Part shown: in pieces, positions 1 through 64,000 of the stretch | Position numbering within the stretch: the stretch's first letter is position 1 | Layout of the letters: each line of letters starts with the position of its first letter | Source of the DNA: Acidobacteriota bacterium | Lineage (GTDB): Bacteria > Acidobacteriota > Thermoanaerobaculia > Multivoradales > Multivoraceae | Assembly: GCA_003388555.1 (NCBI GenBank) | Contig: QQVD01000005.1 | Span: 1-64,000, forward strand | Reading direction: 5' to 3' | DNA length: 64,000 bases | Notes under the pieces: model-generated | Databases searched by the model: none | What the model saw: the letters and a program-made list of their open reading frames with translations, nothing else | What the model was told of the DNA's origin: nothing | Position numbers and translations under genes: made by a program

Positions 1-2
1 TC

Positions 3-329
3 GTCGCGGCGCGGGCGGCGGCCCTGCCGCTCGCGGCGGCCAGCGTCGACGCCGTCGTGGAGCGCGGCATGCTGCACGGCTTCGAGCCGCCCGCCAGGCA
101 GCGCGCCCTCGCGGAGCTGGCGCGGGCGCTGCGCCCCGGATCCTGCTGCTGGCTCGAGGGCGCGCGCGAGGACGACGAGGAGTCGGGGCTCACCGGTCTC
201 GACGGCCCGGCGTTCGTCGGCCAGTTGCAGGCGGCCGGTCTTCGCGTCGTTGCCAGCGGAGACAGCGGATTGGTGGCGCGCAGCGGTCGGCTCGCGGCCC
301 GTTGGTGGCGGCTCGAGCGCTTCGGCTGA
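3..329 (+). CDS. SAM-dependent methyltransferase, C-terminal part (cut by left edge)
   Basis: The reading frame is open from the left edge to a TGA at 327-329, so the start lies outside the window. The visible 108 residues begin with a stretch resembling the motif 3-4 region of class I methyltransferases (a hydrophobic strand, then SVDAVVERGMLHGF and a helix ending in LARALRPGSCCWLEG). This matches the usual 'FD.v....vlHh......l.e..RvLkPGG' layout. The SAM-binding GxGxG loop would be upstream and cannot be checked. Substrate unknown. It ends 128 bp from the convergent TonB receptor gene. Confidence 0.6.
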   Translation, partial: VAARAAALPLAAASVDAVVERGMLHGFEPPARQRALAELARALRPGSCCWLEGAREDDEESGLTGLDGPAFVGQLQAAGLRVVASGDSGLVARSGRLAARWWRLERFG

Positions 330-362
330 GGCCGCCGTCGCCGAGCTCCCCTACACGCACGA

Positions 363-395
363 GAGCCCCGCCCGGCGCGCGGCCGAGCGGGGCTC
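363..395. terminator. GC hairpin between convergent genes
   Basis: An 8-bp perfect stem (GAGCCCCG at 363-370, CGGGGCTC at 388-395) lies between the ends of the convergent genes at 329 and 457. It has no T-run, so it is at best a factor-assisted or bidirectional terminator. Confidence 0.4.
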
Positions 396-456
396 CCTGT
401 CCGGATCCGGACCGCCGTCACGACCTCGGGGGCCGCCACGGCGATCCGGCGGTACC

Positions 457-3039
457 TCAGTTCCAGTCGAAGTCGAAGGAGTACTTCACCCTCGCGTAGT
501 AGAAGGCGCCGTTGAAGCCGAACGGCGAGAACTGGCTGTACAGGTTGCCGACACCGCCGCGTGCCCCGGGGTTCTCCTCGGGATAGGTGTCGAGGGCGTT
601 CTGGGCGCCGAGCACGAAGGTGACCGCCTCGTTGAAGGTGTAGGCCGCCTCGAGATCGACGATGTACTCACCGCCGTAGTTCTGCCCGTCCTCCGAGTCG
701 AACCAGCCGTCGAAGTAGTTGATCCGGCCCAGCAGCCGTAGCTTGCGGTCGAGCGCGAAGTGGTTTCCGGTGAGGCTCCAGCGCGTCTCCGGCAACGCTC
801 CCTCGAGCTCCATGATGCGGGTCTGGTCGAGGGTCTCCGGGTTGAACTTCACAACGTCCGTCTCGGTGTGGTTGAACAGCAGGCTGAAGTCCGTGTTCTC
901 CGAGAGGTCGTAGGTCGCCACGACGTCGATACCGGTGGTCTCGGTGTCGAAGTCGTTGGCGAAGAAGCGGAAGTTCGCCAGGTTGCCGGCACTGGTGATG
1001 CCTTCGGCGATCAGCTGCTCGACCTCTTCGGGCGTCAACGAGAAGTTCTGCGTCACCGCGAGGCGATCGGAGACCTCGATGTGGAAGAGGTCGGTGGTGA
1101 GGGTGAACGCGCCGTTCTGCCACACGAAGCCGGCGGCGTAGTTGATCGCCGTCTCGGGCTCGAGCGGCTCGCCGCCGCGCAGTTGGGCGACGCGTGAGCT
1201 CGACGGGATGGTGCCGTTGTTGACCAGGTCGTTGAGCACCAGGTCGAACTCGGTCGACACGTTGAAGGCATTCGACTGTCCCGGCGTCGGCGCCCGGAAG
1301 CCGCTGCTGACGCTGCCGCGCACGCTGAATGCCTCGTTGATCTCGTAGCGACCGGCGAGCTTGCCGTTGAGCGTCGAGCCGAAGTCCTCGAAGTCCTCGA
1401 GGCGGACCGCTGCGCCCACCGTCCAACGATCGTCGTCGGCGTCGATCTCGAGATCGCCGTAGAGGGCGTAGTTGCTGCGGCTCCAGGACCCGGCGGCGAT
1501 GTCACCGAAGCCGGGGAAGCCGTTCGACGCGGCGCTGAAGCCCTGCGCGGCGAGGGGGCCGATCTGGTAGGACTCGAGCTGGCCGATGCCGATCTCGAAC
1601 TGCTCGTCACGCCACTCCACGCCGCCGGCGATGTTGGTGTTCTCGTTGAGCGCGTAGGTGACGTCGAAGTTGAAGTTGAGCTCGTCCTGCTTGTAGAGGC
1701 CGGGGTCGAACTCGGTCGGGGTGTTGGGCCCGAGGGAGGCGTTCACCGTGTTGCGGATGAAGAAGTCGACCTCGTTGGAGCCCTGGCTGATGCTGAAGTC
1801 CCAGCCGATGCCCCCTTCGGTCCGTCCGCGCAGGCCGAGCAGCAGCGAGTAGTCCTCGACGTCACCACCGAAGTTGGGGGTGAAGCCGCCGGGGAACAGC
1901 TCCTGGAAGGAGAAGCAGTTGGGGTTGTTGAACACCTGCGCCAGCGCGGCGGGGTCGGGCACGTTGTTGGTGATCCGCACCACCGGGCAGTTCGCCGAGC
2001 CGTCGAGCACGCCGTCCTGCGCGTCGAGCAGATCGCCGATCAGCAGCGTCTGGCCGCCGTCGGCACTGAACACCGCGCCGCGGGTGTTGGGGTTACGGAA
2101 GTAGAAGCCGCCGGTGGTGGTCTTCTCGGCGTAGTTGGCGTGACCGTAGAACTGCTGGCCGCCGTCGAAGAGCTTGCCGAAGTTGAACCACACCTTGGTG
2201 TCGTCCTCGATCTCCGGCGAGCCCCACACCTGCGCCGGATTCGCCACCGCGGTGTTGCCGGCCGCGATCAGGGCAGCCGCGTCGTCACGCTGCACGCTGC
2301 GATCGGTCGGGTCGCTGCCGCCGTACTCGGCGCTGACGTTGAAGTAGCCGTTCTCACCCAGCGGCAGGCCGAAGTTGGCCGCCACCGACACCGCGTCGCC
2401 GTCGCCCTCGGCGTAGCTGCCGGTGCGCACCTCGACGCTGCCTCCGTCGGAGTCGTCCTTGAGCAGGAAGTTCATCACGCCGGCGATGGCGTCGGAGCCG
2501 TACTGCGCCGAGGCGCCGTCACGCAGCACCTCGACCTGGCGCAGGGCGATCGACGGGATCACCGAGATGTCCGGCCCCTGGGCGCCGTCGGCGACGCCGT
2601 TGCCGAGCCAGTAGATGACCGCGGCGCGGTGGCGCCGCTTGCCGTTGACCAGCACCAGGGTGTGGTCTGGCGCCAGGTTGCGCAGGGTCGCCGGGCGCAC
2701 GATGGTGGAGGCATCGGAGATCGGCTGCGTGTTGACGTTGTACGAGGGCGCCAGGGTGCGCAGCAGGTTGCTGAGGTCGGTGTCGCCCTGGTTCTGGAAG
2801 TCGTCGGCCGAGATCACGTCGATCGGCACGATCGACTCGGTGATCGAGCGCGGTTCGGCGCGGGTACCCGTGACGACGACCTCCTCGGTGAAGACGACCG
2901 GCTGTTCGGGCTCGTCGTCGTCGGTGGCGTCCTGGGTGAGCGCCGGCGTCGCCAGCAAGAGCAGAGCGACGAGCGCCGCGAGCAGCACGGCGGACGAGGA
3001 GAGGCGCTCTCGGAGGAAGGGGAGCGGGTGGGTTCGCAT
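457..3039 (-). CDS. TonB-dependent outer-membrane receptor
   Basis: The 860-residue product should be an outer-membrane beta-barrel importing an unknown ligand with TonB/ExbBD energy. It starts with a signal peptide (MRTHPLPF..., hydrophobic core about residues 15-33, cleavage near TPALTQ). A TonB-box-like EEVVVTGTRA and a plug domain follow (LRTLAPSYNV, LVLVNGKRRHRA, DGASAQYGSDAIAGVMNF). The rest is repetitive beta-barrel sequence ending in FDFDWN. The ATG at 3039 is preferred over an in-frame upstream start at 3078 because AGGAGA lies about 6 nt upstream and the signal peptide begins there. The gene is divergent from the secreted protein at 3557. No SusD-like partner or anti-sigma gene lies beside it, so the substrate cannot be inferred. 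Confidence 0.93.
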   Translation of the reverse strand: MRTHPLPFLRERLSSSAVLLAALVALLLLATPALTQDATDDDEPEQPVVFTEEVVVTGTRAEPRSITESIVPIDVISADDFQNQGDTDLSNLLRTLAPSYNVNTQPISDASTIVRPATLRNLAPDHTLVLVNGKRRHRAAVIYWLGNGVADGAQGPDISVIPSIALRQVEVLRDGASAQYGSDAIAGVMNFLLKDDSDGGSVEVRTGSYAEGDGDAVSVAANFGLPLGENGYFNVSAEYGGSDPTDRSVQRDDAAALIAAGNTAVANPAQVWGSPEIEDDTKVWFNFGKLFDGGQQFYGHANYAEKTTTGGFYFRNPNTRGAVFSADGGQTLLIGDLLDAQDGVLDGSANCPVVRITNNVPDPAALAQVFNNPNCFSFQELFPGGFTPNFGGDVEDYSLLLGLRGRTEGGIGWDFSISQGSNEVDFFIRNTVNASLGPNTPTEFDPGLYKQDELNFNFDVTYALNENTNIAGGVEWRDEQFEIGIGQLESYQIGPLAAQGFSAASNGFPGFGDIAAGSWSRSNYALYGDLEIDADDDRWTVGAAVRLEDFEDFGSTLNGKLAGRYEINEAFSVRGSVSSGFRAPTPGQSNAFNVSTEFDLVLNDLVNNGTIPSSSRVAQLRGGEPLEPETAINYAAGFVWQNGAFTLTTDLFHIEVSDRLAVTQNFSLTPEEVEQLIAEGITSAGNLANFRFFANDFDTETTGIDVVATYDLSENTDFSLLFNHTETDVVKFNPETLDQTRIMELEGALPETRWSLTGNHFALDRKLRLLGRINYFDGWFDSEDGQNYGGEYIVDLEAAYTFNEAVTFVLGAQNALDTYPEENPGARGGVGNLYSQFSPFGFNGAFYYARVKYSFDFDWN

Positions 3040-3556
3040 GTCGGGTCTCCTGTCAGGGGGCTGGCGCTTCGCCTGCACCTCTCCCGCGGCCCTGACCGCG
3101 GGCGATTCGAACGGTGGCGAGCTGGATCAGCTGCATCGCGAAGCTCGGATGGTCTTCGTTTTGTTGAAGAACTTCAAAAGGATAGCCCAAGACAGGGGAA
3201 AGTCCCGCGTCGTTTGTTGGGGCGGTGGCGTGAACTCGTGGGGATCCGATGCCGCCGGGTACGTCGTGAGGCGAGCCCGGGTTGCGCACCCCAGCGAGGC
3301 GGCGGGGCTTGGTCCGTGCGGCGCCCTCCACGCCGGCAAAGGCGTGCGAGCCCAGCTGAACGGCGGGTCTCGGGCGGCGGCGATGCGAGCTCTCTGGCAC
3401 GTTCGGCGCCCGCTTTCCGAAAAGAGAGGTGAACGCTGCCGGGGCGACCGGCGCCTACCGCGGCGAGGTGACGCCCCGAGCATCCGCCCGGCAGCGGCCT
3501 CAGCCCCTGAGGCCTCGGCGGCCGGGCTTCGGGCCCTGAAGAAGAGAGGAACCGCC
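3040..3556. promoter_or_regulatory. Divergent intergenic region with a 14-bp dyad
   Basis: This 517-bp gap separates two divergent genes and should hold both promoters. The clearest element is the dyad TTGAAG-AA-CTTCAA at 3164-3177, inside an AT-richer island (about 3150-3190) that stands out from the surrounding GC. It could be an operator for the receptor gene, whose start lies 125 bp away. No convincing -35/-10 pair was identified. Reading frames across the gap have no domain signature. Confidence 0.35.
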
Positions 3557-4939
3557 ATGATTCGAAGCTCCGTTCCCGATCCGGCCTGCCGACTCGAGCT
3601 GCGCGCCCGGCGGTCTCGAGCGCTCGTGCGATCGATCCTGACGATCGTCGTGCTCCTGAGCCCGCCGTCGGGGGTGCTCGCGCAGCTCGGCGGCACAGAG
3701 TTCTGGTTCGACGGTCCCGAGGCGGTCCAGCCTGGCTCGGACCGCGAGGATCCAGACGTCGCGGTCGACGGAATGCGCCGGACCATCGTCGCCTGGCAGG
3801 CCAACAGCAACGGCCAGGACGTGTACGTGCGCCGCTTCGACGAGATCGGCGCCCCTCTCGAGGATCCGATCCTGGTCAACACCACGATCGAGAACAGCCA
3901 GCGCTTCCCATCGGTGGCGGCGGCGGCGGACGGCTCCTTCGTCGTCGTCTGGGTGAACCGTGTGGACATCCCACCGGACCGTGGCGTGGCCAACTACTCG
4001 ATCCGCAGCCGTCACTTCGGCAGTGACGGGCTGCCGACCGCGAGCGAGCAGATCGTCAACCAGCTCGATCCCACCTTCGGTGGCGGCTCCCACCTGCCGG
4101 ACGTCGCTGCTCTGACCGGCGGAGGTTTCGTGGTCGTCTGGCGCTCCAGCACCACGAACGGCGACGACTCCAGCACCAGCATCCAGGGAAGGTTGTTGAA
4201 CGCCAGCGGCACGCCTGTGGGCACGCAGTTCCAGGTCAACACCACGACCGACGGACTGCAGAGCAGCCCGAACGTGGACGGACTGCCGGCGGTCGACCCG
4301 GACGGCGACTACGACGGTGGGTTCGTCGTGGCATGGAACCGACCCGGCGTGCACGTCCGGCGCTTCCGCGCCGACGGGACCTCGGGCGAGAACGATCTGC
4401 AGATCGACATCGACAACGACGGAGAGCGGACCGACATGGCGGTCGCCCAGCACACCGGTCAGGTGGCCGTCGCGTGGTACTTCAACGACGCGGTGCGGAC
4501 CCGCCTGCTCGACAGCAACCTGAGCTTCGTGTCGGGCCAGCTGATGGCAAGCGCGGTCAGTGACACCACCGCGGACCATCCGACGATCAGCGACGTCGGG
4601 CTCGACGGCTTCTACCTCGCCTGGGACAGCTCGACCGGGCCGACCGGCACCGACGCCTCGGGCGACAGCATCCAGGCGCGCATCCTCCAGGTCGACGGGA
4701 CGTTCGAGGGTCCTCAGTTCCAGGTCAACACCTGGATCATGAACAACCAGCAGCAGCCAGCGCTCGGCTCATCGGACGGTCGGCTCGGTATCGCCTGGCG
4801 GTCGGCTGGCAACCCGGTGCCCGGGGCCAACCTCGCCGACGACCACATCATCGGCTACCTGCTGAACTACTGCGACGGCATCTTCTGCGACGACTTCGAG
4901 TCGGGCGACACCACGGCATGGTCGACCAGCGTTCCGTGA
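3557..4939 (+). CDS. Secreted beta-propeller-like protein with C-terminal FESGD..AWS tag
   Basis: The 460-residue protein has an N-terminal signal sequence: a basic region, then LVRSILTIVVLLSPPSGVLAQ. The rest is a series of about 60-residue repeats with the pattern GGFVVVWRS / DGSFVVVWVN / GFVVAWNR, then RxF or GRLLNxxGxPxGxxFQVNT, as in secreted bladed propellers. It ends in CDGIFCDDFESGDTTAWS plus four residues. A closely similar ending occurs on the proteins at 31232 and 51631. The ATG at 3557 is chosen because it starts the signal peptide and GAGAGG lies 7-8 nt upstream; the frame stays open far upstream but without protein-like sequence. Function unknown; extracellular or envelope location is inferred. 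Confidence 0.8.
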   Translation: MIRSSVPDPACRLELRARRSRALVRSILTIVVLLSPPSGVLAQLGGTEFWFDGPEAVQPGSDREDPDVAVDGMRRTIVAWQANSNGQDVYVRRFDEIGAPLEDPILVNTTIENSQRFPSVAAAADGSFVVVWVNRVDIPPDRGVANYSIRSRHFGSDGLPTASEQIVNQLDPTFGGGSHLPDVAALTGGGFVVVWRSSTTNGDDSSTSIQGRLLNASGTPVGTQFQVNTTTDGLQSSPNVDGLPAVDPDGDYDGGFVVAWNRPGVHVRRFRADGTSGENDLQIDIDNDGERTDMAVAQHTGQVAVAWYFNDAVRTRLLDSNLSFVSGQLMASAVSDTTADHPTISDVGLDGFYLAWDSSTGPTGTDASGDSIQARILQVDGTFEGPQFQVNTWIMNNQQQPALGSSDGRLGIAWRSAGNPVPGANLADDHIIGYLLNYCDGIFCDDFESGDTTAWSTSVP

Positions 4940-5077
4940 GGTCGCGGAAAGCCGGGCGGGCCGGGCTACCCAGGGGGCGCTCGACCGCGATCGCTCCGAG
5001 CGCGCTGTGCGGGCCCCGGCGAGCGCGACGGTCCGGTCCGGCCGGTGAGAAGCCGCGCCGGGTCGGACGACTCCGGG

Positions 5078-5677
5078 TCAGGCCAGCTCGCGGCGCAGCA
5101 GTCCCTTGGCCTTGAGCCAGTCGCGCTGGACCGTGCGCAGTGACAACCCCAGGGCGGTCGCGGTCTCTTCGGCGGTCAGGCCGCCGAAGAAGCGGCACTC
5201 GAAGACGCGGGCGATGCGCCGGTCGACCTCGGCGAGACGACGCAACGCACGGTCGATCGAGAGCAGCGTCTCGACTTCGCGGTGGGCTCCGGCTCCGACG
5301 TCGATCCTGTCGAGGGTGATCGGCCTCTCGCCGGAGCCTCGCTTCTTTGCCGAGCGCGCCCGCGCCTCGTCGACCAGGATCAGCCGCATCGCCCGCGCCG
5401 CCACGGCAAAGAAGTGCTGCCGGCCGTCGAAGTCGACCAGCGTCTGGTCGACCAGACGCAGATAGGCCTCGTGGGCGAGGCCGACCGTGTCGAGCGTGCC
5501 GCCAGGCCGCCAGCGCGCCAACTGCTGGCGAGCGATCACCAGCAGTTGGTCGTAGACCAGCGGCACCAGTCGGTCGAAGGCCTCGGCGTCGCCGCGATGG
5601 TGGGCTTCGAGGAGCAGGGTGATCTCGCCCCGGCTCCCCGGGTCGATCTCCGGCGACTCGCTGTAGCTCGCGCTCAT
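5078..5677 (-). CDS. ECF-type sigma factor
   Basis: The 199-residue protein has sigma region 2 at about residues 35-105 (YDQLLVIARQQLARWRPGG, LAHEAYLRLVDQ) and a sigma region 4 HTH at about 140-195 (LTAEETATALGLSLRTVQRDW). It resembles the sigma-70-like ECF group common in Acidobacteriota and Planctomycetes that is encoded next to Ser/Thr kinases. It should direct RNA polymerase to a small regulon. Its ATG (5677-5675) overlaps the TGA of the upstream kinase gene in an ATGA, so the two are probably translationally coupled. There is no anti-sigma gene. By analogy with EcfP/PknT of Vibrio, activity may be controlled by phosphorylation from the kinase; that is inference. Confidence 0.9.
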   Translation of the reverse strand: MSASYSESPEIDPGSRGEITLLLEAHHRGDAEAFDRLVPLVYDQLLVIARQQLARWRPGGTLDTVGLAHEAYLRLVDQTLVDFDGRQHFFAVAARAMRLILVDEARARSAKKRGSGERPITLDRIDVGAGAHREVETLLSIDRALRRLAEVDRRIARVFECRFFGGLTAEETATALGLSLRTVQRDWLKAKGLLRRELA

Positions 5678-8400
5678 TCGGCGGCTCGGGTCACGGGACA
5701 ACGTTCCTCGACGGCGTGGCGACGGCGCATCAGGGGTGAGGCCTCGGGAAGACCGGCCGGGAGGTTCTCGAGGCTCTCGCGCAGCCGCGACCGGGCGAGG
5801 GTGCAGCGGCCGCGCAGTGCCTCGATCTGGGCGAGGCCGAGAAACGACTGGCCGAGGGCCGCGAGGGGGCGCTCCGACAGATGAGTCTGCTGCCATGTGG
5901 ACGCCGCCAGGAGCAGTCGCTCGGCCTCGTCCAACTCGCCGCCGTCGACCAGGGCGAGTCCCAGGAGACTCTGGGCCCGGTGTGCGGTGGCGTTGTCGTC
6001 CCCGAGTGACCCACGGACGAGCGCGACGCCACGGCGGTAACGCTCGGTCGCCGCGGCGACGTCTCCGAGCGCCAGCTCGACGCCGGCCAGGTTCATCTCG
6101 GCGCCGATCCGGGTCGGGTGGGACGCGGTGACGTCGTCGAGCTGCCGCAGACCCCGTTGGGCGACCGCTCGGGCCTCCTGCAGCTCGCCCTGCATCAGCA
6201 GCGCGCGCGACAGGTTGGTGAGCGAGGTTGCGGTGCGGCGGTTGTCCTCACCGAAGACCTCGGCGGCGGCACGGTGGCTCTCGCGGTAGAGCTCCTCGGC
6301 CTCTGCGTACCGACCGAGACTCATCAGCCCGTTGGCGAGATTGTTTCGGGTCGTGGTGGAGTGGGGGTGCTCGGGACCGTAGAGGCGATCGAAGACCATC
6401 AGGGCGCGACGATGGGTGTCGATGCTCTCCTCGATCGCGCCCTCGCGACTGAGGATCAGCGCGAGATTGGTGCGGGTGATCGCGGCCTCCGCGGTCTCTC
6501 CCTCCGCTTCGAAGATCTGCAGTGACCTGGTCGAGTGGAGTCTGGCTTCGCTCGCTTGGCCTCTTCGCAGATAGAGCCGTCCGAGCTCGCGGTGCGTTCG
6601 GGCAGCGTCGAGCGACTCGCCGGCGCCGTCGCGCTCGAGGAGCTGCAGAGCCGCGAGCAGCAGCTCGTCGACGCCGTCGAGCTCGCCGAGGCTCCGGCGC
6701 ACGTTGGCCAGCGTGGTGTACGCGCGAGCGAGCGCCTGCCCGTCACGTGTCGCGTCGCCCTCCATCAACTCGACGGCTTCCGCCGCCAGGGAGAGGGCCT
6801 CCTCGTCTTCGGAGAACGAGAGGTGCGATATCGCCATCACCTCGAGCATCGAGGCCAGGACCACGGGATCCGACGCCAGCTGTTGACGCGCTCCGGCCGC
6901 CGCACTGGTGAGCATCTCGCGCGCCGTGAGCTCGCCGCTCCCGAGCGAGTCGGCGCTGGCAGAGCTCAGCATGCCGGTCAGCAGGCGCACCACCCGCTCT
7001 GCCCGTGCCGCCTGCACGCGCGCCCGATCGCGCTCCCTTGCAGCGGCCTGACCCTGGAGGTAGACCGCCGCCACTCCGGTCGTGAGCAGGAGAGCGGCAG
7101 CGCATGCCGAAACGGTGGCCGCCCGGTGGCGCCGCACGAACTTCACCAGGCGATCGGCTCGTGAGATGCGGTGGGCAAGGACCGGTCGTCCTCCGAGCCA
7201 TCGTCGAAGGTCCTCCTGCAGCTCGGCGACGGTGGGGTAGCGCTGCTCGGGATCGGCTCGCAGCGACTTCAGCACGATCACGTCGAGGTCGCCGCGCAGT
7301 CGACGCGCGACGCGGTCCGGACGCCGATCGGCGTCGCTCTCTGCTGCGACGGCTCTGGCGCGAACGCTCGGCGCGGGTGGGTCCTCGCTCTGCACGAGCT
7401 GATGCAGCTGGTGGGGAGAAACGCCGTCGAGGTCGAAAGGACCGGCTCCGACGAGCAGGTGGTAGAGCAGCAGGCCCAGCGAATAGACGTCACTGGCGGT
7501 CGACACCGGTTCGTTCGCGAGCTGCTCGGGTGAGGCGAACCCGGGGGTCATCGGCTGCAGCACCGTTCCTGCCTGCTGCTCGTCGTCCTCCAGGATCTTG
7601 GCGATCCCGAAGTCGAGCAGCTTGACGTCGCCCTCGGGGGTGACGAGGCAGTTGCTCGGCTTGAGATCGCGGTGCACCACCAGGTTCCGGTGGGCGTAGT
7701 GCACCGCTTCGCAGACATCGAGGAAGAGCTCGACGCGCGAACGCAGGGAGAGCTCTTCTTCGTCACAGAACGTGTCGATGGGCCGGCCCTCGACGAGCTC
7801 CATCACCAGGTAGGGCGAGCCGTCGTCGGTGACGCCTCCGTCGAGCAGGCGGGCGATGCCGGGATGTTCGAGGCGCGCCAGGATCTGGCGCTCGATGCGG
7901 AAACGCCGGCGAGCAGGTTCGGACTCGAGTCCCTGGGGAAGGAGCTTGAGGGCAACCGTCTTCTCGAACTCGTCGTCCGCCCGCTCGGCGCGGTAGACGA
8001 CGCCCATGCCACCGCGGCCGAGGATCTCGAGCAGGCGGTAGCGGCCGATCGTTCTCTCGCTGCGCAGCCGGTGGGACCCGTCGCCGTCGCTTCGCGTAAG
8101 GCCTCGCAGGCTGGCGCCCTGCGGGCTCGGTCGGTGAGGTTCCGCGCCGCCCGGCGCGAGGCCGTCGAGAAGCACGGGCACCAGACGGTGCAAGGGAGTC
8201 TCCACCGCGTCGCCGCCCACCTGCATCGCCTCGAGCAGCTCGACCGCCTCGCGCTCCAGCTCCGGGTCGCCGCCGCAGAGCTCCGACAGACGGTCCTTCG
8301 ACTCTCGTGAGATCGGGATCGCGCGGTGCAGTCCCTGATCCAGCGCGGCGTCGATGACGACCTCGAGCCGCTGCCAGGCCTGCTGCCTGTCGGCCGACAT
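5674..8400 (-). CDS. Membrane-anchored Ser/Thr protein kinase with C-terminal TPRs
   Basis: The 908-residue protein has a short helical N-terminus, then a Hanks-type kinase domain at about 120-400: Gly loop GRGGMGVVY at 128-136, catalytic Lys152, HRDLKPSN at 243-250, DFG at 263-265, SDVYSLGLLLYHLLVG. One transmembrane helix follows at about 428-449 (SACAAALLLTTGVAAVYLQ). The C-terminal half is tetratricopeptide repeats of the kinesin-light-chain type (repeated YAEAEELYRESHRA / TTRNNLANGLMSLG). The kinase is predicted cytoplasmic with the TPRs across the inner membrane. It precedes the ECF sigma gene with a 4-bp ATGA overlap, so the pair is probably a two-gene signalling operon. The ATG at 8400 has no strong Shine-Dalgarno. 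Confidence 0.93.
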   Translation of the reverse strand: MSADRQQAWQRLEVVIDAALDQGLHRAIPISRESKDRLSELCGGDPELEREAVELLEAMQVGGDAVETPLHRLVPVLLDGLAPGGAEPHRPSPQGASLRGLTRSDGDGSHRLRSERTIGRYRLLEILGRGGMGVVYRAERADDEFEKTVALKLLPQGLESEPARRRFRIERQILARLEHPGIARLLDGGVTDDGSPYLVMELVEGRPIDTFCDEEELSLRSRVELFLDVCEAVHYAHRNLVVHRDLKPSNCLVTPEGDVKLLDFGIAKILEDDEQQAGTVLQPMTPGFASPEQLANEPVSTASDVYSLGLLLYHLLVGAGPFDLDGVSPHQLHQLVQSEDPPAPSVRARAVAAESDADRRPDRVARRLRGDLDVIVLKSLRADPEQRYPTVAELQEDLRRWLGGRPVLAHRISRADRLVKFVRRHRAATVSACAAALLLTTGVAAVYLQGQAAARERDRARVQAARAERVVRLLTGMLSSASADSLGSGELTAREMLTSAAAGARQQLASDPVVLASMLEVMAISHLSFSEDEEALSLAAEAVELMEGDATRDGQALARAYTTLANVRRSLGELDGVDELLLAALQLLERDGAGESLDAARTHRELGRLYLRRGQASEARLHSTRSLQIFEAEGETAEAAITRTNLALILSREGAIEESIDTHRRALMVFDRLYGPEHPHSTTTRNNLANGLMSLGRYAEAEELYRESHRAAAEVFGEDNRRTATSLTNLSRALLMQGELQEARAVAQRGLRQLDDVTASHPTRIGAEMNLAGVELALGDVAAATERYRRGVALVRGSLGDDNATAHRAQSLLGLALVDGGELDEAERLLLAASTWQQTHLSERPLAALGQSFLGLAQIEALRGRCTLARSRLRESLENLPAGLPEASPLMRRRHAVEERCPVTRAAE

Positions 8401-8587
8401 GGGCGCAAGCTAGCAGAGCGCCCGCGTTCGGCCTGCATGCTGTGATCTCGACGCCCGCCACCGTCAGCAGAGCGGCCCCGGGCGTCGAGACACCTAGGCC
8501 CCTAACTCGTCCGATCTCGTGCTCGCGCTGGATCGGCCGAGGTACGGGCGGCGCCTCTGGCCGGTGAGCCGCCGCGGTCGCCATCGC

Positions 8588-10468
8588 TCAGCGCACCGGC
8601 TCGACGCGGTAGGTACGCCAGGGAGAACGACGCTCACCAGCCGGGTCGAGGACCCGGATGCGCAGCGGGCTGTAGGAGGCGATGTCGTTCCAGAATCCCT
8701 GCGGGACCGGACCGAAGACGATGCGCTCCTGCTCGATCGGAAAGGCGCCGCTCACCTCGGCGAGGGCGCCGAGACCGAGCACGCCCGGACCGTCGAGCCG
8801 GTACTCGATCCACACCTGCTCGGACTCGGCGCGGCGGCGGACGCGGGCGGCAGGAGGCGGCGGGTCCGCTGCGTAGGACTCGGCCGGCACCGCGCCGGGC
8901 TGGGCGGCTTCGCCGGACTCCCCGAGCTCGGAACGTCCGGTGCCGGGGGCGCCGGAAGAGCTCCAGGCGAAGGCGATCTGGCCAGCGCCGTCGTCCCAAC
9001 GCACCGTCTGCGACGCCGGTTCGACGATGCGCAGACTCTCGGCGAAGGCGTCGACCGCCTCGGGAGCGGGAGGTACCGCCGCGTCCTGCAGCAGCACCAG
9101 GCGGCGTTCCGCCTGGCGGCCGCGCCACTGTTCGAGGCCCCGCAGGAGACGCTGCACGCGTCCCGGCTCGCAGGGCGTGGCGGCGGCGGCGTCCCACGGC
9201 GGCGCCTCGAGCACCTGAGAGAGGGTGCGCTCGGCGTCGCCGACAGCGCCCCTCGCATCGAGCCAGGTCGACACCAGGCAGGCGCCGTCGGTGACCCCCT
9301 GCAGGCGCACGCCGCGCAGCTCGGGAGGCGTCAGGTTGCCCCCGGGCGATGTATCGAAGAAGGCGAGTGCGGGCCCGGTGTCGCCCAGAAGAGCGTCGGT
9401 GAGACGGGCGAGGAAGCCGTTCTCGTCGCGCAGCAGCGAGGCGTCGGACGATCGCGCCTCGTCCTCGAACCCATCGCCGAGCAGTGCCTCGACCGTGGCC
9501 AGCACGTCGGTGGGCTGGACCAGCTCGTCGCGCACCGCACCGGACGGCACTCCGGGTCCGGCGAGCACGAGGGGGACGCGCAGCAGCTGTGGAGCGAGCC
9601 GCGCCTCCGCGGCGGTCGAGGCGTGACCGATCCAGGGAGGCTGGTGCCAGGAATCGAGCAGCTCCTCGCCGTGGTCGGCGACGAACACGATCAACGTGTT
9701 CTCCAGGCGGCCGGTGTCCTCGAGCGCCGCGAGGATCCTGCCCAGGGCCTCGTCCATCGCTGCGACGTCGCGGTCGTAGAGGTCGACCAGCCGCTCGCGG
9801 TCGCCCGGCGCGAACGGTGCCTGGTGTCGCGATGCGAGCGGCACGGTGCCCTGGGTCTGTGCCGCCTCGAGGCCGGGCGAGCCCGGCACGGTGGCCCGCG
9901 GCGCGCGGTAGCCGGTGGCGCCGTACGGCAGGTGGGTCTCGAGCAGGTGGAGCCAGGCATGGAACGGACGCTGGGAATCGACGCCGCCGAGCCAGGCGGC
10001 GAACGCCTCCGCCACCCGGTCCTCGCGCAGGCCGCGCTGCGGCTCTCCGAGACCGAGGTTGCGGAAGTAGGAGATCTGCGAGAAGAACGAGAAGTTGCCC
10101 AGCACGTAGCCGCGTGCCTCGAGCAGCCGCGGCAGGGTCGGCAGCTGGCGGGGCGTGGTGTCGTCGCGGTAGACGACCCCGTGCGCCGGAGGGAACTCGC
10201 CGCTCATCACCGAGACCATCGCCGGCGCGGTCCACGGTGCGCTCGCCCAGGCGTTGGTGAACAGGGTGCCGCGCGCGGCGAGGCGCTCGAAGTGCGGTGT
10301 CGCGGGCGCCGCCGGGTTCCAGGGGCGTAACCGGTCGACGCGCAGCGAGTCGGGCGAGATCAGCAGCACCGACGGAGGTGGGCCGGGGGGCGGGGCCGGC
10401 GTACCGTCGTTGCAGGCCGCGGTGGCGGCTGCGAGCAGCAGGGCGGTTCGCGCGCGGATCGTCGACAC
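8588..10468 (-). CDS. Sulfatase-like (alkaline phosphatase superfamily) lipoprotein
   Basis: The 626-residue protein starts with a lipoprotein-type signal (VSTIRARTALLLAAATAAC, lipidated Cys19). The sulfatase fold follows: first metal site LLISPDSLRVDRL (around 36-47), FERLAARGTLFTNAWASAPWT, a second metal region VADHGEELLDSWHQPPWIGH, and a C-terminal beta-sandwich-like part. The formylglycine signature C/S-x-P-x-R is absent. The equivalent segment reads W-T-A-P-A, with Thr80 where the nucleophile would be. It may therefore be a phosphodiesterase or phosphotransferase-like enzyme, or inactive. The GTG at 10468 is chosen because it gives a complete lipobox signal; an in-frame ATG at 10597 lacks one. 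Divergent from the hydrolase at 10721. Confidence 0.8.
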   Translation of the reverse strand: MSTIRARTALLLAAATAACNDGTPAPPPGPPPSVLLISPDSLRVDRLRPWNPAAPATPHFERLAARGTLFTNAWASAPWTAPAMVSVMSGEFPPAHGVVYRDDTTPRQLPTLPRLLEARGYVLGNFSFFSQISYFRNLGLGEPQRGLREDRVAEAFAAWLGGVDSQRPFHAWLHLLETHLPYGATGYRAPRATVPGSPGLEAAQTQGTVPLASRHQAPFAPGDRERLVDLYDRDVAAMDEALGRILAALEDTGRLENTLIVFVADHGEELLDSWHQPPWIGHASTAAEARLAPQLLRVPLVLAGPGVPSGAVRDELVQPTDVLATVEALLGDGFEDEARSSDASLLRDENGFLARLTDALLGDTGPALAFFDTSPGGNLTPPELRGVRLQGVTDGACLVSTWLDARGAVGDAERTLSQVLEAPPWDAAAATPCEPGRVQRLLRGLEQWRGRQAERRLVLLQDAAVPPAPEAVDAFAESLRIVEPASQTVRWDDGAGQIAFAWSSSGAPGTGRSELGESGEAAQPGAVPAESYAADPPPPAARVRRRAESEQVWIEYRLDGPGVLGLGALAEVSGAFPIEQERIVFGPVPQGFWNDIASYSPLRIRVLDPAGERRSPWRTYRVEPVR

Positions 10469-10720
10469 TTGGTGGATCTCGGGCTTTGCTGGGGAACGGC
10501 GTGGCGGGTGGTCGCGGCGAGGTCGGTCGCTGACTTCCTCGCACGACTCCCTCCTCAACACGGCCGATGGCGGGAGATTCCGCGGCCGTCTCGGCATCGC
10601 CGTCCGCGCCGACCCCGCTGCCTGGCGCGGGCCTTCGTCCGTCTTCAGCGGAGCTCGGGCGGTCCGGCGCGTTCTCGGAGCCGCTGTGCAGGTGCGCTGT
10701 GCAGGTGCGAGACTGGCGCC

Positions 10721-11971
10721 ATGAGCCCGGCAGACACCGAGTCCTCCGGCACTCCCGGCACTCCCGGCACTCCCGGCACTCCCGGCACTCCAGGCACTCC
10801 CGGCACTCCCAGTGGCTGTGCCCGCACCGCCTACGTGCTGGCCCGCCGCGAGACCTCGCAGTTCAGTGACGTCTACGGTGGCGGCGGCGACGTCATCGGG
10901 CTGGACTGTCATCTCGTGCGTCCGCGGCAGAGGGAGTCGGACGAGGTGCTGGTGTTCATGCACCCGACCGGTGGCGGCATGTACCTGCCGATCGTCAGCG
11001 GTCTGGCGCGCGCCGGCCACCACGTGATCTGGGCCAACTCGCGCTACCGGGGCACCGACTCGGCGTTGATCATGGAGAAGGTGGCGGCCGACCTCGGCGC
11101 GGTGGTGGCCGACGCGCGCGATCGACTCGGCTACCGGCGCGTGGTGCTCGCCGGCTGGTCCGGGGGCGGCTCGCTCTCGCTCTGGTACCAGGCGCTGGCA
11201 GAAGCCGGAGCGGGCATCCGGGACACGCCGGCCGGCGATGCCTACCGCGTCGAGGCCGCGGCGCTGCCGAAGGCGGACGCCGTGCTCGTGCTGGCGGCGC
11301 ACGTCAGTCGTCACGCCACCCTGACCGAGTGGCTCGACCCGTCGATCGAGGACGAGGCGAGGCCGTTCGAGCGTCGCGTCGACCTCAACCTCTACGATCC
11401 ACGCAACCCGCACCGGCCGCCCTTCACGCCCGGGTACGTCGAGCGCTTCCGCGCCGCCCAGATCGCCCGCAACCGACGTATCACGGAGTGGGTGCGCGCC
11501 ACGCTCGACCAGCTGCGCGCGGTGGGCGAGCCACACGCCGAGCGGGCCTTCGTGGTGCACGGCACGATGGCCGATCCGCGCTGGCTCGACGGCGAGCTCG
11601 AGCCCAGCGACCGCGAGGTCGGGCGGTGCTACCTGGGGGATCCGAAGGTGGTCAACGACGGACCGGTCGGCCTGGCGCGCTTCTGCACCCTGCGCAGCTG
11701 GCTGAGCCAGTGGAGCTGGGACGACGCGCGCGCCGACGCGGTGCGCAGTGCCGCGGCGATCGTGGCTCCCGTGCTCGTCGTCGGCAACACCGCCGACGAC
11801 GCCTGCACGCCGTCGCACGCGCGTCGCATCTTCGCCGCCCTCGGTGGGCAGCCGAGGCGCTTCCACGAAGTCGTCGGCGCGACGCACTACTACACTGGAG
11901 CCCAGGGGCGCGAGCACCTCGCCGAGGCGGTGCGGGTGGTCGGCGAGTTCCTGGCAGAGGCCAGGGGATAG
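10721..11971 (+). CDS. Alpha/beta hydrolase with an N-terminal GTP tripeptide repeat
   Basis: The 416-residue protein has an alpha/beta hydrolase core. It shows FMHPTGGGMYLP near the oxyanion strand, the nucleophile elbow GWSGGGS with the catalytic Ser, and a late VVGATHYYTG His region after APVLVVGNTADDACTPSHAR. The substrate is unknown. The VOC ring-cleavage-like gene next door suggests aromatic or ester metabolism. Residues 10-30 are seven Gly-Thr-Pro repeats encoded by a 9-bp tandem array, an unusual flexible N-terminus that is probably length-variable. There is no clear Shine-Dalgarno at the ATG. A long minus-strand frame covers the gene but looks like a GC shadow. Confidence 0.8.
   Translation: MSPADTESSGTPGTPGTPGTPGTPGTPGTPSGCARTAYVLARRETSQFSDVYGGGGDVIGLDCHLVRPRQRESDEVLVFMHPTGGGMYLPIVSGLARAGHHVIWANSRYRGTDSALIMEKVAADLGAVVADARDRLGYRRVVLAGWSGGGSLSLWYQALAEAGAGIRDTPAGDAYRVEAAALPKADAVLVLAAHVSRHATLTEWLDPSIEDEARPFERRVDLNLYDPRNPHRPPFTPGYVERFRAAQIARNRRITEWVRATLDQLRAVGEPHAERAFVVHGTMADPRWLDGELEPSDREVGRCYLGDPKVVNDGPVGLARFCTLRSWLSQWSWDDARADAVRSAAAIVAPVLVVGNTADDACTPSHARRIFAALGGQPRRFHEVVGATHYYTGAQGREHLAEAVRVVGEFLAEARG
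10748..10810 (+). repeat. Coding 9-bp tandem repeat, 7 copies
   Basis: Seven units of GGCACTCCC (one unit ends in CCA) run without interruption and encode (Gly-Thr-Pro)7 at the start of the hydrolase. Unit changes would keep the frame. Confidence 0.95.
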
Positions 11972-12030
11972 GGACGAGGGACGAGGGAAAAGGGAAAAGG
12001 GAAAAGGGAAAAGGGAAAAGGGAAGGGGGC
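11971..12030 (+). repeat. Heptameric purine array (GGGACGA)2(GGGAAAA)5
   Basis: The array starts on the last base of the hydrolase stop codon. It consists of two GGGACGA and five perfect GGGAAAA units (11985-12019), then degenerate GGGAAGG. G-runs every 7 nt on one strand could form a G-quadruplex. Related arrays lie near 14.6, 27.3 and 37.3 kb. Confidence 0.95.
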
Positions 12031-12114
12031 GGAGAGGGGTCAGGGAAGAGCGAGAGAGCTCGCGCCCGATTCGTGGCCGCGCCGGGTTTGCCCCTCGGGC
12101 AGCGAGGAGACGAA

Positions 12115-13074
12115 ATGATGAGCTGGGTGCAGGGGATCCACCACGTGACTGCCGCGGCGACCAGTGCGCAGGGTGACCACGACTTCCACACCGGCACGCT
12201 CGGCCTGCGCCTGGTCAAGCGCACCGTGAACCACGAGACGGCCGACCAGTGGCACCTCTTCTACGGCGACGACGTGGGCAATGCCGGCAGCATCATGACC
12301 AACTTCATCTTCGAGGACGTGCCACTGCCGGCCTACCGCCGCGGACGCGGCACGATCACCGAGGTCGCCTACTCGGCGCCGCCGGAGTCGATGCAGTTCT
12401 GGCGCCGCCGACTCGGTGAGGCGGGGGCACTCGATGCGAGCGGCGAGGAGGATCAGAAGGCGCCGGAGCGCTTCGGCGATCTGGTGCTGCGCTTCCGTGA
12501 TCGCTCGGGAATACCGGGTGAGATCGTCGCCTGCGACGACTCGCGAGCCGGGAGCGCCGGTACGGAGGAGGTGCCTCGCGAGCACTCGTTGCGGGGGCTG
12601 CACAGCGTCACCCTGCTGTCTCGCATCCCGGAGCTGACCATCGGGTTCTTCTGCGAGCTGCTGCGCTTCCAGGTCGCCGGCGTCGAGGGTTCCCGCACCA
12701 GGTTGCGAGCGCCGAGCGGCGGGCCAGGCTCCTTCGTCGACGTGCTCGACGAACCGGATGCCCCGTGGGGGCGCTGGGGCCTCGGCGGCATCCACCACGT
12801 CGCCTTCACCGTGCCGTCGCGCGAGACGATGGAGCAGCTCGCGCGGGTGCTGTCCGGCGCCGGCCTCATCCTCACCGACCTGCGCGACCGCAAGTGGTTC
12901 CACTCGATGTACCTCACCGAGCCGGGAGGCATCAACGTAGAGTTCAGCGATCTGAGTCCCGGCTGGACGATCGACGAGGAGCCGCAGTCGCTCGGCACGA
13001 CGCTCTGCCTGCCCAAGCAGTGGGAGGCGCAGCGGGCCGAGATCGAGGCGCGGCTGCCGGTGCTCGAGTTCTGA
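12115..13074 (+). CDS. VOC-family ring-cleaving dioxygenase (MhqO-like)
   Basis: The 319-residue protein contains two glyoxalase/extradiol dioxygenase modules. The first starts with WVQGIHHVTAAATSAQGDHDF and LGLRLVKRTVNHE...WHLFYGDDVGNAGSIMTNF, which closely resembles the MhqO/MhqA hydroquinone-cleaving group. The second holds LGGIHHVAFTVPS and GGINVEFSD. The likely metal ligands are a His in each IHHV motif and the Glu in NVEFSD. Expected activity is Fe(II)-dependent ring cleavage of hydroquinone-type substrates; the true substrate is unknown. An AGGAGA lies 3-4 nt before the ATG ATG pair at 12115, so 12118 is an equally good start. The gene follows the alpha/beta hydrolase on the same strand across a purine-repeat spacer. 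Confidence 0.88.
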   Translation: MMSWVQGIHHVTAAATSAQGDHDFHTGTLGLRLVKRTVNHETADQWHLFYGDDVGNAGSIMTNFIFEDVPLPAYRRGRGTITEVAYSAPPESMQFWRRRLGEAGALDASGEEDQKAPERFGDLVLRFRDRSGIPGEIVACDDSRAGSAGTEEVPREHSLRGLHSVTLLSRIPELTIGFFCELLRFQVAGVEGSRTRLRAPSGGPGSFVDVLDEPDAPWGRWGLGGIHHVAFTVPSRETMEQLARVLSGAGLILTDLRDRKWFHSMYLTEPGGINVEFSDLSPGWTIDEEPQSLGTTLCLPKQWEAQRAEIEARLPVLEF

Positions 13075-13189
13075 ACCGAGACGTCCCGAGGGCTTCACCG
13101 ACGCTTCGCAGTCGCGTGCGCCGGTCGCTCCAAGGGCGCCACTGCCGCCGGTGGGAGCGGCGACGAGACCGACCAGGAGATTCCCGACG

Positions 13190-13807
13190 ATGACGCTTCC
13201 CGCCTCGGAGGCCCTCCAGCGGCTGATCGAAGGCAATCGCCGCTTCGCATCCGGAACGGCGACCGTGCATCCGGCCCATCGCACCCGTCCCGAGGACACG
13301 GTGGAGAAACAGGAGCCGTTCGCCATCGTGCTCGGTTGCTCGGATTCGCGGGTGCCGGCAGAGATCGTCTTCGACCAGGGCCTCGGCGACCTCTTCGTGA
13401 TCCGGGTGGCGGGCAACATCGTTGCTCCTTCGCAGGTAGGCAGCGTCGAATTCGCGGCGAACTTCGGCACCCGGCTGGTGGTGGTGCTCGGCCACACCCG
13501 CTGCGGTGCGGTGCTGGCGACGATCAACGAGTTGAAGAGGGGCCGCGGAGGGGAGTCGCGCAACCTGCGCTCGATCGTCGATCGGGTGCGGCCGGCGGTC
13601 GAGCCTCTCTACGAGACCCATCCGGACGGCGGCGACTTCGAGGATCTCTGGCGCCGCGCGGCGCGCGCCAACACCCGGGCTTCGGTGAGTCAGCTGCGCC
13701 ACGGCTCGCAGATCCTCGAGGAGCTGATCGAGCGCGACGGCCTCATGGTCGTCGGCGCCGAGTACTCGCTCGAGACCGGTGAGGTCGACTTCTTCGACCG
13801 ACCGTGA
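13190..13807 (+). CDS. Beta-class carbonic anhydrase
   Basis: The 205-residue enzyme interconverts CO2 and bicarbonate. The zinc ligands are visible: Cys50-x-Asp52-x-Arg54 in FAIVLGCSDSRVPAE, and His102-x-x-Cys105 in VVVLGHTRCGAV. Length and order fit bacterial beta-CAs. The ATG at 13190 is preceded by AGGAG about 9 nt upstream. No signal peptide is seen, so it is probably cytoplasmic. The bicarbonate transporter gene sbtA lies 3 kb downstream on the other strand; the two could cooperate in bicarbonate supply, but they are not one transcript. Confidence 0.95.
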   Translation: MTLPASEALQRLIEGNRRFASGTATVHPAHRTRPEDTVEKQEPFAIVLGCSDSRVPAEIVFDQGLGDLFVIRVAGNIVAPSQVGSVEFAANFGTRLVVVLGHTRCGAVLATINELKRGRGGESRNLRSIVDRVRPAVEPLYETHPDGGDFEDLWRRAARANTRASVSQLRHGSQILEELIERDGLMVVGAEYSLETGEVDFFDRP

Positions 13808-13817
13808 GTGGTGCGGC

Positions 13818-14582
13818 GTGAGCGACCACGACCTGTCCGCGGCGCCGGTGCCAGCTCCCGGACTTCCCGAGCCGCGCTTCCTGATGCTGCGCCGTTTCGA
13901 CTGCGAAGCGCCTGTCGCACCGGGCAGCCGCTCGCGCCTACGCCCGGGCGACGCACGATGGTTCCGCGGCGATGGTCTGGCCGAGCGGCTGGCGCGTGAG
14001 CTCTGCGCCCAGCGGGCCCTGCCGCTCAAGGAGCTGGTCGAGGCCTACGAGTTCTTCGCCCGGGTCCGGCGACGGGTGCGGGCCGCGACGGTGTGCGATC
14101 TGTGCTGCGGTCACGGCCTGGTCGGAGTGCTGTACGCGCTGTTCGAGCGCAAGGTCGACGAGGTGGTCCTGGTCGACCGCCGCCGGCCGGAGAGCTGGCC
14201 GAGGATCCTCGAGGCGGACCGCCGGGCCGCACCGTGGGTCGAGCCCAAGCTGCGCTGGGAGGTCGCGACGCTCGAGCGTGCCGCACCAAGCCTGCCGGAA
14301 GGCGCCGCCCTGATCGCGGTGCACGCCTGCGGGTTGCGCACCGAGCGGGTGATCAAGCTGGCGATCGAGCGCCGTGCCCCGGTCGGCCTGCTGCCGTGCT
14401 GCCGCCCCCACCGTCGCCACCCGGCGCCGTTGAGCCTGCAACGCGCCCTCGGCGCCGATCTCGCCATCGACGTCGACCGCACCTACACCCTCGAGCGCGC
14501 CGGATACCGGGTGCGCTGGGACGCGATTCCGGCGTCGATCACGCCGATGAATCGCGTGCTGATCGGGGTGCCGGGGGACTGA
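13818..14582 (+). CDS. Methyltransf_32-like SAM-dependent methyltransferase
   Basis: The product (about 254 residues) has a SAM-binding loop VCDLCCGHGLVGVLYALF, an acidic strand end VDEVVLVDRRRP, and later AVHACGLRTERVIKLAIERR...GLLPCC. The combination DxCCGHGxxG, HACGxxT and PCC is typical of the Methyltransf_32/TRM13/METTL25 group, whose known members methylate RNA or protein. The substrate here is unknown. The GTG at 13818 is the favoured start, 11 bp after the carbonic anhydrase gene. An in-frame ATG at 13779 would overlap that gene by 29 bp. Neither has a strong ribosome site. Confidence 0.75.
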   Translation: MSDHDLSAAPVPAPGLPEPRFLMLRRFDCEAPVAPGSRSRLRPGDARWFRGDGLAERLARELCAQRALPLKELVEAYEFFARVRRRVRAATVCDLCCGHGLVGVLYALFERKVDEVVLVDRRRPESWPRILEADRRAAPWVEPKLRWEVATLERAAPSLPEGAALIAVHACGLRTERVIKLAIERRAPVGLLPCCRPHRRHPAPLSLQRALGADLAIDVDRTYTLERAGYRVRWDAIPASITPMNRVLIGVPGD

Positions 14583-14918
14583 GGGACAAGGGAGAAGGGC
14601 GGAGGGGATGGGGGTCAGGGGTTGGGGATCAGAGACATGGGGAAGGGAAAAGGAGAAAAGGGAGAGAGGGAAGAGAAGGGAAAGGGCAGACGGGTCAGGG
14701 TTCAGTGACTTGGGGGGTGCCGTCCCGCTGCCGAGGTGCCGGTTCACCACCGGGGGCAACCCTGAGCCGGACTCCTGTCCCGCAACCCCTCAGCCGAGGC
14801 TTCGTAGCAGGAGCACGTCAACACTCGCGTCGGCAGCGGGCCGTGAGGCCTGGGACGGCGAGACTCGCTCGTCCAGCGGCACGCTGGGCGTGTGACCGAC
14901 GCACCCCGAGGAGTGAAC
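14583..14918. repeat. Intergenic spacer with degenerate GGGA-rich array
   Basis: From 14583 to about 14700 the plus strand is almost pure purine with G-runs of 3-5 separated by 3-5 nt (GGGACAA, GGGAGAA, GGGAAAA and similar heptamers). The remainder (14700-14905) is ordinary GC-rich sequence with no convincing gene. CCGAGGAG just before 14919 is the ribosome site of the next gene. Confidence 0.85.
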
Positions 14919-15896
14919 ATGCGATTCGCCACGGCCCTGCGCTCGACCCCACCGCTGACTCCCTGCGTCGCAGCAGCGGCGTTGGCGCTCGCCGTCGGTT
15001 CGCTACCGGCGCTGGCGAGCGGATCGGGTCTCCGAGCCCTCCGCGTCGACACGCTGGCCGATCTCGAAGGCGGCACCGGCGGCATCACCGTCGGCGTCGA
15101 CGGCACCGTCTACTCGTCCGAGTTCGGCAACTGGCTGGGGCAGGTGCCCGAAGGCGAGAAGCGGGGCGGCACCCGCATCTGGAAGGTGACGCCGGACGGC
15201 GAGGTCTCGGTGCTCTACGACGGCATCTGGGGAGCCTCGGGCAGCGCCATCGATCCCGAGGGCCACTTCTACCAGTCCAACATCGGGGCGAACCGGATCA
15301 CCAAGGTGACTCCCGATGGCGAGGCTTCGACCTACAGGGACCAGGGTCTGGTCAACCCGGTCGGCATCGAGATCGACCCGGAGGGCACCCTGTGGGTGGC
15401 CAACTGCGGCAGCGGCGCGATCCAGAAGATCGTCCCGGGAGGCGAGTCGACGGAGTCCACGGTGTTCCTGCGCAGCGAGCTGCTCAAGTGCCCCAACGGA
15501 ATCACCCGTGGCCCCGACGGCACCCTGTACGTCGCCAACTTCATGGACGGCAACGTGGTGCGCGTCACTCCCGAGGGGAAGGCCGACGTCCTGGCGACGC
15601 TGCCGGGCGGGAACAACGGCCACCTGATCTACGCTCATGACGCGCTCTGGGTCGTCGCGCGCGCCGCCCACCAGATCTACCGGGTCGACCCGCGCAGCGG
15701 CGATCAGGTGCTGGTGGCCGGATCGGGGGAGCAGGGCGGGGAGGACGGGGCGCCGCTCGAGGCGTCGTTCAGCCTGCCCAACGACCTCGGCTGGAGCCCC
15801 GACGGCAGCATCCTCTACGTCAACGAGGTGGCCGACGAGGAGAGCGACGGTCAGAAGCTCTATCCGACGCGGGTGCGCCGGATCTTCTTCGAGTAG
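14919..15896 (+). CDS. Secreted NHL/SMP-30-type beta-propeller protein
   Basis: The 325-residue protein has a signal peptide (about 1-35, ALALAVGSLPALASG). A six-blade propeller pattern follows: GGITVGVDGTVYSSEF, GSAIDPEGHFYQSNIGANRITKVTPDGE, GIEIDPEGTLWVANCGSGAIQKI, GITRGPDGTLYVANFMDGNVVRVTPEGK. Relatives are the SMP-30/gluconolactonase and NHL-repeat families. Enzymatic activity (lactonase) is possible but the metal ligands cannot be assigned. The ATG at 14919 has an AGGAG 4-6 nt upstream. The DoxX gene follows 56 bp downstream and may be co-transcribed. Confidence 0.82.
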   Translation: MRFATALRSTPPLTPCVAAAALALAVGSLPALASGSGLRALRVDTLADLEGGTGGITVGVDGTVYSSEFGNWLGQVPEGEKRGGTRIWKVTPDGEVSVLYDGIWGASGSAIDPEGHFYQSNIGANRITKVTPDGEASTYRDQGLVNPVGIEIDPEGTLWVANCGSGAIQKIVPGGESTESTVFLRSELLKCPNGITRGPDGTLYVANFMDGNVVRVTPEGKADVLATLPGGNNGHLIYAHDALWVVARAAHQIYRVDPRSGDQVLVAGSGEQGGEDGAPLEASFSLPNDLGWSPDGSILYVNEVADEESDGQKLYPTRVRRIFFE

Positions 15897-15952
15897 GTGC
15901 ACCGCCTGAGCGGCGAACGCCTTTCGGCGAAGCTTTCCGGGGAGGAGTGAGA

Positions 15953-16402
15953 GTGAAGGAGAAGCGAGCCGATCGGTTCGTCCTGGTGCTCAGGATCGTC
16001 GTCGCAGTCCTCATCGCCGCTCACGGCTGGGCGCGCTGGCTGGCGGGTGGTGTGGAGCCGTTCGGCGCCTGGCTCGGTCAGCGCGGCTTCCCGTTGGGTG
16101 GGGCGATCGCCTGGACGGTCACCGTTCTCGAAGTCCTCGGCACTCCGCTGCTCGCCTTCGGTCGGCTCGTATCCCCCTTGTGCGCGGCCTACGCGGCGAT
16201 CTACCTCATGGGCATCGTGCTGGTGCACGCGCCCGAGGGCTGGTTCGTGGTCGGGCTGGGACGCAACGGCATGGAGTACAGCGCGCTGCTCGTCGTCTGC
16301 CTGCTCGGCCTGGCGTACACCCACGGGCTCGCGGTGCCCGATCGCTCGCCGAGGGCCTCGTCGGATCGCGCCGAGCCCCGAGATCCCTCTCCAGATCGGT
16401 AG
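15953..16402 (+). CDS. DoxX family membrane protein
   Basis: The 149-residue protein has four predicted membrane segments: FVLVLRIVVAVLIAAHGWARW, AIAWTVTVLEVLGTPLLAF, LCAAYAAIYLMGIVLVHA, and YSALLVVCLLGLAYTHGL. The pattern LRIVVAVLIAAHGWAR...FGAWL is typical of DoxX/DoxD-like inner-membrane proteins, often linked to redox or thiol homeostasis. The GTG at 15953 is chosen because GGAGGA (15941-15946) then sits at proper spacing; the in-frame GTG at 15947 abuts that site. Confidence 0.8.
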   Translation: MKEKRADRFVLVLRIVVAVLIAAHGWARWLAGGVEPFGAWLGQRGFPLGGAIAWTVTVLEVLGTPLLAFGRLVSPLCAAYAAIYLMGIVLVHAPEGWFVVGLGRNGMEYSALLVVCLLGLAYTHGLAVPDRSPRASSDRAEPRDPSPDR

Positions 16403-16511
16403 CCTGATCCGTCGCCGGGTGAGCGCGAGTGGCGATTGTCGAAGGGCCGCTCACGGCCGCGATCCGTAGACGGTGTGGGGATCACGGCGCACGTCCGCTG
16501 CCCTCGACGAA

Positions 16512-16838
16512 TCAGCCTGGATTCTTCGAGGGTGCTCGGAACTTGCCGGCGCGCCGCACCCGGATGTCCATCTCGTAAGTGACCATGAAGTAGCGGTGGA
16601 AGTACTCGGTCTCGAGTCGCTCCATCAGCTTCTCGCTCACCTCGGCCGGCACGATGACCTCGAACTGGACGTTGCCGTACTCCCTCATCTCGGCGGTTCG
16701 CTCGCCGTGGGCGCCCGATCCCTCCACCCGGAAGAGGGTGTAGCCACGGGCGCCGGATTCGAGCAGCAACTGCTTGACCACGTCGCGCGCCAGCGACTCG
16801 CAGACGATCGTGAGCAGCTTCATCGGATGACCGGCCAT
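16512..16838 (-). CDS. sbtB: PII-like regulator of the bicarbonate transporter (SbtB-like)
   Basis: The 108-residue protein has a PII-type ferredoxin-like fold signature (MKLLTIVCESLARDVVKQLLLESGARGYTLFRVEGSG, FEVIVPAEVSEKLMERLETEYF). Its gene follows sbtA with one base between stop and start. In cyanobacteria SbtB binds adenine nucleotides and gates SbtA; the same role is inferred here. The ATG at 16838 is chosen for the GGAGGAGGG just upstream; the internal ATG at 16823 is less well placed. The C-terminus (RAGKFRAPSKNPG) lacks the Cys-containing CGPxGC loop of many cyanobacterial SbtBs. Confidence 0.85.
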   Translation of the reverse strand: MAGHPMKLLTIVCESLARDVVKQLLLESGARGYTLFRVEGSGAHGERTAEMREYGNVQFEVIVPAEVSEKLMERLETEYFHRYFMVTYEMDIRVRRAGKFRAPSKNPG

Positions 16839-16839
16839 C

Positions 16840-17829
16840 TCACCCTCCTCCCAGCCACCAGCGGGCCATCGCATAGTAGATGGGGATCCCGAGCGTGACG
16901 TTGAACGGGAACGTGATCACCAGCGAGGCGCTGAGATAGAGGGTGGGGTTGGCGTCGGGAAGCGAGAGGCGCATCGCGGCGGGGGCGGCGATGTACGAGG
17001 CGCTGGCCGCCAGGACCGCGAGCAGCGTGGTGCCACCGAGGCTCAAGCCGACGGCCGAGCCGAGGAGCACTCCGACGGCGCCGTGGAGGAGCGGCATGAC
17101 GATGCCGAAGACGGCGAGGAATGCGCCGACCTCGCGTAGATCCTGCAGTCGTCTTCCGGCGACGACACCGAGCTCGAGCAGGAAGAGGGCGAGCACGCCC
17201 TGGAACGGCTCGGTGAACAGCCCCGACACCGCCTGCATGCCGCGCTCGCCGCAGAGGAATCCGGCGAGCATCGTGCCGATCAGCAGGAAGACGCTGCGCC
17301 CGAGCAGAGCCTCGTGCAGCACCTTGCCGAGGGTCCCGGTGGCGTCGTCCTCGCCGCGCAGCACGGTCTTGGCGATCAGGATCGCGACGATGATCGCCGG
17401 CGCCTCCATCGCCGCCAGGAAGGCGGTGGCGTGACCTTCGTACGACTGGCCGAGCGCCTGGAGGAAGCTGGTCGCGGCGATGAACGTCACCGCGCTCACC
17501 GAGCCGTAGTGTCCGGCGATCGCCGCCGCGTCGACCACTTTCAGCCTGCCGACGAAGCGCAGGATCGGGTACGACCAGAGCGGGATCAGGGCGCCGAGCG
17601 CCACCGCGGCGAGGGTGGGCAGCCAGACCGTGGCCAGCCCCGCCTCGGCGATCGCGACGCCGCCTTTGAAGCCGATCGCGGCCAGCAGGTAGATCGTCAG
17701 CGAGACGTACAGCGCCTCCGGGAACCGCAGATCGCTGCGGGCGACGGCCGCGACGATCCCGAGGACGAAGAACAGCACCGGTGGCGACAGCAGGTTCGCC
17801 TGCAGGCCGTTGAGGAGCTCCATGCTCAT
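16840..17829 (-). CDS. sbtA: Sodium-dependent bicarbonate transporter SbtA
   Basis: The 329-residue integral membrane protein has about ten hydrophobic segments and the SbtA family layout: [66 protein letters not shown] and [12 protein letters not shown]. Family members are Na+/HCO3- symporters. Its ATG overlaps the purE stop in an ATGA and sbtB starts one base after its stop, so it sits inside a purK-purE-sbtA-sbtB operon. Bicarbonate is a substrate of PurK, which gives a plausible reason for the grouping. The ATG at 17823 (second Met) is an alternative start. Confidence 0.92.
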
Positions 17830-18311
17830 AGGTTGCGGTTCTTCTCCCGCGACTCTCGCGCCATCCGGTCGGCGAACTCCTGGAGCCGCTCGGCGAGGGC
17901 TGGGTCACCGTCGGCAGCGAGGATCCGCAGAGCCAGGAGTCCAGCGTTGCGCGCGTTTCCGATTCCGACGGTCGCGACCGGAACGCCGGCCGGCATCTGG
18001 ACGATGGAGAGCAGGGAATCCAGGCCGCGGAGCGCCCTGCTCTCCACCGGCACTCCGATCACCGGCAGCGTCGTCAGGCTCGCCACCATGCCAGGAAGAT
18101 GCGCGGCGCCGCCGGCGCCGGCGACGATCACCCGAAGGCCACGGCTGGCGGCGGACTCCGCATAGCCGACCATGTCGTGGGGCGTGCGGTGGGCCGAGAC
18201 CACGCGCACCTCGTGCTCGATGTCGAACTCCTCGAGTACATCGACCGCGCCTCGCATCGTCGGCAGGTCGGAGTCGCTGCCCATGATCACGCCGACCTTC
18301 GGTGTCGTCAT
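17826..18311 (-). CDS. purE: N5-carboxyaminoimidazole ribonucleotide mutase
   Basis: The 161-residue enzyme converts N5-CAIR to CAIR in purine synthesis. The conserved PurE features are present: [10 protein letters not shown] (residues 10-19), SAHRTP with His41, and [11 protein letters not shown] with His71. The order and length are those of class I PurE, the form that works with PurK. Its ATG overlaps the purK stop and its own stop overlaps the sbtA start, each by 4 bp (ATGA), so translation of the three genes is probably coupled. Confidence 0.97.
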
Positions 18312-19477
18312 CGCTCGCTTCCGGATCGTTCGCTCCCGAATCGTATGTGAGCCGCGGCTCGGCTGGCCCGCTCTGTGGCCGTCGCGAGGTCCTCTCCGAG
18401 CGCTGTGACGTGTCCCATCTTGCGGCCACGACGGCTCGTCGATTTTCCGTAGACGTGGAGGCTCGCTCCGTCCACGGTCAGTGCCTCCTCGATCCCCAGC
18501 GGGACCCCGCTGCCCTCTCCGGAACCGAGCAGGTTGACCATCGCGGCAGCCGCCACCACCATCGAGGGAGAGCCGAGCGGCCAGCCGAGGAGAGCGCGGA
18601 CGTGGTTCTCGAACTGCGAGCACTCGCACGCCTCGATGGTGTAGTGGCCTGTGTTGTGCACCCGGGGAGCGATCTCGTTCAACAGCACCGTGCCGTCCTT
18701 CAAGAGGAAGAACTCGAGCCCGAAACTACCGACTCCGTCGATCGCCGCGACAGCCCGGGTCGCCATTGCGGCGACCTCCCGTGCCACGAGCGCGGACACG
18801 TCGGCAGGTGCCTGCACGAGATGACAGATGTGATCGTGGTTGGTCGTCTCGACGACCGGATAGACGACTGAGCTGCCGTCGCGCGCTCGAGTCACGATGA
18901 TCGCCAGCTCTCGCTCGAACGGACAGAGCGACTCGACGTAGAGCGGGTTGCGATCGCCGTCCAGCGTCCTCCACCCGCGCTCGAGACCGGAGGGGTCGAG
19001 GACCGTCGCGTTCCCCCTGCCGTCGTAGCTGTTTCGGCGTGACTTCAACACGGCCGGAAGGCCGTGCTCCGACACTGCCTCCCGCGTCGGGGCGTCGGCG
19101 AAGTCGACGACGGGCAGGCCGGCGTCCGCGAAGAGCTCCTTCTGCAGGAGCTTGTCCTGGACCAGAGAGAGCGTCGTGGAGCTCGGGCAGACGTGGTGTC
19201 CCAGTTCCTCGAGCCTGCGGAGGGAGAGAGGGTCGACGAACTCGTTCTCGAGTGCGATGACGTCCAGCCCGTCGGCGAGCTCCCGCAGGGTGGCTGGATC
19301 GTTCCAGTGTCCCTCGGCGAATCGCAGACCCGGGCCGTAGGCGGAGAGATCGTGACGGTTGTCGAGAATGACGACATCACAGCCCAGCCTGGTGGCTGCT
19401 GCTGCCGTCATCTTCGCCAGCTGCCCGCCGCCCAGGATGCCGATCCGCGGGAAGTGAGTAGGTCCGTTGTGTTTCAA
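18308..19477 (-). CDS. purK: N5-carboxyaminoimidazole ribonucleotide synthetase
   Basis: The 389-residue ATP-grasp enzyme makes N5-CAIR from AIR, ATP and bicarbonate. It has the N-terminal [11 protein letters not shown] motif, [17 protein letters not shown] for ATP binding, [39 protein letters not shown], and a C-terminal region with HVYGK. The start appears to be TTG at 19477, which places the GGGQ motif at the usual distance from the N-terminus. No strong Shine-Dalgarno is visible and the next internal Met falls inside the nucleotide-binding motif. First gene of the purK-purE-sbtA-sbtB operon; divergent from the membrane protein at 19639. Confidence 0.96.
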
Positions 19478-19608
19478 AGTTCGTTGTAGCCCTGACGATC
19501 GAGCGCACGCGGCATGGTGGATCGGTGGAGGCTTCGCGCCTTCGGGGACCGTGGATTCGACGGCGGCTCGACGCCAACGCTACCGGTGAGGGGGCGCGTG
19601 GAAGGAGC

Positions 19609-19638
19609 GTGGAGGTGAAACTCGTGGAGGTGAAACTC
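19609..19638 (+). repeat. 15-bp tandem duplication carrying SD and GTG
   Basis: GTGGAGGTGAAACTC occurs twice in tandem (19609-19623, 19624-19638), followed by GTG at 19639. Each copy supplies a GGAGG and a GTG at functional spacing, so the gene has two or three equivalent starts. Confidence 0.9.
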
Positions 19639-20118
19639 GTGACGGGTCACCGCGGCAGCGGTTCGACTCCGGTGCGCACCGCGATACTGACGACTGCCGT
19701 CTTCCTCGCCGCTTTCGGGGTCGAGGGCCTCGTCGTGCTCGCCCTCGGCGGCGGACAGGTGACAGCGCAGCGGCTCGTCGTCGCGGCCGCGGTGTATTCG
19801 CTCCTCGCCTTGCCCGTCCTGGTCTGCGCGCTGGCGACCTCTCTGACCCTCAGCGCAGCGGGCCGGAGCGCACCGCGACTCCCCTGGGCGGTCGCCGGTG
19901 GCGTCGTGGTCGCCCTGGTGCCGTGGATGGTCGGCATCCTGGTCTTCAGCGACGGCGACGATCCGAGCGATATCGTCGGCTATCTCCAGATCTGGTCGAG
20001 GGATCCCCTCGGGCTCGCCCTCGGTACCATCCCCTATGCGGCGTCCGGGATCGCCTTCGCGTGGTCGGTCCATGAACGCCGCCGCTTCGGAAACGCCATG
20101 GAGACGACGAAGGCATGA
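19639..20118 (+). CDS. Small four-helix membrane protein, unknown function
   Basis: The protein of about 159 residues has four hydrophobic segments: AILTTAVFLAAFGVEGLVVLAL, LVVAAAVYSLLALPVLVCALA, WAVAGGVVVALVPWMVGILVF, and GLALGTIPYAASGIAFAW. I do not recognise a family. GTG 19639 has GGAGG 8 nt upstream; GTG 19624 is equally possible because the upstream site is duplicated. Its stop overlaps the start of the next gene (ATGA), so the two are probably co-translated. Confidence 0.65.
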   Translation: MTGHRGSGSTPVRTAILTTAVFLAAFGVEGLVVLALGGGQVTAQRLVVAAAVYSLLALPVLVCALATSLTLSAAGRSAPRLPWAVAGGVVVALVPWMVGILVFSDGDDPSDIVGYLQIWSRDPLGLALGTIPYAASGIAFAWSVHERRRFGNAMETTKA

Positions 20119-20660
20119 AGGCCAGGCAGCGAGACAGCCTGCTCGAGACCCTGCGAGCCCGCTTCGTGGAGAACCCGCTGCGGCACGAGGGCATGGGATG
20201 GGAAGAAGTGCGAGAGCGCCTCGAAGGCGACACAGCCAGGCTGCAGGCCCTCGATGCGATGGAGCGCACCGGCGGCGAGCCGGACGTCGTCGCCCTCGAT
20301 ACGGACCGCGAGCGGATCTGCTTCGTCGACTGTTCTCGCGAGAGCCCTGCCGGGCGGCGCAGCCTCTGCTACGACCGCGCCGCGCTCGACGCCAGGAAGG
20401 CCAACAAGCCGCAGGGTAGTGCGGTCGAGATGGCGGCGGAGATCGGCATCGAGATGCTCGACGAGAGGCGCTACCGTCGCCTCCAGGAGCTCGGCGAGTT
20501 CGATCTCAAGACGTCGAGCTGGATCGCCACCCCGGAGGCGATTCGCGAGCTCGGCGGCGCCCTGTTCTGCGATCGTCGCTACGACTGCGTGTTCACCTAC
20601 CACAACGGAGCGCAGTCGTACTACGCGGCGAGGGGGTTCCGGGGGTTGCTCAGGGTGTGA
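20115..20660 (+). CDS. DUF4256-like conserved protein
   Basis: The 181-residue soluble protein resembles the DUF4256 family: LLETLRARFVENPLRHEGMGWEEV, CYDRAALDARKANKPQGSAVEMAAEIGIEML, DLKTSSWIATPEAIRELGGALF, and VFTYHNGAQSYYAARGFRGLL. The family has no established function. The ATG at 20115 overlaps the upstream membrane-protein stop by 4 bp (ATGA), so it belongs to the same two-gene operon. Confidence 0.85.
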   Translation: MKARQRDSLLETLRARFVENPLRHEGMGWEEVRERLEGDTARLQALDAMERTGGEPDVVALDTDRERICFVDCSRESPAGRRSLCYDRAALDARKANKPQGSAVEMAAEIGIEMLDERRYRRLQELGEFDLKTSSWIATPEAIRELGGALFCDRRYDCVFTYHNGAQSYYAARGFRGLLRV

Positions 20661-20775
20661 TCCGCGGCTCGCCCGCCTGGCACCGGACGACGCCAGACCA
20701 ACCGGGTCCCGGCAGGTCGGTGGCAGGTCGTCGGATCGGGGCGAGCTCGGGCAGGGAGACAGGTCAGGGGAGGAG

Positions 20776-21156
20776 ATGAGACGCCTGTGGACGATCCTCG
20801 GCGCCGACGACGTCGCCGCGAGCTGCCGCTGGTACCAGGGGCTGCTCGGGCTGGAGGCGACGCCTCCCGGCCACGATCACTTCGCGCAGATCCTCGACGA
20901 GGACGGCACGGTGCTGCTCTGCCTGCACGCCTGGGAAGCCCACGAGCATCCGCCGCTGACCAGCCCCCGGCTCGCCATTCCCGGAAACGGCCTGCTGCTC
21001 TTCTTCCGCGTCGCCGACTGGGAGGCCGCCCTCGCGAGGGCCCGCACCCTCGTCGAGCGACTCGAGGAAGAGCCGCACCGCAACCCCAACACCGGCACGA
21101 TGGAGTTCTCGCTGCGCGATCCGGACGGCTACTGGGTGACGATCAGCGCGCGATGA
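20776..21156 (+). CDS. VOC/glyoxalase-like single-domain protein
   Basis: The 126-residue protein has one VOC module: LGADDVAASCRWYQGLLGLEATPPGHDHFAQI, a central LFFRVADWEAALARARTL, and ending MEFSLRDPDGYWVTI. Such proteins are dimeric metalloenzymes or resistance and binding proteins. The final motif has Tyr/Trp where glyoxalase I has its metal Glu, so catalysis is uncertain. The ribosome site GGGGAGGAG directly precedes the ATG at 20776. Confidence 0.75.
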   Translation: MRRLWTILGADDVAASCRWYQGLLGLEATPPGHDHFAQILDEDGTVLLCLHAWEAHEHPPLTSPRLAIPGNGLLLFFRVADWEAALARARTLVERLEEEPHRNPNTGTMEFSLRDPDGYWVTISAR

Positions 21157-21426
21157 CGCGAACGAGACGGTGACGTCGTCTCGGCGGGTGCCTGGCGAGT
21201 GGCGCTGCCGCCGCGGGCTCCGTGGGGCATCGATGGGGCGCTCTCGGGGGTCGGTCCCGTCGCCGCCGCTATGGGCGCTCACCGACGATCCTGCGCTCAG
21301 ACCGTAGCGCGCGTGGCGCGGTTTCGCCCCGATGGCGTGGGTGTCTGACGAGGGTGGGCGCATCCTCCGATGCGATGCGCCGATCGTCGCCCGGTCCGAG
21401 GGACATTCGACACGGGAGGAATCGAC

Positions 21427-22507
21427 ATGCTCGAGCAGAGATTCGATCCACTAGGGGCTTGCTGAAAAAGCCCTGTGGGCCTCGTTTCGAGCGCCGTTGG
21501 CCTCAGATCCTGTGGCGCGCGAGCGAGAGCAATGCGGTGCCATTGTAGAGGGAGCGCAACGCAGGAGATGGGCCAACGCCGCCGAAACCCGCAGGGCGCG
21601 GGGGTTTGCGCCCCCTGGCCGCGTTGGGCCTCCTCCACGATGGCACCGCATCGAGCTCGTCGGCCGCGCCACGACCAGACGGCGCAGATCCCCGCGCGAG
21701 GCTCCGCAGGACTTCTTCAGCAAGCCCCTAGAGGTCGCGGCGTACGAGAACGCTGCCTGGTCGCGCGCCGCGTCCAGCTACGACAGGGGCTTCGGCAGGC
21801 TCGTGAAAGAGGCGCTGCCGGCGCTGCTGACCGGGGTCGCCGCAGGTCCGGGGGACAGGGTCCTCGACCTCGGGTCGGGTACCGGCTTGGCCGCCGCTGC
21901 TGCCGCCCGCCTCGGTGCTGAGGTGGTCGGCGTCGATTTCTCGCCAGTTATGGTCGCCGTGGCCGAGCAGAGCCATCAGGGGATCGACTTCCGGGTCGGC
22001 TCGGTCGAGGAGCTGCCCTTCGAGGAGCAGGTCTTCGACGTCGCGATCGCCAACTTCGCACTCCACCACTCGGGGGCACCCGAGTCGGTCCTGCGCGAGG
22101 TCCACCGAGTGCTCGCCCCCGGGGGTCGTCTCGGATTCACCGTCTGGGCCGAGCCCGAGGCTCTCGAAGCCTTCGGACTGTTCTTCGCGGCGGTCGAGAA
22201 GCATGCTGGTGCTGTCGAGCTGCCGCACGGTCCGCTGTTCGGAGTCAGCGATCCCGACGCCCTCGAGAGTCTCGTCGACGACGCCGGATTCGGCGCTGTC
22301 GCAGTGCGTCGTCTCTCCCTCAGTTGGCGTACCGGCTCGCTGGATCCGTATCTCGCGGCGTTTCGTGACTGGGCCGATCTCGGCCGTCTGCCGCTCGAGG
22401 GGCAGAAGCGCATCGAGGAAGCGGTGCGGCGCGGCGCAGAGGCCTACCGAACCGATCACGGCTTCGAAATGCCCAACCCGGCCGTGCTGGTGATCGGCGT
22501 GAACTAG
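21427..22507 (+). pseudogene. UbiE-like methyltransferase gene split by a MITE-like element
   Basis: The gene starts at ATG 21427 behind GGGAGGA and reads MLEQRFDPL for nine codons, then enters an inserted element and stops at 21463-21465. After the element the frame resumes exactly at GAG 21731 (EVAAYENAAWSRAASSYDRGF) and runs to TAG 22507. Removing the 277-bp insertion restores a 267-residue class I methyltransferase: VLDLGSGTGLAAAAAA, VGVDFSPVMV, FDVAIANFALHH, and VLAPGGRLGFTVWAE. An open frame from TTG 21497 passes through the element into the methyltransferase, so a protein with an element-encoded N-terminus remains possible. Target unknown. Confidence 0.85.
21454..21727. mobile_element. 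274-bp palindromic MITE-like element with CTA/CTAG target duplication
   Basis: The ends are GGGGCTTGCTGAA and its reverse complement TTCAGCAAGCCCC. The two halves stay complementary almost to the centre: ATGCGGTGCCA at 21532-21542 pairs with TGGCACCGCAT at 21641-21651, and AAACCC at 21585 with GGGTTT at 21602. CTA (or CTAG, which merges with the inverted repeat) is present on both flanks. No transposase is encoded, so it would be moved in trans. Not assigned to a named family. Confidence 0.85.
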
Positions 22508-22566
22508 CTCCGCCGGGCAGCCGACGGTAGGCTGGCGTTGCCGTCCCATCGGGGGAGTCGCGCCGG

Positions 22567-23178
22567 ATGAAGCACGTACAGCTGAGATGGTCGCAGAGCT
22601 GGGAGCTGCTCGGCCTGGCGCCGCCCGACGGCGTGCTCGAGAGGCTGCTCGAGCGCCACGCCGAGGACCATCGCCACTACCACGATCTCGACCACGTGCT
22701 CGACTGCCTGGAGAAGGCAGTGGGCAGCCGAGCCCATCAGCGCGACCCGGCAGCGGTCGACCTGGCGCTTTGGTTCCACGACGCGATCTACGATCCGCGC
22801 CGCGGCGACAACGAGGAGCGCAGTGCCGAGCTGGCCGAGCGCGAGCTGGCGCCTCTGCTGCCCGCCGAGCTCGTCTCCCGCATCGCCGGTCTCATCCTCG
22901 ACACCAGGCACGACTCGGCCCCGTCGTCTGCCGACGGCGCCGTGGTGGTCGACATCGACCTCTCGATCCTCGGCGAGACCCCGCAGCGCTTCGCTGCCTA
23001 CGAGGAGGCGATCCGCGCCGAGTACGAGTGGGTGCCGGAACCGCTCTTCCGTCGCGAGAGGCGGCGCATCCTGCAGAGCTTCCTGGAGCGGGATGCGATC
23101 TACTCGACCGACAGCTTCCGCGAGCAGTACGAGGAGCGCGCCCGTGCCAACCTCGAGCGGGCCATCGCCCGGCTCTGA
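22567..23178 (+). CDS. Predicted HD-type metal-dependent phosphohydrolase
   Basis: The 203-residue protein resembles the COG4339 group of predicted HD phosphohydrolases. It begins SWELLGLAPPDGVLERLLERHAEDHRHYHDLDHVLDCL, then has LALWFHDAIYDPRRGDNEERSAEL, containing the HD pair, a helix with LILDTRHD, and DIDLSILGE as a further acidic site. The HYHDLDH, FHD and DIDLS clusters are the likely metal ligands. The substrate, probably a nucleotide, is unknown. The ATG at 22567 follows GGGGGAG with a spacer of about 10 nt. Confidence 0.82.
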   Translation: MKHVQLRWSQSWELLGLAPPDGVLERLLERHAEDHRHYHDLDHVLDCLEKAVGSRAHQRDPAAVDLALWFHDAIYDPRRGDNEERSAELAERELAPLLPAELVSRIAGLILDTRHDSAPSSADGAVVVDIDLSILGETPQRFAAYEEAIRAEYEWVPEPLFRRERRRILQSFLERDAIYSTDSFREQYEERARANLERAIARL

Positions 23179-23342
23179 GCCCATCACGGCGTGTAGGGCG
23201 CAGGGCCACCCGAGGCCATCGCAGGGCCCCGCCATCGCCATGCGGTCGCCACAATCGGCAGCGAGGATGCTCCGACGGGTCGGACGACGTGGGAGAGAGA
23301 ATTCCCGGATCCGACGCGAGCCGAGATCGGGAGAGCAGAGTC

Positions 23343-24746
23343 ATGAACAAGCAGGTAGCGGCGACCGCGGTCGCATCCGTGATCACCCTCACGTTCGCCG
23401 CCGTAGCGGTGATCCTGCTGATGCGTAGCGACGGGCCCTCGGCCTCGGCGCCGAGCGCGGCGGCGCTTCCGGCCACGGCTTCTGCAGCAGACAGGACCCC
23501 GGCGCCGGGGGCGCTGGCGTCCCGGGAGGGTGCCGAGGGCGCCGACTGGCAGGGCTTCCTCCGCGGCCGGGTGAGCACGGACAGCGGCGAGACCTACGAG
23601 GGCCGAATGCGCTGGGGAGGCGACGAGGAGGCCTTCTGGAACGACTCCTTCAATGGCTACAAGGCCATCAACCCCTGGGCCGGCCACGTGGCGCCGGAGC
23701 ACCTCGAGGAGAAGGTCGGCTACGAGATCTTCGGCGTCGAGGTCTTCGAGCGCACGCGCCGGGTCGACCTCTCCAGGCCCTTCATGGCGCGTTTCGGCGA
23801 CCTGGTGCGCATCGAGCGCCGCGGACGCGACATCCTGGTCACGCTGAAGAGCGGCACCGTGGTCGAGCTCGACCGGATGAACGCCGACGATCTCGCCGAC
23901 GGGCTCCGGGTCTGGGACGAGCGTCGCGGCGTCGTCGATCTCCCCGAGCGGCGCATCCACGTCGTCGAGTTTCTTCCGGCTGTTCCCTTCGCCGACCCAC
24001 CCGCGAGGCTGTTCGGGACCCTACGCACCCGCGACGGCCTGGCGCTCACCGGCTTCGTGCAGTGGGACCGTGAGCAGTGTCTCGGCAGCGACGAGCTCGA
24101 GGGCGTGAAAGCTGGAGGCGAGGCGCGCGACGTGGTCCGCCTGCGCTTCGACACCATCCGTTCGATCGAACGTTCCGGTGACGACGCCTCGCTGGTCGTG
24201 CTCGCCGACGGTAGCGAGCTGACGCTCACCGGCTCGCAGGTCGGCGGCGGTCATCGCGGCGTGTTCGTCGACGATCCTCGCTACGGCAGGGTGCTGGTGC
24301 ACTGGAGCGCCTTCGATCGTCTCGATCTGCATCCACCCGACGAGCCGGGCAGCGGGCCGGCATACGACGATTTCGAACCGGGACGACCGCTGCACGGCAG
24401 CGTGACCCGTCGCGACGGGGCTCGCCTCGAAGGCCGCATGGTGTTCGATCTCGACGAGAGCGAGTCCACCGACACGCTCGACGCTCCGGCCGCGGGTAGC
24501 CGTGGCGTCCACTACATGCTGCCCTTCGGCCGCATCGCTGCGATCGTTCTCGGCGACGAGCCCGACCCGACGGTCGTGGTGACCCTGGAAGAGGGCGAGA
24601 TGCTGGGTCTGGAGCTCCAGGGTGATCTCGGCGAATCGAATCTCGGCATGCTCGTCTTCTCCGGCGACGGCGACCCGCGGTACGTACCGTGGAACGAGGT
24701 CGTCAGGATCGACTTCGAACCCTCCGCCGTAGAAGACCCGAGGTGA
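23343..24746 (+). CDS. Membrane-anchored protein of unknown function with repeated small beta domains
   Basis: The 467-residue protein has one N-terminal membrane helix (about 6-27, VASVITLTFAAVAVILLM), a Ala/Pro-rich linker to about 60, then a beta-rich periplasmic part. Three or four similar modules are visible, each starting with a LxGxVxxxxGxxxxGxMxW-like pattern: FLRGRVSTDSGETYEGRMRW, LFGTLRTRDGLALTGFVQW, LHGSVTRRDGARLEGRMVF. They alternate with FDTIRSIERSGDDASLVVL or FGRIAAIVLGD...VVVTL. This suggests tandem SH3-like or Sm-like small barrels. No family recognised and no catalytic motif seen. The ATG at 23343 sits after GGGAGAGCAGAG. Confidence 0.7.
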   Translation: MNKQVAATAVASVITLTFAAVAVILLMRSDGPSASAPSAAALPATASAADRTPAPGALASREGAEGADWQGFLRGRVSTDSGETYEGRMRWGGDEEAFWNDSFNGYKAINPWAGHVAPEHLEEKVGYEIFGVEVFERTRRVDLSRPFMARFGDLVRIERRGRDILVTLKSGTVVELDRMNADDLADGLRVWDERRGVVDLPERRIHVVEFLPAVPFADPPARLFGTLRTRDGLALTGFVQWDREQCLGSDELEGVKAGGEARDVVRLRFDTIRSIERSGDDASLVVLADGSELTLTGSQVGGGHRGVFVDDPRYGRVLVHWSAFDRLDLHPPDEPGSGPAYDDFEPGRPLHGSVTRRDGARLEGRMVFDLDESESTDTLDAPAAGSRGVHYMLPFGRIAAIVLGDEPDPTVVVTLEEGEMLGLELQGDLGESNLGMLVFSGDGDPRYVPWNEVVRIDFEPSAVEDPR

Positions 24747-24931
24747 TCGGCAACGACTGCACTCTCGTGGCAGAGGAGCCCGAGAGAGTGAGACGGCGAA
24801 AGCCGGAGCCGGGCGTTTCGGGGTTGTTCCGGGATAGGGTGCGCGGGTCTTCGACCGACAACTGATGGGTGGGTGAGCCACTACGTGAGTCGCCATCGAG
24901 GCGAACCTGTTCCCGACCGGAGGACCGAGAC

Positions 24932-25324
24932 ATGAGTAGCAACCTGGACGTGGTGCGTGCGCTGTACGAGTCGTTCGCGGCCGGCGACGTACCCGCGGTG
25001 CTTGGAGCCCTGGCGGCAGACATCGAATGGACCGAGGCCGAGGGTGGCCCCTACGGCGGCGTTTCGATTGGCCCCGATGCGGTACTCGAGAACGTCTTCG
25101 CCAAGCTCGGTTCGGAGTGGGACGGTTTCGCGGCGGTGCCGAGTGAATTCGTCGCGGATGGCGACACCGTGGTGGCGCTCGGGCGCTACAGCGCCACCTA
25201 CAAGGCGACCGGCAAGAGCTTCGAGGCGCCGTTCGCCCACGTCTGGAAGCTCGACGGTGGCAAGGTGAGCTCCTTCCAGCAGTACACCGACACGGCGGTG
25301 CACAACCGCCCGCTCGTGCCTTGA
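24932..25324 (+). CDS. SnoaL-like NTF2-fold protein
   Basis: The 130-residue protein has the SnoaL/ketosteroid-isomerase-like pattern VVRALYESFAAGDVPAVLGALAADIEWTEAEGG, FVADGDTVVALGRYSATYKATGKSFEAPFAHVWKLDGGKVSSFQQYTDT. Such small cone-shaped domains bind hydrophobic small molecules or act as isomerases; the role here is unknown. The ATG at 24932 follows GGAGGACC. The next gene starts within its stop codon (TTGA overlap). Confidence 0.88.
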   Translation: MSSNLDVVRALYESFAAGDVPAVLGALAADIEWTEAEGGPYGGVSIGPDAVLENVFAKLGSEWDGFAAVPSEFVADGDTVVALGRYSATYKATGKSFEAPFAHVWKLDGGKVSSFQQYTDTAVHNRPLVP

Positions 25325-25956
25325 GACAAACGGTGGGTCCTTCCGCTCACAGCCGAGCTCCGCTCCGCCGTCCAGCGACCGAGCTGGCCACGAAGCGGCA
25401 GCGCTCGCTGCCGGAGCAGGCGGTTCTGTTGATGGTGCTGACGATGGCGCTGGCGGCGATCTCCGGATGTGGAAACGACGCGGAAGTCGAGACGATGGGC
25501 GATGAACGAGAGCTGCGAGATCCTGGAGCGATCGAACAGTTCGCCGAGAGCTACACCCGCGCGTGGAGCAGCGGCGATCCGTCCAGTGTCGCGTCTCACT
25601 TCTCCGAGAACGGCTCGCTGCGGATCAACGACGGCGAGCCGTCGATCGGGCGCGAGCAGCTCACGGAGACCGCCCGGAGCTTCATGTCCGACCTGCCGGA
25701 CATGGTGCTGACGATGGACGAGATCCGCGCCGAGGGTGACACCGGCGATCGCTTCGTCTACCGGTGGACGCTGCGCGGCACCAACAGCGGTCCCGGCGGT
25801 ACCGGCAACCGGGTCGACATCAGCGGCCACGAGGAGTGGCGGATCGGCGAGGACGGCCTGATCGCCGAGTCGCAGGGGCACATGGACCTGGACGACTACG
25901 AGAGCCAGCTCTCCGGCGCCGCGCAGGAGGCCGACCAGCTCGAGCAGCCCGAGTAG
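25321..25956 (+). CDS. Lipoprotein with SnoaL/NTF2-like domain
   Basis: A signal segment VLLMVLTMALAAISGC gives a lipobox with a lipidated Cys. A second NTF2-fold domain follows: IEQFAESYTRAWSSGDPSSVASHFSENGSLRINDGEPSIGREQL, ending EEWRIGEDGLIAESQGHMD. Length is up to 211 residues. The start is uncertain: a TTG at 25321 overlaps the previous stop (TTGA) and gives a long basic N-region, while an ATG at 25432 gives a very short signal. Probably a membrane-anchored companion of the preceding protein. Confidence 0.72.
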   Translation: MRQTVGPSAHSRAPLRRPATELATKRQRSLPEQAVLLMVLTMALAAISGCGNDAEVETMGDERELRDPGAIEQFAESYTRAWSSGDPSSVASHFSENGSLRINDGEPSIGREQLTETARSFMSDLPDMVLTMDEIRAEGDTGDRFVYRWTLRGTNSGPGGTGNRVDISGHEEWRIGEDGLIAESQGHMDLDDYESQLSGAAQEADQLEQPE

Positions 25957-25966
25957 CCCGAGAGCG

Positions 25967-27271
25967 TCAGCCCGCCAGCGCCTCCAGGCCGTAGTACGCC
26001 ACCACACTGGCGACGATGGCGCCGCGCAGCCAGCCGATCTCGGCAACTCGTCCCGAGGCGAGGCGCAACACCGCCCAGGACACCAATCCAGCGGCGATCC
26101 CGTGCGCGATCGAAAAGGTGAACGGCATCACGGCCAAGGTGAGGAACGCGGGCACCGCGTCGGCCAGGTCCCGCCACGCGATGTCCTGCACGCCACGCAT
26201 CATCAGGGCGCCGACGACCACCAGCACCGGCGCGGTGGCCAGCGGCGGCACGGCGACGAAGACGGGAGCGAAGAAGAGTGCCGAGAGGAAGAGGCCGGCG
26301 ACGGTGACCGCGACCAGGCCGGTGCGGCCACCCTCCTCGATGCCGGCCGCCGACTCGATGTAGGTGGTCACCGTCGAAGTGCCGAGCAGGGCGCCGGCCG
26401 AGGTGCCGATGGCGTCGGCGGCGAAGGCGCGTTCGCTGTGCTGCAGGTTGCCGTGCTCGTCCTCGATGCCGGCCAGCCGTCCCACTCCCATCAGGGTGCC
26501 GGCGGTGTCGAAGAAGTCGACGAAGAGGAAGGCGAGGATCACCGGGATCAGCGACAGGTCGAGCACGTGCCGGAGGTCGGCAGCGAGGAAGGTCTCGCTC
26601 GGCAGGCTCGGCCAGGAGATCCAACGCTCCGGCCCTGCTGCCAGGCCGCCGGCCCAGGCGGCGAACGAGAGGCCGACGATCACCAGCAGCAGTCCACCCG
26701 CGATCCTCAGGTGCAGCAGCGCCGCGGCGAGCAGGATGCCGACGAAGGCGAGCAGGGCTGGAGGCGAGGTGAGCGGGCCGAGGTCGACCAGGGTCGCCGG
26801 GTGGGCCACCACCAGGCCGGCGTTCTGCAGCCCGATGAAGGCGAGGAAGAGGCCGATGCCCGCCATGGTGCCGTCGCGCACTGGTACCGGGACGGCGGCG
26901 AGGATCGCCGAGCGGAAGCCGGCGAGCGAGAGGGCGAGGAAGAGCACTCCTTCGACGAAGACGGCCGCCAGCGCCACCTGCCAGGAGACACCGAGGCCCT
27001 GGACCACCGAGTAGGCGAAGTAGGCGTTGAGTCCCATCCCCGGCGCCAGTGCGAAGGGCAGGTTCGCCCACAACCCCATCACCAGGCAGGCGAGCGCCGA
27101 TGCCAGCGCCGTCGCCGCGAGCACGTCGCCCGGGGGCATCCCCGCCGCGGCGAGGATCTGCGGGTGCACGAAGAGGATGTAGGAGAGGGTCAGGAACGTC
27201 GCCAGTCCGGCGCGCAGCTCGCGCCCGACCGTGGTGCCGTGGCGGCGGAGATGGAAGAGGCGCTCGAGCAT
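25967..27271 (-). CDS. AzgA-type purine (adenine/guanine/hypoxanthine) permease
   Basis: The 434-residue, roughly 13-helix protein belongs to the NCS2/AzgA-like family. Family marks are TVGRELRAGLATFLTLSYILFVHPQIL, APGMGLNAYFAYSVV, FLFVDFFDTAGTLMGVGRLAG and ALLGTSTVTTYIESAAGIEEGGRTGL. It should import purine bases with protons. The ATG at 27271 is chosen because it begins the family N-terminus (MLERLFHLRRHGTTVGRE); an upstream in-frame start would read from the purine-repeat spacer. It converges on the SnoaL lipoprotein gene 10 bp away. Confidence 0.9.
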   Translation of the reverse strand: MLERLFHLRRHGTTVGRELRAGLATFLTLSYILFVHPQILAAAGMPPGDVLAATALASALACLVMGLWANLPFALAPGMGLNAYFAYSVVQGLGVSWQVALAAVFVEGVLFLALSLAGFRSAILAAVPVPVRDGTMAGIGLFLAFIGLQNAGLVVAHPATLVDLGPLTSPPALLAFVGILLAAALLHLRIAGGLLLVIVGLSFAAWAGGLAAGPERWISWPSLPSETFLAADLRHVLDLSLIPVILAFLFVDFFDTAGTLMGVGRLAGIEDEHGNLQHSERAFAADAIGTSAGALLGTSTVTTYIESAAGIEEGGRTGLVAVTVAGLFLSALFFAPVFVAVPPLATAPVLVVVGALMMRGVQDIAWRDLADAVPAFLTLAVMPFTFSIAHGIAAGLVSWAVLRLASGRVAEIGWLRGAIVASVVAYYGLEALAG

Positions 27272-27660
27272 TGGTGGGACGATAGCCGGCGGGGAGGGGG
27301 GAGAGGAGAGGGACAAGGGAAAAGGGAAAAGGGAAAAGGGAAAAGGGCAGAGGGCAGAGGGCAGAGGGGATGGGACAGGGGACAGGGGACAGGGGTGTAG
27401 GGATCAGGGAAGCGGGAAACAGAGAGTTGGGGAAAGGGAGACGGGAAGAGGGAAGAGGGAGTTTGAGGACAGTGAGATCGCCTCTTCGCCCTTTTTCCTC
27501 TCCTCTTTCACTTCTCCCTTCCCCAACCCCTTTCCCCTCGTCCCCGCCTCCACCTACTTCTCTCTCTCTTCCCTTTCCCCTTGTCCCTCGTCCCTCGTCC
27601 CTCGTCCCTCTCCTCTCCTCTCCCCCAACCCCTCTCCCCAGCGTCTGGGCGCGGCGCCGG
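27272..27660. repeat. Mirror-image purine/pyrimidine tract of GGGA heptamers
   Basis: 27290-27470 is purine-rich on the plus strand, with GGGAAAA x4, GGGCAGA x3 and GGGACAG-type units. 27480-27640 is pyrimidine-rich, with CTCGTCC repeats, the complement of the GGGACGA unit seen at 11971. The halves can pair imperfectly as a long hairpin or cruciform, and the G-runs could form quadruplexes. The spacer lies between the divergent AzgA permease and CbrC-like genes; no gene is supported here. Confidence 0.9.
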
Positions 27661-27707
27661 TGCTGGCGGTCCTCCCCTGGCGGTGGCACTATCGCTTCGC
27701 GGCGCGA

Positions 27708-27800
27708 GTGCTGCCGACCGTGATCAGGCTCATCCAGCTCTACGGCGTCTGCCTGCTGGGCTTCGGACTCGTTCTCGCCTGGGCTCTGGTTGCCGGGTAG
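27708..27800 (+). CDS. Possible 30-residue single-helix membrane peptide
   Basis: A frame starting at GTG 27708 encodes a short basic/aromatic start and a convincing membrane helix (LYGVCLLGFGLVLAWALVA). The same frame is open upstream with protein-like residues (WHYRFAAR), so the true start may be earlier, but no clear ribosome site was found. It lies just before the CbrC-like gene. It may be a real small protein or chance. Confidence 0.25.
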   Translation: MLPTVIRLIQLYGVCLLGFGLVLAWALVAG

Positions 27801-27852
27801 CAGAGTCGGAGCAGCGTCGGTTCAGACTTCCCGTGGAAGGAGGTCGCGAGCC

Positions 27853-28401
27853 ATGTCCGAGACGCTTCCCCTCTTCCGGTATCACCCGGATCCGATCTCG
27901 AGCGGCTCCCTGGAACCCTCGAGCGGCGCCTGCGCCTGCTGCGGCCGGGCGCGAGGTTGGCTGTACACCGGTCCGGTCTTCTCGGCCGACGAGCAGCACG
28001 GCAGCGTCTGTCCATGGTGCATCGCCGACGGCAGCGCGCACCGCGATCTCGGGCTCGAGTTCGCCGATCCTGCCGGCGTCGGCGGCTACGGCCTGTGGCC
28101 GTCGGTGGCCGAGGAGATCGTCGCGTGTGTCGTCCAGCGCACTCCCTGTTTCTCGGGATGGCAGCAGGAGCGGTGGCTCACCTGCTGCGGCGAGGCTGCC
28201 GCCTTCATCGGCAGGGCCGGCCAGCGTGAGCTGCTGGCTCACGGCAGCGAGGCGATCGAGTCGATCCGCGCCGAGAGCGGGATGTCGGGCACCGACTGGC
28301 GCGACTATCTCGCTGCACTGGACGCCGACGGCAGCCCCACGGCCTATCTGTTCCGCTGCCTGCACTGTGGACGGGTCGGCGGCTACTCCGACTGCGACTG
28401 A
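27853..28401 (+). CDS. CbrC (UPF0167) family protein
   Basis: The 182-residue soluble protein resembles Escherichia coli CbrC: FRYHPDPISSGSLEPSSGACACCGRARGWLYTGPVF, CPWCIADGSAHRDLGLEFAD, and TPCFSGWQQERWLTCCGEAAAFIG, with a C-terminal CLHCG. The Cys pairs suggest one or two zinc sites. CbrC affects colicin tolerance in E. coli, but its biochemical role is not known. The start is well supported by AAGGAGGT 9 nt before the ATG. Confidence 0.85.
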   Translation: MSETLPLFRYHPDPISSGSLEPSSGACACCGRARGWLYTGPVFSADEQHGSVCPWCIADGSAHRDLGLEFADPAGVGGYGLWPSVAEEIVACVVQRTPCFSGWQQERWLTCCGEAAAFIGRAGQRELLAHGSEAIESIRAESGMSGTDWRDYLAALDADGSPTAYLFRCLHCGRVGGYSDCD

Positions 28402-28407
28402 GCTCGC

Positions 28408-28451
28408 CGCGCCCCCCCAGGGCGGCCGCACGGCGCGCGCGGGGGGGGCGG
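28408..28451. terminator. Very GC-rich hairpin after the CbrC-like gene
   Basis: A run of seven C at 28412-28418 and a run of eight G at 28441-28448, flanked by GC pairs, can form a strong stem around CAGGGCGGCCGCACGGCGCG. There is no T-run. It lies directly downstream of the stop at 28401 and upstream of a TTAGAGT promoter-like element at 28452-28458. Confidence 0.4.
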
Positions 28452-28504
28452 TTAGAGTTCGCCAGCACCCCCTCAGTCTCCTTCCGTTCCGAGAGTTCCC
28501 GAGA

Positions 28505-29719
28505 ATGTCGCAGGACTTCCGTGCCGCGCTGCTCTGCGGCGACCACGTCACCTGGATCGCCTCGTGTGGCCGCGAGGTGGAACGGAAGGAGATCCGCCCG
28601 CGCTTCCCCGACGAGTACCGCGACCGGGCGGTGGCGATCGCCCGGCGCAACGAGTGGAAGATGCAGGGGATGGCGCGCATGCTCGGCGGCGGCACCCCGA
28701 TCGATCTCCCCGAGACGGCGATCGGGGTCGCGTCGCAGGTCGTCGATCTCGCCGCGTTCGACGTCTCCTCCGGCACCGGTGGCGCCGCGTCCTTCGTCTA
28801 CGTGGTGCAGGCCGAGGGAGTCAGCGGGCTGTTCAGGGTCGATGCCGAGAGCGAGCAGGAGCACCGCCTCTTCCACAGCAACCTGGTGCGGGTGCAGTCG
28901 ATCTCGCCGTGCTCGCCCGCAGGTCGCCTGCTCTGCTCCACCGCGGATGCCCACGGCACCGCGGATCTGGCGCTCATCGACCTCGAGCACGGGGGCATCA
29001 CCGAGCTCACCGAAGGCGATTCCGTCGACGAGGCTCCGGCCTGGGTCGAAGGCAGCGACGAGCGCCTCGTCTACCAGAGCGCCGGGGTCTCACGCGGAGA
29101 GCACGGTTACGTCAACGCGGTGGGCCCGCGCTCCATCCAGCGCCTCGATCTCGCCGCCGGCCGCGTCGAAGAGGTCCTGGCCGAGGATTCCTCGGACCTG
29201 CTGTGCCCGCGTCAGATGCGCGACGGCACCCTCTACTTCCTGCGCCGGCCTTGGAAGCTGAAGGGTGGCGCCACGCCGTGGGAGTGGCTCAGGTCGATCG
29301 CTCTCTTCCCCTTCCATCTCGGCATGGCGGTCTTCCACGTCGTGCACCTGCTGAGCCGATCGCAGACCCGCAAGCCGCTGCTGCCGGAGGCGCGCCGCCA
29401 GCAGGGCGACGGCAGGCCGCTCTGGCTGTGGGGCGCGCTGGTCGACGAGGCGTCGAAGAGCGAGCGCCGTCGTGGCGGCGACGCCTCACGACGCTCACCT
29501 CCCAGCCTGGTGCCGCCGGACTGGCAGCTGGTGCGTCGAACGCCGGAGGGCGAGGAGCAGATCCTGGCCCGGGGTGTCGTCTCCTACGCGCCACTGGCGA
29601 ACGGCGAGGTGCTCTACACCACCGGCCACCACCTCCACCGCGTCGCAGTCGACGGCGCCAACGAGCGGATCTGCTCGGTGCGCCGGGCCACCCGCCTGGT
29701 GGTCCTGAATGGAGCATGA
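28505..29719 (+). CDS. TolB/WD40-like beta-propeller protein
   Basis: The 404-residue protein shows blades such as GGAASFVYVVQAEGVSGLFRVDAES, GRLLCSTADAHGTADLALIDLEHGGITELTEGD, ERLVYQSAGVSRGEHG and GTLYFLRRPWKLKGG, like TolB-type propellers. No signal peptide is visible; it begins MSQDFRAALLCGDHVTW. A hydrophobic stretch in the middle (WEWLRSIALFPFHLGMAVFHVVHLL) may be a membrane helix or interface. Its stop overlaps the next gene by 11 bp, indicating co-translation with the DoxX-like membrane protein. A TTAGAGT element (28452-28458) is a candidate -10 site about 45 bp upstream. Function unknown. Confidence 0.72.
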   Translation: MSQDFRAALLCGDHVTWIASCGREVERKEIRPRFPDEYRDRAVAIARRNEWKMQGMARMLGGGTPIDLPETAIGVASQVVDLAAFDVSSGTGGAASFVYVVQAEGVSGLFRVDAESEQEHRLFHSNLVRVQSISPCSPAGRLLCSTADAHGTADLALIDLEHGGITELTEGDSVDEAPAWVEGSDERLVYQSAGVSRGEHGYVNAVGPRSIQRLDLAAGRVEEVLAEDSSDLLCPRQMRDGTLYFLRRPWKLKGGATPWEWLRSIALFPFHLGMAVFHVVHLLSRSQTRKPLLPEARRQQGDGRPLWLWGALVDEASKSERRRGGDASRRSPPSLVPPDWQLVRRTPEGEEQILARGVVSYAPLANGEVLYTTGHHLHRVAVDGANERICSVRRATRLVVLNGA

Positions 29720-31181
29720 AGCGAAGCCGGTGGCGGCGGCGCCGCGCGAAGAGGCAGGTGGGGTAGCCGACAGACGCCCGGGCCGGCCGCCGCGTCAGCA
29801 GTGGCTGTTGCGCTTCGCCCTCGCCTACACCTTCCTCTACATGCTGCCGTTCCCGCTGACGCTGCTCGGCATGCTCTACATGATCCCCGGATTCGGCGAG
29901 CTGCCGGTGCTCTCCAGCGTGGTGGGCTACATCGTCGGCGTGCATTCCCTGGTCACGCAGCCGGTGGTGCTGTGGATGGGGCGTGCGCTCTTCGCCGTCG
30001 AAGCCGAGGTCCAGGGCACCGGCAGCGGCGACATGACCTGGCACTACCTCGACCTGCTGTTCGATCTCCTGCTCGCCCTCGTGGTCGCCGCGGTGTGGTC
30101 GTCGCGGCGCCGGGGACGGCCGGTCTCGGTACGGCTGCGCGACGGCTGGCAGGTGATGGCACGCTACTACCTGGGATCCACGTTGCTCAGCTACGGCTTC
30201 GCCAAGGTCTTTCCGCTCCAGTTCCCGGCACCGGGCCCAGACCGCCTGCTGCAGCCGTACGGCGACTCGTCGCCGATGGGTCTGCTGTGGACCTTCATGG
30301 GCGCGAGCACCGGCTACCAGATCTTCGGCGGTCTGATGGAGCTGGCCGGGGGCTATCTGCTCTTCTTCCGCCGCACCACCCTGCTCGGCGCCCTGGTCAG
30401 TGCTGGAGTGCTCGCCAACATCCTCGCCCTCAACGTCTTCTACGACGTGCCGGTGAAGCTGTTCAGCGCCCACCTGCTGCTGGTCGCCTGCCTGATCGCG
30501 CTGCCCGACGTGCCGCGGCTGGTGCGGCTGTTCCTGCACAACCGTGCCGTCGAGGCCGGCGATCTCACCCCGCGCTGGCACGGCTCGAGGCTGTCGCGCA
30601 GGTGGCTGCTGGCGGTCAAGTGGTCGATCATCGCCTCGGTCACCGCGGTGCAGGTGGTCGGCAGCATCGGACTCGCCCGCTCGCCGGGAGCCTTCCTCGC
30701 CGAACGCAGCGCGCTGCGCGGCGTCTACGCGGTGGAGTCGTTCGCCATCGTCGGGGCTGCCGAGGGAGTGGTCCCGGACGTCGACGAAGGCGTCGCTGGT
30801 GACGAAGTGGTCGCGACGGGCGAGGACGAAGGGAGCCCGGGTGCGGCGGCCGAGGAAGCGCCGGTGCCCGACGGCCTGCGGTGGGTGCGGGTAGGGCTCA
30901 ACCCGCCGTGGGTCGGCACCGTGCAGCGCGCCGACGGCTCGGCGGTGCGTCTGCGGCTGCGACTCGACGAGGAGCAGGGCACGCTGGCCCTCTTCGACCG
31001 CGGCCTCGCCGAGCCGCCGCACGTGCCGATGGTCTACGAGCGGTCCGACGACGGCTCGCTCGAGCTGCGGGGCCTGTTCGACGGTCACAGGCTCGAGGTC
31101 GTGCTGCGCCCGCTGGAGCACGAGGCACTGCTGACCTCGCGTGGATTCCGCTGGGTCAACGAGTACCCGTTCAATCGTTGA
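29709..31181 (+). CDS. DoxX-like multi-pass membrane protein
   Basis: The 490-residue protein has a Pro/Arg-rich cytoplasmic start and at least seven hydrophobic helices, including LRFALAYTFLYMLPFPLTLLG, LDLLFDLLLALVVAAVWS, YYLGSTLLSYGFAKVFPLQFP, LMELAGGYLLFF and LLGALVSAGVLANILALNVFYDV. The SYGFAKVFPLQFP and MELAGGYLLFFRR segments resemble DoxX/HTTM-type proteins. An acidic linker (about 345-400) leads to a soluble C-terminal domain of about 90 residues (WVGTVQRADGSAVRLRLRLDEE). The start ATG lies inside the upstream propeller gene, so the two probably act together. Function unknown. Confidence 0.72.
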   Translation: MEHEAKPVAAAPREEAGGVADRRPGRPPRQQWLLRFALAYTFLYMLPFPLTLLGMLYMIPGFGELPVLSSVVGYIVGVHSLVTQPVVLWMGRALFAVEAEVQGTGSGDMTWHYLDLLFDLLLALVVAAVWSSRRRGRPVSVRLRDGWQVMARYYLGSTLLSYGFAKVFPLQFPAPGPDRLLQPYGDSSPMGLLWTFMGASTGYQIFGGLMELAGGYLLFFRRTTLLGALVSAGVLANILALNVFYDVPVKLFSAHLLLVACLIALPDVPRLVRLFLHNRAVEAGDLTPRWHGSRLSRRWLLAVKWSIIASVTAVQVVGSIGLARSPGAFLAERSALRGVYAVESFAIVGAAEGVVPDVDEGVAGDEVVATGEDEGSPGAAAEEAPVPDGLRWVRVGLNPPWVGTVQRADGSAVRLRLRLDEEQGTLALFDRGLAEPPHVPMVYERSDDGSLELRGLFDGHRLEVVLRPLEHEALLTSRGFRWVNEYPFNR

Positions 31182-31231
31182 GGGTCAGGCGTCGCGCCCT
31201 CGTGACGCGGGCACCGGGGAAGGCCGGCGGA

Positions 31232-32599
31232 TCAGGGCGTGCTCTGCGACCAGGCCGAGACGTCGCCGCTGGCGAAGCCATCCGAGAAGATCTCTTCCGA
31301 GAAGCGCAGCATGGCGCCCGAGATCCTGCCTGCCACGAGATGCTGCGGCGCGCCGCCGAAGAGGTCGTCGTCCGCCCACGCCACCGCGGCGCCGAGCCGA
31401 TCGAGCTCGGGGGGAGCCGATGTCGCGAGCGCCGTCTGCCGCCAGAGGGGGCTCGCGCCGGCTGGCTCGTGAGCCACCAGCACAGCGCCCTGTCCCGCCG
31501 CACCGCCCTCCGCTTCGTCGTGCGGCCAGCCCGGGGCTCCCACCGCCAGCCGCGAGCCGTCCTCCGAGAGAGCCACCGAGGTCCCCAGCTCGGCGTCGAT
31601 CGGCACGCCTTCGAGGCCACTCAGCAGCGAGCCCGCCGCGACCCAGCTGCCACCGCCCTGGCGCTCGAAGAAGTAGACCTGGCCTCGCGGGCCACAGCCG
31701 ATCGTCGGTGGCACGACGCAGAGCTCGGTGCGCGGAGCGCCGACGGCGAGCCGCGAGCCCGAGAGCGCCACCGACTCGCCGAACCCGATCGCATTGGGCG
31801 GGGCGAAGAGAGTGCTGCGCAGCTGCCAGGTGGAGCTCGACGGGCTCGGCACCCGCTCGTAGACCTGCACCTGGTCGAGGCCGGGGATTCCCAGGGCCAG
31901 ACGGTGGTCGTCGATCGCGACCTGCAGCGCCCCGGCCTGAGGCAGGGTCAGCGAGTGTTCGACCGCCCACAGCGCACCGAGGTTCGCCAGGATCACCAGA
32001 TGCGACTGGGCCTGCAGCGGCGACGTCTGCAGGTCGCGCCAGGTGACGGCGAGCGCAGGCCCGATCGCGAAGTTGCCGAAGGCGAGTACGGTGGCGGCGA
32101 GCCCGTCGGCCTCGGTGGAGGTCTGGCCGGAGGCGTACACCGTCTCCCAGACCAATCCGCGCGGGCCCACCGTCGCGCCGCTGGCGGTGGCCCCGATGCC
32201 GGCGGTCGACAGACTCTGCAGCGTGAGGCCGGAAGGCGACGCGGGTATCGCACGGTAGACCGAGACCCCATCGGTGGCGACCGGTGCCGCGTCGAAGCCG
32301 GGAAACGGACCGGGGATGGAGGTGCGTGTCCAGGCTCCTCCGCTTCGCTTCCAGAAGGCCATCTCGGCGACTCCTCCGGGCGTCGAGCCGGACGCCACGA
32401 CCACGGTCCCGCGCGCTGCGACCCGCCCCCCGAAGTCCAGGTCGTCCGGCGGCACCGCGCTCTGGGTGTGGACCTCGAGAGGTCTCAACGGGCTCTGCGC
32501 CGCCCCCGCGGTCGGCACGGCGGCGAGCAGGACGAAGACGAAGCCGATCGCCGCCTGGCGCATCGGTCCGCCGATTCGTGGTCCCATGGTGTGCGTCAT
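31232..32599 (-). CDS. Secreted FG-GAP repeat protein with C-terminal FASGD..AWS tag
   Basis: The 455-residue protein has a signal peptide (about 1-35, AIGFVFVLLAAVPTAGAAQ) and integrin-alpha-like FG-GAP repeats: DLDFGGRVAARGTVVVASG, IGFGESVALSGSRLAVGAP, LGTSVALSEDGSRLAVGAPG, DRLGAAVAWADDDLFGGAP. These normally build a seven-bladed propeller with Ca2+ sites. The last 18 residues, FSDGFASGDVSAWSQSTP, match the tag on the proteins at 3557 and 51631. The ATG at 32599 has GGAGGAG about 9 nt upstream. Extracellular role unknown. Confidence 0.82.
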   Translation of the reverse strand: MTHTMGPRIGGPMRQAAIGFVFVLLAAVPTAGAAQSPLRPLEVHTQSAVPPDDLDFGGRVAARGTVVVASGSTPGGVAEMAFWKRSGGAWTRTSIPGPFPGFDAAPVATDGVSVYRAIPASPSGLTLQSLSTAGIGATASGATVGPRGLVWETVYASGQTSTEADGLAATVLAFGNFAIGPALAVTWRDLQTSPLQAQSHLVILANLGALWAVEHSLTLPQAGALQVAIDDHRLALGIPGLDQVQVYERVPSPSSSTWQLRSTLFAPPNAIGFGESVALSGSRLAVGAPRTELCVVPPTIGCGPRGQVYFFERQGGGSWVAAGSLLSGLEGVPIDAELGTSVALSEDGSRLAVGAPGWPHDEAEGGAAGQGAVLVAHEPAGASPLWRQTALATSAPPELDRLGAAVAWADDDLFGGAPQHLVAGRISGAMLRFSEEIFSDGFASGDVSAWSQSTP

Positions 32600-32691
32600 G
32601 GCGCTGGCTCCTCCGCAGGTGACACGTAGACCGACCTCGAGAGCGGCCATCGCCGGTGACGGCCAGCGCCACCGGGTCACGGCGGTCGGGA

Positions 32692-34695
32692 TCAGTCGGT
32701 GACGTAGCCGAGCTTGCGCAGGCGCTGCATCGTCTCTTCGACGCCGGCGGCGTACACCGGATCGCGGTCGGGCTCGCGCCAGCGCACGGCGCCGGTGGAC
32801 GGCAGGCGTTCGGGCGGACGCTCCAGCACCCACCGCTGCTGCTCGGGGCGGTGTTCGAAGGCCTCAGCGGCACCCTCCTCGGCGCCGGCGCCGGTGGAGG
32901 CGTCGAAGAGCAGCAGCACCGGCTCTGCGAGCTCGGGCGGGTCGGCATCGGCGCCGGCGGTCGGCTGTCGCGACGAGGAGGCCGGACCCTGTGCGGCGCT
33001 CGGTGATGAGGCTGCAGGATCGCAGTCACCCCAGCACCAGGCGCGACGATCGACCCCGCCGCGGTAGAAGCCGGTCACCGCCTCGTGCGCCCCAGCGCCA
33101 CGGGCGAAGGTCCAGCGGCCGGGGCCCGCGGCGCCGAGTTGCCGGGCCAGATCGAGCCAGAAGTCGTCGGGCAGCTCGCTCCAGCTGGCGCGGCGCTCCG
33201 CGCTGTCGTCGTCCGCCTGTGGCTGGCGCACCCGCGCCAGGTCGCCTCGTTGGCGCAGCCACGCCTCGATCGCAGTCTCCGGCGGTGGCGCTTCGCCGAT
33301 CCAGCGGGAACTGGCGAACCAGTGCCTGGCGTCGAAGCGGGCGAACCGCGGGGGGCCATGTACGAAGCTCTCGGTCGAAGCCGCCGATTCGGGGGCCCTC
33401 GCGCGCGCTGCGGACCATCCGTCCGGGTCGAGGAGCAACTCGCCGAGCCCGGTGAGCGAGACCGGTGCGGACGCCGTGGCCTCGTCGAGGGCCGCGACCG
33501 GCGCCGCCTGTCGACCGGCGATCCACAGCGGCACCTGCGCCACCTCGGTGTAGACGGTGGGACCGTGCCCGAAGCCACCGTGCTCGCCGAACTCCTCGCC
33601 GTGGTCGGCGGTCAGCACGATCAGATCGATGGGTCGCAGGCGGTGGATCTCGTCGATCAGCCAGGTCAGCGTCTCGTCGAGATGACGCACCTCGCTGGCG
33701 TAGGCGGCGCGCAGCGCCGGGACGTCGGCGGCGGCTGCCTCGGGGCTGCCGCTCTGCGGCGCCGCGAAGCTCTCGCCGCTCTCGTGGTTGCGGTAGGGAT
33801 CGTGGGGGTCCATGAAGTGCAGGTAGAGGAAGAGGTCTTCCCCCTGCAGCCAACGGACCACCTGCAGCGCCTTGTCCGCCACCTCGGTGGCGTCGGGGAT
33901 CCGCCAGCCCTCGAGATAGGTCGGCACGTCGTAGAGATCGAAGCCCTGACTGAAGCCGTTCTCGTGGCCGAGAGTGGGGTTGGCGACGATGGCGGCGGTC
34001 GCGAAGCCGCGCTGACGCGCTCGCGCGGCCACGGTGCCAGCGCCTTCCGGGACGGCGATCAGCGCTCCGTCGGCGGCGCGCAGGCTGGAGGGTGGGCGAC
34101 CGACGAAGAGGGACGCCATCGACGGCAGGGTCCAGGTGGCGGGAGCGAAGGCGCTGGTGAGACGGCGACCTCCGAGACTGGCGAAGGCCGCCTGGAGCTC
34201 GACCATCTCCTCCTCGGCGACGTCGGCCCGTAGCGTGTCGGCGACGACGAAGAGCCGCAGCTGCGGCTGGCGCGGTGCCGGTCCGCGGCGCGGGTGCACC
34301 ACCAACGAGGCTGGCGCGGCGGGCGTCGACTCGGTGTTGGCGCTGCCCACCGGTGGCCCGCCGACCAGTGGCCTGAGCGGTCGCACCGCGCCGCGCACCG
34401 CCAGCTCGCCGGCCTCGGCGTCCCGGGTCTCCAGCACCAGGGCGCGCGCGTCGGCCGGAACGCCGTCGACCAGAGCCTCGGGAGTCGCAGCCCAGATCCA
34501 GGTCGTGCCGACGTGCACCCACTGGCTCGCGACGGTGAGCTCCGGCGCCGGCGGCTCACGGACGCATCCGGGCAGCGCGAGCCCGACGGCGAGGAACTGG
34601 AGGAGCAGCAGCAGGCGCGGCGCTGGCGGTCGCGGCGGCGAGTTGGATGGCCGGGCGGCGGGTTGCCGCAGGCTGGGCGCGACGGAAGCGGACAT
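32692..34695 (-). CDS. Sulfatase-like lipoprotein (alkaline phosphatase superfamily)
   Basis: The 667-residue protein has a lipoprotein signal (LLLLLQFLAVGLALPGC, lipidated Cys44), an N-terminal extension, then a sulfatase fold: LFVVADTLRADV, LTSAFAPATWTLPSMASLFVGRPPSS, FLYLHFMDPHDPYRNHE, LIVLTADHGEEFGEHGGFGHG. The formylglycine motif C/S-x-P-x-R is replaced by T-L-P-S-M, so ordinary sulfatase activity is unlikely. It ends in MQRLRKLGYVTD, a tail frequent on sulfatase-like proteins and also found on the arylsulfotransferase-like protein at 39644. Surface or periplasmic lipoprotein; substrate unknown. Confidence 0.82.
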   Translation of the reverse strand: MSASVAPSLRQPAARPSNSPPRPPAPRLLLLLQFLAVGLALPGCVREPPAPELTVASQWVHVGTTWIWAATPEALVDGVPADARALVLETRDAEAGELAVRGAVRPLRPLVGGPPVGSANTESTPAAPASLVVHPRRGPAPRQPQLRLFVVADTLRADVAEEEMVELQAAFASLGGRRLTSAFAPATWTLPSMASLFVGRPPSSLRAADGALIAVPEGAGTVAARARQRGFATAAIVANPTLGHENGFSQGFDLYDVPTYLEGWRIPDATEVADKALQVVRWLQGEDLFLYLHFMDPHDPYRNHESGESFAAPQSGSPEAAAADVPALRAAYASEVRHLDETLTWLIDEIHRLRPIDLIVLTADHGEEFGEHGGFGHGPTVYTEVAQVPLWIAGRQAAPVAALDEATASAPVSLTGLGELLLDPDGWSAARARAPESAASTESFVHGPPRFARFDARHWFASSRWIGEAPPPETAIEAWLRQRGDLARVRQPQADDDSAERRASWSELPDDFWLDLARQLGAAGPGRWTFARGAGAHEAVTGFYRGGVDRRAWCWGDCDPAASSPSAAQGPASSSRQPTAGADADPPELAEPVLLLFDASTGAGAEEGAAEAFEHRPEQQRWVLERPPERLPSTGAVRWREPDRDPVYAAGVEETMQRLRKLGYVTD

Positions 34696-34776
34696 CGCGC
34701 GATTCTTCCAGAGGGAGGTCGCCGCCGGCGGTGGGGCTGCGCTCGCGGACGCCCGCGCAATGACGTACGACCGGCC

Positions 34777-37221
34777 TCACTCGCTGCGCAGGACCTCCGC
34801 GGGCTGCACCCTGGCTGCACGGCGGGCCGGCGCGAGGGTGGCGAGCAGGGCTGTGGCGAGAACGGCGGCCGCGGCCGCGATGCACAGCCAGGCGGGAATC
34901 GCGGTGAAGTCCTCGACCCAGCCCCGCAGCAGGCGCGAAGACGCCGCGGCGAGCGCGATGCCCAGCACCGCGGCCGCACCCACCAGACGCAGGCTGCGGG
35001 TCATCACCCAGCGCAGCACTTCACCGCGATCGGCGCCGACCGCCATGCGCACGCCGATCTCGCGCCGCCTGCGGGTGACCAGCAGCTGCATCACCGCGAA
35101 CACCCCGACCAGGCTGAGCAGCAGGCCGACCGCGGCCAGCAGCGCGGTCGTCTGCGACTGCATGCGGTGCACCACCAGGGCGTCCCAGCGCAGCTGCGCC
35201 GCGGTGTGCACGGTGTCCGGCTGGAGCCTCTCGTCGATCTCGCTGGCCGCGACCCGCAACGCCCGCACGTAGGCGTCGGGGTCGCCGACGACGCGCGCCA
35301 CCAGCGCCACCGAGGGACGTGGACGCTGGTCTAGCGGCAGGTAGAGGATGGGCTCACCGTCGCTGCGCAGATCGTGCTGCTTGATCGTGCCGACGACGCC
35401 GACGACCTGGTGCTCGGCCGCCGGCTCGCCCTGGCGCCGTGGCGGCACGAGCAGGATCTGGCCGACGGAGGCTTCGGGAGGTCGGTCCGGCCACGTCTGC
35501 CGCGCCAGCATCTCGTTGACGATCGCGGTCGGTGGGCCGGTGAGCTCGCGGTCGTCGAAGCCGCGACCGTGCAGCAGCGGCACCCCGAGCACCTCGAAGT
35601 AGCCGTCGTCGACGAAGTTGATGCGCGCGCTGCGGTCCTCCTCTGGCCGTGACGGCAGTTGGAACGTGCGCTCGACGTCGAGGAACACCGGCGGCATGAA
35701 CAGCGCGCGCGAGACTGCCGAGACGCCGGGCAGGCCGGCGACGCGACGCTCCAGCTGGCGCATCAGCTCCTGACCGCTGGCGCCGTCGTAGCCGGCACCT
35801 TCGAAGAAGAAGGAGGCGCGCACCAGGCCGCGGTCGTCGAATCCGAGGTCGACCCGCTGCAGCGACCAGAGATTGAAGGCGATCGCGGCGCCGCAGGTGA
35901 GCAGCACCGTCGCCAGCACCACCTGCACCGCCGCCAGGGTCGAGAACGCCTTGAGAGCCCGTCGGCTCACCGTACCGGCGCGCTCTGTCGCGATGCCCGG
36001 TCGCCCGGCGGCGCTGGTGGCGGCGAAGGCCGGGAGGACGCCGAAGAGCAGCGCGACGAGGGCGGCGACCGAAGCGGTGCCGAGCAGCACACGACGATCG
36101 AAGCGCATGTCGCGCGCGAACAGCTCCAGGTCCCACAGCGCGAACAGCTGCCTCGATGCGGTGGCGATGAGCAGTCCCGCCGCCGCGGCGAGCAGCGCCA
36201 GCACGGCACTCTCGACGACCAGCTGACGCACCAACCGGCGGCGCGGCGCTCCGAGAGCCAGGCGCATCGAGATCTCGGGCCGTCGCTCGATGGCGCGGGC
36301 GAGCAGCAGACTGGCGACGTTGGCGCAGGTGAGCAGGAGCAGCAACGCCACGCCGACGGTCAGCATCTGCAGGATCGGCCGGAAGCGCTGGCGGTCCAGG
36401 CCGTGCGTCAGGCGCGCCGGGATGACCGTGACCTCTCGTTCGCCGGTCGCCATCGGCAGGGTCCGGTCGAGTTCCTCGGCGAGGTTCTGCAACTCCGCCC
36501 GGGCACGCTCCACGTTCGCCCCCGGCGCCAGCCGGCCCAGCGCCACCACGGCGTGCACCAGCGGCTCGGGAACGAGGTGGGAGAACGTCGCCGTCGCCGG
36601 CTCGTCGGCGATCCAGAGATCCGCCTGCTCGCCGGCGGTGGCGCCGCGGTATCGCGCGTCGACGACTCCGACGACCGTCGCCGGTTGACGGTCGAGCAGC
36701 ACGGTGCCGCCGATCGTCGACGGATCACCACCGAGCTCGCGCATCCAGAAGGAATGGCCGAGGACCGCGAAGAGCGCACTGCCGGAATCGTGATCGTCGT
36801 CCTCGAGCACTCGCCCCGCGGCGGTCCGGATGCCGAGCTGCCGGAAGAAGCCTCGCGACACCAGGCGCGCGGAGACAGTGCGCGCGGCCACCTTCGGCGT
36901 CTCGTCGGTCGGCTCCAGCCGCAGGCTCGCCCATCGCTCCCCGACCAGGGCCTCGAGGGAGTCGGCGCTGCGTGCGTACTCCTCGAAGTCGGCGGGCGGC
37001 AGGTATCCCCAGGGCCCGACGAACGGCTGCGGATGGGCGGTGTAGACCTGCACCAGGCGACCCGGCTGGGTGCCCGGGATCGGCAGCCAGAGGATCAGGT
37101 TGCTGAGGTCGAGCAACGCCGTCGCGGCGCCGCAAGCGAGCGACGCCGTGAGTACCACCACCGCGGCCATGCCCGGGCGCCGGCGGAGTTGGCGGATGGC
37201 ACTGCGGAGGTCGTCGAGCAC
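34777..37221 (-). CDS. ADOP-type orphan ABC permease (MacB/FtsX-like, duplicated)
   Basis: The 814-residue protein has two MacB-PCD/FtsX units. The first starts LRSAIRQLRRRPGMAAVVVLTASLACGAAT, followed by a periplasmic domain, VALLLLLTCANVASLLLARAIERRPEISMRLALGAPRRRLVRQL, and further helices. A second copy ends MQLLVTRRRREIGVRMAVGADRGEVLRWVMTRSLRL and LLATLAPARRAARVQPAEVLRSE. No ATPase gene is adjacent, as is typical of ADOP permeases. The likely role is export or envelope mechanotransmission, with the ATPase encoded elsewhere. The GTG at 37221 is the start. A purine-repeat array lies in the upstream region. Confidence 0.88.
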   Translation of the reverse strand: MLDDLRSAIRQLRRRPGMAAVVVLTASLACGAATALLDLSNLILWLPIPGTQPGRLVQVYTAHPQPFVGPWGYLPPADFEEYARSADSLEALVGERWASLRLEPTDETPKVAARTVSARLVSRGFFRQLGIRTAAGRVLEDDDHDSGSALFAVLGHSFWMRELGGDPSTIGGTVLLDRQPATVVGVVDARYRGATAGEQADLWIADEPATATFSHLVPEPLVHAVVALGRLAPGANVERARAELQNLAEELDRTLPMATGEREVTVIPARLTHGLDRQRFRPILQMLTVGVALLLLLTCANVASLLLARAIERRPEISMRLALGAPRRRLVRQLVVESAVLALLAAAAGLLIATASRQLFALWDLELFARDMRFDRRVLLGTASVAALVALLFGVLPAFAATSAAGRPGIATERAGTVSRRALKAFSTLAAVQVVLATVLLTCGAAIAFNLWSLQRVDLGFDDRGLVRASFFFEGAGYDGASGQELMRQLERRVAGLPGVSAVSRALFMPPVFLDVERTFQLPSRPEEDRSARINFVDDGYFEVLGVPLLHGRGFDDRELTGPPTAIVNEMLARQTWPDRPPEASVGQILLVPPRRQGEPAAEHQVVGVVGTIKQHDLRSDGEPILYLPLDQRPRPSVALVARVVGDPDAYVRALRVAASEIDERLQPDTVHTAAQLRWDALVVHRMQSQTTALLAAVGLLLSLVGVFAVMQLLVTRRRREIGVRMAVGADRGEVLRWVMTRSLRLVGAAAVLGIALAAASSRLLRGWVEDFTAIPAWLCIAAAAAVLATALLATLAPARRAARVQPAEVLRSE

Positions 37222-37450
37222 GGCGGGTCAGGGGCTGAGGGAAGGGAAAAGGGAAAAGGGAAGAGGGAAAAGGGAAGAGGGAAGAGGGGGCAGAGAGGGG
37301 TCGGGGGTCAGGGGTTGGGGACAAGGGACAAGGGACAAGGGAGGAGAGAGGGGTCGGGGGATAGTGGTCAGGAAGGGAAAAGGGAAAAGGGAAGAGGGAA
37401 GAGGGAAGAGAGGGCAGGGAGCAGGGAGAAGGGAGCAGCGAGAGGGATAG
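37222..37450. repeat. GGGAAAA/GGGAAGA purine array upstream of the ADOP gene
   Basis: The plus strand is almost pure purine and G-rich: GGGAAAA and GGGAAGA heptamers at 37234-37290, GGGACAA x3 near 37324-37345, and a second GGGAAAA/GGGAAGA cluster at 37375-37410. It is the fourth such tract in the window and sits directly before the start codon of the minus-strand permease, so it probably contains or replaces its leader. Confidence 0.9.
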
Positions 37451-37766
37451 GCCTCAACTCTACTTCCGTGTTCCGGTGGCGGGTTGTGCACGACCGCCGG
37501 CGCATTGTTCGCTGCCGCCGCCGCGGCGGCGGTAGTCTCCGCCCGACGATCGCCTGCGTGCTCGTCGCGACGCGATGGACGCGATCGACCGCGGAGTCTG
37601 AGGCATGCGCCGAGTGCAGAGTGACCGCCCCGCGGGTCGCAAGTCCGAGGTTCGACAGGAGGTTACGAGCGCCGCCGCGCGACCGTCCAGGACGGCCTTC
37701 GGGCGGAGCCGTTCAGGCGCTCTCGAGCGCTCTCGTGGCAGCTCTCTCGACCGACCACCCGGTCGC
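37451..37766. other. Intergenic stretch without a supported gene
   Basis: GC-rich sequence between the purine array and the promoter at 37767. Open frames exist but give Arg/Ser-rich translations with no domain or ribosome site. A CGGCGGTAGTCTCCG segment near 37520 contains a TAGTCT hexamer that could be a -10 site, without a matching -35. Confidence 0.3.
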
Positions 37767-37794
37767 TTGACAAGGCTCGTCTCGGGCGTATGCT
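37767..37794 (+). promoter_or_regulatory. Strong sigma-70-like promoter
   Basis: A perfect TTGACA (37767-37772) and TATGCT (37789-37794) are separated by 16 bp, predicting a transcript start near 37801. That base is also the first base of a stem (GTGAG...CTCAC), which supports the assignment. It drives the candidate structured RNA rather than an annotated gene. Confidence 0.75.
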
Positions 37795-37895
37795 GTCTTC
37801 GTGAGTGGGCGCTCCGGGGTCGAGATCACTCCCCCGACGCTGCACCCCTCACAGCGCGAAGCCACATCTGTCCACGACCAGCGAAGGAGGTTTGA

Positions 37896-37961
37896 ATGAG
37901 TCCGCCGGACCAACAGGAACCCTCGAACCTTCGAGCTCGAGTGACTCTCGAAGGCTGCTGA
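37896..37961 (+). CDS. 21-residue mini-ORF with perfect Shine-Dalgarno
   Basis: AAGGAGG (37884-37890) stands 5 nt before ATG 37896. The frame begins MSPPDQQEPSNLRAR and ends with a Cys codon before TGA. It has no run of a single regulatory amino acid, so a classic amino-acid attenuator is not obvious. It may be a leader peptide or a dual-function RNA product. Confidence 0.45.
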   Translation: MSPPDQQEPSNLRARVTLEGC

Positions 37962-38087
37962 GGGAACACCGTGATCGGCTGTGAGGTGCCCCGCCACCGT
38001 CGCGGCTCGCGGCGAGCCACAGAGCGCTGACCCGCTGCACGCGAACCGGACTTCAGGATCCACAAGGGGACCCCACCCCGGCCGACG

Positions 38088-38120
38088 AAAAGGGCGCTGA
38101 TTCGAGTCAGCGCCCTTTTT
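38088..38120 (+). terminator. Intrinsic terminator, 13-bp perfect stem
   Basis: AAAAGGGCGCTGA (38088-38100) pairs perfectly with TCAGCGCCCTTTT (38107-38119) around the loop TTCGAG, and ends in a T-run. It terminates the transcript from the 37767 promoter and lies 70 bp before the TPR gene. Confidence 0.85.
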
Positions 38121-38189
38121 GCGTCTGGCGCGAGCTGCGCGGCCACCGAGTGCCCGCGACGGTGATGCCGGGCTAGACTCGCTGCCGCG

Positions 38190-39566
38190 ATGAGCTTCCT
38201 GCGCCGCATCCTGGGTGGGTCGAAGACGGCCGAAGACGTGCAGGGCCTCCTGGAGTCTGGCGATGCGCGCCGAGCACTCGCCGCGGCGCGCAAGCTGGAC
38301 CCCGGCGCCGTCAGCGAGGAGAGGCGCGCCGAGCTCGAGGCGTCCTGTGAGCGGGCCCTGCTCGAGGCGACGATGGCGCGGGTCGACGCGGCGCTCGAGG
38401 TCGACCATCTCGAGGATGCCGCCGAGTGGATCCGCATCGCCCGCCAGCAGCTGTCCACGCTGCGCACCAAGGAGCGCGCCGCGCTCGAGTCCGAGCTCGC
38501 TGAGCGGATCGCCGTCGTCGAGGAGAGGTCGAGCCGCGCGGCGGCGGAGGCGATGCGCCGCGACCTCGACGCGCACCGCCACGACGAGGCCGACCCGGAC
38601 GACGACGAGACGCCGCTCGAAGCCGCCGAGCAGGCCTTCGAGGTGCTGATCGACACCCTGGGCGAGGAAGCCGCGATCCTCTACCGCGAGGCCGGCGCGC
38701 GTAGCGCCGCCTTCCGCGCCGCGGCTGTCGCGGTCAGCGAGGGCTCCGCGAGGGCGGCGCTCGAGCAGCTCGAGGCGATCGAGGAGGAGCTGCGCGCGGC
38801 GCCGGCGGTGGTCCTCGAACGAGGCCGCGCTCTGCTGCTCGACGGGCAGTTCGGCTTAGCGCGCGAGGCCTTCGAGGCGGTCGAGGACCACTTCGCGGCC
38901 CATGCGCTCGACCAGCAGGGAGCTCTCTCCTGGATCGAGCTGTGGAGCGAGGCCGCACTGGAGAGCGACGCCGCCGCCGAAGTCCTCGAACGGCTCGAGA
39001 GCTCGCAGGAGCTGAGCGGTGCGACCAGCCCGACCCTGCTCGAGCTGCACGCCGCCGCCCTGCGCCGCGCCGGCCGCGAGGACGAAGCGATCGAGGCGCT
39101 GCGTGCCGCTGGCGGCAGGTTCCCGTTGCACAACGAGTTCGACTACCGGCTCGCGGTGCTGCTCTGTGAGCGGGGGCGGCACGAGGAGTCCGAGGAGGTG
39201 CTCGCCGAGCGCATCGAACGAGGGTTGCGACCGGGCGGTCAGCAGCTGCTGCATCCGGGCTCCCTGGAGCTGCTCTGCGAGCACCTGCTCTGTCACGACC
39301 CGGTGCCGGTCGAGCGGGCGAGCGAGCTGCTCGACGTGACGGTGCACCTGCTCGGCGGCACCACGGCCAATGTCGCCTGGTTGCGCTCCCACGTGCTGCG
39401 GCACCAGGGGCGGGTCGCCGAGGCGGATGCTGCGGCGGAGGTCGCGCGCGAGCTGCGCGGGCGAACGGGCGAGGGCGACGCGGCTGACGGTGGCGGTGCG
39501 ACGGCGAAGAGCGAACATCGGCTCCGGCGCATCGCGCCGCCGGAAGCCACGAGCGCCGCCGGCTGA
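38190..39566 (+). CDS. Helical repeat (TPR-like) protein, unknown function
   Basis: The 458-residue, Ala/Glu/Leu-rich soluble protein is built from helical pairs reminiscent of TPRs: LLESGDARRALAAARKLDPG, LLDGQFGLAREAFEAVEDHFAAHALDQQGALSWIELW, ALRRAGREDEAIEALRAAGGRFPLHNEFDYRLAVLLCERGRHEESEEVL. An acidic stretch around residue 135 (DEADPDDDET) separates a coiled-coil-like N-terminal third from the repeats. No signal peptide. It probably mediates protein interactions. A TAGACT hexamer at 38174-38179 is a likely -10 site, which would leave only a few bases of leader. Confidence 0.78.
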   Translation: MSFLRRILGGSKTAEDVQGLLESGDARRALAAARKLDPGAVSEERRAELEASCERALLEATMARVDAALEVDHLEDAAEWIRIARQQLSTLRTKERAALESELAERIAVVEERSSRAAAEAMRRDLDAHRHDEADPDDDETPLEAAEQAFEVLIDTLGEEAAILYREAGARSAAFRAAAVAVSEGSARAALEQLEAIEEELRAAPAVVLERGRALLLDGQFGLAREAFEAVEDHFAAHALDQQGALSWIELWSEAALESDAAAEVLERLESSQELSGATSPTLLELHAAALRRAGREDEAIEALRAAGGRFPLHNEFDYRLAVLLCERGRHEESEEVLAERIERGLRPGGQQLLHPGSLELLCEHLLCHDPVPVERASELLDVTVHLLGGTTANVAWLRSHVLRHQGRVAEADAAAEVARELRGRTGEGDAADGGGATAKSEHRLRRIAPPEATSAAG

Positions 39567-39643
39567 GTGCGCCCTGCGGTTGGCCGCTCGTCGAGCTCGG
39601 CGGCTCTGGCTCGAGCGCGGGACCCGTGTCGGCGACGAGGAGG

Positions 39644-41582
39644 TCAGTCGACGTAGCCCATGGTGCGCAGGTGGCGCTGCAGCGCCTCACGCTCCTCGTC
39701 GCTGAGGCCTTCCTCGGCCTCGATGCCGGCGGCGGCGCCGACAGCGGTCTCGTCGTCCTCGGCGCCGGACTGGCTCGACAGGCCACCGAAAGAACGGCGC
39801 GAGACGATCTGCGGCACCGCCCAGACTGCCTCTGCGGCCTCGGCTGCCCTCCCGGTGGCCGACGGCACCGTCGCCTCGACGCAGAGCGTGATCTGCCGTA
39901 GCGAGAGGCGGGCGAGATCGATCCGCTCCTCGTGCCACGCGTCCTGTGAGGGGACGCCCGCCTGCCCGCGCGGTCGAGGCGGTTGCACGATGCGCTCGAG
40001 GAGCACGACGCTCCTTGCAGCGGGTTCCGCGGTGCTGGCGGTGGCGACGAAGCGGACGGCAGGCGGCGCCTTGGCGTCGGCGGGAGCGGCTGCCGAACCG
40101 CGATGACCCGGGGTCGCGGGCACTTCGAAGGCGGGCACTCCGAAGCCGAGCTGCAGCTCGGCCTGCATCGGCAGCAGGAGCTGGCCGCAGAGAGCGGTGT
40201 GACGAAGGACCCGTCGTCGCGGGCACTTCGAAGGCGGGCACTCCGAAGCCGAGCTGCAGCTCGGCCTGCATCGGCAGCAGGAGCTGGCCGCAGAGAGCGG
40301 TGTGACGAAGGACCCGTCGTCGCTCACCGGCGACGACTCGCTGCACGATGTCGCGTCGGTGCGCGAAGCGGAAGGCGCGGCGTTCGACGAAGCGATAGCC
40401 GTCCTCCGGGGTGACGGCTTCGAGGTGCGGACGCCCGAGCGCGGCGAGCTGCGGAGCATGGTCGACGGGATAGCGCAGGGTGCGTACCGGGTCGAAGGGC
40501 GGGATCCACTCCCAGACGATCTCTCCGTCCGGCGTGAGCTCGAACGTGCGTCCTCCGCGGGTCGAGGTGATCAGGGTGTTGCCACCGGCGAGCGGCTGCT
40601 GGGTGCCGCCGGTGTTGGTGAAGAAGCTGGCGTCGGTCCACTCGCGCACCACGGCACGGCGCGAGGGGTCGATCTCGAGCAGCGCGCTGCGGGTGTCGTG
40701 GTAGCGACCGCGGGTGCCGTTGCTGAGCACGAAGATGGCGCCGGCGCGCGGCTCGCCCGGTGGCACCATCAGCGCTTCGTGCTGCATGTCGAGGCGCTCG
40801 CCGAAGGTCCAGACGACGTCGCCGGTGGCGCGGTCGATCACCAGCAGGTGGTCGAGGTTGCGGGCGCTGACCAGCAGGTTGCCGGGACGGAACCGCGTGT
40901 CGCCTCCGTCGTGCCAGCGGTTGGAGGGCAGCTCCTGCACCGAGTTGAAGTGGGTCAGGTTCTGGCCGCCGCGCCGGCCCGCCTGCTCGATGAGGTCGCC
41001 GAGGTGGAGGTCGCTGCGCCAGCGCCAGATCTCGCGGCCCTGGCGCTCGATCTCGACCAGATCGTCGGTGGCGGAGCCGTCGCGCTGGCTGATCACCAGG
41101 GTGTTGCCGTTGCGCAGCCGGATGACGTCGTGGTGGGGCAGCTCGGCCTCGAAGCGGTGCGACCAGACGAGGTCTCCCTGCCACGAGTACTCGAAGACGG
41201 CCGGTCCCAGGCCGAGGCCGAGCAGGTTGCCGTCGGGCAGCAGCCGGACCCGCGACTTGACCCTCGCCTGCGGCCAGCTGTGCACGACGCGCCCGTTGGC
41301 GTCGAAGAGCGTCGGGGTGCGCTGGCGGAAGAGGTCGAGGTTGTAGCCGGGGGCGCTGCGTCGGGGATCGAAGATCGTCACCCAGGCCCGCGGTTCGGGA
41401 CCGTCGCCGCCGGCGTCCAGGGTGGCTGGTGGGACGTCGGGCGCGGCGCAGGCCGAAGCGACCAGCGGCGCGAGCACCACCAGGAGCCCGATGAGTCCGC
41501 TCGGTCTCGCGCAGATGCGGCGCGGCGGCGGCAGCGACGCGCCGTACGGTCGTGGGGCCTCTTCTCGGGCGACATCCGGCAT
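39644..41582 (-). pseudogene. Arylsulfotransferase-like lipoprotein, frameshifted by a 103-bp tandem duplication
   Basis: From ATG 41582 the protein has a lipoprotein signal (LIGLLVVLAPLVASAC) and an ASST-like propeller: HHDVIRLRNGNTLVISQRDG, LTHFNSVQELPSNRW, GNLLVSARNLDHLLVIDRATGDVVWTFGE, QHEALMVPPGEP, GGTQQPLAGGNTLITSTRGGRTFELTPDGEIVWEWIPP. At 40113-40323 a 103-bp unit is repeated and shifts the frame; as it stands the reading runs on to 39687 with Arg-rich junk. With one copy removed, the frame joins a sensible C-terminal part that ends LQRHLRTMGYVD at 39644. Either a recent inactivation, a slippage switch, or an assembly artefact. Confidence 0.8.
40113..40323. repeat. 103-bp perfect tandem duplication bounded by GTCGC
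   Basis: Two identical 103-bp copies start at 40113 and 40216, and GTCGC occurs at both ends and at the junction (40113, 40216, 40319). Five-base homology at the borders fits slippage or microhomology-mediated duplication. 103 is not a multiple of three, so the copy number decides the reading frame of the surrounding gene. Confidence 0.95.
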
Positions 41583-41745
41583 CGGCGCGCAGCGTAGCTG
41601 AAGCGGCCCGCTAGCCGACCTTCGGCGATCGCGCGGCGGAACGGCTGGCCCGCCCCTTCTCGCAGCTCCACCGAACCGGGATCGAACTCCCGCCCCGGTC
41701 ATCGTCGCGCTGTCGGTGCCACGAGGCGCCGGAGCGATGCCGGCA

Positions 41746-44256
41746 TCACTCCTCGCGCAGCGCTACCAGCGGATCCAACCGCGCGGCGCGGCGCGCCGGG
41801 ACGAGCGTGGCGAGGATCGCGGTGCCGACGAGCGCCAGCCAGGCCAGCACCAGCACCACCGGTTCGGCAGGATCGGTGTCGACGAGCATCACCCGCATCA
41901 GCTGCGCGACGGCGAGCGCCAGGCCGAGCCCGACGGTGGTGCCGAGCACGGCGACGCGGGCACCGTCGCGCAGCACCAGTCCGACGGTCTGGCCGGTGCT
42001 GGCGCCGAGCGCCACCCGCAGCCCGATCTCGCGGGTGCGCTGCACGATGCGGTACGCCTGCACCCCGTAGACGCCCGCGACCGCGAGCAGCAGGGCCACC
42101 ACGGCGAAGACGCTGAACATCTGCGCCGCGGTGCGCAGGGTCCAGATCTCGAAGCTGCCGTCGAGGAAGTCGCGGAACGAGCCGAGTTGCAGGACGGCGA
42201 GCTGGGGATCGACCTCGCGCACCGCGCCGCGAACGGCCGCCAGCAGCGCTGCGTCGGGGACCCGTTCGGTGGCGACGTGCACCTGGGTGTTCATCAGGCC
42301 CTGGCGCGACGCCGGCAGATAGACGTGCGCCTGCCGCTGGCGGTCGAAGAGCGAGTCGCGGACCGACGCGACCACGCCGACGATCTCGGACTCGCCGGTG
42401 AGCCGGTCCGATCCGGGCAGCACGATGCGCCGCCCGAGCGCCGAGCCGTCGCCGTACAGCCGCTGCGCCAAGAGCTCGTCGACGACGACCACCGCGGCCG
42501 GTTCGATCTCGCGGAAGCCGCGACCCTGGAGGATGGCCACGTCGAGGGTCTCGAAGTAGCCGTCCGAGACGGTGTAGAGGGCGGCTGCGACCGTCTCCTC
42601 GCTGCTCGGATCGGTGCTCTGGCCGTAGCGCGCCGCGTCGCCGACGCCGGCGCCGAAGGAGACCATGCCGAAGGGCGTCGAGCCGGCGAGCGCGACGCTG
42701 CGCACCCCCGGGACGGCGGCGATGCGGCGGCGCAGCCGGTCCTGGACCTCGCGCGTGCGTGTCGCGTCGTAGCCCGACAGGCTGGGGTCGATCTCGAGCA
42801 GCGCCTGGCGCTCGGTCTCGAAGCCCGGGTCGACGTTGGCGCCTCGGAGCGCGCTGTGCACGAAGAGGCCGGCGCACACCAGAAGCACCGTGGACAGCGC
42901 CAGCTCGCAGGTCACGGGCAGGTCGCCGCGCGCCAGGCCGAAGTGGCGCCGCGGTCCCCCACCCGTCTCCCGACCCTCCTTGAGGTCGTCGGCGAGATCG
43001 GGCCGGGTGGCGTGCAGCGCCGGAAGCAGGCCGACGAAGAGGGCCGCGAGCAGCGAGAACCCGAGCGTCGCGGCGACGATGCGCAGATCGATCGAGCCGT
43101 CGAGGAAGATGTCGAACGGCGCCAGTCGCGCCAGCGAGGCGACCAGGAGTCGCGGCGCCAGCCAGGCGAGGAAGATCCCGAGCACGGCGCCGCCGAGGGC
43201 CAGCACCAGCGACTCGGTGAGCAGTTGCCGCACCACACGCCCGCGACCGCTGCCGAGCGCGAGGCGCACCGCGAGCTCGCGACGCCGCGCCAGGTTGCGT
43301 GAGCCCTGCACGGCGGCGAGATTGAAGCCGGCGACCAGCAGCACCACCATCGACATCGAGAGCAGCAGCATCGCCACCACCGCCAGCTCGTCGTCCGTCT
43401 GCGGCGCGGTGGACATCGAGATGCGCGACGGCGGATGCGGCTCGAAGACGACGTCGCGGCTGGTCGCGGGGTGCTGTTCGGCGAGGGCCCTGGAGACACG
43501 TTCGAGGTCGGCCTGCGCCGCCGCCCGGTCGATGTCTTCGGCGAGCCTCCCGATCAGCATCAGGGCGCCGTTGTCGCGCTCGCCGAGCGAGCGGCCCTGC
43601 CGTCCGTCGAGACTGTCGGCGACGCGGCCGTGCATGCCGAGCGGCAGGTAGAGCTCGGGCGCCAGCAGGGCGCTGGTGCCGGAGAAGCCGCGAGGCGCAA
43701 TTCCCACGATCGTGGCGGAGATGCCGTTCACCGTGATCTGGGAGCCGACGATCTCTTCCCCGCCTCCCAGACGCTGCCAGCTCGGATGGCTGAGGATGGC
43801 CACCGGGATCTGCGCGTCGGGGCGCTCCTCCTCGATCGTGAAGGCGCGTCCCAGCGCCGGTGAAACGCCGAAGGTGGAGAAGTAGTTGGCGGCGACGACG
43901 TCGACGAAGGCTCGTCGCGCCTCGGCGCCCTCGCCGATGGCGACCATCGACAGAGTGTGGGCGGTGAGGTCCTCGAAGCTGCGCAGGCCGGCCCGCAGAT
44001 CGACGAAGTCGGGGTAGGAGACCGAGTCCCAGTCTCGGCGCTCGACATCGTGGCGCAGGACCAGCGAGATGCGCTCGGGCTCCGGGATCGCCAGCGGCTC
44101 GAGCAGCAGCGTGTCGACGATGCTGAACATGGCGCTGTTGGCGCCGATGCCGAGTCCGAGAACCAGGATCGCGAGCAGCGCGGTGCCCGGTGTGCGCCTG
44201 AGAGTGCGCAGCGTCAGCGAGAGGTCTCGTGCGAACGTGCCCATGAACGTGCCCAT
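41746..44256 (-). CDS. ADOP-type orphan ABC permease (second copy)
   Basis: The 836-residue duplicated MacB/FtsX permease begins FARDLSLTLRTLRRTPGTALLAILVLGLGIGANSAMFSIVDTLLL, the typical ADOP start. A periplasmic MacB-PCD domain, LNLARRRELAVRLALGSGRGRVVRQLLTESLVL-type coupling segment and second half follow, ending RTREIGLRVALGASTGQTVGLVLRDG and LVPARRAARLDPLVALREE. No ATPase is adjacent. The ATG at 44256 has GGAGG 7 nt upstream; a 12-bp tandem duplication repeats the start region so the protein begins MGTFMGTF, with a second possible start at 44244. Only distantly similar to the ADOP at 34777. Confidence 0.9.
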   Translation of the reverse strand: MGTFMGTFARDLSLTLRTLRRTPGTALLAILVLGLGIGANSAMFSIVDTLLLEPLAIPEPERISLVLRHDVERRDWDSVSYPDFVDLRAGLRSFEDLTAHTLSMVAIGEGAEARRAFVDVVAANYFSTFGVSPALGRAFTIEEERPDAQIPVAILSHPSWQRLGGGEEIVGSQITVNGISATIVGIAPRGFSGTSALLAPELYLPLGMHGRVADSLDGRQGRSLGERDNGALMLIGRLAEDIDRAAAQADLERVSRALAEQHPATSRDVVFEPHPPSRISMSTAPQTDDELAVVAMLLLSMSMVVLLVAGFNLAAVQGSRNLARRRELAVRLALGSGRGRVVRQLLTESLVLALGGAVLGIFLAWLAPRLLVASLARLAPFDIFLDGSIDLRIVAATLGFSLLAALFVGLLPALHATRPDLADDLKEGRETGGGPRRHFGLARGDLPVTCELALSTVLLVCAGLFVHSALRGANVDPGFETERQALLEIDPSLSGYDATRTREVQDRLRRRIAAVPGVRSVALAGSTPFGMVSFGAGVGDAARYGQSTDPSSEETVAAALYTVSDGYFETLDVAILQGRGFREIEPAAVVVVDELLAQRLYGDGSALGRRIVLPGSDRLTGESEIVGVVASVRDSLFDRQRQAHVYLPASRQGLMNTQVHVATERVPDAALLAAVRGAVREVDPQLAVLQLGSFRDFLDGSFEIWTLRTAAQMFSVFAVVALLLAVAGVYGVQAYRIVQRTREIGLRVALGASTGQTVGLVLRDGARVAVLGTTVGLGLALAVAQLMRVMLVDTDPAEPVVLVLAWLALVGTAILATLVPARRAARLDPLVALREE

Positions 44257-44377
44257 GAACGTGCCTCCGGCGCCCGCGACGAGCATCGCCACCGGGCTGC
44301 TGGAAGGGAGACGTTCGCGAGCCGGCGTCGTTAACTGCGGCGTCGCCGTCGGGCGTCTTCGCCCGAAGCTCCGGCGC

Positions 44378-45739
44378 TCAGACCACGCCGTAGGCGAGCA
44401 TGGCGTCGGCGACCTTGATGAAGCCGCCGATGTTGGCGCCGGCGACGTAGTCGACGACGCCTTCGGGCGTCTTGTCGCTGCGCTCGCCGTGCTCGACGCA
44501 CGTCCCGTGGATCTTGCCCATGATCTCGCGCAGCCTCCGGTCGACCTCGTCGCGGGTCCAGGTCAGGCGCATCGCGTTCTGGGTCTGCTCGAGCCCGGAG
44601 ACGGCGACGCCACCGGCGTTCGCCGCCTTGCTCGGTGCGAAGAGCACACCGGCTTCGCGGAACGCCCGCACGCCGCCCTGCTCGGTGGGCATGTTGGCGC
44701 CTTCGCCGACCGCGCGGACGCCGTTGTCGATCAGGGTCCGTGCGTCGTCCTCGGAGAGCTCGTTCTGGGTCGCCGAGGGAAACGCAAGATCGCAGGGCAC
44801 GCGCCAGGGCGCCTCGCCCTCGTAGTAGTTGCAGCCGAATTCGTCGGCGTACTCACTGATCCGGCCGCGCCGCTTGTTCTTGAGCTCCTTGATCCACTCG
44901 AGGCGCTCGCCGGCGATGCCTTCCGGATCGTGCACGAAGCCGTCGGAATCCGACATCGTGACCACCTTGGCGCCCTCGTCGGCCAGCTTCTCGGCGGTGT
45001 ACTGGGCGACGTTTCCGGCCCCGGAGACCAGGCACGTCTTGCCCTCCAACCCCTCGCCGTGGTGCTCGAGCACGTTCTTCATGAAGTAGACGCAGCCGTA
45101 GCCGGTGGCCTCGGTGCGGATCAGGCTGCCGCCGAACGACGGTCCCTTGCCGGTGATGACGCCGTTGAAGTGGTGGGTGATGCGCTTGTACTGGCCGAAG
45201 AGGTAGCTGATCTCGCGTCCGCCGACGCCGATGTCGCCCGCCGGCACGTCCACATCGCTGCCGATGTAGCGGTAGAGCTGGGTCATGAACGACTGGCAGA
45301 AGCGCAACACCTCGTCGTCGCTGCGGCCGTGCGGATTGAAGTCGGAACCTCCCTTCGCACCTCCCATCGGCAGCGTGGTGAGGCTGTTCTTGAAGGTCTG
45401 CTCGAAGCCGAGGAACTTGAGCACGCTGAGGGTCACCGTCGGGTGGAAGCGGAGCCCGCCCTTGTACGGGCCTATGGCGTTGTTGAACTGCACCCGGTAG
45501 CCCTTGTTGGCACGGATCTCACCCGAGTCGTCGACCCAGGCGACGCGGAAGAGGATCGCCCGGTCGGGCTCGGTCATGCGCTCGAGGATGCGCGCCTCGA
45601 GGTACTGCGGCTGGTCCTGGAGGAAGGGGATGACCGACTCGGCGACCTCGAAGACCGCCTGGTGGAACTCGGGCTCGTCGGGGTTGCGGCGCTTCAGGCC
45701 GCCCATGAACTCTTCGATCTGCTGTTCGACGGACGCCAA
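44378..45739 (-). CDS. gdhA: NADP-type glutamate dehydrogenase
   Basis: The 453-residue hexameric-type enzyme interconverts 2-oxoglutarate plus ammonia and glutamate. Family marks are YRVQFNNAIGPYKGGLRFHPTV, LPMGGAKGGSDFNPHGRSDDEVLRFCQSFM, DVPAGDIGVGGREI, GGSLIRTEATGYG, CLVSGAGNVAQYTAEKL and GANIGGFIKVADAMLAYGVV. Length and motifs fit the bacterial class of about 450 residues. The start is TTG at 45739 with GGGAGGG about 5 nt upstream, which gives the expected N-terminus. The gene appears monocistronic. Confidence 0.97.
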   Translation of the reverse strand: MASVEQQIEEFMGGLKRRNPDEPEFHQAVFEVAESVIPFLQDQPQYLEARILERMTEPDRAILFRVAWVDDSGEIRANKGYRVQFNNAIGPYKGGLRFHPTVTLSVLKFLGFEQTFKNSLTTLPMGGAKGGSDFNPHGRSDDEVLRFCQSFMTQLYRYIGSDVDVPAGDIGVGGREISYLFGQYKRITHHFNGVITGKGPSFGGSLIRTEATGYGCVYFMKNVLEHHGEGLEGKTCLVSGAGNVAQYTAEKLADEGAKVVTMSDSDGFVHDPEGIAGERLEWIKELKNKRRGRISEYADEFGCNYYEGEAPWRVPCDLAFPSATQNELSEDDARTLIDNGVRAVGEGANMPTEQGGVRAFREAGVLFAPSKAANAGGVAVSGLEQTQNAMRLTWTRDEVDRRLREIMGKIHGTCVEHGERSDKTPEGVVDYVAGANIGGFIKVADAMLAYGVV

Positions 45740-45844
45740 GGAACCCTCCCGGGAAGTTCTTCGTGGGTGGCGAGCCTCTACCCGGCGGGAGTTCGCACCT
45801 CGCGCGTCCCCGGATTGCGGCTGGCCGCCGAATCTCGATCCGTT

Positions 45845-47176
45845 TCAGTTCTCGACCGGGTCGACGATGGCCTCGTACGCCAGCTTCTTGCTCTCGATGC
45901 GCGCCTGCCGGGCCGCCAGGCCGCCGCGCGCCTGGATCATGCCGACGACGACGATGTCCTGCACCGGGTTGATGCCGAACCACGTGCCGCCGATGCCGTA
46001 CCACCAGTACTCACCCTTGGCGAGCTCGTGGTCGGCGGTGCCGTCCGGCGAGTGCACCAGGGCGAAGTCGAGTCCGAACTTGTTGCCCGGATTGCCCATC
46101 AGGGGGTTGATGAACTCGACCCCCTCGGGGAGGTGGTCCTGGTGCATCAGCTCGACCGTCTCGGGCTTCAGGATGCGCACGCCGTCGAGCTCGCCGCCGT
46201 TGAGCAGCATCTGGGCGAAGCGCATGTAATCGATCGCGGTCGACACCATGCCGCCACCGCCGGAGAGCAGGGTGGGCTTGGTGAGGTACTCGTCCTCGGG
46301 CTGCACCTCGAGCACGCCGTCGCGGTTCGGTACGTAGAGTCGCGAGAAGCGCTCGAGCTTCTCCTCAGGCACCCAGAAGTCGGTGTCCTTCATGCCCAGC
46401 GGCTCGAAGATGCGCTCCTTCAGGAAGACGTCGAACGGCTTGCCGGAGAGCACCTCGATGAGACGCCCCTGGACGTCGACGCTGACGCTGTAGTGCCAGG
46501 CCGAGCCCGGCTGCTGCCGGAGCGGCAGCTGGCCGAGCTTGTCGACCATCTGCTCGAGGGTGGTGTCGCGGTCGAGGATGTTCGCCTTGACGTAGAGCTG
46601 GTCGGTCTGGGAGCGGGAGAAGAAGCCGTAGGTGAGTCCGCCTGTGTGGCTCATCAGCTCGCGGATCGTCATCGCGTGGTGCGGCTCCTCGAGCTCGGGC
46701 ATGCCGTCCGGGCCGTCCGCCTTGGCCACCTTCAGGTCGGCGAACTGCGGCAGGTACTTCGACACCGGGTCGTCGAGCTGGAACTTGCCCTCGTCGTACA
46801 GGATCATCAGAGCCACGCCGGTGACCGGCTTGCTCATCGAGTAGATGCGCACGATGGTGTCCTTCTCCATCGGCAGCTTCTTCTCGAGGTCGCGGTAGCC
46901 GAAAGCCTCGAACTGGGCGATCTTCCCGTGCCGGGCGATCATCGTCACCATGCCGGCGAGCTGGCCGTCGTCGACCAGCTTCTTCATCTCGCTGGTGAAC
47001 TTCTCGACCTTGGCGGGATCGAGACCTACCTCCGAGGGCTCCACCATGGCGAGGTCGCGGGCGGAGCCTTCGGTGGCGCCGACGGGCGAGGTCGCCAGCG
47101 TCGACAGCGCCAGGAGAACGAGAGTCGTCGCAGAGCAGGCTGTTCGAGCTGTGCGGAGGGTGGACGTCTGGAACAC
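45845..47176 (-). CDS. Secreted serine hydrolase (class C beta-lactamase family)
   Basis: The 443-residue protein has a signal peptide (about 1-35, TLVLLALSTLATSPVGATE) and a PF00144-type fold. It has the SxxK nucleophile motif Ser113-Met-Ser-Lys116 in RIYSMSKPVTG, a YSV in place of the usual YxN, and ELMSHTGGLTYGF. It ends with GIGGTWFGINPVQDIVVVGMIQ near the third motif. Members include esterases, peptidases and beta-lactamases; the substrate is unknown. The GTG at 47176 is supported by AGGAGGT about 5 nt upstream. A paralogue lies at the right edge. Confidence 0.88.
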   Translation of the reverse strand: MFQTSTLRTARTACSATTLVLLALSTLATSPVGATEGSARDLAMVEPSEVGLDPAKVEKFTSEMKKLVDDGQLAGMVTMIARHGKIAQFEAFGYRDLEKKLPMEKDTIVRIYSMSKPVTGVALMILYDEGKFQLDDPVSKYLPQFADLKVAKADGPDGMPELEEPHHAMTIRELMSHTGGLTYGFFSRSQTDQLYVKANILDRDTTLEQMVDKLGQLPLRQQPGSAWHYSVSVDVQGRLIEVLSGKPFDVFLKERIFEPLGMKDTDFWVPEEKLERFSRLYVPNRDGVLEVQPEDEYLTKPTLLSGGGGMVSTAIDYMRFAQMLLNGGELDGVRILKPETVELMHQDHLPEGVEFINPLMGNPGNKFGLDFALVHSPDGTADHELAKGEYWWYGIGGTWFGINPVQDIVVVGMIQARGGLAARQARIESKKLAYEAIVDPVEN

Positions 47177-47359
47177 GGGGACCTCCTGATCGGGATCCTG
47201 GTCGGGACTCGGGGCGACAGCGTGCCGGCTGGAGCCCGCGGTCGGTGGAGTGAACCGTAGGGGCTGGTCGGCTCTGTGGGACTACTGGAGAACGGGCACC
47301 AGAATATCAAGCAGCCGTGTCGTCGGACGCTGGCCGGCCGACGCCGCAACGAGCCCCGG

Positions 47360-49204
47360 TCAGCGGCCGGAGAGCGTCGCGACCGCCTCGCGTACCAGGC
47401 GCCGGAGCTCGGGATCGAGGTCGGGCTCGCGCATCAGCTCCTGAAGGGCCGCCAGGGCGCCGGCACGATCGCCGCCGCGGGCGCGGTCGATCGCGGCGTT
47501 GTAGACTTGGGCGGCTCGCTGATCGCGCAGCGCCCTCTGCAGCTCGTCGAGCGAGCTCAGCAGATCGGGAGCGTCGCCCCCGTCGAGGCGCAGGTCGAGG
47601 TCGCCGACCAGCTGCTCGGCCAGAGCCAGATCACCGCCCTCGAAGGCGGCGATCGCCGCCGCCGCCTGGAATCCGGCGATGAGCTGGCGGTTCAGGTCGA
47701 CCAGTGGCCCCGCCGGGCCGGCCGTCCTCTCGCGGGGCAGGCGAGCCAGCAGCTCGGCGAGCGCCTGCGAACGAGCCCAGGCCTCATCGAACCGTCCCGC
47801 CTTCGCCGCCAGCAGGCTGAGGCCGAAGGAGATGCCCGGATCGGTCGGTGTCGCCATCCGGGCGCTCTCCAGCGCCGCGATACCTCGACCCGGGTCTCCG
47901 GCGTAGAGGTGCGCCAGGCCGAAGCGGATCCGCGCTTGCGGCCACTCGGGCTCGATCGCCAGAGCGGCTTCGAGCGCTGCCAGTGCCTCCTGTGCGACGG
48001 CGACCTGATCGGGTCGCGGGCGGATCGGATCGGTGGACTCGAACAGCTCCTCGAGCAGCAGATGGCCGACCAGGAAAGCCGGCTGGGCGCCCGGACTGGG
48101 CACGGATTCGCGCAACAGGGCGAGGCCCTGTGACCTCGCGCCCTGCTGCCAGAGCACCCAGCCGAGTCCGGCGCCGGCGCGCGCCAGATCCGGCTCCAGG
48201 TCGAGGGCCTCCTGGAAGTGCGCCTCGGCAGCGGCGAGGGTTTCCGGCGAGTTGGCCAGCAGCTCTCCCAGCAGCACCAGGGCGTCGGCGCGCGGGAGCG
48301 GTCGCGGTCGCCTGTCGTCCGGTCGCGACAGCTCGTCGAGCGGCAGTCGGAGGTAGGGGAACTCGGCGCGACGCACGTAGTCGGCGACCTGCGTCTCGAG
48401 ATCGGCGAGGCTGTCGTCGAAGCCGGCGGCGAAGGCGGCCGCGACGTCGGCGCCGCGCTGCAGGGCGTCGAGGAAGACCGCCATCTCGGCGATGCGGCCG
48501 GGCTCGGAGAGCAGATAGTGCACCGTCGCCCACGACTGCGCGTAGAAGAGACCGGCGCGGCGGTCCTCGCCGTACTCCGGCGAACTCGTCGTCACCGCGA
48601 ACAGCTCGGACAGCGGCATCGGGCCGTCGGACCTCTGGGTCAGGACCGCGACGTGCTGCTCCACCGGCAGGCCGACGAGCGCCTCGCCTCGGGTGGTGCG
48701 GAAGGTGCTGTAGTACTCGGCGAGGCCCTCGTTGAACCACAGCGGCACGTCGGGGAAGTTGGTGCTCGCGAACTCGTGCAGGTACTCGTGGTAGATCGAC
48801 CGGCTGCCGGCGCCCGAGGAGAGGTCGAGGACGATGTAGTTGCGCAGCAGGGCCTGGGCGAAGTATCCGGCGACCCGCCGCCGGTCGGGCCAGGGGCTGT
48901 ACCGACGGAAGCCGTCGTTGTCGGCGAAGGCGACGACGAGGGTCTTCGGCCCGCTGCGCGGCCGGCTGGCGATCCGTCCCAGCACGGCGTGCAGCGACTC
49001 CAGCTCACGCACGGTGTCGGCGATGCGGCGGGGTGAGGCATCGCTGAGGACCTCGAAGTTCTCGCTCTCGACGCTGCGCCAGCGATCCTCTGCGCTGGCG
49101 GTGCTGGCGGTGCTGGCGCTGGCGGTGCTGGCGGTCGCGGCAGCGAGCAGTGCGAGCGCGATCCGCGCGGGCGCCCCGACGCCGCTTTGCAGGGCTTCGA
49201 GCAT
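47360..49204 (-). CDS. Secreted MA-clan metallopeptidase-like protein with TPRs
   Basis: The 614-residue protein has a signal-like N-terminus (ARIALALLAAATASTASAS) and a gluzincin-like catalytic domain: HEYLH at 139-143 and Glu159 in WFNEGLAEYYS, the expected zinc ligands and catalytic Glu. Residues from about 265 to the end are TPRs (LAAAEAHFQEALDLEPDLARAGAGLGWVLWQQGARSQGLALL). This layout resembles DUF1570/peptidase MA-like proteins. The ATG at 49204 starts the signal; an in-frame ATG at 49255 would add 17 polar residues. The frame stays open far upstream opposite the PQQ dehydrogenase gene, which is a shadow. Confidence 0.85.
   Translation of the reverse strand: MLEALQSGVGAPARIALALLAAATASTASASTASTASAEDRWRSVESENFEVLSDASPRRIADTVRELESLHAVLGRIASRPRSGPKTLVVAFADNDGFRRYSPWPDRRRVAGYFAQALLRNYIVLDLSSGAGSRSIYHEYLHEFASTNFPDVPLWFNEGLAEYYSTFRTTRGEALVGLPVEQHVAVLTQRSDGPMPLSELFAVTTSSPEYGEDRRAGLFYAQSWATVHYLLSEPGRIAEMAVFLDALQRGADVAAAFAAGFDDSLADLETQVADYVRRAEFPYLRLPLDELSRPDDRRPRPLPRADALVLLGELLANSPETLAAAEAHFQEALDLEPDLARAGAGLGWVLWQQGARSQGLALLRESVPSPGAQPAFLVGHLLLEELFESTDPIRPRPDQVAVAQEALAALEAALAIEPEWPQARIRFGLAHLYAGDPGRGIAALESARMATPTDPGISFGLSLLAAKAGRFDEAWARSQALAELLARLPRERTAGPAGPLVDLNRQLIAGFQAAAAIAAFEGGDLALAEQLVGDLDLRLDGGDAPDLLSSLDELQRALRDQRAAQVYNAAIDRARGGDRAGALAALQELMREPDLDPELRRLVREAVATLSGR
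49094..49135 (-). repeat. Coding 9-bp repeat in a signal peptide
   Basis: Four GCTGGCGGT units (plus strand) with one 6-bp partial copy encode an Ala/Ser/Thr-rich repeat at residues of about 24-37, just before the predicted cleavage site of the metallopeptidase. Copy changes keep the frame and would alter the signal-peptide region. Confidence 0.85.
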
Positions 49205-49387
49205 CTCCGCAAGCGTACCGCTGGGCGGCCTCGGGTCGCCCGGGCGCGTCGTCATCGCGGCGCCGACGGCTATGCTCGGCCGCCGCGAAACAGCGAGGTG
49301 CCGGCAACGGGCCGGCGTCGCCGGTGAAACACCGACGGATGTACGACGTCTCGCGCTGTGGGAAGCATCGATGGAGGTGGGCTCGAG
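49205..49387 (+). promoter_or_regulatory. Divergent region and possible structured leader of the PQQ dehydrogenase
   Basis: TATGCT at 49271-49276 is a plausible -10 hexamer without a clear -35. Downstream there are two small stems, GCCGG...CCGGC near 49300-49318 and CGGTG-AAA-CACCG at 49322-49334, ahead of GGAGGTG and the ATG at 49388. No known riboswitch core was recognised. Confidence 0.3.
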
Positions 49388-51328
49388 ATGAACAAGATCG
49401 CGCGTCGTAGCTGGCTCGGACTCTGGACCTTCGCTGTCGCTGCGACGGTCGCCGCGCAGCAGGGCGCGCCGGCCGGCGACTGGCCCTACTACCACGGTGA
49501 CCTCGGCAGCACCCAGTACTCGGCGCTCGACCAGATCACGGCCGAGAACTTCGCCGACCTGCGCATCGCCTGGCGCTGGGACTCGCCCGACAACCAGCTC
49601 AGCCGCGAGAACCGCATGCTGCGGGTGCTCGGCTACAAGTCGACGCCGATCGAGATCGACGACGTGCTGTACGTCAACACCTCGCTGGGGGTCGTCGCGG
49701 CGATCGATGCGAAGACCGGCGCCGAGCTGTGGCGCTACGACACCGACGCCAAGGCCGCCGGTCGGCCGACCAACCTCGGATTCAATTCGCGCGCCGTCGC
49801 CTACTGGAAGGGTGGCGACGAGATCCGCATCTTCCAGCCCTCGACCGACGCCTTCCTGTGGGCGATCGACGGCAGGAGCGGCAAGCCCTTCGAGAGCTTC
49901 GGCGAGGAGGGTCGGGTCGACCTCACCAAGGGCCTGCGCCGCGAGGTGAACCGGCGCAACTACACGATCATGTCCTCCCCGATCGTGGTCGGTGACGTGG
50001 TGATCGTCGGCTCCTCGATCTCCGACGGCCCCACCCGCACCGAGATGCCTCCCGGAGACGTGCGGGGGTACGACGTGCGCACCGGCGAGCAGCTCTGGGT
50101 CTTCGAGTCGATCCCCCAGAAGGGTCAGTACGGCAACAACACCTGGGAGGACGGCTCCTGGGAGTACTCGGGCAACACCAACGTGTGGACCAACATGTCG
50201 GCGGACCCCGAGCTCGGCTACGTCTACCTGCCCTTCGGCACCCCGACCAACGACTGGTACGGCGGTCACCGCAAGGGCCACAACCTGTTCGCCGAGAGCA
50301 TCGTCTGCGTCGACGCCAGGACCGGCGAGCGGGTGTGGCACTTCCAGCTCGTGCACCACGGCCTGTGGGACTACGACATCCCGGCGGCGCCGACGCTGTT
50401 CGACCTCGAGATCGACGGGGTGCAGCGCAAGGGCGTCGCGGTGGTCACCAAGCAGGCTTTCACCTACGTCTTCGACCGCGTCACCGGCGAGCCGATCTGG
50501 CCGATCGAGGAGCGCCCGGTGCCGCAGAGCGACGTGCCGGGAGAGCGCTCGGCGTTGACCCAGCCTTTTCCCACCAAGCCGCCGCCGTTCGACCTGCAGG
50601 GGGCGCTGGAGGAGAACCTGATCGACTTCTCGCCCGAGCTGCGCGCCGAGGCGCTCGAGATCTTCTCGAGGTTCCAGACCGGTCCGCTCTACACCCCGCC
50701 GGTGGTCATCACCGACGAGGTGCAGGGCACCATTCAGCTCCCCGGCTGGGGCGGCGGCGCCAACTGGACCGGCGCCGCGATCGATCCCGACAGCGGCATG
50801 CTCTACGTGCCCTCGGCGACGTCGCCGATCTCGGTCGGCCTGGTGAAGCCCGACGCGGCGCGTTCGGACTTCGAGTACATCCGTGGCATGGGGCACGGCG
50901 GCATGTCGCTCGAAGGGCCGCGCGGCCTGCCGCTGTTCAAGCCGCCGTACGGCCGCATCACGGCGCAGGACCTGAAGCAGGGAACCAACGCCTGGACGGT
51001 GCCCAACGGCGACGGCATCCGCCAGCAGATCATCGACATGGGCCTCGACGATCCCGGGCCGCTCGGATCGCCCGGCACCACCGGACCGGTGCTCACCAAG
51101 ACCCTTTTGGTGGTCGGCCAGGGGGCGCGCGCCAGCCGCGGCGTCGGCGGCGCCTCCGAACCGGTGCTGCGCGCGATCGACAAGAAGACGGGCGAGACGA
51201 TCGCCGAGCTCACTCTGCCCGCCGTGCCCAGCGGAACCCCGATGACCTACATGTCCGGCGGCAAGCAGTACATCGCGTTCGCCGTCTCGGGAGACGAGTC
51301 GGGGATCATCGCGATGGCGCTGCCGTAG
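49388..51328 (+). CDS. Periplasmic PQQ-dependent dehydrogenase (glucose/quinate type)
   Basis: The 646-residue protein has a signal peptide (ARRSWLGLWTFAVAATVAAQ) and an eight-bladed quinoprotein propeller. It shows DWPYYHGDLGSTQYSALDQI, KSTPIEIDDVLYVNTSLGVVAAIDAKTGAELWRYD, WHFQLVHHGLWDYDIPAAPTLFDL, KQAFTYVFDRVTGEPIWPIEERPVP, and PGWGGGANWTGAAIDP. The HHGLWDYDIPAAP segment is typical of the membrane glucose/quinate dehydrogenase group. The N-terminal membrane domain of Gcd and the cytochrome c domain of quinohaemoproteins are both missing, so electrons must leave through a separate acceptor. GGAGGTG precedes the ATG at good spacing. Confidence 0.9.
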   Translation: MNKIARRSWLGLWTFAVAATVAAQQGAPAGDWPYYHGDLGSTQYSALDQITAENFADLRIAWRWDSPDNQLSRENRMLRVLGYKSTPIEIDDVLYVNTSLGVVAAIDAKTGAELWRYDTDAKAAGRPTNLGFNSRAVAYWKGGDEIRIFQPSTDAFLWAIDGRSGKPFESFGEEGRVDLTKGLRREVNRRNYTIMSSPIVVGDVVIVGSSISDGPTRTEMPPGDVRGYDVRTGEQLWVFESIPQKGQYGNNTWEDGSWEYSGNTNVWTNMSADPELGYVYLPFGTPTNDWYGGHRKGHNLFAESIVCVDARTGERVWHFQLVHHGLWDYDIPAAPTLFDLEIDGVQRKGVAVVTKQAFTYVFDRVTGEPIWPIEERPVPQSDVPGERSALTQPFPTKPPPFDLQGALEENLIDFSPELRAEALEIFSRFQTGPLYTPPVVITDEVQGTIQLPGWGGGANWTGAAIDPDSGMLYVPSATSPISVGLVKPDAARSDFEYIRGMGHGGMSLEGPRGLPLFKPPYGRITAQDLKQGTNAWTVPNGDGIRQQIIDMGLDDPGPLGSPGTTGPVLTKTLLVVGQGARASRGVGGASEPVLRAIDKKTGETIAELTLPAVPSGTPMTYMSGGKQYIAFAVSGDESGIIAMALP

Positions 51329-51630
51329 CGGAGGCGAGCGGGCGATCTGGCGGCGCCCGTTCTCGGCGACGCCGGGGAGCACGGTGAACCTCGGACTCAC
51401 GCGGGTCAGAGCTGGTTGCTCAGCCCTCGCCGAGGGCACCGCGCCGCACCATCAGGGGCCGCGGCGCTCCTACTGATCCCGCACGGCCTCTCCGGCCGGG
51501 TCTCGAACCCCGTAGATCTCGAGCGCGCGACCTTGCTAGCGTGCCGCGCCGTCGCACACTCCCAGGCGACCTGACCGGGCGTTCCACTGGTTCGAGGTAT
51601 CCAGCGAAAGGCCCTGAGGGTTCACGGCCC
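51329..51630. other. Intergenic region with a possible extended -10 site
   Basis: This 302-bp stretch separates two plus-strand genes. CTCGCCGAGGG near 51427 and GGCCTCTCCGGCC near 51486 are short GC hairpins. TTGCTAGCGT at 51532-51541 resembles an extended -10 element (TG-N-TAGCGT) about 90 bp before the next ATG. No gene is supported. Confidence 0.3.
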
Positions 51631-52401
51631 ATGACAACGCGCGTGTTGCTTGTCCTGATCTTGTCGGCGCAGCAGTTCTGGCTCTCTGCGGCGGGCGCCG
51701 GGCAAGGCGCGCCCGCGCAGCGGGGCGGCCCCGGCCCCACTCCGCCGATCGCGATTCCCGACGCCTACGCGGTGGCGGCGAACGAAGCGCTGGTCGTCTC
51801 GGCCCCCGGCCTGCGGGCGAACGACTACGATCCGGATGGCGACCCCTTCATCGTCTCGAACTTCTTCCCGCCCACCCACGGAACGCTCACCTCGGTGGTC
51901 ACCAGCGGAGCGTTCACCTATTCACCGGCCCCTGGCTTCGTCGGCACCGACAGCTTCAGCTACCGGTTGAAGAAGGTCGAAGCGAACATCTACTCGAACT
52001 GGGCGACGGTGACGATCGTCGTCTACTCCGATCCGAACCGGCCCCCGGTGGCGGTCGCGGACCACTACGGCACTCCGTTCGGCCAGACGCTCAGCGTCGC
52101 CGCACCCGGGGTGCTGGCCAACGACTACGATCCGGACGGGGACCCGATCCTCGCCACCCACTTCTTCGCGCCGGTCAACGGGACACTGACCGCGTTCGTC
52201 ACCAGCGGGAGTTTCACCTACGTCCCGCGACCCGCCTTCCGCGGCGTCGATGTCTTCAGCTACCGGATTCGCGACAGTCAGATGCTCTTCTCCTCGTTCG
52301 TCCCGGTGAGGATCTTCGTGGGGGTCGACCCCGCTACCTTCGTCTTCGGTGACGGCTTCGAGTCGGGTGGCACCGCGGCGTGGAGCGCGACGGTTCCGTA
52401 G
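51631..52401 (+). CDS. Secreted cadherin-like tandem-repeat protein with C-terminal FESGG..AWS tag
   Basis: The 256-residue protein has a signal peptide (VLLVLILSAQQFWLSAAGAG) and two similar domains of about 95 residues: ALVVSAPGLRANDYDPDGDPF...SGAFTYSPAPGFVGTDSFSY and TLSVAAPGVLANDYDPDGDPI...SGSFTYVPRPAFRGVDVFSY. These are Big_9/cadherin-like beta-sandwiches with Ca2+-type Asp motifs, common in adhesins. It ends FGDGFESGGTAAWSATVP, the tag also seen at 3557 and 31232. No strong Shine-Dalgarno stands before the ATG at 51631. Probably extracellular or surface-bound. Confidence 0.82.
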   Translation: MTTRVLLVLILSAQQFWLSAAGAGQGAPAQRGGPGPTPPIAIPDAYAVAANEALVVSAPGLRANDYDPDGDPFIVSNFFPPTHGTLTSVVTSGAFTYSPAPGFVGTDSFSYRLKKVEANIYSNWATVTIVVYSDPNRPPVAVADHYGTPFGQTLSVAAPGVLANDYDPDGDPILATHFFAPVNGTLTAFVTSGSFTYVPRPAFRGVDVFSYRIRDSQMLFSSFVPVRIFVGVDPATFVFGDGFESGGTAAWSATVP

Positions 52402-52479
52402 ATGACCGGCGTCGCTGGATCTTCGCGAGCATGCCTTCCAGGTGCGATCCGCACTAGGCGAGGCGTCGATCGGGCGTTC

Positions 52480-54039
52480 CTACCCGCGTTCGACGGCGAG
52501 CACCCGAGGCATTCCGTCCGCGTCGGGGCCGGCGAGATCGGGTGGCAGGGCGATCTCCAGGTGACCGTCCGAGCGGCGGATGCCGAGCCCGGCCTCCGGT
52601 TCGTCGTCCGCTGACCTTCCGACCCGACGCGCCTCCCAGCCGTCGAGCTCGACGCGGGCCCTGGCGGCGAGAAGCCGCAGCCCGGACCCTTCGATCGCGT
52701 CGAGCAGGTGCACGTAGGTGACATGGCGGACGGAGCCGTCTTCGCGGGTCACGGGACGTGAGCGGGTGACGCCCTGGGTGGTGCGCGCTCCCTGCGCGGC
52801 GATCCCGGCGAGCGGGCCGAAGTCGCTGCAGTACGTGGTGTCGTAGATCGCCTCGCCGTGCCGCTGCAGCCACTCGCCGACGGTGAGGAGGCGCGAGGTG
52901 CAGGGTTCGGGCAGCGTGCCGTCCGGCTTCGGGCCGACGTTGAGCAGCAGGTTGCCGCCGCGGCTGGCGACCTCGACGAGGACGCGGGCGACGGCGGCGG
53001 GGCTCTTGTACTCGGGCTCCTCCGGGTCCCAGGCCCAGGTGCGGCCCAGCGTCATGCACGCCTCCCAGGGCTGGAAGTCGATTCCGAGCGGCATCTCGGC
53101 GGTGGGGAAGCGGCTGCGCTGGGAGGCCTGCAGCATCGTCGCGAGTTGTTCCGCGGAGATCCCCTGCTCGATGGCGCGCACGAAGGCGCGGAACTGCTCG
53201 AGGGTGATCTCCGGCGCCGGCCCGCGGCGTCCTACGGGGATGCCGTCGGGGATCGCCTGCTCGGGGGTGACGAAGTGCCCCCAGTCGGCGCCGAGGCGGT
53301 CGTTGACCAGGGTGTTCGGCGACAGCTCCCGGACCAGGCGATGGAAGCGCTCGGGCTGGTACCGGTCGGTCTCGAACAGGCCGTCGAACCAGAGCACCGC
53401 GACCTCGCCGTAGGCGGTGAGCAGATGGCGGAGGTCGGCTTCCATGGCGTCGAGGTAGGCGCTCCACTGCGGCCGCCCGGGCTCGCCGGACCAGTTCTCG
53501 CGCGCCGGCTTCGTGGTGTCGCGGTAGTCGGGATGGTGCAGGTCGGGCGGCGAGTAGTAGAAGCCGAGCGGGAAGCCGGCGCGCTCGCAGGCCTCGGCGA
53601 GCTCGGCGAGCAGGTCGCGGCCGTAGGGAGAGCTCGTGATCTTGTAGCGCTGGCGCGATGGTGCGTCGAAGAGGCAGTAGCCGTCGTGGTGCTTGGCGGT
53701 GATCACCAGGTAGCGCATGCCGGCGGCGCGGGCGAAGGCGATCCATCCTTCGGGGTCGAAGCCGCGGGGATCGAACCGCTCCGCCAGCGCCACGTAGTCC
53801 GCCTCCGCGATGGCGTGCCGCGTGCCCAGCGGGGCGACCAGGCCCGGCTCCATGATCGGCCAGGAGGCCTCGACCCCGGCCAGCGAGTACGGGCCCCAGT
53901 GCACGAACAGGCCGTAACGCGCGGCCGACCACCAGGCCAGGTGGGCGGAGGCCGCGGCGGCCGGTCGTGCGCGGAGCGGGCCGAGCCCGGCCGCGGCGAG
54001 CGCGGAGAGCGCGAGCTGCACGAGCTGTCGTCGGGTCAC
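52480..54039 (-). CDS. GH29 alpha-L-fucosidase-like enzyme
   Basis: The 519-residue protein starts with a twin-arginine-like signal (VTRRQLVQLALSALAAAGLG). GH29 features follow: RYGLFVHWGPYSL, WIAFARAAGMRYLVITAKHHDGYCLFDA, LGFYYSPPDLHHPDY, VAVLWFDGLFE with the Asp expected to be the nucleophile, and NLLLNVGPKPDGTL. A C-terminal beta-sandwich completes it. Expected reaction is removal of terminal alpha-L-fucose from glycans in the periplasm or outside the cell. The start is GTG at 54039. It is divergent from the LPATA protein gene. Confidence 0.9.
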   Translation of the reverse strand: MTRRQLVQLALSALAAAGLGPLRARPAAAASAHLAWWSAARYGLFVHWGPYSLAGVEASWPIMEPGLVAPLGTRHAIAEADYVALAERFDPRGFDPEGWIAFARAAGMRYLVITAKHHDGYCLFDAPSRQRYKITSSPYGRDLLAELAEACERAGFPLGFYYSPPDLHHPDYRDTTKPARENWSGEPGRPQWSAYLDAMEADLRHLLTAYGEVAVLWFDGLFETDRYQPERFHRLVRELSPNTLVNDRLGADWGHFVTPEQAIPDGIPVGRRGPAPEITLEQFRAFVRAIEQGISAEQLATMLQASQRSRFPTAEMPLGIDFQPWEACMTLGRTWAWDPEEPEYKSPAAVARVLVEVASRGGNLLLNVGPKPDGTLPEPCTSRLLTVGEWLQRHGEAIYDTTYCSDFGPLAGIAAQGARTTQGVTRSRPVTREDGSVRHVTYVHLLDAIEGSGLRLLAARARVELDGWEARRVGRSADDEPEAGLGIRRSDGHLEIALPPDLAGPDADGMPRVLAVERG

Positions 54040-54370
54040 CGCGGCAGTCTATTCGGGACCGCAGGCGCTCGCGCCGGGAGTTGGCGACGGCGGGGGAGTT
54101 CTCCCCGGTCGCCGTTGCGTTGCCGGGAAGCCGTCCCCGCGAGCCGAGCCCTCGTCTGGCCCGAGCTGGCGGCTGAGTGCGGCCCCCGGCACCAGGGCGA
54201 AGACTCCGCAAGTCGTTTCCTCACAGTGGTTTGCAGAGGCCCTCGAACGGCCCGCGCCGGGACCGGATCGCCATGCTGGCAGGACGGTTGCTCTATGCCT
54301 CGACGTCGGCAACGCACCTGGTCGATCCGGGCGCTGTTGCCGCCATCCAACGACGAACGAGGAGATGAGT
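54040..54370. promoter_or_regulatory. Divergent region between GH29 and LPATA-protein genes
   Basis: This 331-bp gap must hold both promoters. TTGCTCTATGCC (54287-54298) contains a TATGCC that could be a -10 site for the LPATA gene, about 75 bp before its start. GAGGAG at about 54359-54364 is the ribosome site. No clear riboswitch or operator was recognised. Confidence 0.3.
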
Positions 54371-54736
54371 ATGAACATCAAGCCGAACCGCACGACGATC
54401 GCTGCCCTGGCCACCGCCACCCTGCTGGCGCTGCCCCTCGCCGCGACGGCGCAGGAGCCTCAGCCGAACGAGCCGGAGCCGGTGACCGAGACACAGCCCT
54501 ACGAGTCCGAGCAGGACTTCGAGGCGCAGGCCGAGCTCGAGGTCGAGGCCGACGAGCAGACCGCCGACGCCGACGTCGACGTCGACGCCGATGCCGAGGT
54601 GAACGGTGAGCTGGGCGACGAGACGGACGACGACCGTGAGCTCCCCGCGACCGCGGGCCCGATCGGTCTGCTGGCCCTGCTCGGTGTCGGTGGTGTCACG
54701 GGCGCGGCCGCCCTGCGCAAGAAGAACCGCTCCTGA
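54371..54736 (+). CDS. Small acidic sortase substrate with LPATA sorting signal
   Basis: The 121-residue precursor has a signal peptide (1-28, TIAALATATLLALPLAATAQ). A strongly acidic, probably disordered mature region follows (29-90, rich in Glu, Asp, Pro and Ala, with VDVDADAE-type runs). Then come LPATA-G at 91-96, a hydrophobic helix at 97-115 and the basic tail RKKNRS. This is the three-part sortase cell-wall-sorting signal, and LPxTA is the form recognised by class D sortases. A class D-like sortase gene starts 505 bp downstream. ATG 54371 is preferred over ATG 54365 because of spacing to GAGGAG. The attachment target is unknown. Confidence 0.85.
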   Translation: MNIKPNRTTIAALATATLLALPLAATAQEPQPNEPEPVTETQPYESEQDFEAQAELEVEADEQTADADVDVDADAEVNGELGDETDDDRELPATAGPIGLLALLGVGGVTGAAALRKKNRS

Positions 54737-55240
54737 TCACTGACCGCTGACCGTTGACCTGGCCGTCTCCACTCGCCGGGCAGAGTGCGAAGGGCTCTGG
54801 CAACAGAGCGCCGACGACTCGACAGGCCCTGAGAGCGGAGACACCAGGTGAGAGTCGCGCCGCCTGCCGGCGCGTGACATTCGCAGCGGGGAACCGCATG
54901 ACGCCGAGCTCGCAGCCGCGATCGAAGCGCTGACGGATCCCCGCTCCTTCTCCCGGTGCGGTGGACCAGCGTCCCGCCAAGGGGCGCGGTCCCCGCGCCG
55001 AAGGAGGGGGCCGCAGCCCGGAGTCGACGCCATGGACCGATGGTCGATGGCGAACGGCAGCGGAGGCGCCTGAGCTTCCCCTCACTGCCCTAAACGATCC
55101 GAAGAAGAACCACCGAATCGAGGCCGCAAGCGCGCGGCGACATCGAAGCCCTGACGACCCGGGAGAGCCGAGACCTCGTCCACCGCGACGTCTGTCTCGC
55201 CAGAGACGAACAGAGACCCGACGCACCCGACGGAGCCGAC
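54737..55240. other. Spacer between sortase substrate and sortase genes
   Basis: A GCTCTG-GCAA-CAGAGC hairpin with a GNRA tetraloop (54794-54809) lies 60 bp after the substrate gene. It has no T-run and may be a processing or partial-termination site. CTGACCG/TTGACC repeats stand at 54737-54760. The remaining sequence shows no convincing gene; CGGAG at about 55230 may be the ribosome site for the sortase GTG. Confidence 0.4.
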
Positions 55241-55999
55241 GTGCAGCCATCCGCCCCCACCACCCCTCGACCGATCCCGCCGCCGCGCGACCCGATGAAC
55301 GAGACCAGGAGCGAGGCGCCCAGCCGGCGCTCACTTCGTGCTGCGGCGTGGGCGGAAGCTGTGCTGTGGGCAGCGGCGCTGGTGTGTTTCGCCGCCGCCG
55401 GCTGGCTGGCCTTCGAGGCCAATCGCTACGAGTGGTTCGGCGTCGAGCTGGCGACGGCCGAGGAGCTCGCCGAGGCGGGGGCGAGCTCGGACGGTGTCGG
55501 ACTGCCGCCGGAAGGGACTCCGATCGCCCTGCTCGAGATCCCGCGGCTCGGGCTCGAGGTGACGGTGGCGGAAGGCACTGCGGACTCGGTGCTGCGTCGC
55601 TCCGTCGGCCGTCTACGCGCCAGCGCGCCGCTGGGCGGTCGCGGCAACACCGCGCTGGCCGGTCACCGCGACACCCACTTCCGCCGGCTCGAGGAGATCG
55701 CGGCCGGCGATCGCATCGTGCTCAGCGGACCACTCGGTCGTCGCGAGTACGAAGTGGCGTGGACGCGGGTGGTGGAGCCGGACGAGACCTGGGTGGCAGA
55801 CACCAGGTCGGTGCGCGCGCCCCCCGAGCTCACCCTGGTCACCTGCTATCCGTTCCGCTGGGTGGGCACCGCGCCGCAGCGCTTCGTGGTGCGCGCCAAC
55901 CTCGTCGCCGAGGACGCCACGCTGACGCCGACCAGGGAGATCCCGCCGGCGTCGGGAGCCGCGAACGCCGGATCGGCGCGGACGGCGGCGCTGCGCTGA
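55241..55999 (+). CDS. Class D-like sortase (transpeptidase)
   Basis: The 252-residue enzyme has a membrane anchor at about 35-57 (AAAWAEAVLWAAALVCFAAAGWLAF) and a sortase barrel: IALLEIPRLGLEVTVAEGTADSVLRRSVG, NTALAGHRDTHFRRL with catalytic His142, ELTLVTCYPF with Cys202, and PQRFVVRA with Arg214. The His-Cys-Arg triad and the TLVTC sequence are canonical. It should cleave between Thr and Ala of LPATA in the protein encoded 0.5 kb upstream and transfer it to an amine acceptor. GTG 55241 has CGGAG upstream; ATG 55295 would still include the anchor. Its TGA overlaps the next ATG by one base. Confidence 0.92.
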   Translation: MQPSAPTTPRPIPPPRDPMNETRSEAPSRRSLRAAAWAEAVLWAAALVCFAAAGWLAFEANRYEWFGVELATAEELAEAGASSDGVGLPPEGTPIALLEIPRLGLEVTVAEGTADSVLRRSVGRLRASAPLGGRGNTALAGHRDTHFRRLEEIAAGDRIVLSGPLGRREYEVAWTRVVEPDETWVADTRSVRAPPELTLVTCYPFRWVGTAPQRFVVRANLVAEDATLTPTREIPPASGAANAGSARTAALR

Positions 56000-57339
56000 T
56001 GTTCCCGGGCGCGCGCCTGCGCTCGAGGATCGACTCCGGGGATCGGCCGAGGCACTTCGATCGACGCCGCGCTCTCGCGTGGGCTCTCGGGCTGCTGTTC
56101 GCGCGTGGCACCTCCGGTCGCGCGGCTTCCTCGCCTTCGGCGTTTCCGCCGCTCCGCGAAGACCTGCCTCCCTCGCCGCGCCGTGCCGGTCCGGAGGCTC
56201 CCGCCGTCGCGCAACCGGCGGACGCTTCGGGCGTCGACGTGCCCGCGAGGGCGCTGCTGCCACCTGCGCTCGGCATCTCGACCCGCGCCGTCGACCTGGT
56301 CCGCGACACGACGGTCATCGACCTGCTCGGCCTGCTCACCCTCGACTGGCATCGTCTGTTCGGCTGGCAGCGCGAGCCGGCCGGCTTCGGTGTCGAGCGC
56401 TACCGCGAGCTGGAGGCCAGCGGTGTCGGTGTGCTGCACCCGGCGGTCGAGACCGGCGAAGCGGATGCACGCCGTGGCGTGTTGCGGTGGCTGCGAGGCT
56501 GGCGCAATCTGGTCGGCGACGGCTCGTGCTTCCTGGCGCCGGTCGGTTCCGCCGAGGCCCTGGTGAGGGCAAGCAGCAGCGGCCGCATCGGCGTCGTGGT
56601 GGGCTTCCAGAACGGGACCCACTTCGACGGTGGAGCAGACGTCGACCTGTTCTTCCGCCTCGGCCAGCGCGTCTCGCAGCTCACCTACGACGGGCGCAAT
56701 CGCCTGGGCAGCGGCTGCCGGGTGCGCAGCGACGAGGGGCTCACCGCCCTGGGACACGAGATCGTGCACGCGATGGGCGACGTCGGCATGGCGCTCGACG
56801 TCTCGCACGCCGGCGAGCGCACGGCACTCCAGGCGATCGCGGCGTCGTCGCGACCGGTGCTGCTGACCCACACCAACTGCAGGGCGTTGCACGAACACCC
56901 GCGCAACGCCTCCGACGAGCTGCTGCGCGCCGTCGCCGAGAAGGGCGGAGTCGTCGGGCTGACCATCGTCAGCGCCTTCGTCGGCCCGTCACGGCGTGCC
57001 GACCTCGAGCGCCTGATCGATCACTACGAGCACGCCCTCGACATCGCCGGCACCGAGCACGTCGCGATCGGCAGCGATGCCGATGCCGAGGCACGAGTGG
57101 CCGGTTCCGACCGGCCGAACCCCTTCTACGTGCTGCGCGGCATGGAGCCGCGCTGGCGGGTCTTCCAGATCGCCGATGCGCTGCTGCGCCGGGGCTGGTC
57201 GGAGGAAGTCGTGCGCGGTGTCCTGGGAGGCAACGCGCAGCGTGTGCTGTCGTCGATCTGGCCACCAGAGCGAGGTTGGCAGCGCTCCGGTCGCGATCCC
57301 TTCTGCCCGGCCCCGGCCCGCCCGCTCCTCTGGCGCTGA
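55999..57339 (+). CDS. M19 membrane dipeptidase-like protein with altered metal site
   Basis: The 446-residue protein has an N-terminal Arg-rich and hydrophobic signal (ALAWALGLLFARG) and a renal-dipeptidase-like barrel: VIDLLGLLTLD, GRIGVVVGFQNGTHF, LFFRLGQRVSQLTYDGRNRLGSGC, MALDVSHAGERT, VLLTHTNCRALHEHPRNASDE, and HVAIGSDADA. The His of DVSHAG and the His of LTHTNC remain. The first HxD pair (usually DGHND) and the bridging Glu (usually EGG) are replaced by DLLGLL and FQNGT. It overlaps the sortase stop (TGATG), so the two are co-translated. It may bind rather than cleave D-Ala-type peptides; that is inference. Confidence 0.8.
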   Translation: MFPGARLRSRIDSGDRPRHFDRRRALAWALGLLFARGTSGRAASSPSAFPPLREDLPPSPRRAGPEAPAVAQPADASGVDVPARALLPPALGISTRAVDLVRDTTVIDLLGLLTLDWHRLFGWQREPAGFGVERYRELEASGVGVLHPAVETGEADARRGVLRWLRGWRNLVGDGSCFLAPVGSAEALVRASSSGRIGVVVGFQNGTHFDGGADVDLFFRLGQRVSQLTYDGRNRLGSGCRVRSDEGLTALGHEIVHAMGDVGMALDVSHAGERTALQAIAASSRPVLLTHTNCRALHEHPRNASDELLRAVAEKGGVVGLTIVSAFVGPSRRADLERLIDHYEHALDIAGTEHVAIGSDADAEARVAGSDRPNPFYVLRGMEPRWRVFQIADALLRRGWSEEVVRGVLGGNAQRVLSSIWPPERGWQRSGRDPFCPAPARPLLWR

Positions 57340-57604
57340 GCGGCGAAGGCCCGACGCCAGCGTGGTCCGCCCGCGGCGATGCCTGGGCCCCGACGACCGA
57401 GGCCACGGGCTTCGACGGAGGGCGGGGAGTAGAGTAGGAGGCGAGAGGCGATCCCAGTCGATCACGAACGTTGCCGAGCTACCCGGAGCCCCTGCCGGTC
57501 TCGGGCCGCTGCCCCGCCTCGCGACCCTGGAGCGAGAAGGATCGAGCAGGGTCGAGTGCGAGCGCGGCGCCCTCGGGGCCCGGCGGTTCCGCGGAGGGCG
57601 CGCC

Positions 57605-60175
57605 ATGCAGACACGAGCGGTGCCGCAGATCCACCAGGTCGGATCTCAGGAGGGCCACGGCTGCACGTCAGGGGTGCCGGTCGCGGCTCGCGCGTCCAAA
57701 GGCAGTCCGGCGATCCTCGTCCTGGTCGCCCTGATCGCCGCGCCGCTCGTCGGCCCGGCCACGCTGGCCGCCTCCCGCTCCGCCGAGAAGGAGCGGGCCG
57801 AGCCCGACGCCTTCGCCGAGTACGAGCAGCTGCGCGCGCTGCACGGCACGCCGCCGTTCGGCGTCGGCGAGGACCACCTGGTGTTCGACTTCGAGGGTGC
57901 CCGCTTCGAGCTCGAGGCGGGTGAGATCTCGCTGCAGCAGCCCCTGCGCAGCGGGGCGGTGACCGGCTTCTGGTTCGAGGGCGACGGCCGGTTCGTGCTC
58001 GACGTGCCGGACGAGTACGAGCTCAGCCAGCTGCGTCGCTTCACCCGCGACGAGGAGCTCACCGGGCTCGAGGTCTCCTTCGACCGTCTGTTCGTACAGG
58101 TGGCCGCGCCGGAGCTGGTGCGGCCGCTGACAGCTCTCGCCGCGGAGCGTGAGCTGCTCGACGGTCCCTGGGGGGCGCCGCCTTACTGGGTGCGCGGCCG
58201 CCAGACCGCCTGGCTGCTCGAGCAGCATCACGATCCCGCGTCGCGGGTGCTGGCGGCGCTGTCGACCTTCGGCGAGCGCTACCTGCGCGCCGTGCTGCGG
58301 ATCGAAGAGCACGGCTGGGTGACGTTCTCCTTCGACGCCCGCCGCCGCGAGGAGATCGAGCTGCTGCACCACACCCGGGCCAACCTGGCGCTGGCGCCCA
58401 ACTTCGGCGAGAGCTGGCTGAGCCTCGACCAGGCGAGCGACCGCGACGAGGATGGTCGGGCGGCGCCGGAGCCTGGCGGGTTCTCCGCCCTCGAGCACCT
58501 CGACGCCGAGATCGAGCTGCTCGAGCTGGGCGAGAACCCGGCCTCGGGCTTCGGAGCCAACCATCCGATCGACGCTCGCATCGATGTCGCGGCGCGTCTG
58601 CGCTCGCTGCGCGACGGGCTCGGGGCAGTGGTGCTTCAGCTCGATCCGCGCAGTCGCATCGAACGGGTGCGCAGCGCTTCTGGACGCACGCTGCCGGTGC
58701 TGCGCTTCCCGCGTGGCGAGCTCGCCAACCACCTCGACGACGAGTGGGGCAATCGCGAGTTCGTCGTGCTGCTCGAGGAGCCGCTGCGAGCCGGCGAACA
58801 GGTGACGCTGCAGCTCGAATACCTGCTCGAGCTGAGCAACTTCGCCCCTGGCCTGAGCTGGCACCCCAACAGCACCGACTACGAGCTGCGTCCGTTCACC
58901 GCGTCGATGCTCTTCCGGCTGCGCGATCGCTACGACGTGCTGGCCAGCGGCCAGGAGGTCGATTCCGGCAGGGACGAGCGCGGCGAGTGGTCGCGCTGGG
59001 AGATGCAGCGCCCGAGCCGCATCGTCGGATTCACCTTCGCGCGCTACGCCCACACGGCTCGCTTCGAGTGGGACGGAGTGCCGCCGCTGACCCTCTTCGG
59101 CACCACTGGCGGCTATCTGTCGGTTCAGCGGATCGAGGACCTGTCGCGGTTCTTCGAGGGCAACCTGCGCTGTCTGGTCGACCTGCTGGGTCCGCCCGAC
59201 GCCGAGGAGATGGTGGTCACCCTGATCAACGCCGGCCACTCGCAGTCGTTCGAGGGCTTCCTCCAGGTGAGCGAGAACATCGCCAAGAAGGGCCGTCTCG
59301 GCGTCGCCGTGCACGGCACCAAGGAGCTCCTGGCAGCCCACGAGCTGGCCCACCAGTGGTGGGGACACAAGGTGAAGCCCGACTCGTACCGCGACGCCTG
59401 GCTGGCGGAGGCGCTGGCCGAGTACTCGGCCGCCCTCTGTGTGCGCGACAGCGTCGACGACGGCGAACGGGTCTTCGCCGACATCGTCGACGCATTCCGC
59501 AACGAGGTGCATGGCTCGACCGCCGGCGCGTTCAATGCCTTCGCCCGGCCGGGCCTGTCGGTGCGCAATCGGTTCGAGCGTGATCGCATGCCGCCTATCT
59601 CGCACGGCTACCGCGCCGCGGTGCGCCACAATCCCTTCGCCGTGGTCAGCACGGTCTATCGCAAGGGTGCGCTGGTGCTGCACATGATCGACCAGCTGCT
59701 CCGCATCGAGACCGGCAGCCGCGATGCCTTCCTCGCCCTGCTGCGCAGGCTGTCGGACCGTGGCGTTGCGACCCGCCTGCGCACCGACGATCTGATGCAC
59801 GAGCTCGAGGCAGTCAGCGAGCTCGACTGGCGGCTGCTGTTCGAGCAGTGGGTGCATCGCGCCGAGGTGCCGACCTGGCGCTCGCAGGTGACCATCGGGC
59901 CGCAAGCGCGCAGCGCGCTGCTGAGGATCGAACAGCGCGACGCGGCACCGGAGTTCACCAGCTGGGCTCCCGTCAGGGCGACGCTGCGAGACGGTGGCTT
60001 CGAGGAACGGCTGATCCAGGTGCGCGGTCTCGAGACCGAGATCGAAGTCCGCTTCGAAGGGGTCGTCGACACGGTCGAGATCGATCCCGGCTTCGCCATC
60101 CCGGTGCGCCAGCGCGGCGGCCGTTCGGCGCGCGCCGGCGAGCTTCACCGCAGCCACCGCGCCGCCGGCGGCTGA
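57605..60175 (+). CDS. M1-like (gluzincin) metallopeptidase, secreted
   Basis: The 856-residue protein has a signal or anchor segment at about 35-56 (AILVLVALIAAPLVGPATLAAS) and a large N-terminal beta region. The zinc site is HELAHQWWGH with His579, Glu580 and His583, and Glu602 eighteen residues later in LAEALAEYSAAL, the M1 spacing. A C-terminal helical part follows (RKGALVLHMIDQLLRIETGSRDAFLALLRRLSDRG...FEQWVHRAEVP). The aminopeptidase exo-motif GxMEN is not seen in the usual place upstream of HELAH, so the specificity may be unusual. The ATG at 57605 starts the signal; the frame is open upstream into the previous gene without sense. Confidence 0.88.
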   Translation: MQTRAVPQIHQVGSQEGHGCTSGVPVAARASKGSPAILVLVALIAAPLVGPATLAASRSAEKERAEPDAFAEYEQLRALHGTPPFGVGEDHLVFDFEGARFELEAGEISLQQPLRSGAVTGFWFEGDGRFVLDVPDEYELSQLRRFTRDEELTGLEVSFDRLFVQVAAPELVRPLTALAAERELLDGPWGAPPYWVRGRQTAWLLEQHHDPASRVLAALSTFGERYLRAVLRIEEHGWVTFSFDARRREEIELLHHTRANLALAPNFGESWLSLDQASDRDEDGRAAPEPGGFSALEHLDAEIELLELGENPASGFGANHPIDARIDVAARLRSLRDGLGAVVLQLDPRSRIERVRSASGRTLPVLRFPRGELANHLDDEWGNREFVVLLEEPLRAGEQVTLQLEYLLELSNFAPGLSWHPNSTDYELRPFTASMLFRLRDRYDVLASGQEVDSGRDERGEWSRWEMQRPSRIVGFTFARYAHTARFEWDGVPPLTLFGTTGGYLSVQRIEDLSRFFEGNLRCLVDLLGPPDAEEMVVTLINAGHSQSFEGFLQVSENIAKKGRLGVAVHGTKELLAAHELAHQWWGHKVKPDSYRDAWLAEALAEYSAALCVRDSVDDGERVFADIVDAFRNEVHGSTAGAFNAFARPGLSVRNRFERDRMPPISHGYRAAVRHNPFAVVSTVYRKGALVLHMIDQLLRIETGSRDAFLALLRRLSDRGVATRLRTDDLMHELEAVSELDWRLLFEQWVHRAEVPTWRSQVTIGPQARSALLRIEQRDAAPEFTSWAPVRATLRDGGFEERLIQVRGLETEIEVRFEGVVDTVEIDPGFAIPVRQRGGRSARAGELHRSHRAAGG

Positions 60176-60183
60176 GCCACTCC

Positions 60184-61203
60184 CTAGAGCTCCTCGTCCG
60201 GGGCTGTCTCCTCGCCCACGATGCGCTCCTCGATGCCGACTTCGAGGGTCGCCGCAATCCTCCGGGCGTCGGCGATCAGGCGCCGCCGGTCGTCGCTGCG
60301 CAGCAGCAGTCGGAACCTGCCGTCGACGAGCACGCCGAGGGAATCGAGGGTCTCGTCGCGGCTCGGGCCCGAGACCACGACGCAGCGGATCCCCTTGCGG
60401 TCGATGCGACCGGTCGGGATGACGAGCGGTCCGAAGCCACGCTGCAGGCGCACGTCGTCGGCGCCGCGGTGCACGATCGCGAGGGGACGGAAACAGAACG
60501 GCAGACCGATGGCGAGCGGTACGGCGCCGACGACCATCGACGTCGCGTCGGCGCTGCGCATCCCGCCGAGCGAGATCGCTCCGCCCAGGGCGAGCATCGC
60601 GAAACCGAGCATCGGGGCGGCCGCGCTCCCGGCGACGACGAGCCCGGCGCCGGGGGGGAAGCGCCCGGAACTGCGGTAGGCGAGCTCGGCGATGCAAGCT
60701 CCGGCCAGCAGGGTGGCGAAGAAGGTGGGCCAGAGCCGGAGGGCTGCCCGGGCCTCGTGCGTCGGATGGGGGCCGTGGTCCATCAGCAGCCGCAGATTCT
60801 GGCCGTCGACACCGAAGGGTTCGAGCTGCGGCGCGTACCAGGCGGGGATCCGCGAGCCCGGTGGATGCTGCGAGAGGCTGTTTTCTCCCACCAGCATCTC
60901 CTCCGCGGCTCCGCCGATCGTGCCCTGTAGCAAGCACCTGCGGCGATCTGTCGAGGATGACGGGGATGTCGAGGACGTCGAGGGCGCGAAGCTCTCGCCT
61001 CCCGTGCAGCGACTCCGACTCACCACGAAGGTGGCTCTCTGGTAGATGGTCGCCTGCTCGAGGAGCTCGAGCTCCTGACAGGTGCGCATCAGCGCCAGCG
61101 GTCCCAGCACGACTGCGAGCGACAGCATCGCTCCGCCGACGCGGCGCACGGTCGGGCGCCAGCCGACTCGGGGGGCGAGGTCCACGTCTGCGCCGGTCGC
61201 CAT
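60184..61203 (-). CDS. Multi-pass membrane protein of unknown function
   Basis: The 339-residue protein has a first helix at about 22-40 (VGGAMLSLAVVLGPLALM) and a periplasmic loop containing two Cys. Three further helices follow (LRLWPTFFATLLAGACIAELAY, LVVAGSAAAPMLGFAMLALGGAISL, SMVVGAVPLAIGLPFCF). A cytoplasmic C-terminal domain of about 100 residues contains ILVDGRFRLLLRSDDRRRLIADARRIAATL. The topology resembles DUF3592-type proteins, but I cannot assign a family. The ATG at 61203 is well supported by GGAGGTG 3-4 nt upstream. It converges on the M1 peptidase gene, 8 bp away. Confidence 0.7.
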   Translation of the reverse strand: MATGADVDLAPRVGWRPTVRRVGGAMLSLAVVLGPLALMRTCQELELLEQATIYQRATFVVSRSRCTGGESFAPSTSSTSPSSSTDRRRCLLQGTIGGAAEEMLVGENSLSQHPPGSRIPAWYAPQLEPFGVDGQNLRLLMDHGPHPTHEARAALRLWPTFFATLLAGACIAELAYRSSGRFPPGAGLVVAGSAAAPMLGFAMLALGGAISLGGMRSADATSMVVGAVPLAIGLPFCFRPLAIVHRGADDVRLQRGFGPLVIPTGRIDRKGIRCVVVSGPSRDETLDSLGVLVDGRFRLLLRSDDRRRLIADARRIAATLEVGIEERIVGEETAPDEEL

Positions 61204-61312
61204 GTCACCTCCAGAGGCGAGCGGAGCGCTCGCCGTCCGGCACCACGGAGTCACGCGGTCGCCGGGAGCGACGAGGCGATTCTCCTGGCGGCTGCACCAG
61301 TGGATAGTCTCG

Positions 61313-61361
61313 CACGAGCCACGAGCCACGAGCCACGAGCCACGAGCCACGAGCCACGGGC
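61313..61361. repeat. CACGAGC heptamer array
   Basis: Six perfect CACGAGC units (61313-61354) and one CACGGGC unit lie between the divergent membrane-protein and acetyltransferase genes. The 7-bp period matches the GGGA arrays elsewhere in the window, though the unit is different. Confidence 0.95.
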
Positions 61362-61380
61362 GACTGCGGGCGAGGTGCGG

Positions 61381-62028
61381 ATGCGAGAGGGTTCACCACA
61401 GGCTCTGGAAGGTGCTGGGGGCGGGCGCGGCGGCCGGCGCTCCTCCGGCGTCGTGCTCACCACCGAACGACTGACGCTGCGCGAAGCCGCTCCGGTAGAC
61501 GCCGGTTTCGTCGTCGAGCTCCTCAACGACGGCGCCTTCGTCGCCAACATCGGCGATCGCGGAGTGCGCACCCACGGCGACGCCGTGCGCTACATCGCCG
61601 AGCGGATGACGGCAAGCTACCGTGCGCACGGCTTCGGTATGTGGATCGCGGAACGGCGCCGCGACGTGGCACCGATCGGCGTCTGCGGCATCGTGCGGCG
61701 GGAGGGGCTGGAGCATCCGGATCTCGGCTACGCGCTGCTCCCTGCCTTCCGTGGCCAGGGCTACGCCAGCGAGGCGGCCGCGGCGGTGCTCCGCTTCGGC
61801 CGGGAGGAGCTGGCGTTGCCCGTGTTGCTCGCGATCGTCTCGCGGCAGAACACCGCCTCGGTGCGGGTGCTCGAGAAGATCGGATTCGCGCAGTCCGGGA
61901 AGAGCTCGATGCCCGGCGGCGAAGAGGTGCTGGTCTTCACGGCGCCGTCGCCGTCGGCGCCGACTCGATCTCCGGGGAGCGCCGGCGGTGCAGGCGGTGA
62001 GCAAACTCGAGAGGAGAAAGGCGCATGA
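61381..62028 (+). CDS. GNAT N-acetyltransferase (RimJ/RimL-like)
   Basis: The 215-residue protein has the GNAT fold of the RimJ/RimL branch: VVLTTERLTLREAAPVDAGFVVELLND, FGMWIAERRRDVAPIGVCGIVRREGLEHPDLGYALLPAFRGQGYASEAAAAVLRFGRE, SRQNTASVRVLEKIGFAQSGK. The RGQGYA segment is the acetyl-CoA pyrophosphate loop. The acceptor is unknown. The ATG at 61381 has GCGAGGTG close upstream. Its stop overlaps the next start (ATGA), so it forms an operon with the alpha/beta hydrolase. Confidence 0.9.
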   Translation: MREGSPQALEGAGGGRGGRRSSGVVLTTERLTLREAAPVDAGFVVELLNDGAFVANIGDRGVRTHGDAVRYIAERMTASYRAHGFGMWIAERRRDVAPIGVCGIVRREGLEHPDLGYALLPAFRGQGYASEAAAAVLRFGREELALPVLLAIVSRQNTASVRVLEKIGFAQSGKSSMPGGEEVLVFTAPSPSAPTRSPGSAGGAGGEQTREEKGA

Positions 62029-62795
62029 GCTTCCTGCAGCGGCCGGACGGCGTGCGTCTCTTCTTCGAGAGCCACGGTGATCCGGCGGCGCCGACGATCC
62101 TGCTCAGCCACGGCTTCTCGGCGACCAGCCGGATGTGGATTCCGCAGGTCGAGGCGCTGTCGCGAGACCACCACCTGATCCTCTGGGACCTGCGCGGCCA
62201 CGGTCGCTCGTCGTATCCCGAGGACCCGGCGCTCTACGGTCACGATCTCTGCGTCGAGGACATGGCGGCGCTGCTCGATGAGCACGGGGTCGAGCAGGCG
62301 ATCGTCGGCGGCCTGTCGCTGGGCGGATTCCTCTCGCTCGCCTTCCATGCCGCGCATCCAGGTCGTGTCGCGGCGCTGCTGATCGTCGACACCGGCCCCG
62401 GGTACAAGAGCGAGCAGGCCCGGGCAGCCTGGAACGAGCGCGCCGAAGCCACCGCACGGGACCTCGAGACCAACGGCCTCGCCGCCCTGCGCTCGCGCAG
62501 CGCCGAGATGGCCGCCGAGCAGCACCGCAGCGCCGAGGGGCTCGTTCATGCGGCGCGGCGGATGTTGACCCAGCACGACGACCGGGTGATCCGCTCGCTG
62601 CCGACGATCTCGGCGCCGTCGCTGATCGTGGTCGGAGCGGACGACCAGCCGTTCCTGGCCGCAAGCGCCTACATGGCCGGCAAGATCCCGCGCGCCGGGC
62701 ACGTCGTCATCGCCGACGCCGGCCACGCCGTGAACCTCGATCAGCCGGAGGCGTTCAACCGCGAGGTGGTCGACTTCCTCGCACGCCTCCCCTGA
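62025..62795 (+). CDS. Alpha/beta hydrolase
   Basis: The 256-residue protein has a complete alpha/beta hydrolase core: ILLSHGFSATSRMW (oxyanion region), LRGHGRSSYPED, VGGLSLGGFLSLAFHAAHPGRVAALLI with the nucleophilic Ser, LIVVGADDQPF with the acid, and ADAGHAVNLDQPEAFNREVVDFL with the His. It is close in layout to beta-ketoadipate enol-lactonase and general esterase groups; the substrate is unknown. Coupled to the acetyltransferase through an ATGA overlap. Confidence 0.9.
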   Translation: MSFLQRPDGVRLFFESHGDPAAPTILLSHGFSATSRMWIPQVEALSRDHHLILWDLRGHGRSSYPEDPALYGHDLCVEDMAALLDEHGVEQAIVGGLSLGGFLSLAFHAAHPGRVAALLIVDTGPGYKSEQARAAWNERAEATARDLETNGLAALRSRSAEMAAEQHRSAEGLVHAARRMLTQHDDRVIRSLPTISAPSLIVVGADDQPFLAASAYMAGKIPRAGHVVIADAGHAVNLDQPEAFNREVVDFLARLP

Positions 62796-62805
62796 GTCCC
62801 TGGGT

Positions 62806-63999
62806 CTAGGGCGACGCGGCGCCGGTGGAGTCGGAGCGCAGGGCGGCGTAGATCAGGGCCCGGATGACCTGGTGGTCGTCGACGGTGCCGGCCGGGATCA
62901 GCTGGGTCATGTAGGTGACGGTGAGCTGCTCCTCGGGGTCGTTCCAGTAGGCCGAGTGGTAAGCGCCGCCCCAGGCGTACTCGCCGACGCTGCCGGGCGT
63001 GCCGCGCGCCCCCAGGTCGAGCAGCACCGAGAAGCCGAGGCCGAAGCCCGTGCCGGCGCCCCAGACGAAGAGCTCGCCGACGTGATTCACCGTCATCAGC
63101 TCGACGCTGGAGGGCGACAGGACGCGCACGCCGTCGAGCTCGCCGCCCTGCAACAGCATCTGCTGGAAGCGGGCGTAGTCTCGGGCCGTCGAGAGGAGTC
63201 CGGCGCCGCCGGAGAAGCTGCGGCGTGGACCGTCGACGTAGTGCCCCTGGCTCACCATGGTGCCTTCGTCGGGCGCGCGTTGAAGGCCATCGCTGGTCAA
63301 GGAGTAGACCGTCGCCAGCCGCCCACGTTCGTCGGGAGGCAGATAGAAGTGGGTGTCGCGCATCCCCAGAGGATCGAGGATGCGATCGCGCAGGAGGGCG
63401 TCGAGCGGCTGGCCCGAGGCGACTTCGACGACCGCGCCGAGGATGTCGGTGGAGTAGCCGTAGACGAACTCCGCGCCCGGCTGGGCGTTGAACGGCAGAG
63501 CGGCGATCCGCCGCACGGTCTCGCGGATGGGCTCGTCGCGGTCGGCGAAGTACCAGCCGGTGATCCCGGCGCCGGACCACTCCGCGGCGGCCGGGCCGTT
63601 GCCGTAGGAGACGCCCGCGGTGTGGGTCAGCAGATCGCGGATGGTGATCGGGCGGGTCGCTGGCACCGTCTCGTAGGCCGCCTCCCCGTCTTCACCGTTG
63701 ACGACGGCCACCGTCGTCTCGGCGTACTCGGGCAGGTAGCGGCCGACGGGATGCGAGATCAGCAGCTTTCCCTCTTCTTGCAGCACCATGGCGGCGACGC
63801 TGACGATCGCCTTGGTCTGCGAGGCGATGCGGAAGATGGCGTCGCGCTGCATCACGGCGCCCTGCTCGCGATCTCGTCGGCCGAAGGCGCGGTGGTAGGC
63901 CGGCTGCCCGTAGCGCTGCACCAGCAGCACGCCGCCGACCAGCTCTCCCTCGTCGACATAGCGCTGCAGCCGCGCGTCGAGCCGCTCCAAAGCCTCGGG
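62806..63999 (-). CDS. Serine hydrolase, class C beta-lactamase family (cut by right edge)
   Basis: The frame is open to the right edge, so the N-terminus may be missing; a TTG at 63990 is the first possible start in view. It has RIASQTKAIVSVAAMVLQEEGKL with the SxxK nucleophile (S-Q-T-K), LLTHTAGVSYG, VYGYSTDILGAVVEVASGQPL with a YS dyad, and WGGAYHSAYWNDPEEQLTVTYMTQL near the end. It is a paralogue of the enzyme at 45845, sharing ARFQQMLLQGGELDGVRVL. Substrate unknown. It converges on the alpha/beta hydrolase gene, 10 bp away. Confidence 0.88.
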   Translation of the reverse strand, partial: PEALERLDARLQRYVDEGELVGGVLLVQRYGQPAYHRAFGRRDREQGAVMQRDAIFRIASQTKAIVSVAAMVLQEEGKLLISHPVGRYLPEYAETTVAVVNGEDGEAAYETVPATRPITIRDLLTHTAGVSYGNGPAAAEWSGAGITGWYFADRDEPIRETVRRIAALPFNAQPGAEFVYGYSTDILGAVVEVASGQPLDALLRDRILDPLGMRDTHFYLPPDERGRLATVYSLTSDGLQRAPDEGTMVSQGHYVDGPRRSFSGGAGLLSTARDYARFQQMLLQGGELDGVRVLSPSSVELMTVNHVGELFVWGAGTGFGLGFSVLLDLGARGTPGSVGEYAWGGAYHSAYWNDPEEQLTVTYMTQLIPAGTVDDHQVIRALIYAALRSDSTGAASP

Positions 64000-64000
64000 A

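Follow-up and report, generated by a model that had tools for sequence, protein, structure and literature searches.

A candidate IS5-mobilised mini-element with a Y-shaped interior in an acidobacterial methyltransferase gene

The window analysed here, 64,000 nucleotides of contig QQVD01000005.1 (assembly GCA_003388555.1) from an Acidobacteriota bacterium, contains a methyltransferase gene that reads as disrupted by a short element that entered codon 9/10 (Table 1). A GGGAGG motif at 21414-21419 precedes the ATG start at 21427-21429, and after MLEQRFDPL the frame continues as GGG GCT TGC TGA. Taking out 277 bp, made up of the element (273 bp) and a single CTAG copy (4 bp), restores the frame as ...RFDPLEVAAYENAAW; the CTAG target was originally in frame as CTA-GAG. 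A sequence-only reading of this DNA had placed the interruption at codon 9-10 with a stop after 12 codons, and had proposed that a 277-bp deletion rejoins ...RFDPL-EVAAYENAAW... behind a ribosome site; direct reading confirms both. Homologues are unbroken across the insertion point, reading ESFDPEEVARFENETW and MSYDPEAVAAQEHQTW; those of genome G061 (53-54% identical) and the more distant ones of G003 (32-33%) are uninterrupted, with FDPEEVARFENETW and YDPEAVAAQEHQTW. The empty site expected in relatives is therefore present, and the inserted sequence is not carried by all orthologues. The window methyltransferase is the sole match in its own genome at E<=1e-20. Upstream of the insertion, a DUF4256 protein (276 bits) is encoded at 20115-20660, and 3' of the methyltransferase lies a 203-aa protein (22567-23178) for which neither Pfam nor NCBIfam gives a family at E<=0.001.

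Table 1. Positions in the window of the interrupted gene, the inserted element and its predicted fold
Feature	Position	Strand	Basis
GGGAGG ribosome-binding site, ATG and codons 1-9 (MLEQRFDPL) of the disrupted methyltransferase gene	21414..21453	+	Sequence, homologues
Target-site duplication CTAG, left copy	21451..21454	.	Sequence; CTAG at many family junctions
Left terminal inverted repeat GGGGCTTGCTGAA	21454..21466	+	Sequence; pairing onward to about 21484
Putative non-autonomous IS5-type element, 273 bp between the CTAG copies	21455..21727	+	Nine full-length genome copies; model R1 280.6 bits, this copy being part of the R1 training set
TGA terminating the methyltransferase frame after 12 codons	21463..21465	+	Sequence
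Hairpin 1 of the conserved Y	21491..21582	+	Covariation, 17 copies plus 29 held-out; lost as a unit in L092
Small hairpin between the arms	21588..21595	+	Helix 7 of the consensus, 2 pairs
Hairpin 2 of the conserved Y	21597..21696	+	Covariation; lost as a unit in L073
Right terminal inverted repeat, reverse complement of GGGGCTTGCTGAA	21716..21728	-	Sequence; pairing from about 21697
Target-site duplication CTAG, right copy	21728..21731	.	Sequence
Rest of the methyltransferase gene, from EVAAYENAAW... to the TAG at 22505-22507, with its methyltransferase domain intact	21731..22507	+	Pfam PF08241, 4.3e-26

The ends of the window copy are 13-bp perfect repeats followed by an imperfect extension. 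CTAG flanks both ends of this copy and of many others, and because CTAG is palindromic, the sequence alone does not distinguish a 2-bp TA from a 4-bp CTAG duplication. The element had been described as 274 bp with a duplicated CTA; the element itself stands, and its measures are better read as 273 bp with a 4-bp CTAG copy, in the style of IS5. The longest ORF wholly inside it is 90 aa, and none is transposase-like by eye. By its features the element is a MITE: it is short, has terminal inverted repeats and no transposase gene, is present in multiple copies with duplications, and shares its ends with an autonomous element.

Nine full-length copies with these ends are present in the genome, far beyond chance. 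The further copies that had been anticipated are thus found, and the element is neither single-copy nor without a related transposon. Seven of the nine measure 274-276 bp from GGGG to CCCC; the other two, of 412 and 417 bp, have extra internal DNA in common. This amounts to about 140 bp at the same places in both (L023, 1999-2415; L024, 2015-2426), so the 412-417-bp form is also spread. CTA and TAG are clear on both sides in five of the nine (one with an extra G included). Three more full-length copies combine other ends, of the GGAGCCCGTGGTGAAA type, with the same interior, which is about 75% identical. Locus L027 (G000:C49, 2046-2426) holds a 381-bp copy of this second end type in which part of the element is duplicated internally. 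The plasmid collection, searched by DNA, gave no match to the element. Because the copies nearest to the window copy are 97-98% identical to it and its duplication is intact, the insertion into the methyltransferase is probably recent. It accounts for the disrupted methyltransferase of this genome and points to recent mobility of these elements.

An autonomous element with nearly the same ends is found in genome G034, where an intact 1,340-bp insertion sequence lies at a CTAG with CTA/TAG flanks and encodes a 358-aa transposase with DUF772 and DDE_Tnp_1 domains. Its end equals the 13-bp end of the window copy except for an A in place of G at base 3. This transposase scores 254 bits against the NCBIfam IS5 model NF033581 (cut-off 140); the partner transposases tested reach 254.1 and 236.9 bits with that model, and 205 and 187.8 bits with the IS1182 model, under its cut-off of 270. 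G034 also holds several copies of a separate 160-bp MITE whose ends equal those of its IS5-family element, so that the two form a clean IS/MITE pair (loci L083, L084, L087 and L088). Other insertion sequences with such ends, at one or more end differences, occur in G054, G013 and a Terriglobia MAG. Derivation of the window element by internal deletion of the G034, G013 or Terriglobia insertion sequence is rejected, as nothing aligns beyond the ends and a few short matches of the kind expected by chance.

In G017, a genome of the same family as the window's, GGGGCTTGCTGAA occurs at 16 places, 14 of which are no more than about 75 bases from where a contig stops, as is typical of repeats that interrupt an assembly. 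The sequence continues from there in two ways, and one of these nearly equals the DNA that precedes the G013 transposase. These contig ends, where the transposase itself is unassembled, are the only such places at which the exact GGGG form was seen; it is in none of 26 transposase-adjacent ends inspected, several of which represent one insertion sequence or repeat a locus. Part of a protein related to the G034 transposase is encoded at 29 of 184 collected loci, and all 29 have such an end (at most two mismatches) within 600 bp, an association that is partly by construction, since most of these loci were fetched by the end pattern and several are duplicates. Locus L081, which was fetched by protein, has an end with two mismatches. 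The second end type also adjoins a DUF772 transposase fragment (L260, G059). A profile search of the window's own genome, a draft of 74 contigs from which a repeat could be missing, returned no DDE_Tnp_1 (PF01609) transposase, and this genome gave no match to the G036 transposase fragment. The sequence-only reading had looked to a transposase with matching ends; IS5-family elements of this kind occur in relatives, and none was found in the genome itself.

These observations favour mobilisation in trans, in which an IS5-family transposase would act on ends of type GG(G/A)GCTTGCTGAA and insert the element into CTAG targets, duplicating 4 bp; in this way one copy would have jumped into codon 9/10 of the SAM-dependent methyltransferase and disrupted the gene. 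The CTA...TAG junctions fit the TA duplication of an IS630/Tc1-mariner transposase just as well, CTAG is the target preference of IS630, and the genome has one IS630-type DDE_3 fragment (L037, G000:C5:109701-110012; a 227-aa frame, apparently a remnant). However, DDE_3 occurs in three of the ten genomes searched, once each, no matching end was found at the DDE_3 loci of other genomes (L065, L066), and it is IS5-type transposases that ends of this kind flank. IS630 is largely refuted as the partner, and mobilisation by it is exceedingly improbable. The insertion might instead have supplied a new N-terminus, as the sequence-only reading proposed, through a 336-aa fusion that starts at TTG 21497 and runs through the element. 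That frame is open and the methyltransferase domain downstream is intact, but no ribosome site is seen before 21497, and the number of open codons in that phase, measured leftward from the right end, varies among seven copies (92 in two, 88 in one, 59 in two, and 29 in two). The frame looks open by chance in GC-rich DNA; the proposed N-terminus is unsupported, and a functional fusion is very unlikely.

Taken alone, the window copy is 69% identical to its own reverse complement, and its MFE fold is one long hairpin (-173.5 kcal/mol, z -9.2, with 0 of 200 shuffles as good). In contrast, the consensus of 17 aligned copies from six genomes consists of a terminal stem and two separate arms. Within these 17 copies, 30 of 55 pairs in the Y interior have two-sided changes, all five measures lie above all 500 shuffles, and covariation is 0.378 compared with 0.143 when shuffled (controls that leave the relatedness of the copies in place) and 0.06-0.10 when partners are slid. 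The interior of the long palindrome reaches 0.112 compared with 0.110 when shuffled. A further 29 held-out copies, hand-chosen as near full-length R1 matches and partly from G002 and G036, which are also among the 17, were placed in a structure-free alignment. Their Y interior contains 109 two-sided cells, whereas shuffling gives 45 +/- 5 (maximum 61, 200 shuffles); their long-palindrome interior contains 65, with 63 when shuffled. Paired cells of the Y fall from 93.9% in the 17 copies to 71% in the held-out set, a looser fit outside the training set. In the two alignments of short copies inspected, L092 lacks exactly arm 1 and L073 lacks exactly arm 2. The "one long palindrome" of the sequence-only reading holds as the MFE fold of the window copy; as a conserved structure it is rejected, since pairing of the left half with the right half is without covariation in both sets. 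The comparative evidence supports a Y as the conserved shape, with the terminal inverted repeats as its stem and two independent hairpins as its arms. Rfam gave no family over the gathering threshold and only a chance sub-threshold match, MIR1437, at 28.4 bits against 168.

R1, the covariance model of the family, was searched against 71 genomes of the order at a match threshold of E<=1e-4 with stricter filters, its per-genome counts including both strands of the same place. It matches 27 of the 71 genomes, which represent 20 of the 28 genera. Most of the best full matches span 270-275 bp; shorter forms are about 160-200 bp, and a few are longer. Terminal repeats diverge among family members: 11 of 72 genomes have the first end pattern, and 23 of 71 have the second. 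In G059 alone the second end type occurs 77 times, often close to a contig end. Among named records, the first end type belongs mainly to Acidobacteriota, including Thermoanaerobaculia and Terriglobia, with some records labelled as other phyla. Across many genera the fold and typical length persist despite divergence of the terminal repeats; what lasts seems to be structure more than sequence. The window element is read, with a probability of roughly 0.92, as a MITE-like element mobilised in trans by an IS5-family transposase and as a member of a family that spans the order and retains a Y-shaped interior; this figure covers the identity of the mobile element and not the reason for its fold.

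Insertion sites appear to be associated with gene ends. A home-made rule calls a frame as a gene if it is open for at least 80 codons and has the highest GC3 of the three frames, at GC3 >=0.65. By this heuristic, the flanking frame ends at the junction TAG/TAA in 21 of 49 copies, a count that leaves out four short G034 MITEs. Counted by junction side, a stop lies at 22 of 72, whereas for background CTAG sites it does so at 27 of 226 (Fisher p 4.5e-4). One junction or both are without TAG/TAA in 20 of the 49 copies, which indicates that many duplications are eroded. The side of the element on which the flanking gene ends varies among copies, and the window copy is an exception to the pattern. 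Because the duplicated CTAG target contains a stop codon, the stop of the neighbouring gene stays in place, making this target a simple way for insertions to leave it intact. Scarcity of CTAG within coding DNA may explain part of the pattern.

MITEs are usually regarded as decaying insertion-sequence leftovers, whereas here a Y is retained. The fold may act in the mobility or replication of the element: the folded strand would draw the two element ends together, and template correction between the arms would contribute to the covariation. This is the preferred account, though tentative and possible rather than probable. A rival to it, which leaves the mobile-element identity untouched, is that the Y interior is a transcribed structured RNA, similar to a 3'-end protector or terminator, and that it is retained for rendering insertions at gene ends harmless or useful. 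The strong covariation in the Y and the gene stops at junctions suit such an RNA, as does hairpin 1, where the held-out copies have 57 G-U cells against 13 A-C cells. However, the terminal stem of the same copies has 33 G-U against 40 A-C cells; in hairpin 2 G-U leads by cells (66 against 35) but the two are equal by columns, at 14 each, and the pairs were chosen by RNA rules, a bias toward G-U. The consensus energy is lower on the plus strand in one alignment and on the minus strand in the other, no Rfam family was found, the gene-end side varies relative to the element, and the rarity of CTAG in coding DNA may account for part of the stop pattern. A transcribed RNA is possible rather than probable.

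Covariation could also be purely mutational. Quasipalindrome correction, or template switching between hairpin arms, homogenises the arms and would do so here without function. It would yield two-sided changes in each arm and could accompany the clean loss of whole arms; by itself it gives no account of the typical 270-275-bp length or of position-specific sequence conservation across genera, and it too is possible rather than probable. Selection on the Y, as a two-arm module on changing IS5-type ends, falls somewhat short of an even chance; the module might serve transposition in the form of folded DNA, or else work as an RNA sealing the 3' ends of genes, in which case sealing would follow insertion into CTAG stop codons. 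In this family, selection at the level of the fold, or mutation driven by the fold, can be put to the test for a bacterial mini-transposon.

Literature searches returned no description of the family or of an order-wide conserved Y among the matches listed; in the portion of PMC8841776 available, MITEs are named in a reference title only. IS5 of Escherichia coli enters Py-T-A-Pu targets, mostly CTAG as at the window element, and duplicates them on insertion; it differs in being autonomous, according to the accessible part of the source (PMC5493358). Correia elements and other bacterial MITEs are likewise small, multi-copy and bounded by inverted repeats, and form stable stem-loop transcripts; they occupy other hosts, and the accessible part of that source describes no order-wide conserved branched fold for them (PMC10969869). 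The closest described element is MITEPsy1 of Pseudomonas syringae, which is probably mobilised by ISPsy2 and was shown to transpose (PMC3189936, as far as its accessible text goes). Like the window element, it is non-autonomous ("IS5?"), has terminal repeats and can interrupt genes; it duplicates 4 nt (CTAG or YTAA), which is compatible with the CTAG junctions here. Unlike the window element, MITEPsy1 is 100 nt long, close copies of it are restricted to the P. syringae complex, although some homologues occur more widely, and that text describes no conserved two-arm fold (PMC3189936). The class of element is known, and a conserved Y is unusual for MITE-like elements; its conservation across a whole order is described in none of the matches listed.

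Follow-up and report, generated by a model that had tools for sequence, protein, structure and literature searches.

Introduction

A short stretch of the forward strand, between an FtsX-type permease gene and a TPR-like gene of an Acidobacteriota bacterium, raises the question of what a candidate transcription unit with a promoter, a 21-codon open reading frame (the mini-ORF) and an intrinsic terminator of its own may be doing at this position. It lies in the first 64,000 nucleotides of contig QQVD01000005.1, and these 64,000 nucleotides as a whole are referred to as the window. An initial sequence-only reading of the window had pointed to these elements and to several internal stems, and had offered as explanations a dual-function small RNA (sRNA), a leader-peptide attenuator for the TPR gene or a new structured class of RNA. 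The analysis favours, with a confidence somewhat above even, a stand-alone lineage-specific small mRNA, or dual-function RNA, the peptide of which, and possibly the RNA, would work in trans and without involving the TPR gene. The features on which the discussion is based are collected in table 1.

Table 1. Coordinates of the unit, of the gene downstream and of the units used for comparison. Positions without a contig label are those of the window; G000 is this genome, G001 and G002 are two other genomes.
Feature	Location	Strand	Remarks
sigma-70-type promoter, TTGACA-N16-TATGCT	37767-37794	+	sole consensus match in the window, either strand
-35 and -10 elements	TTGACA 37767-37772; TATGCT 37789-37794	+	16-nt spacer; read from the sequence
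predicted 5' UTR, ~95 nt	37801-37895	+	start site placed from the -10 spacing
Shine-Dalgarno AAGGAGG	37884-37890	+	5 nt before ATG; 1 match in window, 0.11 expected
21-codon ORF MSPPDQQEPSNLRARVTLEGC	37896-37961	+	stop ends at 37961
untranslated 3' part, 126 nt	37962-38087	+	no significant structure (overlapping 37960-38060: z = +1.4)
intrinsic terminator	38088-38120	+	perfect 13-bp stem, 6-nt loop, T run; also in MFE fold
possible own -10 of the TPR gene, TAGACT	38174-38179	+	10 nt before ATG; from TAnnnT position statistics
TPR-like gene	38190-39566	+	weak TPR matches under Pfam cut-offs; probably independent of the unit
ilvE leader-peptide attenuator L064	G000 C11:19428
ilvE leader-peptide attenuator L170	G001 C3:1344569
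ilvE leader-peptide attenuator L146	G002 C41 63779	complement
L075 unit	G000 C15 68115	complement	consensus promoter, 30-codon ORF MRIISFQLMRVRTADPRWSTAAREEGHWES, terminator

A predicted discrete transcription unit

The promoter that the sequence-only reading had called strong is indeed in place, and its consensus, TTGACA-N16-TATGCT, occurs once in the 64-kb window when both strands are counted, the mean number of consensus promoters in shuffles of a 4-kb stretch being 0.0 (sd 0.1). Throughout the 6.8-Mb genome the wider pattern TTGACA-N16-18-TAnnnT is found at 36 sites as opposed to 4 for a reversed-pattern control. It is a real promoter class of this genome, driving mostly tRNAs and, judging by eye, housekeeping genes: tRNA genes lie directly downstream at six of the 29 loci of this class that were scanned, and other sites precede what we take, by eye from the translations, to be groES, the genes of ribosomal proteins S1, S20 and L13, HU, clpX, nadA and ilvE. 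The promoter at 37767 belongs to this class and is therefore one of roughly three dozen strong promoters of the genome, which makes the unit a good small-gene candidate; no recognised gene starts from it. The unit would be transcribed from 37801 by the housekeeping sigma factor. In a related genome (G002) pattern and control are equally frequent (37 sites in both), so that the promoter set obtained there is mostly noise.

The perfect stem followed by a T run that had been taken to end the unit is present as well (arms at 38088-38100 and 38107-38119, with the T run after them), and nowhere else in the 64-kb window does a T tail follow a perfect stem of 9 bp or more. Promoter and terminator, each unique in 64 kb, are separated by 293 nt on one strand, and on sequence grounds a transcription unit of approximately 320 nt is real. 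Early terminators were searched for after 96 promoter-like sites (all 36 of this genome, all 37 of G002 and 23 of the 28 of G001), a scan that recovered some units overlooked by earlier, stricter terminator scans. A terminator within 460 nt after the promoter was found at three of the 36 sites of this genome, namely the 37767 unit and the L064 and L075 units considered below, and this combined scan for promoter and early terminator returned no counterpart of the 37767-38120 unit in G001 or G002.

The mini-ORF and its translation signals

All the parts expected of a small-protein mRNA (promoter, Shine-Dalgarno sequence, start codon and terminator) are present. The mini-ORF preceded by AAGGAGG was confirmed, and AAGGAGG-N4-8-ATG gives one match in the 64 kb (both strands) compared with 0.11 expected from shuffles; scaled by hand to one strand of 322 nt, the number expected by chance falls to about 0.0003, a value to be read bearing in mind that the pattern was picked after seeing the site. 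Genome-wide there are 46 AAGGAGG-ATG matches against 9 in the control. At 26 of the 30 loci examined among these 46 the motif opens an ORF that is 60 aa or longer, and thus the signal is in use in this genome. Two observations count against translation of the mini-ORF, namely that about nine of the 46 matches are expected by chance and that its third-position GC content (GC3) is 0.57 against 0.90 for the neighbouring genes.

The low GC3 is also what would be expected if the unit were a non-coding trans-acting sRNA, with the mini-ORF incidental. The strong promoter and clean terminator in the absence of a conserved ORF speak for this explanation, as does the general tendency of sRNAs to diverge fast. 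It is set against the low probability that a unit of this length would by chance contain a perfect Shine-Dalgarno sequence at good spacing, and against a structure that does not exceed that of shuffles (see below), and is judged unlikely. The codon usage of the mini-ORF, which is not gene-like, and the failure to find a relative elsewhere would also fit a decayed gene of which promoter, start and terminator survive. However, three translated pieces from within the unit gave no Pfam match at E<=1, and in none of the frames is third-position GC as high as it is in real genes of this genome, so that we regard decay as very improbable.

Two further candidates were rejected. A type I toxin-antitoxin mRNA would be expected to encode a short hydrophobic membrane peptide, whereas the mini-ORF peptide is, by inspection, hydrophilic. 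A 96-aa ORF upstream (37605-37895), stopping right at the start of the mini-ORF, was discarded because the promoter sits inside it and its frame lacks gene-like third-position GC through the unit.

RNA folding

The internal stems proposed earlier can be read in the sequence, with GTGAG at 37801 facing CTCAC at 37848-37852 and the CCTTCGAG/CTCGAAGG hairpin also present, but they do not rise above chance: the body of the unit without the terminator has a fold z of +0.3, 121 of 200 shuffles folding as well, and a perfect hairpin of at least 8 bp arises in 23 of 200 shuffles. The 3' stretch 37960-38060, which includes the domain previously described as branched (37979-38022), folds worse than its shuffles (z = +1.4). 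The z of -2.56 calculated for the unit as a whole is due to the terminator. With folding at shuffle level, and with no homologue found to align for covariation, the proposal of a new structured class is not supported.

Ensemble prediction shows the Shine-Dalgarno sequence largely paired, and this pairing and the CCTTCGAG/CTCGAAGG hairpin are mutually exclusive. One could then imagine a genus-specific dual-function RNA, a strong transcript in which pairing of AGGUUUGA with UCGAACCU within the mini-ORF would close the Shine-Dalgarno sequence and a competing CCUUCGAG/CUCGAAGG hairpin would open it again, so that synthesis of the peptide would be under the control of a switch and the RNA itself would act in trans. 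Little weight is given to such a switch because shuffled sequences fold just as well as this region, and we consider this reading quite improbable.

Searches for homologues

The finding that the unit matches none of the housekeeping RNAs held when families were searched. Rfam gave no match in the window at the gathering thresholds and, at E<=10, seven sub-threshold matches within 37700-38200, none of them credible (the best, on the minus strand, with E 0.082), and ARAGORN returned no tRNA or tmRNA. 6S RNA (RF00013), which like the unit is a short RNA outside protein-coding genes, was considered and rejected: the 6S RNA of this genome lies elsewhere (C25, 84.2 bits), and the family gives no match at the unit at E<=10.

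By blastn against 60 relatives, the nearest of which belong to the same family and none to the same genus, the unit produced some match at E<=1 in 59 genomes, all of them short. Inspection of eight such loci placed seven in long open frames and one at an unrelated terminator of similar sequence, with no homologue among them. A blastn search of 72 genomes of the order, in which 10 first-look candidates were scored per genome, gave E<=0.001 in three, one being the window itself and the others matches of 35-39 nt, with no convincing homologue among them; plasmids and phages contained no match to the unit. The mini-ORF peptide, searched against 60 genomes, scored E<=10 in 12 including its own, with a best value elsewhere of E 0.54 and no convincing relative. 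As a control, the ilvE leader of this genome was found by blastn in six of 15 other genomes of the family, through its terminator only (E approx. 0.006). These negative results on homologues are weak, since blastn likewise misses all but the terminator of a leader that is conserved in the family.

The gene downstream and the ilvE leaders

The order promoter, short ORF, terminator and gene is also that of the ilvE leaders found in three genera of the same bacterial family, in which the short ORF has many codons for Val, Leu and Ile. By its anatomy the ilvE unit is clearly a leader-peptide attenuator: the leader peptide of this genome ends VVVRLEILVLSGTRAT, those of G001 and G002 end MTRPAILLLLVLVLVLVTQGAN and ...LLLPGSVLISLVLIGLVLIGLRVT, respectively, and all three are closely followed by a terminator and ilvE. 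The gene downstream of L064 was named by eye and is presumably ilvE, the branched-chain aminotransferase gene; L064 itself has no Rfam match at gathering. It may therefore be asked whether the 37767 terminator is conditional too, a ribosome on the mini-ORF deciding whether the polymerase reads through into the TPR gene 70 nt downstream. The best argument for this mechanism is the shared order of parts together with the position of the three units of this genome that end in an early terminator, each of which precedes a gene on the same strand, a hint at attenuation.

The details of the unit point the other way. While sharing with the ilvE attenuators a consensus promoter, a short ORF, a strong terminator and a same-strand gene downstream, it differs from them in codon content, in geometry and in conservation, the latter being evident for the ilvE leaders in three genera and not found for the unit. 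In the mini-ORF, with its product MSPPDQQEPSNLRARVTLEGC, codons for a single amino acid do not cluster, as opposed to VVVRLEILVL and LLLLVLVLVLV in the ilvE leaders, and its stop codon is 126 nt from the terminator compared with 28-41 nt in the three ilvE leaders (counted by hand). Within the order, 17 further genomes carry an orthologue of the TPR gene, but a search of 23 other members of its own family gave none, and a protein search of the genome contigs gave no relative. Upstream of none of the 17 orthologues (16 with 428-450 nt of upstream sequence, one with 75 nt) is there a terminator or a consensus promoter. Pairing between upstream segments and the arms of the terminator does not exceed that seen in shuffles, a test which is weak because it caught just one of two ilvE controls.

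The TPR gene also has a possible -10 element of its own. A TAnnnT stands 10 nt before the start codon at two of 89 mechanically chosen starts of this genome, one of the two being that of the TPR gene, which is suggestive of an own promoter and leaderless transcription. Overall, an attenuator for the TPR gene, as put forward in the sequence-only reading, is rather unlikely. Judged from sequence, promoter, terminator and Shine-Dalgarno sequence are above chance, and a conserved attenuator is absent at the TPR gene.

As a separate observation, the most frequent position of TAnnnT relative to start codons in this genome is 6-7 nt upstream (seven of 89 starts), a sign of leaderless transcription in the lineage.

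Proposed mode of action and related observations

In the small mRNA that we favour, the housekeeping sigma factor would direct constitutive transcription of an RNA of about 320 nt from one of the few consensus promoters of the genome, ribosomes would load at the perfect AAGGAGG Shine-Dalgarno sequence and produce a hydrophilic 21-residue peptide, and the intrinsic terminator would end the transcript. The peptide, and possibly the RNA too, may then act in trans, apart from the downstream TPR gene. Bacterial small mRNAs and dual-function RNAs are exemplified by SR1/SR1P of Bacillus subtilis, also a short terminated transcript with a Shine-Dalgarno sequence and a short ORF, the likeness seen being one of layout. 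The unit is thus a plausible addition to the known small mRNAs or sRNAs without relatives; if real, it adds another small gene without annotation to a lineage that has been little studied, and opens no new class.

The ilvE attenuator with its Val/Leu/Ile-rich leader peptides in three genera is probably a more interesting find than the 37767 unit itself. According to PMC2965389, functions were associated in 2010 with almost none of the attenuators predicted in Acidobacteria.

In the L075 unit the distance from the end of the ORF to the terminator is, by a hand count, approximately 38 nt. The gene that follows was named by eye and is presumably that of a MATE efflux pump, so that L075 is a possible attenuator of a drug pump. 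Finally, a long purine-rich near-repeat of gggaaaagggaagagg units occupies positions 37230-37440 of the window, between the FtsX-type permease gene and the 37767 unit.

What the first reader, a model, noticed from the sequence alone, without database searches (positions are those of the whole stretch)
54371..57339. Self-contained sortase system: LPATA substrate, class D-like sortase and a degenerate dipeptidase
A 121-residue acidic protein carries a full sorting signal (LPATA-G, helix, RKK tail). The enzyme encoded next has the sortase triad His142/Cys202/Arg214, and class D sortases are known to use LPxTA. The M19-like gene overlaps the sortase stop codon. Gene content (TonB receptor, lipoproteins) points to a diderm, where sortases are rare and their anchoring acceptor is largely undefined. 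The coupling to a peptidoglycan-peptidase-like protein suggests that this protein supplies or recognises the acceptor. This last step is inference.
Basis: partly seen in the sequence, partly recalled or inferred. Interest (0 to 1): 0.8.

Follow-up and report, generated by a model that had tools for sequence, protein, structure and literature searches.

The report
Private one-substrate sortase cassette
An Acidobacteriota bacterium with an outer membrane carries a three-gene cassette: a tiny acidic protein with a sortase signal, the sortase next door that appears to serve it alone, and a translationally coupled, altered dipeptidase-like protein; the pair is real and widespread in this phylum, while the role of the third protein is still open.

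Summary
The 121-aa acidic protein ends LPATAG-helix-RKKNRS, the next gene is a sortase with His142/Cys202/Arg214, and an M19-like gene starts inside the sortase stop codon (TGATG). Whole-genome searches find two LPxTA signals in this LptD-encoding (diderm) genome, each beside its own sortase. In 149 Thermoanaerobaculia genomes, 42 of 56 strong LPxTA signals lie within 2.5 kb of a sortase; 20 of 22 other Acidobacteriota genomes with a signal show the same. This is a dedicated sortase-substrate pair, closest to class D (best solved relative 2LN7) but below curated class D cut-offs.

The M19 link is narrower but real: the order substrate-sortase-M19 occurs in four genomes of three families, with the TGATG overlap in three, unlike flanks, and matching clades in both trees. 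The M19 protein is not simply decayed. It belongs to a conserved branch (Leu/Leu for the HxD pair, Gln for the bridging Glu, two His and the Asp kept) that mostly occurs without a sortase nearby. That weakens 'it supplies the acceptor': nothing tested ties it to peptidoglycan. Acceptor and M19 role remain untested. New variant of a known kind, interest about 0.5.

The parts
54371..54736 (+). Substrate: 121 aa; signal peptide, about 63-residue acidic disordered-looking segment (26 D/E, 1 K/R), LPATAG, hydrophobic helix, RKKNRS
54632..54733 (+). C-terminal sorting signal DRELPATAGPIGLLALLGVGGVTGAAALRKKNRS
   Evidence: profile match 51.4 bits, one of only two in the genome below E 0.5 (the profile contains this sequence)
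54734..55240 (+). 505-bp gap between substrate and sortase; strongly folded RNA just after the substrate stop (z -3.7); four relatives give z -1.9 to -5.2
55295..55999 (+). Sortase (GTG start at 55241 also possible): N-terminal membrane helix, His142, Cys202, Arg214; class D-like
55997..56001 (+). TGATG overlap of sortase stop and M19 start; same in L084 and L085
55999..57339 (+). M19 (PF01244) protein, 446 aa, likely export signal with RRR, HxD to LxL and bridging Glu to Gln204; His270, His291, Asp360 kept

Best explanation
This is a dedicated ('private') sortase system of a diderm bacterium. Shown by sequence: the small acidic protein has an export signal and a tripartite sorting signal; the neighbouring sortase keeps the catalytic triad; each of the two LPxTA signals in the genome sits beside its own sortase. 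Inferred from the sortase family: the substrate is exported, held in the inner membrane by its C-terminal helix, cut between Thr and Ala of LPAT|AG by Cys202, and the thioester is resolved on the periplasmic side by an amine, most likely a peptidoglycan stem amine, leaving a short acidic peptide displayed on the acceptor. Inferred from gene coupling: the exported M19 protein is made together with the sortase and works in the same compartment, most likely by binding or trimming a small peptide through a one-metal or metal-free version of the M19 site. What that peptide is (acceptor, released C-terminal piece, or something else) is unknown. Likelihoods: sortase-substrate pair 0.9; transfer to a peptidoglycan amine 0.5; M19 takes part in the same process 0.55; M19 supplies the acceptor 0.15.
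For: Triad and families. Class D closest: NF058671 114 bits, NF033746 112 bits, against 86 (GN), 75 (E), 61 (C); best solved relative 2LN7, then 4D70; the class D enzyme of B. anthracis cleaves LPNTA (PMC3208642, PMC4498605). Dedicated pair: two LPxTA signals in a 98.8%-complete genome, next candidate E 0.5. Recurrence: about 49 of 79 sortase loci in the class have a neighbouring LPxT[AG] protein (counted by eye, including the fused L084/L156); 42 of 56 strong signals within 2.5 kb of a sortase, 37 of them 5' on the same strand; 34 of 35 genomes with a signal have the sortase; outside the class 22 of 22 genomes with a signal have a sortase, 20 beside it. Control: the same kind of signal scan over the M19-only loci gave two chance-like hits in over 40 loci. 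Cassette: same three-gene order in window, L084, L085, L086; TGATG in three; flanks of the window not shared with the others; M19 clade support 99, sortase clade 96. Diderm: LptD.
Against: Curated class D cut-offs are not reached. Most of the M19 branch lives without a nearby sortase, so its activity does not need one. In G038 the clade's sortase has Ser for Cys and no M19 gene follows it. The window M19 is the fastest-changing copy, differing at 18 of 100 positions that are otherwise at least 93% conserved, against 0 to 9 in nine others checked, which could mean relaxed constraint. No acceptor was identified.
Confidence: 0.62

Rival explanations
1. The sortase-substrate pair is real, but the M19 gene is only an operon passenger: an independent exported enzyme that came to lie behind the sortase once in Thermoanaerobaculia.
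For: The M19 branch is common in Acidobacteriota without a nearby sortase, and a related M19 occurs in same-family genomes without any sortase relative; only four cassettes known; window copy evolves fast.
Against: The junction overlap is kept in three genomes although the window's flanks differ from the others, and the linked M19 proteins form one clade matching the linked sortases.
Confidence: 0.4
2. The enzyme acts as a releasing protease rather than an anchoring enzyme: it cuts the substrate off its membrane helix and water resolves the thioester, freeing an acidic peptide into the periplasm.
For: The substrate has no recognisable folded cargo, only 41-75 acidic, proline-containing residues before the motif in all five relatives; no acceptor was identified.
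Against: Sortases in general are transpeptidases (established knowledge); nothing here was measured.
Confidence: 0.2
3. The M19 protein supplies, prepares or recognises the peptidoglycan acceptor.
For: Overlapping genes; M19 enzymes cleave dipeptides with a C-terminal D-residue (established knowledge); fold match to dipeptidases, Z near 40.
Against: Metal ligands of one site replaced; same branch found without sortases nearby; no peptidoglycan-specific feature seen.
Confidence: 0.15

Closest known systems
Class D sortase of Bacillus anthracis (SrtC/SrtD, 2LN7) with BasI/BasH
   Same: Best sequence match among solved structures; LPxTA motif; enzyme and one substrate in the same operon (PMC3208642)
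   Different: Monoderm spore-former with two substrates; here a diderm, one acidic substrate without recognisable cargo, an M19 gene coupled behind; below curated class D cut-offs
Dedicated Gram-negative (class GN) sortase TIGR03784 with target TIGR03788
   Same: One sortase, one adjacent substrate, Gram-negative hosts (PMC3237569); a true member sits elsewhere in this genome (L003)
   Different: Window sortase scores 86 against a cut-off of 158; its substrate has no VWA or vault domain
LPXTA system of Bacillus cellulosilyticus (LPXTATN)
   Same: LPxTA, acidic unstructured linker before the motif (PMC3617157); NF058671 is the best family model for the window sortase
   Different: There 27 proteins share the signal; here one substrate that is little more than the linker
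M19 dipeptidases (PF01244); nearest solved relative by profile 2I5G
   Same: Full M19 fold, two His and the catalytic Asp kept
   Different: HxD replaced by LxL and bridging Glu by Gln across the branch

Membership tests
Sortase superfamily (PF04203) | Profile match over the curated cut-off | tested here: met
   97 bits against 26.6
Sortase superfamily (PF04203) | Catalytic His, Cys, Arg | tested here: met
   His142, Cys202, Arg214; invariant in the four cassettes
Class D sortase (NF033746 / NF058671) | Curated model cut-off | tested here: not met
   112 of 165 and 114 of 140 bits; still the best of all class models
Class D sortase (NF033746 / NF058671) | LPxTA-type substrate | tested here: met
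   LPATAG here; LPRTAS/LPRTAG in relatives
Class D sortase (NF033746 / NF058671) | Cleavage after Thr and transfer to an amine | not testable with these tools
   needs biochemistry
Class GN sortase (TIGR03784) | Curated model cut-off | tested here: not met
   86 of 158 bits; the C9 paralogue reaches 174
Sortase substrate (LPXTG-type sorting signal) | Signal peptide, motif, helix, basic tail | tested here: met
   read from the sequence; conserved in relatives
Sortase substrate (LPXTG-type sorting signal) | Library profile PF00746 or NF058670 | tested here: not met
   no match for the window substrate
Dedicated sortase pair | Single matching substrate next to the enzyme | tested here: met
   two LPxTA signals in the genome, each beside its own sortase
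Peptidase M19 (PF01244) | Profile and fold | tested here: met
   220 bits against 26; Z 40 to renal dipeptidases
Peptidase M19 (PF01244) | Full binuclear metal site (HxD, Glu, His, His) and catalytic Asp | tested here: not met
   HxD to LxL, Glu to Gln; His, His, Asp kept. The HxD count is partly selected by the search pattern

The most novel reading that the evidence does not exclude
A non-canonical M19 protein is an accessory of a diderm sortase: made together with it, binding a peptide through a remodelled M19 site and steering the thioester towards a defined acceptor, or recycling the cut-off signal piece.
Probability: 0.25. Interest if true: 0.8.

Novelty: new variant of a known kind. Interest (0 to 1): 0.5.

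Why it matters
What sortases attach proteins to in bacteria with an outer membrane is, to my knowledge, an open question. This cassette reduces it to one enzyme, one 121-residue substrate and one coupled helper candidate, so the acceptor could be read directly from the modified substrate. It also documents LPxTA sortase pairs across Acidobacteriota, for which my literature searches found no description (open-licence papers only).

Tried and rejected
M19 as a constant sortase partner: rejected, only four loci. M19 as a decaying pseudogene: unlikely for the branch, since invariant residues persist in 47 of 47, but the window copy is changing fast. Search for another conserved neighbour of the M19 branch in 39 loci that might reveal its role: no close, consistent partner, mostly lineage-level synteny. 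Sigma-70-like promoter around substrate and sortase start: none found. Sortase structure model: too low in confidence (pLDDT 58, four sequences) to search with. Other LPxTA substrates of the window sortase in the genome: none below E 0.5. Paper searches for sortase with M19 dipeptidase gave nothing relevant.

Full report
What is there. Three genes run in one direction at 54371-57339. The first encodes 121 residues: an export signal, about 63 residues with 26 Asp/Glu and one basic residue, then LPATAG, a hydrophobic helix and RKKNRS. Its TGA stop shares its A with the ATG of a 446-residue M19 protein (PF01244, 220 bits).

Host. Related records with names are Thermoanaerobaculia and other Acidobacteriota; the genome encodes LptD, so an outer membrane is expected. 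The genome holds three sortases: this one, one on contig C42 with an LPQTAS protein beside it, and a true class GN sortase on C9 (174 bits, cut-off 158) beside its VWA-type target.

The pair is real and dedicated. A profile of 14 sorting signals finds two signals in the whole genome, each next to its own sortase; the next candidate has E 0.5. Both were in the profile, so their own scores are by construction; the absence of others is the informative part. In 149 genomes of the class, 56 signals pass E 1e-5 (some were in the profile); 42 lie within 2.5 kb of a sortase, 37 of them 5' on the same strand, and 34 of 35 genomes with a signal have the sortase. In a sample of the phylum, 22 further genomes have a signal; all have a sortase and 20 have it within about 2 kb (distances read by eye). 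Relatedness between genomes is not corrected for in the Fisher value.

Class. The best class models are the two class D models, below their curated cut-offs; the nearest solved chains are 2LN7 and 4D70, which I take from general knowledge to be the class D enzymes of B. anthracis and C. perfringens that PMC4498605 compares. B. anthracis class D sortase prefers LPNTA (PMC3208642, PMC4498605). So 'class D-like' is right as a working description and not proven as membership.

The cassette. Substrate, sortase and M19 occur in the same order in L084, L085 and L086. L085 is the same stretch as L155 of G075, L086 the same as L034 of G011, and L084 the same contig as L156 of G076; they are counted once each. 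The genomes belong to three families. The TGATG junction is present in the window, L084 and L085; in L086 the frames overlap but no ordinary start codon is evident at the junction. Beyond these genes the window shares nothing with the others in the stretches compared; L084 and L085 share one further upstream gene, and L085 and L086 one further gene. Linked M19 proteins form one clade (support 99), and linked sortases fall in one clade of six (support 96) whose other two members are a contig end (G012) and G038, with Ser for Cys and no M19 behind it.

The M19 protein. Compared with canonical M19 proteins of the same genome, His and Asp of HxD are Leu and Leu and the bridging Glu is Gln; two later His and the catalytic Asp remain (ligand roles from general knowledge of renal dipeptidase). 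The same state holds in 47 of 47 branch members, though one of the two search patterns selected for the LxL part. The Gln, both His and the Asp were not selected for. The predicted model has the full M19 fold (Z near 40 to dipeptidases). I read this as a conserved branch with a changed metal site, possibly using a single metal; this last step is inference. Most branch members have no sortase within the 4 to 17 kb held, and same-family genomes carry a related M19 with no sortase relative at all. In the window copy 18 of 100 otherwise conserved positions differ.

Mechanism and limits. Export, membrane retention, cleavage after Thr and thioester formation follow from the sortase family. The acceptor is not identified; a peptidoglycan amine is the default guess. 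The M19 role rests only on gene coupling. The region after the substrate gene folds strongly in the relatives (z -1.9 to -5.2) and in the window (-3.7), which could set more substrate than enzyme; this was not tested further.

Verdict. Observation confirmed; interpretation partly supported; new variant of a known kind. Dedicated Gram-negative sortase pairs are already described (PMC3237569).

Noticed in passing
L084:678-1739 (+): Substrate and sortase lie in one open frame with no stop between; a natural fusion with consistent membrane topology, or a lost stop or assembly error.
   Followed up: partly
L036:8520-9296 (-), G038: Sortase of the cassette clade with Ser in place of the catalytic Cys (TLVTSFPF) and regulator/sensor kinase-like genes instead of M19 downstream.
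   Followed up: partly
L002 / L046 (G000 contig C42, 15422-16507): Second class D-like sortase of the genome beside a 242-aa protein ending LPQTAS-helix-RAVR.
   Followed up: partly
L003 (G000 contig C9, 182613-182954): Class GN sortase over its curated cut-off with an adjacent VWA-type target ending LPAGGTG-helix-RRSRP.
   Followed up: partly
L085:5009-5710 (-): A second protein with an LPRTAG signal, on the opposite strand next to the cassette, with a larger N-terminal part.
   Followed up: no
window:54734-54880; L084:935-1060; L085:7170-7306; L086:7015-7150; L035:6095-6240: Strong RNA folding right after the substrate gene in all cassettes; in L084 a perfect 12-bp hairpin without a T run.
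   Followed up: partly
window:57668-60175: M1-family peptidase-like protein downstream on the same strand (PF01433, 43 bits); no counterpart found beside the other cassettes.
   Followed up: no
window:52480-54039 (-): Alpha-L-fucosidase family protein (PF01120) upstream on the opposite strand.
   Followed up: no
G325, G379, G070:C355, G069:C143: LPxTA signals that are not next to a sortase, possible additional substrates in genomes with a sortase elsewhere.
   Followed up: no
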